NCBI GenBank assembly: GCA_026874595.1
Contig: CM049309.1
Span: 47,972,079 to 48,036,078 of the forward strand
Length of the DNA: 64,000 nt
Direction: 5' to 3'
Source: Sipunculus nudus
Lineage: Eukaryota; Annelida; Sipuncula; Golfingiida; Sipunculidae
The first letter of the stretch is position 1. The number at the start of each line of letters is the position of its first letter. Below the pieces are notes generated by a model that saw nothing but the letters and a program-made list of their open reading frames with translations, was not told the origin of the DNA and did no database searches. This document shows positions 1 through 64,000 of this stretch, piece by piece. The position numbers and the translations under genes were made by a program.

Positions 1-3000
1 TATATATATATATAATTCTTGGAATCGTTTTTCCCACATTGGAAAACACCCCTAGGCTCTGTGATATTGCTGCCCTGAACTATATACATAGCATGCTGTA
101 CATGGATTTCCAGAAACAGCACTTGGCACTGTCCTCTTGGACATCACGGTTTGTGCTCCATAGATGACCATATGGTCACATGTACGTAAGTCCTAGTGGT
201 AAACAAGGCTGTCAAAGCAAATAAAACATTCATCCTGGGGTAATTTAGTCAGGGATAAACACCAAAATTTAATCAGTGTGATATTTTGCCATATCCAACC
301 TATAAGTCAAATTTCAATGATATCCATAAAACTGTTCTTCATATTTGCAGACACACACACACACACAATCAGTTGAAAACAATAACCCTCACTTCACACA
401 GGGTTAATATTAACAAGTTTCCTGGAACTAAAGCACAGTGTAACAGAAACAAACATATTCATTCATACATACATATAAACACATTCACTTACACAGGTAC
501 ATAAAGAGGGAGCTGAGATACAAAACCAATCAACTTGCACATACAATACTAAAATATTTCAAAATATTTAACTTACATTTTTAGTCTGAATTCAAATTAT
601 GTCAGAACTTATTCAGGTGTAGTCAAATTCAAGTACTTGGGTGGATCTTAGTAAACATTTTCTTTTAGCCTGATCATGTATCAATTAATCAAAAGATGGC
701 TAATGAGCAAACAGGTACTACTACTAGTTACTCATCAGATCAAAACATGGTGTTTATGTGTAAAGTTCCTTATATGCTAATATTGTTCCTTATTAAGAAA
801 ATTTTAACCAATATTATATTCTAAATATATTAGGTTGTGGCCCAAAATTTGTTCCAACTGTCAAAAGACAATACTGTTGTTAATCAAATAGATAAATCTG
901 ATCTGAATATCAAATATAAGAAACCAGATATCATTTCTCACTGAAAACAAGTTCATTAGCCCTGATGTTACATAAACAGCTGCATATGTATATCATAATT
1001 ATGTGTGCAGCATGGCCTATTCTGTATGAACCTGTGGTGTAAATATATCAAAATAAATGCATTCCCTCCAGTGTGAACTGTCTCAGTTTATCCAACTGTT
1101 TATTTTAACAATGACATAACAGTTCTAAAAAGTGACGCAAACAGCATACTTTCAAACCACAAATATGCAGAATAATTGCTCGCCAAGGCCATCCCAGACT
1201 TTTAGAGCATATATCTTTGAAACAGGAGGACTAACCCCCACAGCCTGGTGTGACATTTCAAGAAAGATCGTCATGCTAATGACCAAAGTTCAGCAGAAAC
1301 ACCTCAGCTGGTGTATTACATTTCACATCCACTGGGGACTGGTTTTGTATACCATTTATTTCCCAACATATTATGTGTTCCCAGCTGTGGATTTCATTCC
1401 TTTTCAATAATCAATACTCTCAATCTGTCACAATCTGAAGAAGACCACACCAGTGACTTACTTAAATATACAGGGGGGGTGGGGATAAAGCAACCTTTAA
1501 ATACTCTGAATTTGGAGCATTTACGAGTGTCTGAAACAAAACTCCAATAAATAAACAAAAAAAAATCCTGCAGAAGGACAAGGAAGAGACAGACAGCTAT
1601 CTTAAAGCTCTGTGACTTGTTCATATAACTTTTTTTTTCAAACATGAACAGACAACAGGTGTAAATGTAACAAACTATTATGACATAACAATGGTTACCA
1701 TGGTGACTGCTGCAGTTTTCCCTAAAGTTCAGCTCTTATTAATTATAAATTCAGCAATTTTATAGAAAGAGATACCAAATTAACCATTTGTCAGCAATTG
1801 TAAAATCTGTAAGCATATCTACATATTTTTTTCTATATATATACTGATATGAAGTCTCCATTTAGCTTGCTTTAACTAAGCATTTACAGTTCCACTTTCA
1901 TGTGTTGCATACCCTTATTAATCTGTCTTTGTTGTGACATGTACTAGCCCAGCAAAGGGGAAAGCTGATTATCAAAACCAACCCCAGAGCTTGTTGACAG
2001 ATCATTAAATCAATGCAGGTCTGTAACAGATGATGATAAAATTACCCTGATACCTGCTTTGAACTGCGTGTTGATGTCACTCATAATTACATGTATATGC
2101 AAGTGGTATTAAACTTTGATCAGATGACAAAGATGACATTAAGGCCATGCCAAATAAACCTTTTAGACTCTGGGACCAACAAATATAGTTTTTATTTAAC
2201 ATTTTTTAAATAAAATGGATCAGTTGAGACAAAATATGTGAAACTTTGCACACTTTCAGTTAGGATAGAAAAATGTGCTCCAATGTGTGTAAAAATGCAC
2301 AAGTGTACAACACAAAATTCAATACATATTCAGTTATTCACTGATGTCCTTCGTATACATCATGATTTAAAGGGATCAGGGAAAGAATACAAGTTAGCAT
2401 AATTACCGAACACTTGGTGCTCATCCACTGAAAATAATTCTGATCTTTGGAAAAACAGGAGCAGGGATTCCATAGAACAATTTTTAGTGTGGCCTAACTG
2501 TACAAGATAACATGTGATACAGTCTGATAACATGACAGTCCATGTGCTCAGAGACACCATCCTCTGACCTTACACCTTAAACATGATCATCAACAGCACA
2601 AACACACACAGACACAAATTTGATCCTACATGTCCCTGCATACCTGCATAATAAGCTACTAGGTATAGTACAAGTTTAACTAGCTTAATAATATGTCACG
2701 CAGGGTTTCTATGAAATTTTATCATGATTTAACTAAAACTTACCAGAAGTACATTTTTTTAAATAAATAATATACACGGTTTGTTTTGGATCAGACAACT
2801 TACCAGAGAATAGTTCTTGAAATCCTGGTTAATCAATTATTTAGCCAACTAAAAGTAAGACCAGTCAGTCAATATTAATTAAAATATAACAGGGCTAAGG
2901 CCATTTAAATTGTTCATTATAATTCTTGTTTAACAAACCAATAATTATCATGTTATCTAAATGTAATAAAAGATGTGTGGTGCAACAGATAATTTCCATA

Positions 3001-6000
3001 TTGTCTTGAAACAGGGGGGGGGGGGGACACTCAAATAGATTGCCTGCAGACAGAGATGACCTGAACAGGTGAGATAAAAAAGGAATCAACTCACACCATG
3101 GCCATTTTCTTTGAATATTTAGCTGACAAATCTGCTGGAAGGAGCCGCAAAAACTGGCCATCCTAGCCATGTCTGACTGATAACAGTAAAACAGCATCAA
3201 GGCTCTTACTGGTCTGCTCAGTGGTATTCATGATACACAAACACTTAGAAATTCTGTGTTTACACCAAATGTTTAACCAAGAGATGTATTTTTAGAATTT
3301 CTGGCATGGTATTTTTACACAGACAAGCCTGGTTGTCAAATATGAAATTTTTATTCCATGATGCTTAATACAGAGTATGCCCTTATAACATATGGAGGAC
3401 CATACAACCTGACCAAGAGTGAAGGCAGGGGGGCCCATCCTGTCACCGATATCAGGCACAGATCCAGAGGGCCCCCCCCCCACTCTCAACCAATAACCTT
3501 TTTCTAGACAAATCTTATGCATGGGGGGGGGGGGGGGGTTGGGTATGAAACTGTGGTTGCATTTTTGTTCCAGAGGGTTTTATTTTTGCTATATTCATGA
3601 ATAGGATATAATCGCGAATATGAAACCCTCAGGAATAAGCTGCCCTTTTATCGAGGATGAACAATAAGGTATGATGCATTTGCACAAATGGAAAAGTTAT
3701 CACACCTCTGAAAACATCGTTTGTTAATCAACAACATAATCCGTGGATGGTATAGTAACTTTCTCATGCAAAAACATAATGATAATTGTCAAAACATCGA
3801 CTATGATACTGGTCATAATACAATTACTATAACGGTAATGTACTTCAATTTCATAGATTCTGGTGCAATCGCAAAAATGAAATCCTTGCAAAATTTAAAA
3901 ATGAAGAAATCACAAAATTTCAGCCTCCGAAAATTAAGCCAACCACAGTAAATGGATATGACTCTGCCAGTGCTGATAATGCAATAACTGGGGAGGTGGG
4001 TTACCTGTAAACCCTATGAATAGCAGTATTTTCGCAGAAACCTCAAGAAATGAAAAAAAAAATAGCCTGTCAAGTAACCTCAAGTCCACAGCACTACCAC
4101 ATCAAGTGCTGAGTTTCAAATCAGATAAATCTCTAATATAAATGGCTGGACACCCAGTGGTACCTGTCTATACCTCAGTGCTGTATAAGATATCAATTTC
4201 TGCCTCATTACTGTCCACACTGTGGACTCAGGAAATCTATATCAGCTGAACATGCTGCATTAATTGCATCCCACCAGCAAACTGATACCGGATCCACACT
4301 TCACAAATACTGTCTCAAATCCCATACTGGGCTAATCTTGAATAAGTGGGTTTGCTATATCATGTTGTGTATTAATCACCTTATTTTTCATGATTCTGAG
4401 GGTTGATATAAGCTCATGCATGTCAACAGGTGTGAAAGTCATCAGTCTGTCTATAATTCATCAATCCAATTATGATGAAGACTTTGAGATCTGGTGTGTG
4501 TTTTCACTATACACTCATTACAGCAGAATAGGCCACCATTGGTATTGTATAATGTAGTACCGGTAGTGAACCTTTCAGGTAGGGAATCACATAGGTCTAG
4601 GGAATCTTGTTTTTATATAGGGGTTGGCTTCAAAAGTGGAGTGACAGTAAGCTGGAGTTCAACTGTATACATATATATGTCAATTTAGCAATAACTCTGT
4701 GGTATCATGCAGCTTCCTGTGAACTTTCACTTGCAGTGGTGCTGGCTATATAATTAATGCATCTCACATGACTGACCCAGTTATTAAAATCCATATGAAA
4801 TGTTCACTGGATCACCATTATAAATGACAAAACATATGACAGATATATAAGCCTGACCAGGAATCAGGGTGACTAACCTAGATTAAGGTTTAGAGAGTGA
4901 CCCAAATTTAAGGTATAATAGGTGAACTTATTTTTTTTTAACGCCTTATTAGAAGTTCCTACTCCAATATTTACAAATTACAGCCACTGTTATGCCCATG
5001 CAGAATAAAGTGAAAATAATGTCTCTGACTTACTAACTCCTCACAAAACATGGGGTCATGGAAATCTAAATCTCAAGGCTTGGAAAAACCTGATGGAACT
5101 GTGAAATCGAATTGTTTAGTTAAATGGAAACAATAAAGGCTGTTAAATAAATGTTTGAAAATCTTCGGCTTGAAAATTTGAAATGTTTGATAACATTAAC
5201 CTAGACTCCACGCTTGGCATTCGCTTTTACAACTGCTCGAGTCACTGACAGGCAGATCAAACCAGCTTACAATAACTAATATCTCTGTAGGTATGTTCCA
5301 TAAGTTTTGATAGATTAGGTATTTAAATCTTTAACTTAGACAAATAATGCAAAAAATGAACCAGTTTTAAGTGCCTTTATAGTATATGTACCATGGGTGC
5401 GTAAATAATAAAGAGGAGTTCAGCTTGAATAATCATGCTATTTGTTATGGGCAATTTTTAATGGTATGTATTGTAAGACTGTTTCTAATACCTAAATGAC
5501 AAATAATATCACTATGCTGTTAGACTTCAGATAAAGGTGCCTACAGCACCTTGCATATTAGATGGCCTTGATACAGTGATCAATAGTTATAGACTGGTTA
5601 CATTTGAACAAAGACCACTAGTTTTAATGGTGAAACTCAAGATGGCAAGAGGAAAGACAAGGAGGCAACCATGTACATCAGAGAAGTTTCAGTTATGGGA
5701 GTAAGTGAGTTATTGCTCTGGGATATGGTATACAATATGTAATCAATTTTCATTAACTTTAACAGTACACATAATGCAGTTATTCATGACTGCAATTACT
5801 TCATGTCTGAATGTGCTAATAATTTCTGTAGTTGTCTTTTTGTTGGCAAGGGTTTCAAATTCTAGATATTTGCAACAGGGGAATTATCGCAAAAATAAAG
5901 CCTTGAATTAGAGGTTGCATCATCAAAGGCAGAAGAATGCTATAATAAATAATATTAATCTTGTATATAACCAGTATTATGAAAGATTACTGTTATAAAT

Positions 6001-6645
6001 GATATCCTATCTTATCTGTCAGTAATTAACATTATTTTCTACTCATTAATTTGATGTTCTATTGAGAACAGGTCCAGTTGATGTGATTTTATGCATTTAT
6101 TATTAACCACAATTAATTCATATGACAATGGATAAACTATGTGTTGATAAGGTGAGATTGCAATAAAAGACCTCTCGCGAAACAATACGAAGCGAAAATT
6201 GCAAAATTTAAACCTAGCATAGATGAAGGCAACCTCAGTACGACATAACATGGATTAACACTAAGTACATAATCTCTTAATGACACACCACTTAAGTACA
6301 GGAGTACTCCAGTTTAATAAATAACACAGCAGTTGACTTGTGTGTACTTCACACTTTTATGCAGGTCAAAGTTAATAAATCATAAAATGGCAAGTTTCTT
6401 TTTACTGCTGGTCTTGCACACCAAGAGATCAATAAATGCCAAAGGTTTGCAGTATGTTCAGTCACAAATAACACTGTATAGTTTTTTAGAAGAGATTTAA
6501 AAACATACAGTCAAACATTTCTGTGTGATGTGACTACCAAAAGATCATGCCAAGGCGGTTGTACGAGACAGGAGGTTGTATTAGTCAAGTTCAAAGAGAA
6601 CCTTGATCATATACAGCTATATATTTAATTGTTTTCAGCATGTGT
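1..6645. other. AT-rich sequence without recognised gene
   Basis: It holds a short TA run (1-14), an AC run (about 350-368), G tracts (about 3016-3027 and 3522-3538) and otherwise unique AT-rich DNA. All open frames here are short and without recognisable domains. It could be intronic to FCHO (minus strand) or intergenic. Confidence 0.6.
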
Positions 6646-6843
6646 GATTCTGAATAAAGTGCAAATAAACCTGCATTACAGGGGTATGCTGTTAAACTGT
6701 TTCTAAGTCACAACATACTGAAACATGTCAAACCTGACCATCAGTTGATTCTGAATAAAGTGCAAATAAACCTGCATTACAAGGATATGCTGTTAAACTG
6801 TTTCTAAGTCACAACATACTGATACATGTCAACCTGACCATCT
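6646..6843 (+). repeat. 101-bp tandem duplication
   Basis: Two adjacent copies (6646-6746 and 6747-6843) of a unit starting GATTCTGAATAAAGTGCAAA and containing TTAAACTGTTTCTAAGTCAC, with a few substitutions and small indels. No gene content. Confidence 0.85.
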
Positions 6844-8649
6844 GCGGGGGAAAATCCCATTTAAACATGCTCTTATGATAATAATGCACTATACAATTTA
6901 TTTCAGCTCTGCAAACTACACATCCATGATTAAGAAAGAATTAATTAGTTAATGAACATATATGATTTGTGGATCAATAAATATCAGAAATTGCTCAACA
7001 ATTTAAACAAAGGGCAGAGTGGCAATCCTGTCGACAGGCTGGTACACATTTAAACTAAATTTTATAAGGAGTATTTTTTGGCAGGGATGTCATTGGCTTC
7101 ACAAACTAGGCGCATTTAAACTTATTTACATAATCCTAGACTTTCAAATAAACAATACTTCTCCAAATATGACTGATAACTGCCATGCATAAAAGTAAGC
7201 CTTTAATACAGTATCACAGGAAAAACAAATTCTTGGTTAATAAGTTAAAAAACAAATTGTTAATCTAAATATAAGTTTTGCTGCAAACTTCAATTTTGCT
7301 TAACATACATGCCAATCAAATTCCCGAAGTATTTTTATTCATTTGAAGGTAGCTACATTAATGGTATTTTTTTTCTGTACGCAAATGAAATCACTACTTT
7401 AATTGATAATTAACACATACAGAAATATCATAATATACAAATACACACCAAAATCATTCAACAAAAGTTCACATGGGTGTATTGAGTATTATTTGTAGGT
7501 TCCTACTGCCTGTAAGAAGCTCAGGGTCTTGTGTTTCATGTGGCAGGACCAAACCCACAGAATAATCAATAACTGAGTATGTTGGCCTGGACCTTCTGGT
7601 GGCTGGCTTTATCTACTACAATCCATCCCTACAGCTATATATCATAAACTACAGATAGGCCACATCATGTGCACTATTAATTGTAATCACATGAACATGG
7701 GCCCAGGCGGCTCTGTTGAAGTTTCTGTGCCTGTCCAATACAAGTGTAGTAAAATATGAACCCGGCTCTTAATAACTGTGCCCCCTCATCAGCAGGCTAG
7801 TCAATCAATATTTGATATTCGACCATTTTTGATCTACAGGAATATGTCCCAGGTTGTAATGTTAGAAACAATACCTGAGGATGGGCCAGTAGGACTTATA
7901 AAAGAGATATAACTGGTAAATCAAACACTTGAAGATAATATTTTTTCATCAAATTAATAAATGCATTTATAAATCATGGAACTGAAACAGAGTAAAGTAC
8001 TCACTGAAAATTAGAATTAAAAGTATAAAACTTGAAAAGAATGTTGAAAAAATATAATCTACTGAACCTGACAAAACATTTAAATATCTGTATTTACTTA
8101 TTTCCAAAGGAGCATATTCTACAGATTGAGACCTATCACCCTGGATTTAAACTAAGTTGTGATCTAACCATGGGTCAATTTTAAGAGAAGAATATTAGGC
8201 CTACATCTCAATATACAAGCACTGGGCAACTAGACCCATTATTAGATCAATCCCTGGAGGGTATTTTCATGGCCTTTTCCATTTACAGATTTAAACATGA
8301 CCTGAATTTAGTCCTGGTTAGTAGAGATATGTTCTGTAGCACAGTTCAATAAACCAGCCTTGTTTTAAGCAATAAGGTGCTGATTGGCTTCGCTATATAC
8401 CCAGTACAACAGAAAAATACACTTGGTGGCAAAATTTGCGGGTGTTGAATACACTTTGAAGTCACTTGCAAAAAAGCAGTGAAGACCTTCAAATGAACTA
8501 AATCACAGATGCATGAGTCTCTCATGCTCAAATATTTCTAGAAGTATTATTATTTCAACTATGTGACACTAACCAAGGGAATATATGAACACCTGCCAAT
8601 TATGGAACAAGGAAAAAAAGTGGAGATCAGCTGAAATATAATAATACAA
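6844..8649. other. AT-rich sequence without recognised gene
   Basis: Unique AT-rich DNA between the tandem duplication and the first Helitron-like element. No exon signature or repeat was recognised. Confidence 0.6.
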
Positions 8650-11600
8650 CTAGACATTTCTTGGCACGGCAGGTGCCAGAGTATCCCCAGACATAGTAGG
8701 CCCCCCTCCTACAAGAACAGACCCCCATTTTTAGCAGCATATACTGACATTTGGCATATTTATTGTTTATTCCATATAACGATCCACAATCTTGTTGAAG
8801 ATGTTGGTCCTGTGACCTTGATCTTTTTAAAGATGTGTCCTGTGACCTTGACCTTTGATCTCATAACCCCAAAATCAATTTGGGTCTTGCTTTTCCAATG
8901 GGACATATGCTAGTCAAGTTTGAAATCTATACATCAATAAAGCAGGAATTATCATCCAGAAACTTATTTTTGGACAGATGGCTCCTGTGACCTTCACCTT
9001 TGACCTTGTGACCTCAAAACTGATAGTGTTGTTCCTCTCTTGGCAGGAGAACTATATGTGCAAGATGAAAGATATGAGATGAAATGTTTGGCTGAAAATG
9101 CATCCACATCTTTTTAAAGATGTGTCCTGTGACCTTGACCTTTGACCTCATGACCCCAAAATCAATTTTGGTCTTACTTTTCCAATGGGACATATACAAG
9201 TCAAGTTTGAAATCCATACATCAACTAGAATATCAGCAAAAGCTGACAAAAGCCCTCAGCCAAAAGAACAGTGTTTAGAGGTGGTAACAGTAACAAGTAC
9301 TAAATATCTGTTCTCACATGGTTGATATCTGTACATATCTCAGTTATAAATTTAAAATGGAGAGGTATGTACCATGATTCATAACAATCCACCAAATGCT
9401 TCCTGAAAAATAAGCTTCTAAGTTTTATTCTATTATAAGCTCTGTGACCTTGAGAGTAGGTCAAGGTCACCCATGTTCGAACATGAACGAGACTTTTGTC
9501 GATATACATCTTCACGAAAGAAATAAAATTCCTATTGTGATTCCTTTAAGAGATATCCCGCTCACAAGGCCAAAGTTGAAAAATCCAAGAAAAATTCAAT
9601 AAAAAATCAGAAATTGCAGGTGGCGCCCCCAAACTTGTGCAGCAGTTACAGACCATCAGTCCCTATGATCATAGTAAGTATTGTGAAAATCCATCCAATG
9701 GTTCCTGAGAAATAAGCTTCTAAATGTTTTTTCTATAATCAGCTCTAAAACGTAGAAAAATAGGTCAAGGTCACCCATCTTCGAACTTGACCGAGATTTT
9801 GTCAATATACATCTTCTCCGAAAAATAAAATTCTTATGGTGAATCCTTTTCGAGATATCCTGCTCACAAGCCCAAAGTTGAAAAATCCGATAAAAATTCA
9901 TTAAAAATCAGAAATTGTAGGTGGCGCCACCAAACTTGTATAGCAGGTACAGACTATCAGTCCCAATAACCATAGTAAGTTTTGTGAAAATCCACCAAAT
10001 GGTTCCTGAGTAATAAGCATCTAAGTGTTTTTTCTATAATCAGCTCTAAAACGTAGAAAAATAGGTCAAGGTCACCCATCTTCAAACTTGACCGAGATTT
10101 TGTCAATATACATCTTCTCCGAAAAAATATAATTCTTACGGTGAATCCTTTTCGAGATATCCCGCTCACAAGCCCAAAGTTGAAAAATCCGATAAAAATT
10201 CATTAAAAATCAGAAATTGTAGGTGGCGCCACCAAACTTGTATAGCAGGTACAGACTATCAGTCCCAATAACCATAGTAAGTTTTGTGAAAATCCACCAA
10301 ATGGTTCCTGATTAATAAGCATCTAAGTGTTTTTCTATAATCAGCTCTAAAATGTAGAAAAATAGGTCAAGGTCACCCATCTTCGAACTTGACCGAGATT
10401 TTGTCGATATACATCTTTACCGAGGAAATAAAATTCTGACGGTGAATCCTTTTCAAGATATCCCGCTCACAAGGTAAAAGTTAACGGACGCCAGACGGAC
10501 GGACGGACGGACAGCTTGGGTGATGACAATAGCCCATCAGCCTAAGGGCTGAGGGCTAATAAAAGCAGGAATTATCATCCAGAAACTAATTTTTGGACAT
10601 ATGGCTCCTGTGACCTTCATCTTTGACCTTGTGACCTCAAAATTGATAGGGGTCTTCCACTCTTGGCAGGTAAACTATATGTGCAAGAGGAAAGATCTGA
10701 GATGAATTGTTTGGCTGAAAATGCATCCACAATCTTTTTAAAGAGGTTTCCTGTGACCTTGACCTTTGACCCCATGACCCCAAAATCAATTTGGGTCTTG
10801 CTTTTCTAATGGGTCAATAACAAAGCCACGTTTGAAATCCATACATCAGTAAAAGAAGGAATTATCATCCAGAAACTAATTTTTGGACAGATGGCTCCTG
10901 TGAACTTCACCTTTGACCTTGTGACCTCAAAATTGATAGGGTTCTTCCTCTCTTGGCAGGTGAACTATATGTGCAAGATGAAAGATCTGAGATGAAATGT
11001 TTGGCTGAAAATGCATCCACATCTTTTTAAAGATGTGACCTTGACCTTTGACCTCATGACCCCAAAATCAATTTGGGTCTTGCTTTTCCAATGGGACATA
11101 TATAAGTCAAGTTTGAAATCCATACATCAATAAAAGCAGGAATTATCATCCAGAAACTAATTTTTGGACATATGGCTCCTGTGACCTTCACCTTTGACCT
11201 TGTGACCTCAAAATTGATAGGGATCTTCCACTCTTGGCAGGATAACTATATGTGCAAGATGAAAGATCTGAGATGAATTGTTTGGCTGAAAATGCATCCA
11301 CAATCTTTTTATAGAGGTTTCCTGTGACTTTGACCTTTGCCCTCATGACCCCAAATTCAATTCCGGTCTTGCTTTTCAAATGGGTCAAATACAAGTCAAG
11401 TTTGAAATCCAAACATCAATAAAAGAAGGAATTATCATCCAGAAACTAATTTTTGGACAGATGGCTCCTGCGACCTTCACCTTTGACTTTGTGACCTCAA
11501 AATTGATTGGGTTCTTCCTCTCTTGGCAGGTGAACTATATGTGCAAGATGAAAGATCTGAGATGAAATGTTTGGCTGAAAATGCATCCACATCTTTTTAA

Positions 11601-12585
11601 AGATGTGTCCTGTGACCTTGACCTTTGACCTCATGACCCCAAAATCAATTTGGGTCTTGCTTTTCCAATGGGACATATATAAGTCAAGTTTGAAATCCAT
11701 ACATCAATAAAAGCAGGAATTATCATCCAGAAACTAATTTTTGGACAGATAGCTCCTGTGGCCTTGACCTTTAACCTTGTGACCCCAAAATTTATATGGA
11801 TCATCCACTATTGGCAAGTGAGCTATATATTCAAGATGGAAGACCTGGGATGAAAGTTTGGCTTAAAATGCATCCACAGTATCTTTTAAAATGCCAGTCC
11901 AGTGACCTTGACCTTTGACCTCATGACCCTAGAACCTATAGGGTTCTTACTTTAGTGGTGGGCCATACATAAGTCATGTTTGAAATCCATATGGCTATCA
12001 ACACTGGAGATATCATAGAGGTGTGTGATTTTCACCATATATGGCAATATTCAAGGTCAAGGCCACTATCATAGGAAAGGTCATGACCCCAATTTAAATA
12101 AGCATCATCCCATAACCCATACCTATGTATATGCATAATATAAAAGAAATCTGTCCATTAGTTTTTGACTTATAATGCTCACAATGCTGTAAGGTGGCAA
12201 TTTTGGGGGTATTAAACGGCACGAAAACAAGTAAAGAATAATAGGTGGCGCCACCAGTTTCTGGAACATGACAACCCTATCCATGATCTTCCATCAACTT
12301 GATTTTGGGATAAATCCATGCAAGATATCTTGAGATATTAAAGAATTTGTGGGATTTTCCCCAAAATTGGACCTATTCAAGGTCAAGGACACTCTCCTAG
12401 TAAAGGTCATGACCTCATTTTAGATAGGCGTCGTCCTCTTACCCATATCTATACATATACCAAGTTTGGTAAAGTTCGGTGAAATATTTTTTGGGTTATC
12501 GCGCCAACAAGATTCATATGTGGCGGCGGAGGCGGCGGGACCGGTATGAAAACATAGTATCCCCCGACTTTGTCTGGGGATACAA
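8650..12585 (-). mobile_element. Helitron-like non-autonomous element with TGACC-rich tandem array
   Basis: On the minus strand it begins TTGTATCCCC at 12585 with hairpin arms GTATCCCC and GGGGATAC. It ends with the hairpin TGGCAC-CTGCC-GTGCCA, eight bases, then CTAG at 8650-8653. The flanks are A on the 5' side and T on the 3' side, as expected for A|T insertion. The body is a tandem array with a period of about 286 bp (starts near 8949, 10572, 10863, 11148, 11436 and 11722), each unit made of two related halves containing TGTGACCTTCACCTTTGACC and TGTGACCTTGACCTTTGACC. It carries no transposase or helicase frame. A second element (9225-10559) is inserted in it. Canonical Helitrons start TC, so this is called Helitron-like. 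Confidence 0.75.
9225..10559 (-). mobile_element. Nested Helitron-like element inside the 8.65-12.6 kb element
   Basis: Its minus-strand 5' end is TTAGCCCTCAG (10559) and its 3' end is hairpin TCAGC-TTTT-GCTGA, four bases, CTAG (9228-9225). Removing it rejoins CATCAA and TAAAAGCAGG, exactly the sequence seen uninterrupted in the neighbouring host units (for example near 11129). So it inserted between A and T with no target duplication. The body has about three 302-bp units, each with GGTGGCGCC or GGTGGCGCCACC and AGGTCAAGGTCACCC. A GGAC run lies next to its 5' end. No coding capacity. Confidence 0.82.
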
Positions 12586-13583
12586 TTAATTTATTAAAGG
12601 GATGAAATCAAGAGCAATATTATGCCTATTCTTCACACTATCAGTTCAGTTTTGCTTTATACAAAAATTTCCCAGCAAAATCATCCAAGCACACAGTCTC
12701 AGTACCTTGCATTCGGCTGTTAAACACCTTGTTATGGCTCTGGGTGTTTGTAAACACAGTCCACTTGAGTCTGTTTATCATAACCAATTTTGAGCCACAA
12801 CACCGATGTTTCAGCCAGCTGGAATATGCATAACATTTCAGGGGTCAAGTCAGTTAGGGCATCTCATGATTGGCAGGTGTTGTGGCCCTGCGATGCACAG
12901 AGTCCCATGTCTGCAAAATTTCAGGTGGAAAAGTCAAACCACTGCTGAGATACGAGTGATTTTATCCTAAGGCAGATGAATAGATGGATGATGTGCATAA
13001 ATGGTTGCAGGTGGCGCCACCAGTTTCACCTATGATGAAGAGCTATGTGAGATCTATACACATGCAAAATTTTGGCCTAATCGGTCAAACAGTTCCCCAG
13101 ATATCAGCTTGGATGTCTGCAGAGTAAACATGAATGTAGGTGGTGCCACCTGTCATAAAATCGAGAAAGCTGTCCAGGATGTATAAACCTGCAAAATTTC
13201 AGGTGGAAAAGTCAAACCACTGCTGAGATATGAGTGATTTTATCCCAAGGCAGATGAACAAATGGACGCTGTGCAAAAATGGTTGCAGGTGGCACCACCA
13301 TTTTTAGTGTATGTTATAAAGTTATCAAAGGGCTACATTTGTACAAAATTTTTAGCCTGATCAGTCAAACGGTTCCCGAGATATGTGGGTTTATATGTGG
13401 ACACAGACGCACAAATGGATGCTGGGCAGCGAGGAAAGGTCAGAGGTCAACCAAAAATGAGGGCGCAGCAGTTTACATGTGACCTGATGATAAACCTGAT
13501 TCGCTAAAAATGCAAACCAAGTTTTTTCAAACAGTTGAAAGATAAAGTTCCAATAATCTGGGAATTCTGAATCTAAACATTGT

Positions 13584-13633
13584 GTCTAGACGTCTAGACG
13601 CTGTGTCTAGATGTCTAGACACATTGTCTAGAC
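13584..13633. repeat. Cluster of four GTCTAGAC sites
   Basis: GTCTAGAC occurs at 13584, 13592, 13613 and 13626, with GTCTAGAT at 13605. It lies in the leader of the element at 12905-14262. The sequence equals the optimal palindromic Smad3/4 site repeated four times; whether it is bound is unknown. Confidence 0.75.
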
Positions 13634-14925
13634 ATCCGCCAGAGCCAGTTCAGTTGCCATGGTGATGTCTGGACCCCACCTGTTTGTACTGAGTGACCTC
13701 TTGACTTGGCTGCTGAAACTCAGCATCTTGTAAAATCTGTTTTCAAATACAAAAAGCCTTTTTCAATTGGCTACAATGCTTTTTTAAAGCTGTATTTACC
13801 CAATCTATTCTTATAAAACTGGCAGAACCCTACCATAGAATAATTCTTGTAAAGTTTAAACCAATCAGCTTAACATTTTCATCATAAATCAGTGTATAAG
13901 CTAGAAGAGTTTAAAATTACATTTTCTCTTGTAAAAAACACATCAATGTACGTGGCGCCACCAATACCTCAATTTCAGATATGACATATGTGACAAACAT
14001 TGGTATAAAATTTGGTGATTATAGCTCTAGCAGTTTCTGAGATTTTAATTTTAGTGTGTTTTTTTGGACAGATGACTAAGTTCAACCTCCTGTAACTCAG
14101 CCAAAAATCTCCGAAATGGAACCATTCGAACAAACTTAAGAGAGATTGTTCCAGGGATCATTTCTGTGAAATATTGGACAATTTGCCTGGACATTTTCGG
14201 AGAAGAAGATTTTTAAAGTTTTTTTTAGCTTTTTCCCTATAAAATCTAAGAAAATGCAGTTAGAAAAAAAAACAAGGGACCCATGGGTCACGGCGCTCAG
14301 CTGATTGTGATTGGACCATAAATGATTCTCCATTTTGATACTATATCGAGTCGATAAAGCTTAAGAATATTATGGACATGTTGGGCTATTATAAAGGAAT
14401 GTAATGTAATATGTGAGTAAATAATAAATGAAATAACCTGACTGATGGATTAATAGAGTAAAATATAGTAGTTTATTTTTTATTTATTTAGGAGGGGTTG
14501 AAAATTGCGATATATCTGAGCAAATATGAATGCAATGACAGCAGTAATAAGCAGTAGCAGAATGATGAATAGGCTATTTGTTGAAGGATCTATAGTGTAT
14601 GGAAGTCTGCAAGATTTAAATTTGACAGATATGATGTTATGATTTACTATGCTGATGAGGGGATTTATGAATTTGTTACTGTATGACACAATATCTCTTC
14701 AGTCTTGACAATGTACATTATTTTGATGCCAACCATGTCTACATATTACACAATATTGACATAATTTAGAGCAAGTACATAGGTACCTATGGACGAATAG
14801 TTATACAAAATATTTAAGTATGAATATATCTGATTCATCTTGTTCTTGTTTACTGAGGCTGACATTGGGATGGGGCTCAGAGAAGGGTACAGTGAGGGCA
14901 GCTATGAGGTGGATGTAGAGAGAAA

Positions 14926-14927
<2 letters not shown>

Positions 14928-14968
<41 letters not shown>

Positions 14969-14979
14969 GGAGAGAGAGG
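14928..14979. repeat. (AG)n microsatellite
   Basis: An AG-rich tract of about 50 bases with a few interruptions, the first of three AG tracts between 14.9 and 16.1 kb. Confidence 0.95.
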
Positions 14980-15673
14980 GGATGGAGCATTCAACAGTAC
15001 TTAAACACCTGGAAGGTTAAAATCTAAATATTATGAAAAGCAGATAAAGTCTGATCAGAAAAGGTAATCTTGGCCATGGTTGGTTGATATGATTGAAGAA
15101 ATTGTTGCAAATAATATTTTGAGATCTGACCATGTGTTTCCATTGGTTACCTTTTTGATAAGCTGTTGACAGTTCAACAGTTTACAGATTTGTTTAATGA
15201 GATCCAATTATTTTAATAAACCTATTTTTTATTTTATCATATGTATACATAAGCCATAAAGTTCCCACCTAACAGGTGGATGGATTGACGGGGGAGGGGG
15301 TTATGATGGGAGTTAAAACGCCTCAGTCTTTCTGTATATATTATCTTTAATTATTAAATTTTATGGAAAAGCAATAGAACTATTGTTCACAGTGCCAAAG
15401 AGCAAGGACTCTATAGGGTTGGGGAAGGGGATGGTGGGAGTTACAGCACCCTTGCATATTCATACAGGATATTAAATTGAATTCAAGTGCTTACAGAGAA
15501 AAATGTTTATTCATAATTATTAAATATTTAAGCAGGCAGGTGGAGAAACAAAGCAAATCATTTTTATTCCCATTCTACTGAGCCAGGAAAAATTAACAAT
15601 ATTTGCCTATATTCCTTTTTTCAATACATCATTTTTTCCAGGTTTAAAAATGTAACTACACATTTACAGTATA

Positions 15674-15804
<131 letters not shown>

Positions 15805-15916
15805 TATTTCAGTTGATTCACATTTCTAAATTGCTTCAACATTCATAGCTAATTCATCTGGTTTATAGTACCTGTCAACAGAATGGGGTGCAGGGAGAAT
15901 GGGAGGCTTAGGGGGG

Positions 15917-16012
15917 AGAGAGAATGGGAGAGGGAGGGAGAGAAAGAGAGAGAGAAAGAGAGAGAGCAAGAAAGAGTGAGCTAGACTGTCATGGAGAGAG
16001 AGAGAGAGCGAG

Positions 16013-16074
<62 letters not shown>
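15917..16074. repeat. (AG)n-rich tract
   Basis: GA/AG repeats, imperfect to about 16015 and then nearly pure to 16074. No gene content. Confidence 0.95.
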
Positions 16075-18683
16075 CTCTCTGGTAATTACTGCCTGACCCA
16101 GCCTGACCCAGACATCACAGAGGCAATGGCTAGGTCAGAAGTTGAACTGGTTATGTAATACTGCCCAAGCACACATTTCACTGACTTGATGATAACAATC
16201 AAGGCATGGTGCTTGAAAACTTGAATGACATCTACAGTTTTTGATCAATTGGTTTCAAATTTCAGATTTTAACAGATGAAATGCTTTGTGTACATGCTGT
16301 GAAAATTAAATCCACAGCACTAACACTAGTAACAGGAAATAAATGTCCACTGTAAGTCATGTTAATTATCATGCATGCTCTTTACAAATGAGTTAACTGT
16401 TATTCACGTTGCCCATAGCCAAAAGTACCACTACCACAAATGATATGAGAGTTAAACTATTCATCAAAATTAATTGGAATTATTGGGCAAAACATAATTT
16501 TAATTGAAAAATATTAACAGTAACATTTGAAAAGATTTCTTTTAATAATATAATTGAAATAAATGATTAAAATAAATTATAAAATATATTCATGAATGCA
16601 TTAATGAATAAACTTAGAAAGTATTTGCACTCAAATTCTTTCTTTTTACCTGTATTAGTATTTGTATTAATTTTCATTATTGAACTATTGAATTTTTTTT
16701 AATCATATTTGAATAAAATTATTAATATTTCACTCAAGGTCTCATATTTATTCAGTTTCAGTCGAACTAAACTGTTGAGAATCCAGAATATACAAATATC
16801 ACAAATTTAAATAATGATTGTAACTACCTGGTTTTATGGCTTTAATTTATAAAAAAATATATTCACTTTTGAATACTTCACATCACTGTCAAGACACTTA
16901 TGACAATTATTAACATTACAGACATCATAATGAGAACTTGTCTTTAAGACCTGATTTTTTATCACATTTTAAAATTTTTATTTTTTTTTTTAATTTGTAT
17001 CAGAAAAAAAGAAAATAATCTCTACAATGAAACTAATACATGTGTTAAAAGAAACCCAAGGATAAAAACAAACAAATATATTATACAAGATGCAAACTGG
17101 AGTTGGGAATGTTTAATTTTATTAACTGAAATAAAGTTATCAGAAATATAAATTTTGATTATTTACCCAGTATCATGTAACAGCTGTTAAGGCCATGAGT
17201 CTGAATGTTATTATTCAAACATATTGACATCTTTAATGAGTACTTGTCTGAGTAATTTTTTTTTTTAATTTTTGACATATTTCATTTTTTTTTAATTTTG
17301 TAATAAAAAAAACTACAAATTAAACACCTGGAAAAGACCTGGAAATTTAGAATATTTAATATGATCAAATGCATCCTTGTCTATCATTAACTTGCTTCAC
17401 ATAATCCCTTATAGTAAACAACAATTTTATTTAATTATTTATTTTTCATTTTTATGATTGAAATTAAAAAATACCCAATGATGACTGCATGGTGTCATTT
17501 GAAATATATTTTCAGCAATCCATGAAAGATCCATAAAACATCAGTAATTGCAAGGTCCCTGTTACTCATTAACCATAAAATTACTTTTCCATTTAATTTT
17601 CTTAAAGTTGTTATTGTAAACCAATAATTTTTTAAAATTATTGTTTATTGTTATGTTTTTGGCCAAACAATTACAAGAAGGGGGGGTGAATAGCTATATC
17701 CAGCTGAGGCCACCCAAGAGCTGGCTGGCTGCAGTATATGCCTCGCTTCAAGCATGAAAGGTCAATATGGGGACATATAGAGGGGCTTCAGTACAGCCTT
17801 GGTGTGACATGGTCTCATAAAAAATGTAATAAAAGCTACAGTTTTTGGTCAATTCCTTTCAAATTTCAGAATTTAGAAGCTGAAATCCTTACATGTGCAT
17901 GATATGAAAAATTAAACCAAGTACTTACAGGGAAAAAAAGTGCCATGCCCAAATTTGGGCAAAATTTTAGGTACTGATTTTATATTTATGCGAATAACTT
18001 ATAAAATTTGAAAAATTCAGATCTAATTTTCGGTATACAATTGAATCTTGATTAAATGGAGTTATATCCCTGAAAAGAAGTCTCTAGCTTCAGCCATTCT
18101 TATGTTAAGTGAGTTAATATATTTCCTTTTTTTTTATGAGGTGCATTATGTTCCCACCCATAACTTCATCATATAACACAATACTGACCTAATTTTTGGT
18201 ATGTACATAGAAAATGTATGGAAGAATATGCGTATTAACTATGAACAAAATCAGATCAGTGGTTTTGACATTAGGCAGTCTTATAGTGTAACAATGGTTT
18301 TTTTTATGGAAAATGGAGGTTTTTCCTTAATATCTCAAAGGAACGAAGTCCTAATGACCCAATTTTCGGTATGGTAGGAGATTTTGGGGACATCTTAACT
18401 GTATGCCAAATTTCGGATTCGTAGGTCTAACGGTTTCAAAACGTGCAAGTTTAACGGACGGACAGCGGACAGACAAAGGACCACGACTATAGCTCATATG
18501 ACTAATAGTCAGCTGAGCTAAAAAATCCGATAGAGTTTTTCAGAAGACTGATTATTTGCAAAAAATTTGGTGATGCTAGCTTATGCCGTTTTTGAGATAG
18601 CTATGGTTAACGTACAAACGATGCATGACAGAAGACGCACGACGCCGCACCATCGCATAAGCTCACTGGTTCGATAAAAAAAA

Positions 18684-18952
18684 CAGATAAGTGGATTTGA
18701 TATTAGGCAGTCATAAAGTGTTATAATAGGTTTTATATATAAATTTGAAGTTTTCCCTTAATTTCTCAAAGGAACAAAGTTGCAGTGACCCATTTTTTGG
18801 TTTGGTCTTGGGGACATCTAACAGCATGCCAAATTTATTATTTGTAGGTCTAACAGTTTCAAAACGTGCCAGTCTAACAGAAGGACAGAAGGACAGGCGA
18901 CGGACAATGGACCATGACTATAGCTCAGATGACTTATAGTCGGCTGAGCTAA
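18684..18952 (-). mobile_element. Truncated copy of the GCTCAGCTGA-ended family
   Basis: It matches the 5' part of the neighbouring element at about 18250-18521: GTGG(A/T)TTTGATATTAGGCAGTC, the run of GGAC steps, then GACTTATAGTCGGCTGAGCTAA. Its 3' half is missing or displaced, probably by the element ending at 18677. The frame at 18745-18939 falls in this repeat and is not a gene. Confidence 0.6.
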
Positions 18953-20399
18953 CAATAATGTATAGCTCCACTGAAGTGAATTTAAAGATAACAAAAGTAC
19001 TTGCACCATTATCCTGTTTTACTGTATGAGCTGAATTCATTTTATATACCTTTAATATATAAAACATAGTACATAATGTAACATTAATTTTGATTATATT
19101 AATGGTATCTTGACCGAAATTAATCTTACCCTGTAACCTGATTTTGCAGAAATACTACTGCAGCCCAAATCGTAATAATGCATGCATGCACGCACTTGGC
19201 TAATGACATATTAAAAACTCATCAAGGCAGCTACAACACTCATGGCACACTCTAAATTGGATAATACTGACCAAGCTCAGGTCGTAAATTTGGATTATAT
19301 TCAGCCTTTGTAAATATAAATGTGCAATTCTGCTGTAGCGTTTGTTGGCCACCATATTCATTCAAATTGTGAGTGAACACCAGAAATAGGTAAAATCTGA
19401 AGTATAGCCTGTTAGTTTGTTTCGCACGGTTAAATAAACTGGAGTGAACTAGGTTTGAAGCTTAATACATAACATGCGATTAAGCGTGAATTGGGCTTTA
19501 GAAATATCTGCTTTATTTAGTGATATCATATTTTACTGCATCAATTTATCAAACTGATGATCATAAAAAAGACTAAGGACAAGGTTTTATAACAGTCAAT
19601 AAAAAAAAAATAATAAAACAAAAAATAACATTTAATATTCTTGTATCATGGGCAGTCACACAAGTAAACACGTCATATTCAATATCACATGAACTGCATT
19701 ATGTTCATTCATGAAACACTGACACAAATAACTGGAAAACCACTTATTGTGTAATAACCCTCACTACTAGTGATGTGTTTATTTGATCTCAAGTGGTGTG
19801 ACAGAGAGAGGAGGAACCAGCATCAGGAAAGACAGTCAGCAGCCCTGACTGTGTCAGCACATGACAGCACAGCAGCCTTATCTTTAAAGCACAGTCCTCC
19901 GGTAAACACAAGCATGACATCCTCAGATTTCCTATCCCTGTGAACAACACACATCTAAAGAACACTCCATTATAATTTGAAGGCAACACACTTAAAAATA
20001 AGCTTATGGAAGGCCACACAGAAAAAATACCTGTTCTACAATTCACCACTCCTGTTTAAATGTTTTACATGGATTATTTGGATTTGTTTTTGCAAATAAG
20101 GACAAGGTCTTTGGTGGTGCTGTTAGTTTGTGCTCTTGTCTCGATTCCTTAAAAGAATTCTTAAAGGTATGAAAATTTTCCTACGTTTTGTGTTGATTAT
20201 ATGGCATCATTTCAAGACTTGAAACAAAGGAAATTTGTTTATTTCATGTCATAACCAGTAAATTTAAAAAAAAAAGAAAATAAAAATTGCAATCTCATAC
20301 TATATTTTGTTCATCACAGTCTGTAGAACAATTAATTTTTTGGTGTGGCCGAAAACTTTCCTGAATCATCACCTGGGAGGAGGTCACAAAAAACATAGA
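18953..20399. other. AT-rich sequence without recognised gene
   Basis: Unique DNA between repeat blocks. A minus-strand frame at 19789-20049 (86 codons) shows no domain and no clear splice context. Confidence 0.6.
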
Positions 20400-22456
20400 T
20401 AAGGCCAAAATAAAAAAAATGTATGGTTCTCAGGCACTTTTTTTCAGAAATCAATGCGGGCGGGCGCTTTTTTTATTTTAAATTTTTGGTATGTTTCGAT
20501 AAAAATGTCAAATGATAAGGGAAAAGCATGAAAATAACAGTTTTATTTTGATAAATAAGTAAAAGCACTACAAAACAAAGGAAATTGTATGGTTTTATCT
20601 TCTTGAAAGAAAAATGTTGGGGCGGCAGCAGCTCAAAATTGGAAAGTTTTTATCGAAAATCAAAATAAAAATGTTTGATGCGGGGGTTTAAAATTGATGC
20701 GGGCGGTGCCTGAGAACCATACCTTTAATTGTATCCGCCAAAACAGAGTTTTGCGGATACTATGTTTTCAGCTGGTCGCCGCCGCCGCCGCCGCCGCCGC
20801 GTAGGTGTCCGGAGAACTCCTCCGTAACCGCTGGGCGGAATTTTCCGAAACCCGGGATTATGTTCGGGTCACATGTGAACTGCTGCGCCCCGATTTTGTT
20901 TTGACCTCTGACCTTTCCTCTGCGCTCTGCGTCCGTTTGTGCGTCTGTTTCCACACATAAACCCACATATCTCGGGAACCGTTTGACCGATCAGGAAAAT
21001 TTTTTTGCACAAATGTAGCCCTCGGAGAGCTTTATAACATACACCAAAAATGGTGGCGCCACCTGCAACCATGTTTGCACAGTGTCCATCTGTTCGTCTG
21101 CCTTGGGTTAAAATCACTCATATCTCTGCAGTGACTTGACTAATTCACCTGAAATTCGGCATGCGCAAACATCCTGGATAGCTTTTCTGATTTTATGACA
21201 GGTGGCGCCACCTACATTCACGTTGACGCTGCAGACATCCAAGCTCATATCTCGGGAACCGTTTGACCGATCAGGAAAATTCTTTTGCACAAATGTAGCC
21301 CTTGGAGAGCTTTATAACATACACCAAAAATGGTGGCGCCACCTGCAACCATGTTTGCACAGTGTCCATCTGTTCGTCTGCCTTGGGTTAAAATCACTCA
21401 TATCTCTGCAGTGACTTGACTAATTCACCTGAAATTTGGCATGCGTATACATCCTGGATAGCTTATCTGATTTTATGACAGGTGGCGCCACCTACATTCA
21501 CGTTTACGCTGCAGACATCCAAGCTCATATCTTGGGAACCGTTTGACCGATCAGGAAAATTCTTTTGCACAAATGTAGCCCTTGGAGAGCTTTATAACAT
21601 ACACCAAAAATGGTGCCACTACCTGCAACCATGTTTGTACAGTGTCCATCTGTTTGTCTGCCTTGGGTTAAAATCACTCATATCTCTGCAGTGACTTGAC
21701 TAATTCACCTGAAATTTGGCATGCGTATACATCCTGGATAGCTTTTCTGATTTTATGACAGGTGGCGCCACCTACATTCATGTTTACGCTGCAGACATCC
21801 AAGCTCATATCTCAGGAACCGTTTGATTGATCAGGAAAATTTTTTTGCACAAATGTAGCCCTTGGAGAGCTTTATAACATACACCAAAAATGGTGGCGCC
21901 ACCTGCAACCATGTTTGCACAGTGTCCATCTGTTCGTCTGCCTTGGGTTAAAATCACTCATATCTCTGCAGTGACTTGACTAATTCACCTGAAATTTGGC
22001 ATGCGTATACATCCTGGATAGCTTATCTGATTTTATGACAGGTGGCGCCACCTACAATCAAGTTTACGCTGCAGACATCCAAGCTCATATCTAGGGAACA
22101 GTTTGACCAATTGGACCAAAATTTTGCATGTGTATAGTTCTCACAAAGCTCTTTATCATACGCTAAACTGGTGGCGCCACCTGCAACCCTTTTTTGCACA
22201 GCGTCCATCTGTTTGTCTGCCAAGGGCAAAAATCACTCATATACAATATAGTGGTTTGACTTATCTGCCTTAAATTTTGCATATGTATACAACTTGGACG
22301 GCTTTCTGGGTTTTTTGGTAGGTAGCGCAACCTACATACACAATTTGGCTGCAGACATCCATGCTGATATGCAACACTTCACCCGTTCCACTCTGATTTA
22401 GGCGGATACAAGTAGTCGCTTGTCGACTACCCGTATTCTAGTTTTTTTTGGCCTAA
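20400..22456. mobile_element. MITE-like element interrupted by a Helitron-like insertion
   Basis: A roughly 340-bp element with inverted ends: GTATGGTTCTCAGGCAC near the left and GTGCCTGAGAACCATAC near the right, extended by AGGCCAAAA and TTTTTTGGCCT. Its last 15 bases (22442-22456) are separated from the rest (20400-20728) by the element at 20729-22441. The intact sister copy is at 60450-60788. The inside holds GCGGGCGGGCGC and TTGATGCGGGCGG runs. It has no ORF; superfamily unknown. Confidence 0.8.
20729..22441 (+). mobile_element. Helitron-like element with GGTGGCGCCACC array, copy 1
   Basis: 1713 bp. It begins TTGTATCCGCC with a 5' hairpin (GTATCCGC/GCGGATAC, inner AAAAC/GTTTT), then (CGC)8. 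It ends with hairpin GTAGTCG-CTTGT-CGACTAC, seven bases, CTAG at 22438-22441. The body is a 280-bp tandem array of two diverged ~140-bp halves, each centred on GGTGGCGCCACC. It lies between AA and TT of a MITE whose intact copy (60450-60788) shows the empty site, apart from one extra T in a T run. Frames starting MAPPTFT are the array read through, not genes. The design resembles bivalve pearl/BIV160-type elements, by inference. Confidence 0.85.
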
Positions 22457-22891
22457 CTCAATATGCTGTCAGGCCCGATGTGTAAGATACGGGTAAAATG
22501 ATGGCATTAACATTCCTAAACAACATGACATGCCATTAGCCATACTTTTGTAACAACCTATCCTGCTGTAAGAAAACACAGGAGGAGTCTATTGACAATC
22601 ACTCTCTCATGGCTGAAGCCCCTACAGAAGCTTAACATATTCATGTGTGTACCCGAAACATGATAGTCTTCAATATATAGTCTAAAACAGGAATATCTTA
22701 AGTTAATATTATTTTTGCAACTTATCAGGGAAATTATAGTTAAGTAATTTCTTTATAAACATAACAGAAATCTTGAAACCTAGCCATATGTGAGTAAAAT
22801 GTGACACTGTTAATGCTCTAACCACTCCAGTGGCTTCGGTTAATCTTCCATCTCTAATACATGATTAGTAATAAAGTTAAATATTTCATTT

Positions 22892-22985
22892 AATTTTCAA
22901 CTAAATAAGATGCCTTGTCCCTATAGATCATTTCTTAATTGTATCCGCCAAAACAGAGTTTTGCGGATACTATGTTTTCAGCTGG

Positions 22986-23016
<31 letters not shown>

Positions 23017-25246
23017 GTAGGTGTCCGGAGAACTCCTCCGTAACCACTGGGCGGAATTTTCCGAAACCCGGGATTATGTTCGGGTCACATGTGAACTGCT
23101 GCGCCCCGATTTTGTTTTGACCTCTGACCTTTCCTCTGCGCTCTGCGTCCGTTTGTGCGTCTGTTTCCACACATAAACCCACATATCTCGGGAACCGTTT
23201 GACCGATCAGGAAAATTTTTTTGCACAAATGTAGCCCTCGGAGAGCTTTATAACATACACCAAAATGGTGGCGCCACCTGCAACCATGTTTGCACAGTGT
23301 CCATCTGTTCGTCTGCCTTGGGTTAAAATCACTCATATCTCTGCAGTGACTTGACTAATTCACCTGAAATTCGGCATGCGCAAACATCCTGGATAGCTTA
23401 TCTGATTTTATGACAGGTGGCGCCACCTACATTCACGTTGACGCTGCAGACATCCAAGCTCATATCTCGGGAACCGTTTGACCGATCAGGAAAATTCTTT
23501 TGCACAAATGTAGCCCTTGGAGAGCTTTATAACATACACCAAAAATGGTGGCGCCACCTGCAACCATGTTTGCACAGTGTCCATCTGTTCGTCTGCCTTG
23601 GGTTAAAATCACTCATATCTCTGCAGTGACTTGACTAATTCACCTGAAATTTGGCATGCGTATACATCCTGGATAGCTTATCTGATTTTATGACAGGTGG
23701 CGCCACCTACATTCACGTTTACGCTGCAGACATCCAAGCTCATATCTCAGGAACCGTTTGACCGATCAGGAAAATTCTTTTGCACAAATGTAGCCCTTGG
23801 AGAGCTTTATAACATACACCAAAAATGGTGCCACTACCTGCAACCATGTTTGTACAGTGTCCATCTGTTTGTCTGCCTTGGGTTAAAATCACTCATATCT
23901 CTGCAGTGACTTGACTAATTCACCTGAAATTTGGCATGCGTATACATCCTGGATAGCTTTTCTGATTTTATGACAGGTGGCGCCACCTACATTCATGTTA
24001 ACGCTGCAGACATCCAAGCTCATATCTCAGGAACCGTTTGATTGATCAGGAAAATTTTTTTGCACAAATGTAGCCCTTGGAGAGCTTTATAACATACACC
24101 AAAAATGGTGGCGCCACCTGCAACCATGTTTGCACAGTGTCCATCTGTTCGTCTGCCTTGGGTTAAAATCACTCATATCTCTGCAGTGACTTGACTAATT
24201 CACCTGAAATTTGGCATGCGTATACATCCTGGATAGCTTATCTGATTTTATGACAGGTGGCGCCACCTACAATCAAGTTTACGCTGCAGACATCCAAGCT
24301 CATATCTAGGGAACAGTTTGACCAATTGGGCCAAAATTTTGCATGTGTATAGTTCTCACAAAGCTCTTTATCATACGCTAAACTGGTGGCGCCACCTGCA
24401 ACCCTTTTTTGCACAGCGTCCATCTGTTTGTCTGCCAAGGGCAAAAATCACTCATATACAATATAGTGGTTTGACTTATCTGCCTTAAATTTTGCATATG
24501 TATACAACTTGGACGGCTTTCTGGGTTTTTTGGTAGGTAGCGCAACCTACATACACAATTTGGCTGCAGACATCCATGCTGATATGCAACACTTCACCCG
24601 TTCCACTCTGATTTAGGCGGATACAAGTAGTCGCTTGTCGACTACCCGTATTCTAGTTTTGATTCTAAACAAAAGGCTTGACCCCGTCAATTAGCAAACT
24701 GAATAGAATTTTCTAAATTCAGAGTATAAAGGTAACAACAAAAACACTACTATTCACAGACAATATTACTGTTGCCTTATTTTAAAAAATATTAATTATT
24801 TTCAAGTTATATGTACACAAACCATGGTTATTGTATCTATATATAAAACAACTACCTGTTTACAATGGCACAGAAACACAGCAAATATTATGTCACTAAT
24901 GAAAAGCTATTTTGTAAATATTATGTCAATTTTCAACTAAATAAGATGCCTTGTCCCTATAGATCATTTCTTAATTTTGATTCTAAACAAAAGGCTTGAC
25001 CCCGTCAATTAGCAAACTGCATAGAATTTTCTAAATTCAGAGTATAAAGGTAACAACAAAAACACTACTATTCACTGACAATATAACTGTTGCCTTATTA
25101 TAAAAAATATTTAATTATTTTCAAGTTATATGTACACAAACCATGGTTATTGTATCTATATATAAAACAACTACCTGTTTACAATGGCACAGAAACACAG
25201 CAAATATTATGTCACTAATGAAAAGCTATTTTGTAAATATTATGTC
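22892..25246 (+). repeat. 319-bp local tandem duplication, first unit interrupted
   Basis: Unit 1 is 22892-22938 plus 24657-24927 (318 bp) and unit 2 is 24928-25246 (319 bp). Both run from AATTTTCAACTAAATAAGAT to AATATTATGTC with few differences. Unit 1 contains the Helitron-like copy at 22939-24656 and unit 2 is the empty site. No gene content. Confidence 0.88.
22939..24656 (+). mobile_element. Helitron-like element with GGTGGCGCCACC array, copy 2
   Basis: 1718 bp and nearly identical to copy 1. The length difference comes from (CGC)10 versus (CGC)8 and one A lost near 23265. The termini and hairpins are the same. It sits at CTTAA|TTTTGATTC; the uninterrupted version of that site is at 24974/24975 in the second unit of a local tandem duplication, so it inserted between A and T without target duplication. 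Near-identity but unrelated flanks mean two separate, recent insertions. Confidence 0.87.
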
Positions 25247-25694
25247 AAAAAACATTCAACATTATTACCACTAGCTTATCTTCATTTAATAATTGGAAAT
25301 AGTTTTGATACAACATAAAAAATCTAGGAATCCTCCGCCCTGAGAATTTATATTTGACATTTTAATATTTTATATAAATCTTAGGCAAGGAAATCTTTAA
25401 CTACTACTTAGTCTCTAAGATCCATTTAAATAGACTACACACTTCATGATGATGATTATTATTTTAATCAAGTGATGATAAACTTTCATGAAATTAAACC
25501 AAAATAATGCTGCAGATTAAGCAAGGCCTACAGGCCTTATGCGAACCTGTGCAAAGTTTGGGAGTATGAATGGAGGTTTATTTTTAAAATTTAATATTGA
25601 TCCTTTTAAGTCCTGCATCACTACCTTAGTCATTATGATTTCAGCAAAATGGACATTTCGGAACCTGCAAGTTTCAGATTAGGACATTTTAAAA

Positions 25695-28548
25695 CTAGAA
25701 TATGGGTAGTCGACAAGGGACTATGTGTATCTGCAGAAATCAGAGTGATATAGTTAAAGTGAGGCATGGATTAAGTGGCAAGCGTAATAAAATGAGGTGT
25801 GTTTCATATTAGCATGGATGTCTGCAGCGTAAACGTGAATGTAGGTGGTGCCACCTGTCATAAAATCGAGAAAATTGTCCAAGATGTATAAACCTGCAAA
25901 ATTTCAGGTGAATTAGTCAAACCACTGCTGAGACATGAGCAATTTTATCCAAAGGCAGATGAACAGATGGACGCTGTGCATAAATGGTTGCAGGTGGCGC
26001 CACCAGTTTTGCCCATGATGAAGAGCTATGTGAGATCCATACACATGCAAAATTTTGGCCAAATCGTTCAAACGGTTCCCGAGATATGAGCTTGGATGTA
26101 TGCACAGTAAATGTGAATGTAGGTGGCGCCACCTGTCATAAAATCGAGAGAACTGTCCAGGATGTATAAACTTGCAAAATATCAGGTCGATAAGTTAAAC
26201 AACCACTGCTGAGATATGAGTGATTTTATCAAAAGGCAGATGAACAGATGGATGCTGTGCATAAATGGTTCCAGGTGGCGCCACCAGTTTTGCCTATGAC
26301 GAAGGGCTATCTGAGATCTATACACATGCAAAATTTTGGCCAAATTGTTCAAACAATTCCCGAGATATGAGCTTGGATGTATGCAAAGTAAATGTGAATG
26401 TAGGTGGCGCCACCTGTCATAAAATCGAGAAAGCTGTCCAGGATGTATAAACCTGCAAAATATCAGGTGGATAAGTCAAACAACCACTGCTGAGATAGTG
26501 GTGTTTTTATCCCAAGGCAGATGAACAGATGGATACTGTGCATAAATGTTTGCAGGTGGCGCCACCAGTTTTACCTATGATGAAGAGCTATGTGAGATCT
26601 TATACACATGCAAAATTTTGCCCCAATCGGTCAAACGGTTCCAGAGATATGAGCTTGGAAGTCTGCAGAGTAAATGTGAATGTAAGTGGCGCCACCTTTC
26701 AGATAATCGAGAAAACTGCCCAGGATGTAAAAACCTGCAAAATTTCAGGTGGATAAGTTAAACAACAGCTGAGATATGAGTGATTTTATCCAAAGGCAGA
26801 TGAACAGATGGGTGCTGGGCATAAATGGTTCCAGGTGGCGCCACCAGTTTTGCCTCTGATGAAGGGCTATCTGAGATCCATACACATGCAAATTTTGGCC
26901 CAATCGGTCAAACGGTTCCCGAGATATGAGCTAAGATGTCTGGAGAGTTAATGTGAAAGAAGGTGGCGCCATCTTTCATAAAATCGAGAAACCTGTCCAT
27001 GATGTATAAACCTGCAAAATTTTAGGTGGATAAGTCAAATCACTGCTGAGATATGAGTGATTTTAACCCAAGGCATATGAACAGATGGGTGCTGTGCATA
27101 AATGTTCCAGGTGGCGCCACCAATTTTGCCTATGATGAAGGGCTATCCGAGATCTATACACATGCAAAATTTTGGCCCAATCCGTCAAACGGTTTCAGAG
27201 ATATGAGCTTGGATGTCTGCAGAGTAAACGTGAATGTAGTAGCGCCACCTGTCATAAAAATCAAGAAAGCTGTCGAGGATGTATAAACCTGCAAAATTTC
27301 AGGTGGATAAGTCAAACCACTGCTGAGATATAAGTGATATTATCCCAAGGCAGATGAACAGATGGACACTGTGCAAAAATGGTTGCGGGTGGCGCCACCA
27401 TTTTTAGTGTATGTTATAAAGCTATCAAAGGGCTACATTTGTGCAAAATTTTTAGCCTGACTGGTCAAATGGTTCCCAAGATATGCGGGTTTATGTGTGG
27501 AAACAGACGCACAAATGGACGCTGGGCAGCAAGGAAAGGTCAGAGGTCAACCAAAAATGAGGGCACAGCAGTTCATATGTGACTTGATGATAAACCTGAT
27601 TCGCTTAAAATGCAAACCAAGTTTTTTCAAACAGTTGAAAGATAAAGTTCCAATAATCTTGGAATTCTGCATCTAAACATTGTGTCTAGACGTCTAGACA
27701 CAGCCTCTAGACGTCTAGACACATTGTCTAGACACCCCCCCCCCCCAGCCAAGTCAGTTGCCATGGTGATGTCTGGACCCCACCTGTTTGTACTGAGTGA
27801 CCTCTTGACTTGGCTGCTGAAACTCGGCAAGTTGTCAAATCTGTTTTCAAATATAGAAAGCCTTTTTCAATTGGCTACAATGCTATTTTAAAGCTGTTTT
27901 TACCCAATATATTCTTATAAAACTGGCGGAACCCTACAATAGAATAATTCTTGTAAAGTTTAAACCAATCAGCTTAACAGTTTCATCATAAATCAGTGTA
28001 TAAGCTTGAAGAGTTAAAAACTACATTTTCGCTTGCAAAAAACCCATCAATGTAGGTGGCGCCACCAATACCTCAAATCAGATATGACATATGTGACAAA
28101 CATTGACATAAAATTTGGTGATTATACCTCAAGCCGTTTCTGAGATTTTAATTTTAGTGTGCTTTTTTGGACAGATGACTAAGTTCAACCTCCTGTAACT
28201 CGGCCAAAAATCTCCGAACTGGAACCATTCGTACAAACTTGAGAAAGATTGTTCCAGGGATCATTTCTGTGAAATATTGGACAATTTGGCTGGACAGTTT
28301 CAGAGAAGAAGATTTTTAAAGGTTTTTAAGCTTTTTCTCTCTAAAATCTAAATTAATGCAGATACCCAATAATAAGCTCCAGGGCACCAAGTTTCACATG
28401 TGACTAATTCTTACATGTAATTTGGAGCTGCTAGCTCCCACGGTTTCTGACTTACAGCCATGGACAGCGGAAAGCCAGCCCTGGACAGCGGACAGCTGAT
28501 GACGGATGGACAACGCTGCGCCATCGCATAAGCTCACAGGTTCGCTAA
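25695..28548 (-). mobile_element. Helitron-like element, inverted relative with GGTGGCGCCACC array
   Basis: On the minus strand it begins TTAGCGAACCTGTGAGC (28548), preceded by A, and ends GACTACCCATATTCTAG (25695) followed by T. The 3' end is homologous to copies 1 and 2 but its 5' end belongs to another type, so it may be a mosaic. The array has units near 25.84, 26.12, 26.40, 26.68, 26.96 and 27.24 kb with GGTGGCGCCACC palindromes. A leader at 27.6-28.5 kb contains four GTCTAGAC sites and a C tract. No transposition gene; the short frames are repeat-derived. Confidence 0.75.
27684..27733. repeat. Second cluster of four GTCTAGAC sites
   Basis: GTCTAGAC occurs at 27684, 27692, 27713 and 27726, with CTCTAGAC between, in the element at 25695-28548. 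The layout is the same as the cluster at 13584, so it is inherited within the family; a C tract follows. Confidence 0.75.
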
Positions 28549-28655
28549 TAAATTATTACATTATGCTTTGTTTTCAATACAATTAATGACCAGGGTTAAC
28601 TGTGTCACTCTTAAGCAAGAATACAGACTCTACTCCATCAGGAAATGGTATCATA

Positions 28656-28829
28656 ACTTTTTTTAAAATATTTGTGCCGTTGGGCACAGCCTTCCCATTA
28701 AACCTGCAGAGCGCTCACCCTGGGAGGGGGCTGACCGTGAAAAATCCTCACCGCCTCAGCTGAGATTCGAACTCACCATCTCTGGGCCCTCAGTCCTGTG
28801 CTCTATCCCTGAGCTACAGAAGCCAGTTT
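28656..28829 (-). mobile_element. tRNA-derived SINE
   Basis: On the minus strand the head reads like a tRNA: A box TAGCTCAGGGATAGAGC and B box GAGTTCGAATCTC, with D-stem (GCTC/GAGC) and T-stem (TGAG/CTCA) pairing. A GC-rich non-tRNA body and an AT-rich tail follow. The 10-bp direct repeat TGGTATCATA flanks it (28646-28655 and 28830-28839), the hallmark of reverse-transcribed insertion. The B box shows it is not a working tRNA gene on its own. Confidence 0.85.
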
Positions 28830-29788
28830 TGGTATCATACTTCCCCCACTTCACGAACATTCATAAGTATTATATTATTTGATGTGATTGTGACCTTCCT
28901 TACACCTTACAGTCGTGTAAACTTTATTTCCTGCACATATTATGTTCAAATATGGTTTCATTTAATATCATTACACATGCTACTTATGTGTCTTTTAATT
29001 CCTTAGCACCAGATACATTTTTTTAGACAGGGACCAGTTAAAAGTTGTGAGTTTCATATAGTAATGTTTACTGCAGTGAACCAATCACCGACTGGCTGTG
29101 TTCGAGCATGAAAAGATTAAAGTATATGTTGAAATGTGTGGAAATGGAATTTATATTGTAAATCATGAAAACTGCATCAGATACAGAAAAATTTATGTCC
29201 ATAGGTGTCCATAATGTCATATATCATTTCATGTTTTCATCGCAGTAAGTCACTGATACCATGGGTTACTATCAATCAGTGGTTGCTGGAAGAGGAATCC
29301 CCTCTGGTGGCAGGTCCAAATTGGGGGGCTGTTCCAATTTTTTAACTGTATCAGGTAAACACAAAAGATGAGAGTCACAGCACAGTCAGTACTGACCTAT
29401 GTTAGTCCACGTAATGAAACAAGCCAAAACAGTTCTTTTTTCTTATATAAAAGGAAGATTCATTTGTACATGGAGCCTATATATAGTGAACTATTGGATA
29501 GTCATTCATTCTATGCTTCATGATCACATCAACAAGAGCTCAAGATTCTCATTCACATTCTTCATTTTTTTACAATATATATATATAAACTTTTGTTATA
29601 CGCAACACTGTTCAGGATGGCACTTAGGTGATTTGCCTTAGGTGATATCTATCTTGGTACAGGACAATTGTAAAAATGCACTCTATTGCCACCCAGTTAG
29701 TTAGAGCAGTATCCTGGTAAAAGCTCACCTTCAGGGAACCATCTAGTGCTCCTGATATTATTTTTGTAAACATCAAACATCTACTCAC

Positions 29789-29863
29789 CCATGAGCGCCA
29801 CAGTTTCCAGCATATTTGGCCAGTCTGCCCAGGGCTTTTGCATAGCTTTCTTCAACACTACAG
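29789..29863 (-). CDS. FCHO: FCHO protein, coding exon 3: F-BAR continuation
   Basis: A 75-base exon with acceptor CTTCTTCCAG| and donor CATGG|GTGAGT. With the two bases carried over from exon 2 it reads SCSVEESYAKALGRLAKYAG and then NCGAH, matching the part of the FCHO F-BAR domain that reads EEAYxxxxxKLAKxA in vertebrates. It ends in phase 2. Intron 2 (29864-38748) is 8.9 kb and largely filled by nested repeats. The next F-BAR exon (expected to resemble GTFAPVW) was looked for on the minus strand to the left and not recognised, so the rest of the gene is either in unread small exons or outside the window. Confidence 0.88.
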
Positions 29864-32166
29864 CTGGAAGAAGATAAATATGCTTGAGAAGCCATTCGCA
29901 TGAGATGCCCATAATTTATATCAATTATGAAACAAATAAACAAAAAATTAGGTTTATGAGTGTTTCAATTGTGAAGAATAATATGAAATAAAGAATACTA
30001 TGAAATATACAATCATATGTCAAAACTTACAACAGCAAACTAATCAGTTCAGAAGGGAGAGACATATCACCGATTTCTATTTTTTTATTTATTTTTATTT
30101 AATCATTGTTTTCAGTTTTGCTGAAATGAGCAGACTTGTCCTTTGGCCATGATTTGGAACTGAAAGACATTTTGTACATGATATATATACCCATGACTGT
30201 ATATTGGGAAAAAATATAACCTTACTGACAAAAAGGGAAAATAAACCAGCCAAACAACAAACACTTATATATGTCACAAGATGAACTATGAAAACTTAGC
30301 TGTCTTTAGAGCAGTATACAGGGAAGGATACATGAACAGATCATCAATTTTCCAAAAGTATGAATTACGGTAAAGTGACCTAACTGAAGTGAGTTAGAGA
30401 CAACACAAGGATCAGAGACATCACAAAAACAGCCTGAAACTTTTCATCTTCCAAAAACAATCCCTCCATCCCCATAAGATTTTTTTAACTGACACTACTC
30501 AATCATTAAACCTCATTTTGCTCTTGATGAAAAGGTTTTGGCCAAGGCTATGGTAATTGGAACAGTCTGCTGCATGAACAACAGCCACAGGTAATTAAAC
30601 CTTAGGACCATGACCTGTCAGCACCTGCACACATATTCTAATTAATGAGTTTGTAGCTATACAAGGATATCAATAATATATTATCATGAAGCTTTCTGAT
30701 GATATTCTATATATAAAGCAACAAATTATCCACAAACGTAGCTGTGTTTTAGGCATTATTCAAGTGATCCACTGAAAATTCTTATTGTTTGAATTGTCTG
30801 AAGGTCATTCTAATAACCCATATCAGTGCAGAAACAGTGTCTTTCAATTGTTTCTTATGAAAACTGGACCATCAAATACTCAACATTCAATGAATTTCTG
30901 ACAGTGTGTCTGATATAAATATAAGTTTTTTTTTAATAATATACTGAAAAAAAAACATGACATTTTCATGAAAAAAAAAACTGCGAGGCCACCCAGCTGA
31001 ACTAATGATAAATACCATGACAGGTTTAAAAGGTTAATGCTAGTCCTGCCACTAGTCCTACCAGTACTCAATAAGGTCTATGGTTCGATATCCCCAAGGG
31101 CAAAAGGGATTAAGGTTACTGAACAGTACAACAAATGACTGGTGTTGAAGGTGTGAAAACCATGTATAGTGAAATATGATCTGGATTTATAATTCATGTC
31201 AGTCTACATGGCCTTAGTCCCTTGTGTGGCTTAGCCTTTATTCTAGGTACTGGAATATGTCATTCAATGGGCAGGGAACTGATGACCTCCATCATAATAG
31301 CATTCTATGAGTCAATTTATTAAAATTATTATGAAGTTCTGTTTACTTATAAGTGATTGAACTGAACTTGAACAATGCTTGTACCTGAAATATATACTGA
31401 ATCACACCCTGTTTATTTTTTTTTTTATGGATGATACTGGTATCTACCTGATATAATGGAAGATTCAACCAAGGTTTTCATGATATCACAGAAAAGAAAG
31501 ATAATTGGGTAGGGGGTTGTACTTGTTGGATTCTGAAACAGAATGTCCCCTGGTTGATTTGTGCCACCACCTCAAACCAGGATTGGGTCAAATATGTATA
31601 TATTTGTATTTAAATAAGGTAACACAGAGTATTTGTATGTCTGTGAGTTGATCATTACTTGTATTTGAAGCACATATTTGATAAAATACTATTCAAATAT
31701 GGTTCAAATACAAGAATGTATACATGTATATCATGTGACAAAGTACCCTATACATATACAATAAGGTCATTCAGCTGCCAGCTTAATCATCAAACCATGA
31801 CCTGATACTGAATGATTCTGTGTCAAGGTCAGTGTTCCATCACTCTTGGCAACATGTCTTCATGTTTTAATGTCTTCAGACAGTTTGAGGAGTCAATTTG
31901 AATTAAAATTTTATCTGATTTCCATATTTGCATTTGTATTTAACCATGCAGATATGTATTTGTATTTAAACAGAATGAGCTTTCATATTTGTATTTGTAT
32001 TTGAATTTGTGCATTTGACCCAAACCCTGCCAGAAATATGCATACCATCAGAAATAATACTGTTCCAGAATTAATATAATGTATATTTTATGGGGTCTAT
32101 TATGAATTTAAAACTACCCTTGGACTGAATTTAGTTATAGGGTTTTTGCCAATTATGCTACCTTAT
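29864..32166 (-). other. FCHO: FCHO intron 2, proximal part
   Basis: Unique AT-rich intron. From about 31600 to 32010 it is enriched in ATTTGTATTT repeats. No other exon was recognised. Confidence 0.6.
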
Positions 32167-32364
32167 GGTTCTATCAAGATTTCACTGTTTTGCCTTTAAG
32201 GTTCTATCAAGATTTCACTGCTTTGCCTTTAAGGTTCTATCAAGATTTCACTGTTTTTCCTTTCAGGTTCTATCAAGAATTCTCTATATTGCCTTTAAAG
32301 TACTATCAAGACTTCACTATTTTGCCTTTAAGGTGTGATCAAGATTTCACTATTTTGCCTTTAA
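32167..32364 (+). repeat. 33-bp minisatellite, six units
   Basis: Six tandem copies of a unit starting GGTTCTATCAAGATTTCAC and ending TTTTGCCTTTAA. Because 33 is a multiple of three, one frame stays open (32190-32417), giving repeats like LPLRFYQDFT. The frame has no supporting splice or family evidence and is treated as a consequence of the repeat. It lies in FCHO intron 2. Confidence 0.8.
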
Positions 32365-32435
32365 GACATCAGCAGGAACTGAACAAGGGACCTTCAACTT
32401 CAAAGTCCATCATCTAAACCACTAGGCTATGTCTT
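32363..32435 (-). pseudogene. tRNA-like sequence (tRNA pseudogene or SINE head)
   Basis: On the minus strand a 73-base stretch starts AAGACAT and ends ATGTCTT, a perfect 7-bp acceptor-like pairing. It has an A-box-like TAGCCTAGTGGTTTAG and a weak B-box-like TTGTTCAGTTCC. The anticodon stem does not pair well, so this is not called a working tRNA. It directly abuts a 33-bp minisatellite. Confidence 0.35.
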
Positions 32436-33692
32436 TCCTCCATCACTTTATTTTTTTTTTCAGTATTTTAGTGGTTTTTGTGTCACTTGATACAAGGCTG
32501 ACTTGATTAAAATGGTTTCAAACCTGAGCTAGTGATGAAAGGTCCAGTACTACTTAACTTACATTTTCAACGGTGATATGTTTTTAATGATACAACAGCC
32601 ATGACTCATTATAACTCTCCATAACAATATGAAAATTACTTAAGGAACACCACCTTGGATAACCAAATGTATCAACAATGATATGTCCTTGAGCATAAAG
32701 CATCAGACACACTGAGAATGCCACGGGATGTACAAGTGTGAAACTAGGTTATCAAGTGTGGGTGAGCAGTTCCAGTCTAGATGGATCCAAACACTGACCT
32801 TCCATTAATGCATACCAAGGTCATGGGTACCATTAAAACAGTCTTAACACATGTGAGGATGCAAAATGTAGGGGGTGCAATGATAAATATTAATCCCCCA
32901 TTTTATTCAATTGTTGAATTATAAATCATGTGACAGGGACAATATAAATAAATTTACTGATACTGTTCAATCACACTTTGACATGGGCTATAACTGCATG
33001 CTACAATATTTACAGACTAGGAGAGGAATGTTTATCCCCAATTAACATATGCATATGAGATCTAGCAATAGCATACAAAATGAACATTTAATGCTACCGG
33101 TACATCTGAATAAAGTCTTACTCATGCTGGGGTTGCTCAAGGTTAACACTAGTTCTGATTTGTTTTAAATAGCATCTTATTACAAAAGTATCCAATGTGA
33201 TGTTAAAACTTCATTAGAATTCAGCCTTGAACAACCCTTATTCACATAATGCCCCCAGATATCACACACATTCACACTTGGTGTTCATTCTTACACCATG
33301 CTTAAACCACTCAAAAAGTCTTTCACCCAATTTTTGTTTAAGACATTTTCTCAAATAATGTTTTTTTGCCCTATATGACAGATGGTTTAATGCTCATTTC
33401 CTTATTTATTTATTTAGAATAGGCCAATGGCCTGTATGTCACAGAATATGAGGATGAAAAAGACCATACATCTGTTTAAATGATTTTAGGCTTCCATATT
33501 GAAACTAGTGGCCCATGGGCCATGACGCTCAGCTGAATTCAAGGAATATTGAACAATGAGCAAAATGACAGTGAGAGTGTAAAAAAATCATAGATTTTGT
33601 GAAGAATCCTAAGAAATGGGTTTTCGTGGGCTTTTGGACAGATAACCACTTCATTTGAAGCTCTCATAAATAGAAAAAATGTGTAAAAATTT

Positions 33693-35817
33693 AACAAGGG
33701 ACCTATGGGTCAAGGCGCTCAGCTGTTATATAAGATAAAAAAATATGATTTTGAAATGAGGCACATGCTGGTTTTGTGTGGAAATAAATATAAGCTGTAT
33801 TATGAGTTGTTAGTGTTAAGCTTATGTATGATTTTGAGATTGATTTCATTTATTTTATTAACAAATGGAGTGCCACTGTCATACAGATTTTGACTTGGCC
33901 ATATAACTGATAAGCAGCACATATAAGATAAAGAGTTTAACTATTTATTAAAATTTAATAACAAATATTGTGCCAAATATAATTTTTATTAAAATAATAA
34001 GAGAATCATATGATTTTTTTAATAAAATATAACTGAAATGATAATTAAAATAATATTATAGAATATATTCATGAATGCATTCATGAATACATTTTGAAAG
34101 TATTTGCACTGGTATTCAAATACTTTCATTTTTACCTGAATTCCCATTCTTATGCAAGAAATTTTATAATGGAGTACATATTCATATTCATATTCATATA
34201 CATTTGCCAAGTATTCGCACCATGTCTGGTATTTATTCAGTTTTAGCCAAACAATGATTTAGAGAATCCAGAATATAAACAAAGGACCCATGGGTCACGA
34301 CAACCAGCTTAAGTTTGAAATTTGTGCAAATGCAAAATATGAAAAATATTCTATTGTAATGTTTTTTATTTATATAAGCACATGCGAAGCTAAGAGGAAA
34401 GGGCCCTCCTACTTGGTTATAGTAAAGTTCTCAATATATGATTGCAAACTAATACTCTGACAAGACTGTCAAAAAAAAACAGTAAAAGTTTTGAGATACT
34501 GTGATGCATATGAAAAATTTGCAGATGGACAGGCAAGTGGACAGAATGGACTAATACCTACCTTTCACTTTCAAGGGAATAATGCATTTAAGTTTATATA
34601 TAACAACATGGCATCTACAAAATTATTCCTTGAATCCCTATTAAAAAGTTTTGCACATAGGAGTTTTTAGTACATGCTTAATTTTATTCACCGAAATAAA
34701 ATAAAAGATTCAGTACATTTGATAAAATGCTAATTACAATCTCAGCTATAATTAATTACTGGAATTAATTGTCAATTTCACACCTGGTGAAGTTTTACTC
34801 TTCTGAAGTAAAGCATTACTTATCTGATGAACACATCACTTTGTGGACACAATTAAATGTGCACTTTAATCATTTTAACCCTGGTGGTACAATACAAAAT
34901 CTAAAATGTAGCATGTCCAAGAATAAAATAAAATACAGAAAATTATAACATTCATCTAGTTTATGCACCAGCTGGGGGGGGGGGGTGAGTGCAGGGCAGA
35001 GGGGAAGCCTGCTAGTAGTGGCCAAGCTGGGCCAAGGCAAGCTGCCTGGGGTGGGTTACATAATGCAAGTGAAGGCTGCACTACAAGGTGGGCCAGATGT
35101 AAACAACACTTGACATGGTGTATGAAAACTTGAATAAAAGCTACTCTTTTCAAACAATTTCTTTGAAATTTCAGATTTTAAAAGATTAAATTCTTATGTA
35201 TATATGCTGTGAAAATAACAGTACTTACAGGGAAAAAACATGCCACTGCCAAATTTGGACAAAATTTAAGGTATTGATTTTTTATTTATGCTAATAACTT
35301 GAACAATTTGCAAAATTCAGATTTAATTTTGGGTAAACAATTGAATCTTGATTAAATATTAAGTTATATTCCTGAAAAAAAGTCTCCAGCTTCAGCAATT
35401 CTCATGTTAAGTGAGCAAATATATTTCCTGATTTTTAAAAAATTGCATTATATTTGGGCCTATAACTTCAAAATAATACCCAATACTGACCTAATTTTTG
35501 GTATGTGCACTGAAAATGCATGGAAGAATAAGAATACAAAATCAGATCAAAAACAGATCAGTGGTTTTGATATTAGGCAGCCTTGAAGTGTAACAATGGC
35601 TTTTTTATGGAAAACGGAGGTTTTTCCTTAATATCTCGAAGGAACGAAGTTCTAATGACCCAATTTTTGGTATGGTAGGAGATTTTGGGGACATTTAATG
35701 GTATGCAGAATTTTGGATTAGTAGGTCCAACAGTTTTAAAACGTGCCCTGTTAACGGCCGGACGACGGACAAAGGACCACGACTATAGCTCAGATGACTT
35801 ATAGTCAGCTGAGCTAA
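33693..35817 (-). mobile_element. Helitron-like element, GCTCAGCTGA-ended family, nested copy
   Basis: It runs from AACAAGGGACCTATGGGTCA to CAGCTGAGCTAA and aligns along its length with 39531-41721. Shared parts include the start of the body (GCTCAGCTGTTATAT), a 24-bp palindrome near 34066, TGGTTTTGATATTAGGCAG and the final CACGACTATAGCTCAGATGA. A remnant inside (near 34281, AAAGGACCCATGGGTCACGA) suggests another relative. No coding capacity; frames 33705-33893 and 34019-34210 are repeat frames. Confidence 0.65.
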
Positions 35818-35948
35818 AAAAATATACAGGTAGTGCCACCAGTCTGCAGGAACTGATTAAACACTCCATGATCAATATGCATGCAAACAATCATGGCAGT
35901 CAATGCATAAGTTATTTATATACTGGATCTTTTGTATCACATTTTAAA

Positions 35949-37113
35949 CTATAATATGGGTAGTCGACAAGTGACTATGTGTATCTGCCGAAATCAGAGT
36001 GGGAAAGGTGAAGTGAGGCATGGATTGAGTGGCAAAGGGAAATAGAGTGAGGTGTGTTGCATATTAGCATGGATGTCTGCAACCAAAATGTGAATGTAGG
36101 TGGCGCCACCTACCACAAAATCAAGAAGGCTATCCAAGTTGTATACATATGCAAATTTTAGCCAGATAAGTCAAACCACTATTTGAATATGAGTGATTTT
36201 ATCCCACAGCAGACAAACAGAAGGTGGCTGTGCAAAAATGGTGGCAGGTGGCACCACCAGTTTGTGTACGATTAAGAGCTATGTGAGATCTATACACAAG
36301 CAAAATTTCAGGGGGATATGTCAAACCAGTCTTGAGATATAAGCCTGAATGTTTGCAGCGTTAACATAAATGTAGGTGGAGCCACCTGCCACAAAATCAA
36401 GAAAGCTATCAAAGATGTATAAACCTGCAAAATTTTATGGCAGATAAGTCAAAGTCACTCAAACCACTGCCGAGATATGAGTGATTTTATCCCACGGCAG
36501 ACAAACAGATGGACGCTGTGCCAAAATGGTTGCAGGTGGCGCCACCAGTTTTGTGTATGATAAAAAGCTATGTTAGATCTACACACATGAAAAATTTCAA
36601 AAGGATATGTGAAACCAGTCTTAATAATAAGCCTGTATGTCTGCAGCTTGAATGTGAACGTAGGTGGCACCACCTGTCATAAAATCAAGATAGCTTTCCA
36701 GGATGTATACACATGCAAAATTTCAGGTGGATAAGTCCAACCAATGCAGAGATATGAGTGATATTATCCTAAGGCAGATGAACAGATGGACGCTGAGCAA
36801 ATTGTTGCATGTGGTGCCACCATTTTTAATGTATCTTATACAGCTACTCAAGGGCTACATTTGTGCAAAATTTTTAGCCTGAATGGTCAAAAGGTTCCTG
36901 AGATATATGTGGATTTGTGTGTGGAAACAAATGCACTAAAGGACACTGGGCAGAGGAAAGGTAAGATGTCAACCAAAAATGAGGGCGCAGCAGTTCACAT
37001 GTGACCCGATCATAATTCTGAATTTTAAAAAATTCCGCCCTCTGGTTACGGAGGAGTTCTCGGGTACCTATGCTGACGCATAGGTGTCCAACTGAAAACA
37101 TAGTATCCCCAAA
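35949..37113 (-). mobile_element. Degenerate Helitron-like element with GGTGGCGCCACC units
   Basis: Its left (3') end matches copies 1 and 2 in opposite orientation (GGGTAGTCGACAAG), but CTAG has decayed to ATAG. Units with GGTGGCGCCACC or GGTGGCACCACC recur at about 36100, 36245, 36375, 36540 and 36665. The right end keeps GAAAACATAGTATCCCC but has lost the partner arm of the 5' hairpin, so the right boundary is approximate. It interrupts the outer element at a TCACATTTTAAA site. Confidence 0.6.
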
Positions 37114-38748
37114 TTTGTATTTTTATAAAATTATTCAGGACATATGAGCCCAATAGCTTGGAGGATATGGGTAACAGAGACCTAATTTCAATTTTCCATG
37201 AAGACTATTCATGGACCACCCTGAAGTCAAGTATGAAGATCCCAGGTCAAGGGGCTACTATCTGTGCCCTCTAACAATATAAGGCTTTATTTGAATGTCT
37301 CAAAAATTAGGAAATGTGTAAAAATTTGAAAAAATACATGTGGTGCCACCAGTATGCAGGAACTGATGGAACACTCCATGATCAATATGCATACAAAGAA
37401 TCATGGATATCAATGCAGTAGTTATTCAGATACTTGAGGTTTTGTATCAAATTGTTGATTATTCTAGGGGGTACTTACAAGACCCATAGCTTGGAGACCT
37501 TATTTCAGGTTTCCAAGGAGATTTTTCATGGACCACCCTGGATGTCAAGTTATATTTGTGCCCTGTTAATGGATGGCCGGACGGCCGAACAGACGGATGG
37601 ACAAAGGGTGACTGCTACGGCTCAGATGACTTTCAGTCAGCTGAGATAAAAAAAGTCTAAATACCACTGGTACAACTGATCATCAAAATGGCTACCAAAG
37701 AGACCCGCGCATTTCTCTTGATAGGACACCAACTATGGATTAAGTAAAAACTTGACTGAAACAATTTCCAGAGAATACAAATGATATGAAGTTAGAAGGC
37801 CTTATGGATTTTAGGTTATATTTTGTGGGTTGGCTGAATAGTTTTAAGGGTTCTAGATTTGTGATATTTGTTATTGTAAATGGGTTAGAAAGAAATCTCA
37901 TCAGCTACAGGGTGAGCAGTTATTAATCCATCAAACACACTTACCTGTGTTCAAAGTGAGTTGTTAATCATCTACTAATCACCAACCTGCTGTGTGTGTG
38001 AAAATGCAGTCTGGGAGAGGGCCAAGTGATTACTATCCAAACATGTATTAATTGGCAAGGTGGATAGTCTCTTAACTAGGTAATTAAATAAAGAAACATC
38101 TCAGATTTCATTCATATCTATGATCAAATTTCACCTACCAATTGTCCATTTAAAGAGGTTTCTTGGCAAATAGTATCATACATTTAATGAAAATGAATCC
38201 ACCCAGAAACACTGAAAATGGCTATTACATGAATTGAAAACCTTGTATTTTGATTTTTTACATTTTGAATGAAACCTTACAGAACATGACCTAAAAATTA
38301 TAACCTATTTTTCTTTTATTTATTATTACCCCCTCTGATTGTAAAGATTACTTATCTGACAATGAGTAAAAAGATTGGGATACTTACAAATACAGTCCAA
38401 AAGAAAATCAACGGGTATCATAACTGATGATCAAATAATGTGATAAAAATGATCACACTGGTGTACCTCCTGTATAAAAACAAGTAGTTATTATTCTAAT
38501 TCTCCCTAAAGGATGCATCAGTGTGTTACTGAGTATGTATGTGTTTGTGTGTGTAGGGGGGGGGAGGAAGGGTCCTGTTAATGAGTCACAACACAGAGAC
38601 ACAATCACCAGATGTCAGAATTCAAATAAGTTTGTGTTAGCACCTGCAAATTACTGATACCAAGGTGATGTTCTTACGGGCCCAGAGTGTTGTAACCTCT
38701 TACAAGGGTACATTTTATTACATATTATCTTTAATTCACTTTACTTAC

Positions 38749-38840
38749 CTCTCCTTGAGAAATTCTGCAAATTCCTTACTGGAGAGCTGGCCATGTTTCA
38801 TGTTATGGTACAGTACATCAAACCCGTTATTCTTCTCCCC
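38749..38840 (-). CDS. FCHO: FCHO protein, coding exon 2: start of F-BAR domain
   Basis: A 92-base exon on the minus strand with acceptor TTCCTTAG| and donor GGAGAG|GTAAGT. It reads [18 protein letters not shown] and then [12 protein letters not shown], nearly identical in its first part to vertebrate FCHO1/2. This is the first F-BAR helix region, which dimerises and binds phosphoinositide-rich membrane. It ends in phase 2 and joins exon 3 in frame. The intron to exon 1 (38841-43529) holds Helitron-like elements (39047-39530 and 39531-41721). Confidence 0.93.
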
Positions 38841-39046
38841 CTAAGGAAAAAGGTAGAAATATTTCACATTTTGTTTCCTCAATTAAATAATCTTAAAACA
38901 TATAGGTATGTTTTCCTGCAATTGAACTAGATTTGAATCTATATTAAACTGTATATCCCTCAGGGCATATTTTGGCAGAGCAGATACCTTGTAGTAAAAA
39001 CATCAAAATGATTTCTTGCTATGCTGAACCTGTTCACATGGAAAAA

Positions 39047-39530
39047 ACAAGTGACCCATGGGTCATGACGCTCAGCTGACTGGGAAGAGATTTGCAAAAG
39101 GAAATTTTATCATCTGAATGGTAGTATATACCCATTCAACTGAAGCATCAAACAGATTAACCAACAGGCTGAGATTGTGTCTGTATTAATATATCTAAAA
39201 AATAGAAAAAAAAAAAATACAGGTGGCTCCACCAGTCTGCAGAAACAAATAAAAACACTTAATGTTCAATATCCATGCAAAGAAGCATGGTGGTCTCTGG
39301 ATTAGTTGTTCAGATACTTCAGCTTTTGTATCAAATTTTCCATTATTCTGAGGGATACTTTGCAGTCCTATAGCTTGGAGGATATGGGTAACAGAGACCT
39401 AATTTCAGGTTTCCACAGACACTTTTCATGGGCCTCCTTGCATGACAAGAATGAAGATTCTAGGTCCAGTTGTTACAATTTGTACCTTGTTGACAGATAA
39501 CCACATCTTTAAAGGTCTCAAAAATAAAGA
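39047..39530 (-). mobile_element. Partial GCTCAGCTGA-ended element, left part before a nested copy
   Basis: It starts AACAAGTGACCCATGGGTCA at 39047 and contains the CCACCAGTCTGCAG / TTCAGATACT unit also present at 35.8 and 37.3 kb. It is cut at 39530 by the element at 39531-41721, and its continuation after 41721 was not recognised. Confidence 0.5.
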
Positions 39531-41721
39531 AACAAGGGACCTATGGGTCACGACGCTCAGCTGTTATATATGATAAAAAAATATTATTTAGAAATGAGGC
39601 ACATGCTGGTTTTGTGTGGTTATAAATATAAGCTGTATTATGAGTTGTTGTTGTTTAGCTTATGTATGATTTTGATAGTACCTTTGGAGACAGGGAAGAG
39701 GATTGATTTCATTTATTTTATTAACAAATGGTGTGCTATTGTCACACAGATTTTGACTTGGCCATTAACTTATAAGCAGAATATATAATATAAGGGTTTA
39801 ACTTTTAATTTAAAAAAATTACAAATATTGTCCCAAATATTATTTTTTTTAAAAATAATAAGAGAATCATATGATTTTTTAAAATGAAATATAACTGAAA
39901 TGATTATTAAAATAATATTAAAGAATATATTCATGAATGCATTCATGAATACATTTTGAAAGTATTTGCACTGGTATTCCTATACTTTCATTTTTACCTG
40001 AATTCCCATTCTTTATGCAAGAAATTTTATAATGGAGTACATAATCATATTCGTATTTAAATACAATTACAAAGTATTCGCACCATGACTGTTATTTATT
40101 CAGTTTTCACCAAACAATGATGTTGAGAATCCAGAATATACAAAATTCACACATTTAAATAATGATCATAAGTACCTGGTTTTATGGCTTTTATTTATAT
40201 TAAAAAAAAAATGTAATAAATTCATTTTGGACTAATTTCACATCAATGTACACACTAGACACAGTAGGAATCTAGATTAATATTATCAACTGCATCTTTG
40301 TCTATCATTAATTTCCATCATATGATCCCTAATGACTTCTTTATCATTAAAATTGAACTGAAAAATACCATAGGTGACTGCATGGTGTTATTTGGAATAC
40401 GTGACATTCTATCCATCGATACAAGATTCTTATATCATCAGTAACTGCAAGTTAATTTCCTGTTATTATAAACTAACAAATTTCTTTTCTATTTTTCTTT
40501 AATTTTTTATTAAAAACCAATAAAAATTTATTAATTTATTGTTTATTGTTATGTAGTTGGTTAAAACTACTAGATGAGTTGGGTTGGACACCTGTATCAA
40601 CTGTGGCTGGCCATAAGCTGCCTGGATTCCCCTGTAAGCCTCGCCTCAAGCATGCATAATTTGCTGAAAGCCCATAACTTAAAACAATTACGCAATACTG
40701 ACATCATTCTGGCATGTGCATAGAGAATGAAAAATATGTATATTATTTATGATTAAAGTCAGATCAGTGGTTTTGATATTAGGCAGTCTTGAAGTATAAC
40801 AATGGGTTTTTAATGGAAAAATGAAGTTTTTCATTAATATCTTGAAGGTATTAAGTCCTAGTGACCAAATTCTTGGCATGGTAGGGGATTTTGGAGACAT
40901 CTAGCTGTATGCGGAATTTAAGGAACTAAGAGCTGAAGCTGGGGAGCTGAGCTCTTGCAAACTGCATAACACTAGCTTGATGTAAACAATATGTTACATG
41001 GTGCTTGAAAACTTGAATAAAATCTACAGTTTTTGATCAACTGGTTTCAAATTTTTGGTGTTAACAGTTGAAAAGGTAACAAAAACATGCTGTGAAAACT
41101 AAATCCACAGTACTCACAGGAAAAAAACGTGCCATGGTCAAAGTTGGGCAAAATTTAAGGTACCAATTTTTTATTTTTATTAATATTTTAAAAAATTTCA
41201 AAGATTTTCATCTAATTTTGGGTATACAATTTAATTTTGATTAAATAAAGTTATATTACTGGAAAAAAGGTCCATAGCTTTAACATGTTTTGTGTGAAGT
41301 GATCAAATATCTTTCCTGATTTTTTACAAAATGCATTATGTTTGGGTCCATAACTTTTTTAAATTATATAATACAGACATAATTTCTTGAACGTACATAG
41401 GAACTATATAGAGGAATATTTATGGTAAATATGAGGAAAAACAGATGAGTGGTTTTGATATTAGGCAGTCCTGAAGTGTGAAAAAAGGTTTTTAATAAAA
41501 AATTGAGGTTTTTTCTTAATTTCTCAAAGGAACGAAGTCGAAAAGACCCAGTTTTTGGCTTGGTAGGAGATCTTGGGGACATCTAACATTATGCCGAATT
41601 TTGGATACCTAGGTCTTACGGTTTCAAAACGTGCCACATCTACGGACGGACGGACAGACGGACGGACGACGGACAATGGACCACGACTATAGCTCAGATG
41701 ACTTATAGTCAGCTGAGCTAA
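39531..41721 (-). mobile_element. Helitron-like element, GCTCAGCTGA-ended family
   Basis: A 2.2-kb copy with left end AACAAGGGACCTATGGGTCA and right end ATAGTCAGCTGAGCTAA, parallel to 33693-35817. It carries the 24-bp palindrome near 39928, a GGACGGAC run near 41645 and no plausible gene; frames at 39543-39788, 40688-40900, 41364-41582 and 41524-41739 lie in the repeat. It sits in FCHO intron 1. Confidence 0.65.
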
Positions 41722-43529
41722 AAAACAATTGCCAGGCATATGAGGTTGGAAATGTGAACAAATTTATATATGGATTACTATCTTATTGAAATAGAGCGAA
41801 CTGTTCCGTTGAGCATAAAAACTCTTCAAGTTGGACATGATTTGTATTATTATTGAAGTTACCAAATGCCCTGTAAAATAGTGAATGATTATTTATTACT
41901 AATAAAATTGCAATAACCATTTTATCACCATGCTGAGCACTTCTAATTTATTTACAAACACATTTGGGCTAACAAAAACTGTATTTTCCTGTCTGGTTTG
42001 GAAGAGGAACAACTGATTTTTTTTACAGCCAGGCAAATATCATTACATGTAGTAACTCACAGGTCATGAAACACTCACAGATAAAATATGCAAGTCAAAG
42101 ACTCCTTTTTAGAAATTGTTTGCATGCATACACTGTACAGTTCACAACACAGTTCCCACATGCTGAATGCTTGAAAGCTGAAATTTGTACAAAAAAAGGG
42201 GGAAATATATTTTAAGAGAGATACAGTACAGAACCAGGCAGTACTAATCCTTGGTTGATACAAAGCTGCAAACATAATGTGAGAGGTTATAATATTTTAT
42301 TTAGGTAAAGAGAGCCTGATGCAATCTTGAGAACTTTACATGTAAGAACATATTTTTCATTTTAAGCACTGTCAAGTATATAAAATCTGATCTACATCTC
42401 AACAAAACAAACAGGTGTTGCATAAATTCTTTCCTCATAAAATTACACAGCCATAGATTGGTGATTGTTCAGTAAAAATGCACTGAAAGTTTATAACTTT
42501 ATTCATGAATTAAGGGTGCACAAAGGGGACTGCGTCCTTTTGATCTGAGACCAAAAATACGAAAAAATTGATTCTGATTATTTGAAATCGACTGATGTTG
42601 CCAGCATTTAAACAGCAATGATGTTGGTGACTTTCGTCAAATTGTAGGACCACTAATATACATTCCATGAAATATGATGTTTATGTCTAATTTGAGTAAT
42701 TTCAGCTTTCAGGTACCCAAGTAGCTCATAAGAAGTCAATACAAGAAAATATACACAGGTAATTCTTTAAATCCTTTATTTAAGTAAAAACTAACCAAAA
42801 TATTGACCAGTTTCCATAGCTATTCTATTGGAATTTAGTAGACAGTATGTGGTGTTTTTTATTCTCAGTACTGACAATAAAAATTCAAGGAAAAATTACC
42901 ACGGAGCGACTTTAGACTCCAGACTGTATATTGGCTAAAGGAACAAAGTAAAGGATAGGGAACAACATTCAATAAGGTGCAAGTACATGAAGTATACTTC
43001 ATGTAATAACAAATAGGCATGACAATACTTCAGGTATTGAAAATCATGGTATGGCAGGAATAAAATAAACATATAGTTTGACCCCGATTAGGCCTGTGTT
43101 GAAAGTAGCCTAGATTCCAAAGAAGAGCCAATACGACAACATATTCAATCATAGGTGACTAAGTCTCGCACTGTTGTCAGTGATGAAACCAACAGTGGCA
43201 ACAGCAACAATCAACACTGACCCACTGTACCTTCCAAATTTTATCAATTGACAGATTATGTAAATCAGCAAAATGGAAATTCGATTTTCATAAAGTAATG
43301 CTGTGAAACTTTCTCCGAAATATACCCAGACCGTGCATTCTAACTTAATTTACAATCAGAATCGTTAAACTGTCAGTCACCCGGGGTAAGCTGGTCAGAT
43401 CACTTGTTAAAGCGCCGTACAAACCACGCCCACCAAATCATTCACTTAAACATTCCCTCCGCTATCATTGCATTATGATTTATGCATATTTGGGGTCTAT
43501 ATTTCATGCATGCGTGTTAGCAGACCTAC
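41722..43529 (-). other. FCHO: FCHO intron 1, distal part
   Basis: AT-rich intron between the element ending at 41721 and exon 1. No repeat or extra exon was recognised; the 66-codon minus frame at 42075-42275 has no domain. Confidence 0.6.
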
Positions 43530-43559
43530 CCAAAAATATTCTGTGAATGACAAAACCAT
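43530..43559 (-). CDS. FCHO: FCHO (F-BAR domain only) protein, coding exon 1
   Basis: A ten-codon first coding exon reading MVLSFTEYFW, followed by a donor (TGG|GTAGGT) in phase 0. It joins exactly to exon 2, which begins GEKNNGFDV, giving the [13 protein letters not shown] junction typical of the FCHO1/2 N-terminus. FCHO proteins are membrane-bending F-BAR proteins that nucleate clathrin-coated pits and bind AP-2 and cargo adaptors through a C-terminal mu-homology domain. The exon is too short for ORF-based detection and was recognised only by its fit to exon 2. The 5' UTR should continue to higher coordinates; its start was not located. Confidence 0.85.
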
Positions 43560-45050
43560 TTTCGCCGAGGAAGAGGACGATCCTGGCTTGAAAATGGAGA
43601 TGTAGATCTATTTGTGTCAAGTGCGCATGTCAACAACCTGCTTCCGTGAGCCGTTTGAGATATCAACAGGCAGGTTCAATGCTTGTTTAAGATCATTCTA
43701 GCTGCTGAAACCGAAATTTATATTCTAAATTGATTACGTTCCCTATATCATGGAGACGAATTAAACTTTTACAAAATAAATATGCTGATTTTTTGGTTGA
43801 AAAGACGAATAGATTCTGGGGCAGTAGCCCATTTTCTATTAAAGTTTTAAATGGACATTGACGGTTTATATATTTTGACAAAACATACCTGTAAAATATT
43901 TACTTTTTTAACCACTAGATGGCACTATGTATATGATAATGAACAGTTCGAGGGACGTATTTCAAGGCATAATATATATTATCACGTGAGACGCACAGAT
44001 TGACAGCTCTCAGGAAATATTTTCTATAGGGTGTTTGTTTTATGTATACATTAAATTCAATCTCAACACCTGAATTTTATTTTAGTTAAGAAAAACGGGT
44101 TTAGTATCGCCAATATATTCCAGTTTCTAAAGTGGACCACAGATGTCGCCACCTGCCAAGCGTTTCCACATCATCAACTCCGCCTAAAACAGCACAAAAA
44201 GACTGGAGGTGGTGGTGGTGTCGGGGGCGGGCAGGGACTCTCTCCAATTATCTTAAAAATATATACTTATCCTCATACAATTTAAGCCCAATATTCTCTA
44301 CTGTCCTGTACACCCGCCTTTACAAACAAAACAAGAAATTCAAGGTTAAACGCAAAATAATTACTATGGCCCCACTCGAGAGTGTGAAACTGGTTTCTGT
44401 TCATCGAAACCATTCACTTACTAATAGTGAAACCGAATCTGGTTTTGGCGAAACTGCCCACTCGAAAATTATACTGGAAAGATGGCGGAGGTGGGCAAAA
44501 GTAGTGCTATTTTGTTAATTATTTTATGAATGGATACTGTTAATGCCTGTTAGAGTTTAATAAGCAACGATTGAGATATAAACATTATTTCGGAAATGTT
44601 TTGAATTCAATGTTCCCTACTATAACCATGTATATCTAAAGATGAGCCGCACGTATCCTGTGCATCCATGCCGTCTGACACATATACATGTTATAAGATG
44701 GAGAGAAACAGTCTATTTTCATCATAATTTAATATATATTTGCCAGTCACAATTAATCATGCTCTCATTGAGTCTCAAAGTGCCAAGGCAAGCGTTTGAG
44801 AAAATTTCATCATTAATTTATTTAATTAATAATACATAATTTACGATGTTATCAATATTTTCTATGAAAACCGAAACCGTCCACTTATAAATACAAAGTG
44901 AAACCATACAGAACCGGTTTTCCCGGAACCGAAACCAGTTTCGAATTTTCTAGTGCGCCCTTTGTGGAAATTCACCAGGAAAACAAAATCCTTACGACCT
45001 GCTGGTCTGCCATGAAAGAGGTAGACTGGCAAGATACTAGTCGCCGACGT

Positions 45051-45083
45051 CGACGCAACAGGTTTCAGGTTTCTGTTGCGTCG
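45051..45083. other. Perfect 11-bp GC-rich hairpin
   Basis: CGACGCAACAG (45051-45061) and CTGTTGCGTCG (45073-45083) form an 11-bp perfect stem around an 11-base loop (GTTTCAGGTTT), extended by GCCG/CGGC-like flanks. It is in the intergenic region, at one end of a stretch with dispersed GAAACC motifs (44380-45110). It may be the end of an unidentified mobile element. Confidence 0.7.
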
Positions 45084-45366
45084 CCGGCCCACCAAAGGGC
45101 TAACTGGGGTTAAAGCACGATACGATCTGTTACTCTTAGAAAGGAAATTAAATAAAAATATTTCCTATGGTTTTTACAAACCAATGTTCACATAATGTTG
45201 TATGTCGAAAGGCCTGTAATAAAAAATAACCATTCTGGAAAACATGAAGCACCTGTAACATCAACAACTGACAGTATTTGTCCAGAGGGAATTGAAGCAT
45301 TAACAGCCCGGTAGACATCTTGCATTTGGTGGCAGTCCTGTATAAGGCTTTAGGCCTGTGTACTAT

Positions 45367-45572
45367 CAGAAGCGGATCCGGGGGGGGGGGGGGGGGGGGT
45401 CCAGAGGGTCCGGACCCCCCTTTTTCACCCGAAGCAACCTTTTTTAAGGGGTTTTGGACGTAATTTTGCGGCCTGGACCCCCCTTTTCCAGACCTGATGA
45501 CCTTTTTTTAGGAGTTTCATTAGTCCTCCTGGGTTGGACCCCCCCTTTTCCTAAATCCTGGATCCGCCCCTG
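45367..45572. mobile_element. Small MITE with GGATCCG inverted ends
   Basis: The left end CAGAAGCGGATCC and the right end GGATCCGCCCCTG are inverted repeats (CAGxxGCGGATCC). They are flanked by ACTAT on both sides (45362-45366 and 45573-45577), a likely target duplication. The inside has a long G tract and repeats of TGGACCCCCCTTTT. hAT-like ends of this kind are common in animals, but the 5-bp duplication does not fit hAT's usual 8 bp, so the superfamily is open. Confidence 0.6.
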
Positions 45573-47912
45573 ACTATTATGTTCATATTTTAAATTCCTT
45601 GGTGCAAAATAGGGCCGAGAAGAGAACAGTAATGTTTTCTAGTGGTCAAATATACAATACACATAGATGTACTGAACATTAATCAATGGATATATGTTAA
45701 ATCTCACAGTTGTGTATGGAGTGTTCTAATCACAGTTAACAGCAGGTGCAATCTATGGACTCCACAATGCGTCAGTCACTGAAAAAAAGCAATTGAGGAG
45801 TTCATTCTTATGGGCTAGCAAGATACATGAACTTGAAACCTGACAACTCGGATACAATTGTGCATGTTCTTCCTCTGGTTACAGTAAGCATCCAGGATTA
45901 CCGGCAGATATTACCATTTGCACCTCCAAGTTTTAACAGGGGTTATTTGATTAACATAGTCTGATACGTTAAGATAGCATATCAGCACGTAACCCTGGGG
46001 TGGGTTATGTCATTGTACTAAACACTTCTAATCATATATCGTTCCTAATATTTTTAAAGAAGGTACAATTAACGGGAGGGTGAATAGCCTGACCTTTCAT
46101 GTTTTTTAACCGACGTAAATATGAAATGTCAACATTTAGTCGTTATACATCCAACAATTTTCTTGAAAACCATCCGCAATGACCATTAGGATGGCAATAA
46201 TATTTTATACATTTTATAATTAAAAATTACAATTATAAATTCAAATTTTGTTCGACTTATCTGCTTCTATTGGGCGGTGTAGTGGACCATCACCCCCTGG
46301 CATTGTCAGAGATGCTTTGAAAAAGATCAGTTCAAAGGGCTTACCTTAGCAGTCGTAATCGGCGTTTTTGTGTTGCAGGGAATAAATTCTCTTCGTCCAA
46401 GTTCTCCCATGGGATTCAGTAAGCCCTGTGTTCTGCGTATGTGTTTCGCTCACTGATGAGTCAGTTCGACAGGATGGATTGAATAACTATGTTACAAGGT
46501 TTACAGTCAAATCTATGTGTTTTAACCAGAATCAAACTTTCCTATTTCTCCATTTGAAACCTGTCTGCTGCAAAACATAGGTGTGTGGATATGTCAGAAA
46601 CTGCTTAACCTGGATACCAATAAAACTGAGGTAATGGTAATAGGTACAAACCAGCAACGGTCAAAAGTTCAGTCGCAGACTCTGAGAATGTGTGACCCTG
46701 TAGTTTGTGCCAACTTCTAGTCGAAGGAATCTGGGGTCGTTTGACTAAAGGGCCATGCCGTCGGCAAACAGGTAAATAATCTCTAAGGCTTAATACCACT
46801 TGCGTAATATAGCAATGATCCAGAGTTTTCTTACTTATCAAATTGCTTATGCCAAGGATTGATCGTTTCAACTCTTTGTAATGTGGTGTACCTTCTTAGT
46901 TAAGCCCAGGTCACACCAAAGCGCACGACAATTTGCTCGCGCGATTGACCCAGGATCTGGTAGTACATGACACGACCAATTTCGGAAATTTTATATAAAG
47001 TCACCCTCACACATCGTAGGTTTGTTCGAGTTGTGTAATCGTCTAAAACCGTCTGACCAAATCACAAGATAACACATCAAACGCACACAAACCCTTGAGA
47101 ACGCAGACAACGCGCGTAAGAACGTGAACAGAGACGCTCACAGGCGATGTATCTGAATATTTTGGACGTGCTCGAATTCTTTTGTAATCGCAGGTAAACG
47201 TGACAAAACGCGATATAAAAGAAACGGTATGGCTGGAAAATTTAAAAGGAAAGAAACGCACACAAGAAAAACACGTCACAATGACGCTTCTGCGCCGTTT
47301 TCACAACTTCACGCCACAAAAACACGAAAGAGCGGACGTGAAATTGCGGACGCTGGATTGCCTGATCATCCATACAGGAATATCGACTGATCGCAAGACC
47401 ACTCCGAGAAAAAAACTCATGAAACAGATAGAGTGCAATACATTTTCACTGTCATATAATTTACGTGACTATATTTTATTCTTTACTTCTTTATAATATT
47501 TAGAGCCGTCATACTGGAATCAAGACTATTGTTATTTTTCTACATTGACAAAGGAGCAGGCCGGGCATGGGATTATATTCATATCTAAGGTCCTGTCTGA
47601 CCCCCTTGTTGATTTCTAGGGCACTTTTTAGTACTATGGAGAAGATTGATGTTTTTGTTATCATTTTATGATAATATTTCTTATGAATGGAGACTAACTG
47701 AATTGTTTTGCAAAACTTGTAAGGGGGGGGGGGGGGGATTTCAACATTGACGCATTCCGTGCCTGAGAAACCAACCAACCTGAAGTGGCTATTAGATATC
47801 AGAGCCCATAAACTATATATCATTCTTAATTTTACACAGTTTTCTATCTTATGAGGCATATTAAAGCAGAGTTACTCTTTCATTTGTCAAGATGTTCATA
47901 TTTTGTATCCTT

Positions 47913-49060
47913 CAAAACAAGAGTTTTGCGGATACTAATGTTTTCACACGGGTTTCGCCGTCCCCGCCGCCGCATTCGTTTCCGGTGAACTCCTCTGAGA
48001 CCCTTGGACCGATCATTCCGAAAAGAAGCATAATTATTCGGTTACATGTGAACTGGTGCCTTACAAAGAATGGTGGCACCACCTGCAATCTCTTTTGTGC
48101 AGTATGAATCTGGGTGTATTACTGCTAACAGCCAATATCTCGGGAGTGGTTGTATGTATTGGGTGGAAATAGTACATGTCCATAGATCTTTGGATACCCC
48201 CAACTCATATTCGAGACTGGTGGCGCCACCTACAATCATTTTTGCGTGGCGACCATCCATACCTTTGCTTTGGGTAAATAATCACCCATATCTCAGGAGT
48301 GTTCAATATTGCTCTGAAATTTAGCATGTCCACCTATCTTGAAGAGTTTTGTCGTAGACCAGACAGAGGGCGCCACCTACCTTCCCGTTTTAGTAGAATA
48401 CATTGGTCCCCTTTCTTAGGAGCGGTTTGCCGTATTGGCCTGAAATTGTGCAGGTTTATAGATCTTAGATACCTCCATTTCATACTCAAGATTGGTTGTG
48501 CCATTTCGATTGTTTCCGCGTGGCGTCCATCCGTCCGTTTGCTTTGGGTGAAAATCGGTCATATCTCAGGAGTGGGTGGATATATCAGCCTGAAATTTTG
48601 CTTGATTATCCGTCTTGGATAGTTCGTTTTAGATCAGACAGGTAGCGCCACCTGCTGTTTCTATTTGTTAAATACATTTATGCACTTTTTCACGGTTGTG
48701 GTTTGGTGTCTCGTCCTGATATTTTGCATGTTCTCTTGGGTAGATTTCTCATTCACGAGACTAGTTGCACCACCTGCAATCACGCATTTGCAGAATACGT
48801 TCATGCATTTATCTCAGGACTGTTTGAATGTTTCATCCTGAAATTTCACATGCCCATAGATTTTAGATACTTCCATCCCACACTGAAGACTCGTGGCGCC
48901 ATCTGCAATCGTTTTTGCATGGCGTTCATCCATGCGTTTGCTTTAGGTAAAAATCACTTTTATCACAGGAGTGGTTCAATGAAGGGATCTGAAAATCGGC
49001 ATGTCCATCCATCTTAGATAGTTTACTCGTACACTAGACAGGGGGCGCCACCAAGATTGT
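47913..49060 (+). mobile_element. Old Helitron-like element with GGCGCCACC units
   Basis: It begins TTGTATCC and keeps the 5' hairpin (AAAAC/GTTTT inner arms, GGATAC), followed by ATGTTTTCA and a CGCCG-rich stretch as in copies 1 and 2. Diverged units with GGTGGC(A/G)CCACC, GGGCGCCACC, GTGGCGCCATC or TAGCGCCACC recur at about 48074, 48221, 48370, 48645, 48895 and 49046. The right end is not defined. The frames at 48070-48324, 48299-48622 and 48703-49017 are repeat frames. Confidence 0.6.
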
Positions 49061-50174
49061 GATTTGACTCTGTTAAATGTACACAGATATCTGGTCTGCA
49101 CTGTTTAGCACAGTTTAAACTTTGCGTGTTTTTTTTTTTACACAGACTAATAATTTCATTTAGCAATGGCTTGGTGAGATTGCATGTGTTTTTCAAAATG
49201 ACGAGAAATATGAAATACTGAGGGCTCCTATAACTCGTTATTAAACTGAAAATGATTCATGCATCTTGGTAAATACAATATTTTATTGCAGAGTTAGTAA
49301 TGAGAATATTAATTCTTCGCCTGGAACTACACATAAGTACAAATTCAACAAAATAAATACATGTGCTGTCAACAATAAGTATATGTTTCAAACATTATTT
49401 AGCATGTACATTATAAGGGGAGAAACCTACAGGACTGACAAATAACTATGTGATCGTTTTCTTACTTAAATACATTTGTGATTATGGCCGAACATCTCAC
49501 AGTTTTCGTCATATGTTAAGTCGTCACTCCCTATAAAAAGAACACTGATGTTTTGATAAACAAAAGGAATGTTTGAGAATAAATCCTCCCTGTGTTTGGC
49601 ATACAATAAACAAATTAAAAATAGTGTTTGCGGGGGGGGGGGGGTCTCCTCTTGCTGCTCACATGACAAAATAGATTATCAATACCATGGTTTGCATACA
49701 GGTGAGCTTCAGCAATCTACATCCCAGTCTCATTCTTGTATGGAATATCTGTACAGCTCGGCTTCCACTAAAATAACTAAAATATTCGAGTGGGCTGGGT
49801 AGATTTCGTTCTATATTTTTCTTTTCAAACTATTAACTGATGGACTCTCCCTCGTTACCGGATCTAAAGAATTCCACAATTTTCCACATTATAAATGTAT
49901 TTAGTCTGGCCCAGGTGCGAGCTGCAGGTGCGCGCAAGTCGACTTTATTGTGCAATTCGTAATTGGAGGTGTTTCCGACAGTATCCGGTATATTAGCTGG
50001 CATAGGTATGCATTAGGTCATCATGAAGCTTGATTAGAAGCGTCACTTTGTAACACTATGTGAAACGGTACAGGAGCATTGATTTAGACTTTTTGTTATA
50101 CTTTTCCCGACAACTTTATTTTTTTTGGTTAGATTTTAAACTTTTTCATAAATTTCAAAATGACAGCCCCGCCC

Positions 50175-50178
<4 letters not shown>

Positions 50179-50245
<67 letters not shown>

Positions 50246-50273
50246 GATATATATATATATACCGATATATATA
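50179..50273. repeat. (TA)n microsatellite
   Basis: About 95 bases of AT repeats with scattered substitutions; it makes the isoleucine/tyrosine frame at 50060-50287, which is not a gene. Confidence 0.95.
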
Positions 50274-50514
50274 ATTTTTTTTGGTAGAGGTAACCGCCTA
50301 CACTTTTTTTTTAAATGCTAATTTTACAACATATATGTACATCTGCAGAATTCCATTCCGGTTTACATAGGAATATACGTGACAGGGTAGTATCAAACAC
50401 TCTCATTTTATGTCCTGCATGGTGTCAACCAGGCCCGAAGACTACTGCCCATGTGGGCCCTGGGTGCTCATTGCTGCATTGCAAGCCCCGAAAGGCGAAC
50501 TCGTTGTGAGTGAA

Positions 50515-50611
50515 ACACGGCCGTTGGGCAAGGCCTTCCCATCAAGCCTGCAGAGCGCTCACTCTGGGTAGGGGCCGACCGAGTAAAATCTCACCGCCTC
50601 GGCTTAGATTC
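50515..50611 (-). mobile_element. 5'-truncated copy of the same SINE
   Basis: GCCGTTGGGCAAGGCCTTCC and CCTGCAGAGCGCTCAC match the body of the SINE at 28656-28829, up to CACCGCCTCGGCT. The tRNA-like head is missing beyond 50611. The frame at 50510-50701 falls partly in it and is not a gene. Confidence 0.7.
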
Positions 50612-53296
50612 TTCAGATTATTACGTCTCATACCATTTGTATCTGGAAACTATAACACACATCAGAGTCTTTACAGAGAGGCTAAAATATGTATTTTGTA
50701 ATGTTTGCGGAAATGTTAGTGTTACAGTCGAATTTTGATGTTTTCAAGGAATATACGATCATTAAAATTTAAATAGCCGTGCATAAAAGTGGAATACCTC
50801 TTGAAAAATCAAAGACCTGAATTAACTTAAATGTTAAAAGAGATTAGTCTATCTTTTTTTTAAAATAAATAATGAGTTAATAGATAGGCCTACTTTTTTT
50901 CAATATCCATCTGTAGTACACTGGTTTTATGATGGATTGTGTAATCAAATATTGACATATAGATAATTATATAAAATGGGCACTGTTTGTTTATTCATTA
51001 TTTAACGGCGCGGGGTAAGTTTCGTTTGCACACAAAATTTCTGCGCTAAATTTGAACTGGCTGTCATGTATTTGATTACGTCAAACAATAACTGTCATAT
51101 CTCAACAGATTTATCTTTTTATATTCAAATTTACCAACGAATCAGACAGACCTTTGTGTCAGATTTAAGTATAAATATATCAGTCTCTTCACCGGTTTAT
51201 AAAATCATTGGTATGTGCATGCGTGTTCAAAAATGTTGAAGGAATTAAGAATGATGGTTTTAGACGCCTTGAAATAATATATATATATAACTCACACATT
51301 TTATTAAAGTTAGTTTTCAGGTTTCAGGTTTTTCAGATTTCAGAAATATCTTTTTATTTACGTAGTTTAAACCCGCTGTTAATCCTGTTATACTCTTCAA
51401 TGTATTCCGGTCAAACAAAAAAAGTTCTACTGCGTGGCCCATAACACTGGAGTTAGTGGCAACATCTACCAGGATAATACTGACTAGTTCATAAAATGAA
51501 GTCCAGATGGCGCAAGTCAACATTTTTGGACTACAAGTCTTCATTCAACAGCCAGGGCTCATGGCATTAAAAACATCTTCATATTCGAAAAATAAAAGCA
51601 AGCAGTTGAAAAATGTACGTCTTCTTCACAATCTATATAAATTTAAATATAAATGCATTGAGCAATAAAGGAAATACCACTGTGAAAGCAAAATAAGTCA
51701 AAGTATTAAAAAATATCTTTTTTTTATACAATTAAATCTTGTCTTAAAATACCAGCTGATGTATGTTATATTTCAAAATATAAAAAAATGATAATATCTC
51801 GTCAATGGTAAACAAGAAAGAAAATATTCACGTTTTGTGTTCTCACGTGAATCTGCTGAGGGATATCAGTCAGTGCTGCCCTCTATAAGTATATAAAATC
51901 ACTACTGGTCAATCTCAGTGTCTTTCTTGGAACATAAAATTAATGATTCAAGCGGTGTGCCTGGACAACACAAGTCCGTCTCGAATATTTATTTCTGATT
52001 ATACATTTCGCACTTAAAACGACCGGGCGTAATTAAATTCTAGACATATCAACGATGTAGAAGTCAGATCCGAGCGAATGAAAAGTGGCTGAACAAGGTG
52101 GTGATGACGGCAATGGCCATTTGTGTGTCTGGCTGTCTGCTTGCTGCTCGTGGTCTGTCTGAACTGAAGAAACAACCTGTGATTGTAGTGTCATATAAAC
52201 TTTCGAAAATAATGCTCTACGAAGTAAATACCTACAGTTCATGAAAAATTTTCGTGCAAATAGTGCATCTGCAAAAAAAATTCCTGAGTTTAGACACCTT
52301 GAATATTATTTTTATTTATTTTTTAATTTGTTACACCAGAAAATCGATATTCTGTTTCATTGCACATTGCACATTTCAGTAAGATTATTTGAAATATGGT
52401 TTATTCGAATAGTCAAAACATACCAAATGATTTATATATATGATTATTATATATTATGATTGATAATTATCATTTTTAAAAGTGGCGTCTACCATTATCG
52501 TTTTACTGTTATTGATGATGTTGCTTGTCTGTAGTTAAAATACCATTATAATCCTTATTATCCGTTTTATGAATGAATCAGAACAATATGTCTTAATCCC
52601 CCTCCCACCTACACACGCGCACACACTTATTTTTTATAAACTCATGAAGGACATAAAACAGTTCTCTCGGGTGCAATAACAATAATCTAATATACGATAT
52701 TATTTTAGTGATTTCATTTAGCTGACTCAATAATTAAACATTTAAATAATAATATTTATATACGCAGATTCATGATATAATATCAGTATATGCATTTTTT
52801 CGTACATATTTGCACCCTTGGTCAAATATCTGATAATATTCTAGTATATAACCGAGCTGATGTCTCCTAGGCTAATACTAAATGATCGCTGTTCATTATG
52901 ACGAATCTAATCCGACTGCATGACAGATCAATGACGATGATCTCTTGGGTATGGATTATCTCTGCATGATGACCATTTTAACAATATACTTCCTGTAAAG
53001 CTTCTCTTTTCACATTCCCAAGTAGTCGCACCTGGTTTCCCACGAACCTAACCCCAGACGAATTTGTAACAGAAACTACTTGTATACAATACCGCATGTA
53101 TCTCATCTGATAAAAAATGTTCATTACTGCCCAAAATGAGTTCAACGCCTGATTACACAGTCTAGTAATGCATGTCTTCATTTTCTTCGCTTCCAGTATC
53201 AAATTAGGTATTCAAATAAATGCCCGCATACGGGCGACATGTCGTTTTCAGGAGGATTGGCGTGTTTCGCTATCACAGGCTGTTCGTTTGGCGTGG

Positions 53297-53312
53297 CAGA
53301 CACCCAGGCGCC
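53297..53312 (-). promoter_or_regulatory. Bipartite BMP/Smad response element GGCGCC-N5-GTCTG
   Basis: On the minus strand the sequence reads GGCGCC TGGGT GTCTG. This fits the Drosophila Smad/Schnurri silencer consensus GRCGNC(N5)GTCTG and the GGCGCC plus GTCTG layout of vertebrate BMP response elements such as those of Id genes. GGCGCC is the Smad1/5 (Mad) half and GTCTG the Smad4 (Medea) half. It lies about 73 bp upstream of a TATA run and 3.4 kb before the I-Smad start codon. I-Smad genes are known direct BMP targets in many animals. The match is exact; function is inferred. Confidence 0.6.
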
Positions 53313-53384
53313 TCAACCAGCACTTCACGCCCGAGTGCTGACTAGTGAGCCATGCCTGTCTAATTTGCGTCTGAAACTTCCAGG

Positions 53385-53470
53385 TATATATATAGTAATA
53401 CCAAATCATCCGTAGAGAGTTCAGTCAGGGAAGCTTCTTGGGAACGCGCAGGCGACCAAAAATGTTACAG
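53385..53470 (+). promoter_or_regulatory. Candidate core promoter and short first exon upstream of the I-Smad gene
   Basis: TATATATATA (53385-53394) is followed about 30-38 bases later by TCAGTC (53421-53426), which resembles an initiator. The sequence then runs to a splice-donor-like CAG|GTAATA at 53470. This could be a TATA/Inr promoter with a mostly noncoding leader exon of about 48 bases spliced to the I-Smad exon. An ATG at 53462 (ATG TTA CAG) would otherwise start a coding exon of another gene. No clear acceptor was identified. The start site is inferred. Confidence 0.35.
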
Positions 53471-54229
53471 GTAATATTTCATGCAGTTGTCATGTTGAAG
53501 ACAATCTTTCATATATCAGATTTCTTATTTATAAGTCTGAAATGCCATTTTATCTTTTTATAAATCAAAATGTATATTTATACCAAAGTGGATAATGACA
53601 TTATACCTATTTTAAATGTCATGGTATGGTAAATAATTAAATTAAACAACATTTTTTTGTTTAATGGCAACTTTCATTCGTAATTCTTTCCATGTGATCT
53701 TTTGTGTGATTTTCATATTATTGCGAATAAATAAGTGTAATTGTCAGTTTGAAATACATACTTTTCGGTAATGCGATATCACATAACGTTAGGTTACTTT
53801 GCATGTGCACTTTATTGAAGAGTGCGCATGCAGCATCTTTCAAAACTGCGCTATTTAAACTTCTTCTGTGAAAGTTTAACTATCATAAGTCCAGTATCAA
53901 TTGACACTTGATATCAATGAAGTGCGTAACCTGTGAAAGAGTTTATAAAGTTAGCGAACATTCAGGGGTGAAGCTCCCAACTGCGTTATTAAGAAAACGC
54001 TTCCTCGGCTATAAACATATTTTAAGTTTGAGATACTCAGGACATGTGGTTCATTAACGGCGACAGCGTGACATGTGGGGCGACCCTTGTTTAATAACAC
54101 CTTTGAACGAATTACTGGGTAGGCCTGGTCGAGTGAGCCATTATAGTCTATTTAGTGCGGTCTGCAAACTATCTTAACATAATCGTTTTCACCAAACGTA
54201 CAATTAGCACTTGCTTAGCCCCTGGCAAA

Positions 54230-54640
54230 ACTGTGCGCCAGTGTCCCCTTTACGACACTCGGCAGGATATATAGAAAACCCTGTTATTTGACAAACCGGT
54301 ACAAAATCGGTCAAGAGTGACCGTTAGGGGATGTATTGGCTGACCACGCGCCGCAGGGCATCTGCCAATTGCATAATTAGCCCGTGGCGCGGTAATTAAC
54401 AAGACGCCTCGATGTCCAGACGGCCACTTGCGGGTGTTGTGGGCAGATATAGGTGTGAAGAGCGCGTGGTCGACCAAGCAGATTACACCCCTCACCAAGG
54501 CGCCGGGCGACAAGGGGCTTTGGCGCCAGCTGTCCGAAGCTAATGCGGTTAAAACGGTCCATTAACTAATTGCCATTAATCCCTATGCCGCTACTGGACA
54601 GCCTCTCCATTAACGTCCCTCGCCTGGCATAAGAACCGTT
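54230..54640. promoter_or_regulatory. GC-rich unique block, candidate cis-regulatory module
   Basis: This block is clearly more GC-rich than its surroundings, has no repeat signature and no supported ORF. It holds TTGGCGCCAGCTGTCC near 54520 (a GGCGCC followed by GTCC) and GTCCAGAC near 54415. It sits about 2.1-2.5 kb before the I-Smad start codon. The overlapping minus-strand frames (87 and 61 codons) show no recognisable domain and are read as chance frames in GC-rich DNA. Confidence 0.3.
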
Positions 54641-54946
54641 TGTATTACAGTTATCTCGGTTTAAGATAATTTAGATGGTTATGAACTCAGTTAAATCTCA
54701 AATTGTGCTTAACTGTAAAGCAAGCAATTCTGGCTGTTCCTGTTAAACTGGCATTTGTTAATGAGTCCATATGTATATATTACATTGAAAACAATTTAAC
54801 GAAAACCCTTTAATGTAATTAACATTTCTATGTGTAAATAATTAATATACCTAATTTTCTTTAATCCCTTTCCTTATCCGCTAGATGGCTTCTGCATGCA
54901 TAGCGTTCACTTGCGGAATTCTGTAAAAGCGCAACATAAATCCGAT

Positions 54947-54947
<1 letters not shown>

Positions 54948-54978
<31 letters not shown>
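54948..54978. repeat. (GA)n microsatellite upstream of the I-Smad gene
   Basis: A pure GA tract of about 31 bases, 1.7 kb before the I-Smad start codon. GA tracts near promoters can bind GAGA-type factors; no evidence for that here. Confidence 0.95.
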
Positions 54979-54981
<3 letters not shown>

Positions 54982-55992
54982 CGTATCACATTGCAATTAA
55001 ATACAGTTCTACCTTGCTGCAACTCACACTCAATCTGAATCAAACTTCCACTCACCAATGTAAGTGTAGTTTAATTTTACAATTAAATCAGTACTTCAAT
55101 TGTGTATTTTTTTTCCATTCCTAAAAAATGAAAAACATATCGATTTAATTAGAAGAATAATGACATTTAATTGAAATTTTGGTTATTGAAATTATGCAGT
55201 TATATATAAAATATAAATAAAATGTAAAATATAAAAACCTTTCCTATGTCCTCAAACAAGAATTATATCAAATTCATAAAAAAACTGTTCGAAATTTGCT
55301 GATCCCCTTTCTTTATTCCAGTATAATAGAATAATCATAGCATTTATATAAACCTTCTTTTTAATCAACGTTTCACTTTTATCAATTGATCACCTCTGAA
55401 AATGTAAAATGAAATAAGGAAGAAAAAATATCACATTGAATGATGAACAATATTTTATTTTCCATTTAAAAGAGAAAAAGGTATTATTATCCGTTCTTTC
55501 CATAGCGGTAATAATTGATGTTCCGACGTTTATGGAAATAAAAGTAGCTGTTAGACTGTAACGTTACATGGTATTTTACAGTCAAGGTTCTCCGGAAGTT
55601 CTGGCATAGTTCCTTTTTCTTTATTTCTAACAATAAACCTAAACCTGCCACCTATGGTGATATGACCCACCGACAGCGAAATATGGCAATAAAAATGTAG
55701 GGTACGATCTCACAGCTATAAGATACCGCTCAAGTGAGAACATCCCCGTAACACCGCGTGCTGCTCCACTGGTGGCTGGGCGGAAACTACGAAAGTGAGT
55801 AAATGTACTAGAGGAAAAGTTACGCAAATTTCCCCTTTTAATAGTTAATATGTAACGTAATAAATGCAGGTAAGACAGAAAGACGCTTGAGAGAGTGGTA
55901 TTTATGATTTTACGCAGGTTGACTCGAGTACTTGCAGAAACTTGATATGTTATTTGTGCAACAATCACTGTAGACAGTGGCCGCGCCATGGA

Positions 55993-56000
55993 GTCTAGAC
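55993..56000. promoter_or_regulatory. Palindromic Smad-binding element GTCTAGAC
   Basis: The perfect 8-bp palindrome GTCTAGAC is the optimal Smad3/4 binding element and is the site through which vertebrate Smad7 promoters respond to TGF-beta. Here it is 690 bp before the I-Smad start codon, in non-repetitive sequence. Apart from the two repeat clusters near 13.6 and 27.7 kb it is the only copy noticed in the window. It suggests autoregulatory feedback; binding is inferred. Confidence 0.5.
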
Positions 56001-56265
56001 GAGCCATGTGACCATTTCCGACCAATCATGACACTCCTACTCGGGAGCTCATAGCCGCTTGCCGGTATGAAAACTTCGCTGCCATGGGTGAAAGACATTT
56101 TTGCTGGACAGAAAAGTCCATTTAGACGTGCCTTTCTCGTTCTTTTGCTCCTACATTAGTTGATAGTGCTCTAGTGGTGCGCCTGTCAATACAAGTATTC
56201 ACGGGCCAGAGCAAACTAGCATTGTGCAGGCGCCATTGACGGTGAACTCTGACCCGCCACCCCTC

Positions 56266-56300
56266 TATAATACAATAGGCTCGCCTGTGGAGCCGCCGTG
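56266..56300 (+). promoter_or_regulatory. Possible proximal TATA box of the I-Smad gene
   Basis: CTATAATACA at 56265-56274 lies about 420 bp before the start codon in GC-richer unique sequence. A start site about 30 bp downstream would give a 5' UTR of roughly 390 bases. No initiator is obvious. It competes with the upstream candidate at 53.4 kb, and both may be used. Confidence 0.25.
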
Positions 56301-56654
56301 CTGCCAATATCGGTGATGTTTTGAAGTGCTTTGCCTTGGAGTATACTGAGAGAACGAGGGATCTGCAGTTTTAACATTGTAATGCTCGCAGGAGTTTATG
56401 TGTAGACAGCCAGCCAAATCCACAGTCTTTGCTGCAGTGAGCAGTGCTGATAAAACCCCCCTTCAATACAGGCGTGCTTTCGTGCTGTGGCGACGATTCG
56501 GGGGCCTTCGCCAATAGTCCTGGCTCCGAAGGGACTGGGCCCGAAATAGCAAGGGCTCCGTGTATCTGGCTGCATAGCCTGGCCTTCGGGGGCATACTAG
56601 CACTATAATCACATCTATCATTGCTTTTGTAGAGTTCACAAGTCAACTTCGTTG

Positions 56655-56720
56655 ATGAAAATTTCACCAGAAAAGATCCCCGATGGTTCATGTTTCGCTC
56701 TAAGCGAAACGGCCTCGTGA
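56655..56720 (+). promoter_or_regulatory. Two upstream ORFs overlapping the I-Smad start codon
   Basis: One upstream ATG at 56655 opens a 21-codon frame ending TGA at 56720. A second at 56683 opens a six-codon frame ending TAA at 56703. Both overlap the real start (56690) in other frames. Such overlapping uORFs usually lower translation of the main frame, which would suit a dosage-sensitive feedback inhibitor. They matter only if transcription starts upstream of 56655. The frames are read directly; the effect is inferred. Confidence 0.5.
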
Positions 56721-57089
56721 AACGCCTGTGGAAGTTGAGGGTTTTGACTGAAGATGAAACGTGGGGTACGGATGAAAGCCCAGAAGTTTTAGAAGTGAAA
56801 TCTGTCATTCACTCGGTGCTTAAAAGGCTTAAAGAAAAGCAGTTGGAGTGTTTAATAAGTTCATTGGAGAGCAAAGGTGGTGAAACCACGGGTTGTGTAT
56901 TGTTACCAAAGGGAGAAATACGAATAGGGCGGAGGACCGTTCAACCACAAATGATGTGTTGTCAAATCTGGAGATGGCCCAATGTGGACCATAATCACAA
57001 ATTAAAAAGATTACCGTGTTGTACATCTGCGGATGACCCCGGGTTTACCTGCTGCAACCCGTACCATTGGAGTATATTACTCGAACCTG
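56690..57089 (+). CDS. smad6/7: Inhibitory Smad (Smad6/7), coding exon 1: MH1 domain
   Basis: I-Smads are cytoplasmic/nuclear feedback inhibitors of BMP and TGF-beta signalling: they block type I receptors and recruit Smurf ubiquitin ligases. The exon opens with MFRSKRNGLVKRLW, the I-Smad N-terminal signature, which fixes the start although two other ATGs lie just upstream. It continues as an MH1 domain: helix VLKRLKEKQLECLI (about 43-56), CVLLPKGEIRIGRR (69-82), QIWRWPNV (92-99) and TCCNPYHW (120-127). C69, C110 or C111, C121 and H126 sit where MH1 zinc ligands are expected. By eye against Smad3, the DNA-contact residues R74, Q76 and K81 correspond to E76, R78 and T83, so canonical SBE contact is probably lost. 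The exon ends at a good donor (CCTG|GTGAGT) in phase 1; the open frame past the donor is intron read-through. Smad6 and Smad7 cannot be separated here; invertebrates usually have one I-Smad. Confidence 0.95.
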
Positions 57090-57800
57090 GTGAGTATATA
57101 CGTTGTTTACATGTGTATATTAGTGTAGCTGTCAACACGTGTTTACCTGAACAGTAGGCTATGTGAGGTCACGTTTTGTGGCACTGCAAAGCACAAGATG
57201 TTTGCTGTTTACAGTTATGTTCATTGAGTATTAAGTTGGTTAGCTCGTTTTATATGTGGAATTGACAAGAATAACATATTCAGTAATCTCCTGTGTGTAT
57301 TTAAAGTTCGTATTTTGTTGATACACCGCATGTAATTGGGGAGGGACATCTAGCTTGAAAGATGCGGGCCAGCTAGCGGGCGATGATAGGTGCAGCTCAG
57401 CCGGCTTGTCAATTTCACCTGTGACATTTCAGTGGCAAGTGCGCCCTGGAGAAATTGACCCAGCTTAGGGATTGTCGCAACATTGCTCTCTCTTATTGAT
57501 CAAGACCTGCATACAAGTGTGATTTTTGCACCAAGAATTTATGCCAATGCACCAGCGTGACTTTTTCACGGGCCACGCAAGAGCTTTAATGCATCTGTAG
57601 TCGAGGCCACGGCAGGGTTGCAAGTGTCGCCTTGCCAGGCCCCCCTTTATTGAAACACCGCAATTAGGGGATGGCGCCAGTCGCCGGTCTGAGTATGTTT
57701 ATCAGTCGGCAGTGGTGGCAATTATCTGACAGACTGCACGCTTAGCTCTACCCAATAAAACAACTCAACTTGAACTGTATCTCCTGTCTTTATTTTGCAG
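57090..57800 (+). other. smad6/7: I-Smad intron 1
   Basis: A 711-base intron, GC-richer than the window between about 57340 and 57760, with the GGCGCC/GTCTG pair. No repeat was recognised. Confidence 0.8.
57673..57691 (+). promoter_or_regulatory. GGCGCC and GTCTG pair in I-Smad intron 1
   Basis: GGCGCC (57673-57678) is followed eight bases later by GTCTG (57687-57691). The two halves match Smad1/5 and Smad4 sites, but the spacer is 8, not the 5 of the canonical element. They lie in a GC-richer part of intron 1 (about 57340-57760), a plausible intronic enhancer. Confidence 0.3.
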
Positions 57801-57854
57801 ATTCGCCTCCACCGCCCTACACAAAAGCTCAGTCCACACCGCGTTTGCCTCCAG
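57801..57854 (+). CDS. smad6/7: Inhibitory Smad (Smad6/7), coding exon 2: PY-motif linker
   Basis: A 54-base exon between TTTTGCAG| and CCAG|GTAAAT, phase 1 at both ends. Joined to exon 1 it reads DSPPPPYTKAQSTPRLPP. PPPPY is the PY motif that binds WW domains of Smurf-type HECT ubiquitin ligases, and SPPPPY is characteristic of Smad6/7 just after MH1. The phase match with exons 1 and 3 and the conserved motif make the splice call strong. The exon is symmetric (18 codons), so skipping it would remove the Smurf-binding motif without changing frame; whether that occurs cannot be seen from the sequence. Confidence 0.93.
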
Positions 57855-58261
57855 GTAAATCACGCACTGCTGGTGTCATATGCATGTTTGTTTGTGACAG
57901 TTCATGTGTCAGTTTGTCAGGGATGAACCAGATTTTAACGTATTTGTTGCATCATTGATGAAGATGACTAAAATAAGAAAAGAATGGGAGCAACATAGGT
58001 GAAGATTTGTTAAAATAAAATAAAAAATAATGACAGGAGGTTTTATAACGTCCAAGTTCACTTTAGTGCCATCAAATGTCAGGTTAAAAGGTGCTTAAAC
58101 CAATGTCATGTTACAGTCATATCTGAACTGAACATATAATTATGTGTCATCAGTTTACAGTTAAATCTTGAAGTTAAATGGAACATGAAGTTTAATGGAA
58201 CATCAAATATATAGTTAAAATATACCAATTAAAATAGTTATTTGATTATTACATACATAAC

Positions 58262-58264
<3 letters not shown>

Positions 58265-58313
<49 letters not shown>
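58265..58313. repeat. (AT)n microsatellite in I-Smad intron 2
   Basis: About 49 bases of pure AT repeat. Confidence 0.95.
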
Positions 58314-58314
<1 letters not shown>

Positions 58315-60449
58315 TGAAAAAAAATGCATGAAAATGTTATATTCCTGCTCATTGTTTTGTTATTATTTAGTATTTTTTAAATGTTGTAACTGTATTGTTT
58401 ATAAATATATTGAGTTTTGTATCCTTTCCCATGCAGTTATGTTATTTTCTCTGCTGTTGATGTAATGTTGTCTTACCAACATTCAGATGTGTCAGCAAAT
58501 TTGTTTCTTTCATCATCAACACTGCCACACAGCTTCTGTAAGATGCTGTTATAAGTGTTGTTTGTTATTACCTCTCAATTGACTAAAAATATGGTGTCTT
58601 TGGTCTTTTACAAACAAATAATACAAACCCATGTTTACAAGTACTGACATGAAATCAAATAAATATTTTTAATTTTAAGTCATTTGGAAAAAACAGCTAG
58701 GTTCAAATGACCAATTTTGCATGTATCTTCATTTCACAGTACCTGATGAGCAGGTCTTCAAATGACTGAATATTTACTTGCCAACAGGGACAGGGTAAAA
58801 TATTACTTTATAAAAAAAACAATTCTTACTGGAAATATTTACTTTATTAGTTCTTTAACAATATATACCATTGCAGTGATACATCACTGTATAAAGTAAA
58901 ACATTGTATCACTATCCAAAGACATTGTAAGCACTGTATTTGATATATATATGGACAATATTTCATTGACATTCAACATTTTATAATAAGTCTCCCAGTG
59001 CCAATACTTGGTAATAATGACTTAATAAGTTAGACATCAAACTAGGGCAAAAACAAGGCATCTTATCAGCTAATCTTTGAATAGTTAATCCAATGAAAGA
59101 GACCGTTTGAAATGCATAATAAATCATTTGTGAAGAATATAAGAACCTGCATAGTAATCTTGAAATTTCTTTATAGTGAATTGTTTTAAAATATTATATG
59201 GTATATCTTATTTTAAGGAAGAATAATTGTTGGGAATCTGAGCCAGAATAGTTCTAAATTTAACAATAATAGTAGGTGAAAGACAATATATTGTTTATAT
59301 TTTCAGTACCATTAATTGTTCCAGCTCTATATATAGTATAAATATAATACATCGTTCATGATATTCTCAGTGAGGTATCATGATAAATATTGCATTGAGA
59401 AGGAATGCATCATTACAGCTCTACTATTTATTACTAAATTCATTAAGATTTTTCACTAAATTCATTAAGATTTTGTGTACTGGGGACTAAACTTGAGATG
59501 GATAAGTTTTCTACAGGGCAAGTTTGGTTTGTGACTAATACTATCAAAATTGTAACAGGCCTGCCTTTTATAATTGTTATGTCTGACACACAGTGTCTGG
59601 CATTCAGTCGCATTAAGGTTACTGTACAAACAATATTACATAATGTACAGATAGCCAGTGCTGATTACCTGGTCCACTCAGCAGTTCTTCAGTAGCATTA
59701 TTGAAAGCACACAGCAGACAAGGAATATATGAAACAGGAATAACTGAGGATACAAGTTCAAGTAACATATTCATGAATGATATAAATCAGGGACATTTAA
59801 GGGAACTGGGTTTTAAGGAACTGCGCCAATTAAAAAGTTCTGAATCCTTTTATATTCATTTCAGTTCTGTTTAGAAAACATTGTTAAAGTGAATAGTGTT
59901 GCCATGCAAAAATTATGCAGGTTTGAGGGTTTTGGGAAAATATGTGAGGCTTGGGTATCTTGTATGCAGCTCAGTTGGTAGTGTATCACATAACGGTATA
60001 TTTGATTCCTTTTAATTAATGTTTTTAATCTACCTGTCCAAAGGCTTGCTCTGAACACATCTAGTCAGTATTTTCAAAGGGTTGTTATTTCTTTGGGCCA
60101 CCAGACCTAAATCTTATGGTACAATTTGTAGAAAGCTCTACCACAGTATTATTTTTACAAAAAAATTCACATTGAAAAACTCGACCATTTAAAAATAATA
60201 GTTCCATTAGGTACAGCAGTTATTATGGAGAAAGGCAACCCATACCTGTTGTAGAATATGAGCAAAACAGTTGATTTGAATAATAAAAATAATGTTGTTG
60301 TAGCATTTTAAACCTTAATGAAGTGATGGGGCCAAGAAATAAATATTGATTTGATATGTGCAAAATTGAGCACTATAAAATAAATTGTTAAAAGATGTCT
60401 TCCAGGTCAATAACTTGAGGAAGAGACATCCAGAAAAACATTAAGTATT

Positions 60450-60788
60450 AAGGCCAAAATAAAAAAAAGGTATGGTTCTCAGGCACTTTTATTCAGAAAT
60501 CAATGCGGGCGGGCGCTTTTTTTATTTTAAATTTTTTGGTATGTTTCGATTAAAGTGTCAAATGATAAGGGAAAAGCATGAAAATAACAGTTTTATTTTG
60601 CTAAATAAGTAAAAGCACTACAAAACAAAGGAAATTGTATGGTTACACTTCTCGAAAGAAATGTCGGGGCGGCAGCAGCTCAAAATTGGAAAGTTTTTAT
60701 TGAAAATCAAAATAAAAATGTTTGATGCGGGGGTTTAAAATTGATGCGGGCGGTGCCTGAGAACCATATCTTTAATTTTTTTGGCCTA
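60450..60788. mobile_element. Intact MITE-like element with 35-bp inverted ends
   Basis: It starts AGGCCAAAATAAAAAAAAGG and TATGGTTCTCAGGCAC, and ends GTGCCTGAGAACCATA plus ATTTTTTTGGCCT, an imperfect inverted repeat of about 35 bp. It is nearly identical to the interrupted copy at 20400-22456. It lies in I-Smad intron 2, upstream of exon 3. No coding capacity. Confidence 0.8.
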
Positions 60789-61457
60789 AATAATATAAAC
60801 TATCAAATTTGATAGAAAAAAAAAACAAAACAATACTCTCAAACCTATTGCAAGGAAAGATTTAACACCAAGCAAATTCATTCCATAGTAAAAGATGGAC
60901 AGCTAAACAATTACAGAGGTAAAACACTAACCTTTTTCATAATGTATATAATAACAGTTGGGGATATGGCACATATCAAAAAAGGTGCTTGAAACAAACT
61001 GTTTGAATGAACCTTTGCTTAGTAAAGTCACATCACATTCAAAACTTCTTGATTGCCAGTATCAGATCTTTCAGGATGTTATATTTTGATTAATTTATCC
61101 CGTTGTGCACATGGTAAACGTGGCAGTCCTGGTTTTGAGGTAGTAGCTAGTTATATTAGCAACACTATTGTAACAAATTTTGATCCACTTGGTGAAGATG
61201 TGTCATTTATTTTCTCACTTTTTTCCATTAATGTGTTTTTGAGGAAATATGCTCAGACAATAATCACAGTTCCTAGTTGTGCTGATTATGTTATAATGGT
61301 CATCCCATAATGATTCAGTCATCATGATAAATATATCTCTGGAGGATCAAAATGGATCAAAATTGGTTGTCCTACTGTTATTGAGGATTCTCAGTAAATC
61401 TTATAAAATTTGTTCATGATAGTTAACTATCTTTAAGTATTTTATTCTATTTTTCAG

Positions 61458-61520
61458 ACCCCTTGCCATACACACCTGTATCAACAGAAACTGGTGGAAC
61501 GCCTTCACACTTTCACAATG
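61458..61520 (+). CDS. smad6/7: Inhibitory Smad (Smad6/7), coding exon 3: linker before MH2
   Basis: A 63-base phase 1-1 exon with a pyrimidine-rich acceptor (CTATTTTTCAG|) and a consensus donor (AATG|GTAAGT). It reads DPLPYTPVSTETGGTPSHFHN plus one split codon. The ETGGT stretch matches the linker that precedes the MH2 domain in vertebrate Smad7. LPYTP gives a second tyrosine/proline element after the PPPPY of exon 2. No MH2 sequence was found in the remaining 2.5 kb, so the receptor-binding half of the protein lies beyond the window. Intron 2 is 3.6 kb and carries a MITE at about 60.45-60.79 kb. Confidence 0.88.
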
Positions 61521-64000
61521 GTAAGTTCTTTTGAATATTCAGACACAAGCAAGTTAACAAATGAATATGTATAAGTGGTTGTAGCCATATACCCAGGTAA
61601 AATATTTAACTTTTTTGCAAAGATAACCCTGTATGTCATTACAAGAACTGTGTTCTTTGATGTTCTGTCACCAGTGATTTTCCGAATATTTGGTACCTGG
61701 ATGAGTGTGATATAATTTAACGATTATCAAAAACTGGCGTCAGGACTGGTTAGTGCGTCATATGATCATTAGGCAAAAAGACAATACACAGACAAAAACA
61801 TCTGCTTTGAACTTTTTTTTATTCTGTCTAGTTATACTTGAGTCTTTGATCAAGGTGTATAATGTCAAGAATTGACAGGTGATAAGATACCAGCTGATAA
61901 AATCATCAGATGCCTGGAATCAAAGACCAATGCTGTATTTGATGGGCCAGGATGTGTTGATAAGAGAGCAGACAGAAATAGATAGCCCTGCAAAAACAAT
62001 ACTTATCATATACTTCTTTGTTTGAAATCACTTCAGATGAGGAATGATAGATACTATTAGCAGGTTAATTTTATAATCATAATTGATTAATTTTGATTAT
62101 ACGTTATATTCAGGGTAGTTGGTCCAATCTTCCTGGTATCATACTGAAGGAGGGAATGCATACTTCAATAGATTAATAATTTGTTGAACTTTTTGATCAT
62201 TTTATATTTGGATACTTGCGAAAGCTTCATAATACATGAGGAAAGGTGTGTAACTTTATTATTTGAATCCAGTGACCACAGAATGTTTTTAACTGGTTTA
62301 AGCCATAGAACAAACTAAAATAATATTGGAGATTTTAAATGCTTATCATGCAAGATATTTATATATTGCAATTTTCAGTTCAAATTCTTCTAGAAAATGG
62401 CGATAAATTTATGTTCTGTTGAATGTTTGAAGTGGGTACATAGACTTGCTCATGGTGATTATATTTTACCTGCTCAACATACTGCTGTGAATCTAGTGCA
62501 ACTGCTTTGTTCTTTTTATGTACAGAGTTTTCAAAATAGAGTTTAGACTGGTTCACTGATGGATTAAATCCCATATGAGGTCGCCCTTGATGAATGCATC
62601 CGTGAATCACACTTATAAATTAACGGTAATTTATAGTTGCGGTATATTGGCGCCGGCCGCATTATAACACATCAAAGGTTCCTTCAATGGATGCGGATTC
62701 CGAGCCAGTGACAAACGAGAAAAGCATAAGGTGGGAGTGACCCAGTTACAAGGAGCACACCAACACCCAGCGTGATTGGCAGGTAGTGTGCTTCACTGGA
62801 CTCCTTCTCCAAGTGCTATTGCAGCCCGATATTTGTGTCACCTGGATGTTTTGGTTTGATTTATACAATATATTTGCAGACTGTTCAAGCAATTAGGAAA
62901 AGTAAACATGGCATGGCCCTGTAATAGGTCTTCCCTTCAGTCAGGCTGTATGTACATGTATGGTACAGTATAATTATATACAGTGCATACTTGGAAACCA
63001 CATTTTTTAGGGCATCAGATAATCTTGATAAATAAATTGGTATAAATATTCATCTATTTTGCCAATATAATAATCAGATACAAAGTGTAATCTTGTACAG
63101 ATATTTGCCTTGTGGTTTTTCTCCATTTAATCCTTTAGCACCTGATAAGGTTTGATATTGAAATTTATATATACCCAGTTGAAAATTCTTAGGATAATAA
63201 ACATTATTTTGTCCAGTACATAAAAAGTTTTAACTTCATCATCATTACTTGATAGGAAGAAACATTTATTACAGGAGTCCCATGGCTAGCAATATTATTA
63301 TCTCATTCTGCTACCTAGGAAGATATTTATAGCTTTTATATTTAGATCTGTGCTCCGACATATATATTCTTATATAGTGTACAAGTGTACATATCAGCAT
63401 CATTCCATGCACAGATGTAAAGTAGTTAGAATACCTTGAACAGGAGGTTCAGCAATTTTTTTAACATTATAAAAAAAATAACATTAGGGAAATATAAAAT
63501 ACTTTTTTTGTTCAGTAGTTTATAATTTCTTTACAAAATTAAAGAAATATAAAACTAAAAATAATGTTACACACATGTATCAACTGTTGTTTCATTTTGG
63601 TGTAGCAGCCATATTGCAAAAACCAAAAATTTACAGGCTAATGTTAGCACAGTAGAAGGTGTAAGGCTCTAAAGTCTTAACAAACTTGGCTGTCAGATAA
63701 AAATTCAGAAGACAGAATATGTTTGATAGGTTACTGGGCACCCAGTGCTGCCACAAGCCTGTTTACCTAACTGTTTGTAGGGGCCACAATCGCTCCCTGT
63801 GTGACCAGATATCCCCAGGACTGTCAGCCAGCCACTGCATCCGCTGTCATGTAGTGAGACCGCTGGGAATCGTGAACCCTTCATCTTCATAAGCATGTCT
63901 CCGTTCTTACGCCTGGGGCACACAAGATGAGCATCAATGCTCCACTTGTCATTTATTATTTATTCAGAACAAGCAAGTCAGGCCAGACCCTGGAAGATTA
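61521..64000 (+). other. smad6/7: I-Smad intron 3, left part
   Basis: The intron begins GTAAGT and runs off the window. Two GC-richer blocks (about 62600-62850, with TTGGCGCCGGCCGC, and about 63700-63930) stand out from the AT-rich background; they may be old repeats. No MH2 exon was found. Confidence 0.6.

Follow-up and report, generated by a model that had tools for sequence, protein, structure and literature searches.

Introduction

The ID-type composite, GGCGCC-N5-GTCTG, was defined with reporters as the element that makes human ID1, ID2, and ID3 BMP-responsive (PMC11907993). In the passages of that study covered here, GGCGCC pairs responded at 5-bp spacing only, and the response weakened when the pairs were shifted 10–20 bp away from the promoter. 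The ID-type composite was inactive with an inverted SBE, and active but weaker when the whole composite was placed antisense (PMC11907993). Its linkers are TGGCT in ID1, AGAGA in ID2, and AGGCT in ID3, and they are enriched in G at position +2, +3, or both (PMC11907993). Composites of this kind are activating in vertebrates, and the Xenopus id3 form is described as working through Smad1/4 with Schnurri (PMC3439458).

Two related elements have been described in Drosophila. The GRCGNC-N5-GTCTG element of brinker is a silencer that recruits Schnurri (PMC3738585, PMC7669266), and the activation element GGCGCCA-N4-GNCV was first defined at dad, which encodes the fly I-Smad (PMC7669266, PMC10847725). 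Enrichment of a pSMAD1/5-bound BRE motif in Nematostella indicates Smad1/5 element use outside Bilateria (PMC10849676). In a limited search of the literature, nothing turned up on Smad elements in molluscs or annelids or on satellite repeats with Smad motifs; this speaks only weakly for their absence. I-Smad feedback is already known, as are this type of element and the way it works; the novelty here is a candidate member in an invertebrate, Sipunculus nudus, with a counterpart at an Id gene.

Results

The element under study lies in a stretch of 64,000 nucleotides, referred to as the window. A preliminary description of this DNA placed GGCGCC-N5-GTCTG, with an exact five-base spacer, on the minus strand about 73 bp before TATATATATA. 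The letters were verified (Table 1), the measured gap is 72 bp, and the observation is confirmed as correct. Read in gene direction, the element is CAGAC-ACCCA-GGCGCC. On its own strand GGCGCC is followed by GTCTG in the same sense across a linker of exactly 5 bp, the arrangement of the ID-type composite, and the site also satisfies the fly silencer consensus GRCGNC-N5-GTCTG with its terminal T. Each of these two patterns has a single match in the window, at this same site. Whole-window shuffles contained the exact form in 0 of 100 cases and the GRCGNC form in 3 of 100; when the local GC-richer DNA (53200–54650) was shuffled, the figures were 0 and 7 of 2000. The fetched I-Smad locus contained nothing that fits the fly activation consensus GGCGCCA-N4-GNCV.

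Table 1. Features of the candidate regulatory region and the start of the I-Smad gene (window numbering; splice junctions are marked by a slash)
Feature	Position	Strand	Remarks
ID-type BMP composite GGCGCC-TGGGT-GTCTG	53297–53312	minus	pGC-SBE, 5-bp linker, SBE
Candidate TATA box TATATATATA	53385–53394	plus	
Candidate initiator TCAGTC	53421–53426	plus	A at 53423
Candidate 48-bp 5' exon	53423–53470	plus	CAG/GTAATA end; from sequence and joining by rule
GC-/CpG-rich island, candidate enhancer	54200–54650		200-bp windows up to 59% GC
GACGCC-TCGAT-GTCC, degenerate Mad/Medea-type composite	54403–54417	plus	lacks the terminal T needed by fly Schnurri
GGCGCC site	54499–54504		
GGCGCC-AGCT-GTC composite (GGCGCC-N4-GTCC)	54522–54534	plus	4-bp spaced
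Palindromic Smad-binding element GTCTAGAC	55993–56000		8 more sites in two window repeats
GGCGCC site, alternative start near 56.3 kb	56229–56234		about 30 bp before TATAATA (56266)
MH1 exon	56633–57089	plus	acceptor TTTTGTAG before 56633; donor CTG/GTGAGT at 57090; splice sites by eye
GGCGCC-N8-GTCTG, intron 1	57673–57691	plus	spacing not known to be functional
PPPPY exon DSPPPPYTKAQ (PY motif, linker)	57801–57854	plus	phase matches MH1 exon

The adjoining gene encodes an inhibitory Smad of the Smad6/7 type, as had been proposed. An MH1 domain (PF03165, 3.8e-24) is found in the open frame from 56633, in which the start ATG at 56690 opens MFRSKRNGLVKRLWK (MFRSKR...), which is also the beginning of human SMAD6. 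The exon ends in a strong-looking donor, and the PPPPY exon follows. The MH2 exon is located 17 kb past the window end (L011:6869-7486). Its best match among PDB chains is SMAD7, at 222 bits vs 93 bits for SMAD2, and its C-terminus, CWLEVLLTVKR, carries no SSXS tail. The nine MH2 matches of the genome are distributed over four loci, comprising the I-Smad gene and three others that are taken to be R-Smads and Smad4.

Between the composite and the MH1 exon, the TCAGTC and the donor-like CAG/GTAATA noted earlier are both present, the latter at 53468–53476 with 53470 as the last exon base. The distance from the candidate TATA box to the candidate initiator A is 36–38 bp by TATAWAWR, or 34 bp if counted from 53389 (the TATATAGT register), against a criterion of about 28–34 bp. 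Such pairs are not rare, as eight distinct initiators with a TATA partner at 28–38 bp occur in the window on the two strands; only the one at 53421 is followed by a donor-like sequence in the next 400 bp. A TATA/initiator promoter with a 5' exon is thus plausible, the letters being compatible with it rather than compelling. The candidate exon contains an ATG at 53462, and joining 53470 to 56633 keeps its frame into the MH1 exon; the predicted spliced product, MLQ-SSQVNFVDENFTRKDPRWF-MFRSKR (MLQ-SSQVNF...), would have a 22-residue N-terminal extension before MFRSKR. As chance gives a frame match one time in three, this agreement is suggestive only. A possible alternative is a start near 56.3 kb, without the 53470–56633 intron.

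GGCGCC is widely seeded by repeats in this genome. The 4-bp spaced form, GGCGCC-N4-GTCTG, has 22,616 copies, an excess apparently carried by a repeat family, as most of the 100 matches listed are GGCGCCACCAGTCTG or close variants in units that are often spaced by about 336 bp. Related arrays in the window (9386–10473, 20966–24585, 25806–27405, and 36093–36827) contain GGTGGCGCCACC without the full N4 composite; the one N4 match of the window is at 48360. Under the rule adopted here, GGCGCC inside GTGGCGCC or GGCGCCAC was treated as repeat-type and dropped from counts, which removed 39 of 45 sites in the window and 26 of 37 in 200 kb of background taken at fixed steps on C1–C4. With so many sites of this kind, the GGCGCC at 53.3 kb could be regarded as a by-product of the GGTGGCGCCACC repeat family; however, the flanks of the element are unlike the family (CCAGGCGCCTC), and when the element and its surroundings, 291 bp in all, were searched against the genome, the self-match alone came back. 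On the strength of that search, the idea that the element came from a transposon or satellite was rejected as well. Within the sensitivity of the search, which skips very common words, descent from the repeat family is largely refuted, and we consider it highly improbable.

The N4 composite of the repeats is Smad-type, one base below the active spacing, and may represent a genome-wide decoy for Smads. Among the N5 matches listed, 15 copies of GGCGCC-AGTGA-GTCTG lie at C3:12.957-13.245 Mb, several of them at a constant offset of 93,311 bp, pointing to a tandem segmental duplication. A predicted tRNA-Leu (gag) on the minus strand of the window (28752–28823) has repeat-rich surroundings and could be a repeat-derived pseudogene.

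Non-repeat GGCGCC sites are found in the window at 53307, 54499, 54522, 56229, 57673, and 62649, with none before 53.3 kb, so that five fall within 4.4 kb (53.3–57.7 kb). In the 40 kb downstream, further sites of this kind occur at 64806, 64966, 65963, 68579, 79366, 93052, 93145, and 93675 (window numbering). The 200-kb background contains 11 non-repeat sites, or 0.055 per kb. Dinucleotide shuffles reached five GGCGCC in 0 of 1000 cases for 53200–57800 and in 1 of 1000 for 52500–58000; these probabilities are generous, because the regions were picked after the sites were known. The island at 54200–54650 has a CpG observed/expected ratio of about 0.9–1.1, vs 0.48 for the window.

The preliminary description had also made its case depend on how often the motif occurs in the genome. 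GGCGCC-N5-GTCTG has 253 copies in 1,426,538,692 bases on 153 contigs, a density of about 0.011 (0.0113) per 64 kb, and a single match in the window is therefore uncommon. At 0.0018 per 10 kb, a gene with 5 kb on each side would be expected to have 0.0018 exact motifs beside it. The five-base spacing itself is not clearly in excess genome-wide, since the counts for N6 (213) and N7 (242) are close to that for N5. When linkers starting AC or AT were removed from all three sets as repeat-like, the distinct linkers on C1–C5 numbered 45 for N5, 27 for N6, and 33 for N7, the last being a hand count that omits four places without letters. The N5 excess is mild at best: the Poisson probability of 0.006 for 45 linkers against a fixed mean of 30 ignores both the uncertainty of the mean and the choice of filter. 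The places listed comprised 100 of 253 for N5 (to C6:31.6 Mb), 100 of 22,616 for N4, 100 of 213 for N6, and 100 of 242 for N7, 17 of them without letters; for N5 with a linker not starting with A, they comprised 100 of 116 (to C15). Spacer controls replaced a reversed-pattern control because the reversed hexamer is CpG-richer, with two CpG where the forward hexamer has only one. The meaning of the motif comes from its position, that is, from the five-site GGCGCC cluster and the composite near the Id gene described below.

As the ID-type composite is known from ID1, ID2, and ID3, the Id gene of this genome was predicted to carry GGCGCC-N5-GTCTG. Four Id-like matches were found, on C4 and C11, of which one is a clear Id gene (C4:67829032-67829157, HLH, 69% identity, 3.9e-13); the next three have values of 0.001 or weaker. 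An exact GGCGCC-AGCAT-GTCTG is present at C4:67827561, 1.5 kb from the Id gene on its 3' side. On the opposite side of this GGCGCC, 5 bp away, stands GTCA, which makes a fly-type activation element as well, and two more such elements precede the first ATG of the Id reading frame by 0.6–0.7 kb. The 10 kb around the Id gene (C4:67824501-67834500, L036) thus contain three fly-type activation elements, vs one in the 200-kb background. The I-Smad and Id loci each have 3 GGCGCC per 3 kb, while the first 8 genome N5 matches listed have at most 2.

The complete C1 list places no exact motif less than 10 Mb from the two Msx copies at C1:51.8 Mb; for BAMBI (C13:38.66 Mb), the matches listed, all with linkers not starting with A, include none closer than 6 Mb. 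On C4, a further two Smad loci lack an exact motif within 0.7 Mb, and the remaining Smad locus, on C10, has none nearby among the matches listed. An exact composite within 5 kb is therefore seen for two of four BMP target families, namely I-Smad, which was the given one, and Id, and not for Msx or, among the matches listed, BAMBI.

Two further places drew attention through their linkers. The other place with the linker TGGGT, C1:29432837, has no GGCGCC cluster and no recognised target. At C12:41.892 Mb (L035:4914-4950), GGCGCC-TGGCT-GTCTG, with exactly the human ID1 linker, stands in tandem with GGCGCC-AGTTT-GTCTA in AT-rich surroundings. Both C1:29432837 and C12:41891935 were rejected as Id genes from the positions of the four Id-like matches and inspection of the open reading frame lists by eye.

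These data bear on whether the composite arose by chance in promoter DNA rich in CpG, in which case the BMP response of the I-Smad gene may use the island at 54.4–54.55 kb or the introns. The similar genome rates of N5, N6, and N7, the two Msx copies without a motif, and the frequency of TATA and initiator words in AT-rich DNA agree with such a match. Against it stand the 0.0018 matches expected within 5 kb either side of a gene, the appearance of a second match at the Id gene in a follow-up test, and clustering of GGCGCC beyond composition-matched shuffles. We therefore judge a chance match unlikely, although it is the likeliest of the competing explanations considered here.

Discussion

It is probable, though by no means assured, that 53297–53312 serves the I-Smad gene as a BMP response element, through which pSmad1/5–Smad4 binding raises I-Smad transcription. 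In the proposed mechanism, active BMP receptors would lead to phosphorylated Smad1/5 on GGCGCC, with Smad4 or a second Smad on GTCTG, the two sitting back-to-back over the 5-bp linker. With this complex in place, the I-Smad promoter would become more active, and the protein made would dampen the receptor signal. We infer Smad binding, activation rather than repression, and the identity of the promoter served, for which the TATA/initiator pair at 53.42 kb and a start near 56.3 kb are the candidates.

The BMP response element is argued for by the exact ID-type motif with its 5-bp spacing, SBE orientation, and ID1-like linker, and by the I-Smad identity of the gene, the five-site GGCGCC cluster, the Id composite, and the very low number of motifs expected beside a gene. 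The antisense placement also counts for it, because human cells still responded to an antisense composite, though less strongly. Distance counts against it: the candidate start is about 119 bp away, and the human reporter response fell when GGCGCC pairs were moved 10–20 bp further out. Also counting against it are the lack of a clear N5 excess, the Msx genes and (among the matches listed) BAMBI without a motif, the silencing of fly genes by the same letters via Schnurri, and the absence of a dad-type consensus at the I-Smad locus.

The preliminary description had based a conserved negative-feedback promoter on the fly GRCGNC-N5-GTCTG element. Its broad negative-feedback interpretation is probably right, and the I-Smad gene, the exact ID-type composite, the GGCGCC cluster, and the Id composite all support it. 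The fly rule does not hold as its basis: in flies GRCGNC-N5-GTCTG is a Schnurri silencer, and dad uses GGCGCCA-N4-GNCV. It is thus the vertebrate ID rule, rather than the fly one, that leads to feedback activation.

The fly silencer logic would have the opposite outcome, in that a Smad complex with a Schnurri/HIVEP-type corepressor would let BMP lower I-Smad transcription. The strict GRCGNC-N5-GTCTG consensus is present, including the 5-nt linker and terminal T needed by Schnurri. However, dad is activated by Mad–Medea in fly wing discs (PMC10847725), SMAD6 is induced by BMP4 in human breast cancer lines (PMC5225521), and the fly Schnurri fingers that mediate silencing are said, in the passages covered, to be absent from vertebrate homologues (PMC10853822). 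The same composite also occurs at the Id gene here, beside activation-type elements, and since this gene has both, activation is the better reading for I-Smad. Silencing through the composite is accordingly regarded as a poor prospect, less likely still than a chance match.

Taken as a BMP response element, the composite and its Id counterpart suggest an ordinary but very old feedback switch. A bolder scheme is offered tentatively, as one that we think may well be wrong: the ID-type composite would be an ancestral bilaterian feedback module of Id and I-Smad, kept here at both genes, with fly-type activation elements in addition at Id, while in insects dad would have switched to the activation element and the ancestral letters would have taken on a new role as a Schnurri silencer. 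If true, one 16-bp regulatory grammar would link two typical BMP targets across distant animals, and whether the ancestral composite was activating or silencing would become testable in one species at two loci. The element would also provide a specific candidate, open to mutation, for negative feedback on BMP in an animal outside the usual models.

For the Nematostella BRE, an I-Smad target is not named and the composite is not spelled out in the passages covered (PMC10849676). With the brinker silencer (PMC3738585) the element shares the full strict consensus, but as one strict copy in the window rather than many; in addition, the adjoining gene is expected to be BMP-activated, and Schnurri recruitment is putative. 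The dad activation element belongs to a gene of orthologous role and has the same Smad half-sites; here, T replaces A after GGCGCC and the last position is also T, so the dad consensus is not satisfied, and dad-type matches are seen at Id (three) rather than in the fetched I-Smad locus. The ID-type composites of ID1, ID2, and ID3 differ in gene context, as the gene here is an I-Smad and not an Id gene, with the element about 119 bp before the candidate start and antisense to the gene. All 11 fixed bases, the 5-bp spacing, and the SBE orientation are nevertheless alike (PMC11907993; Id2 form also PMC3439458), and the linker TGGGT, with G at +2 and +3, is one base apart from the TGGCT of human ID1 (PMC11907993).
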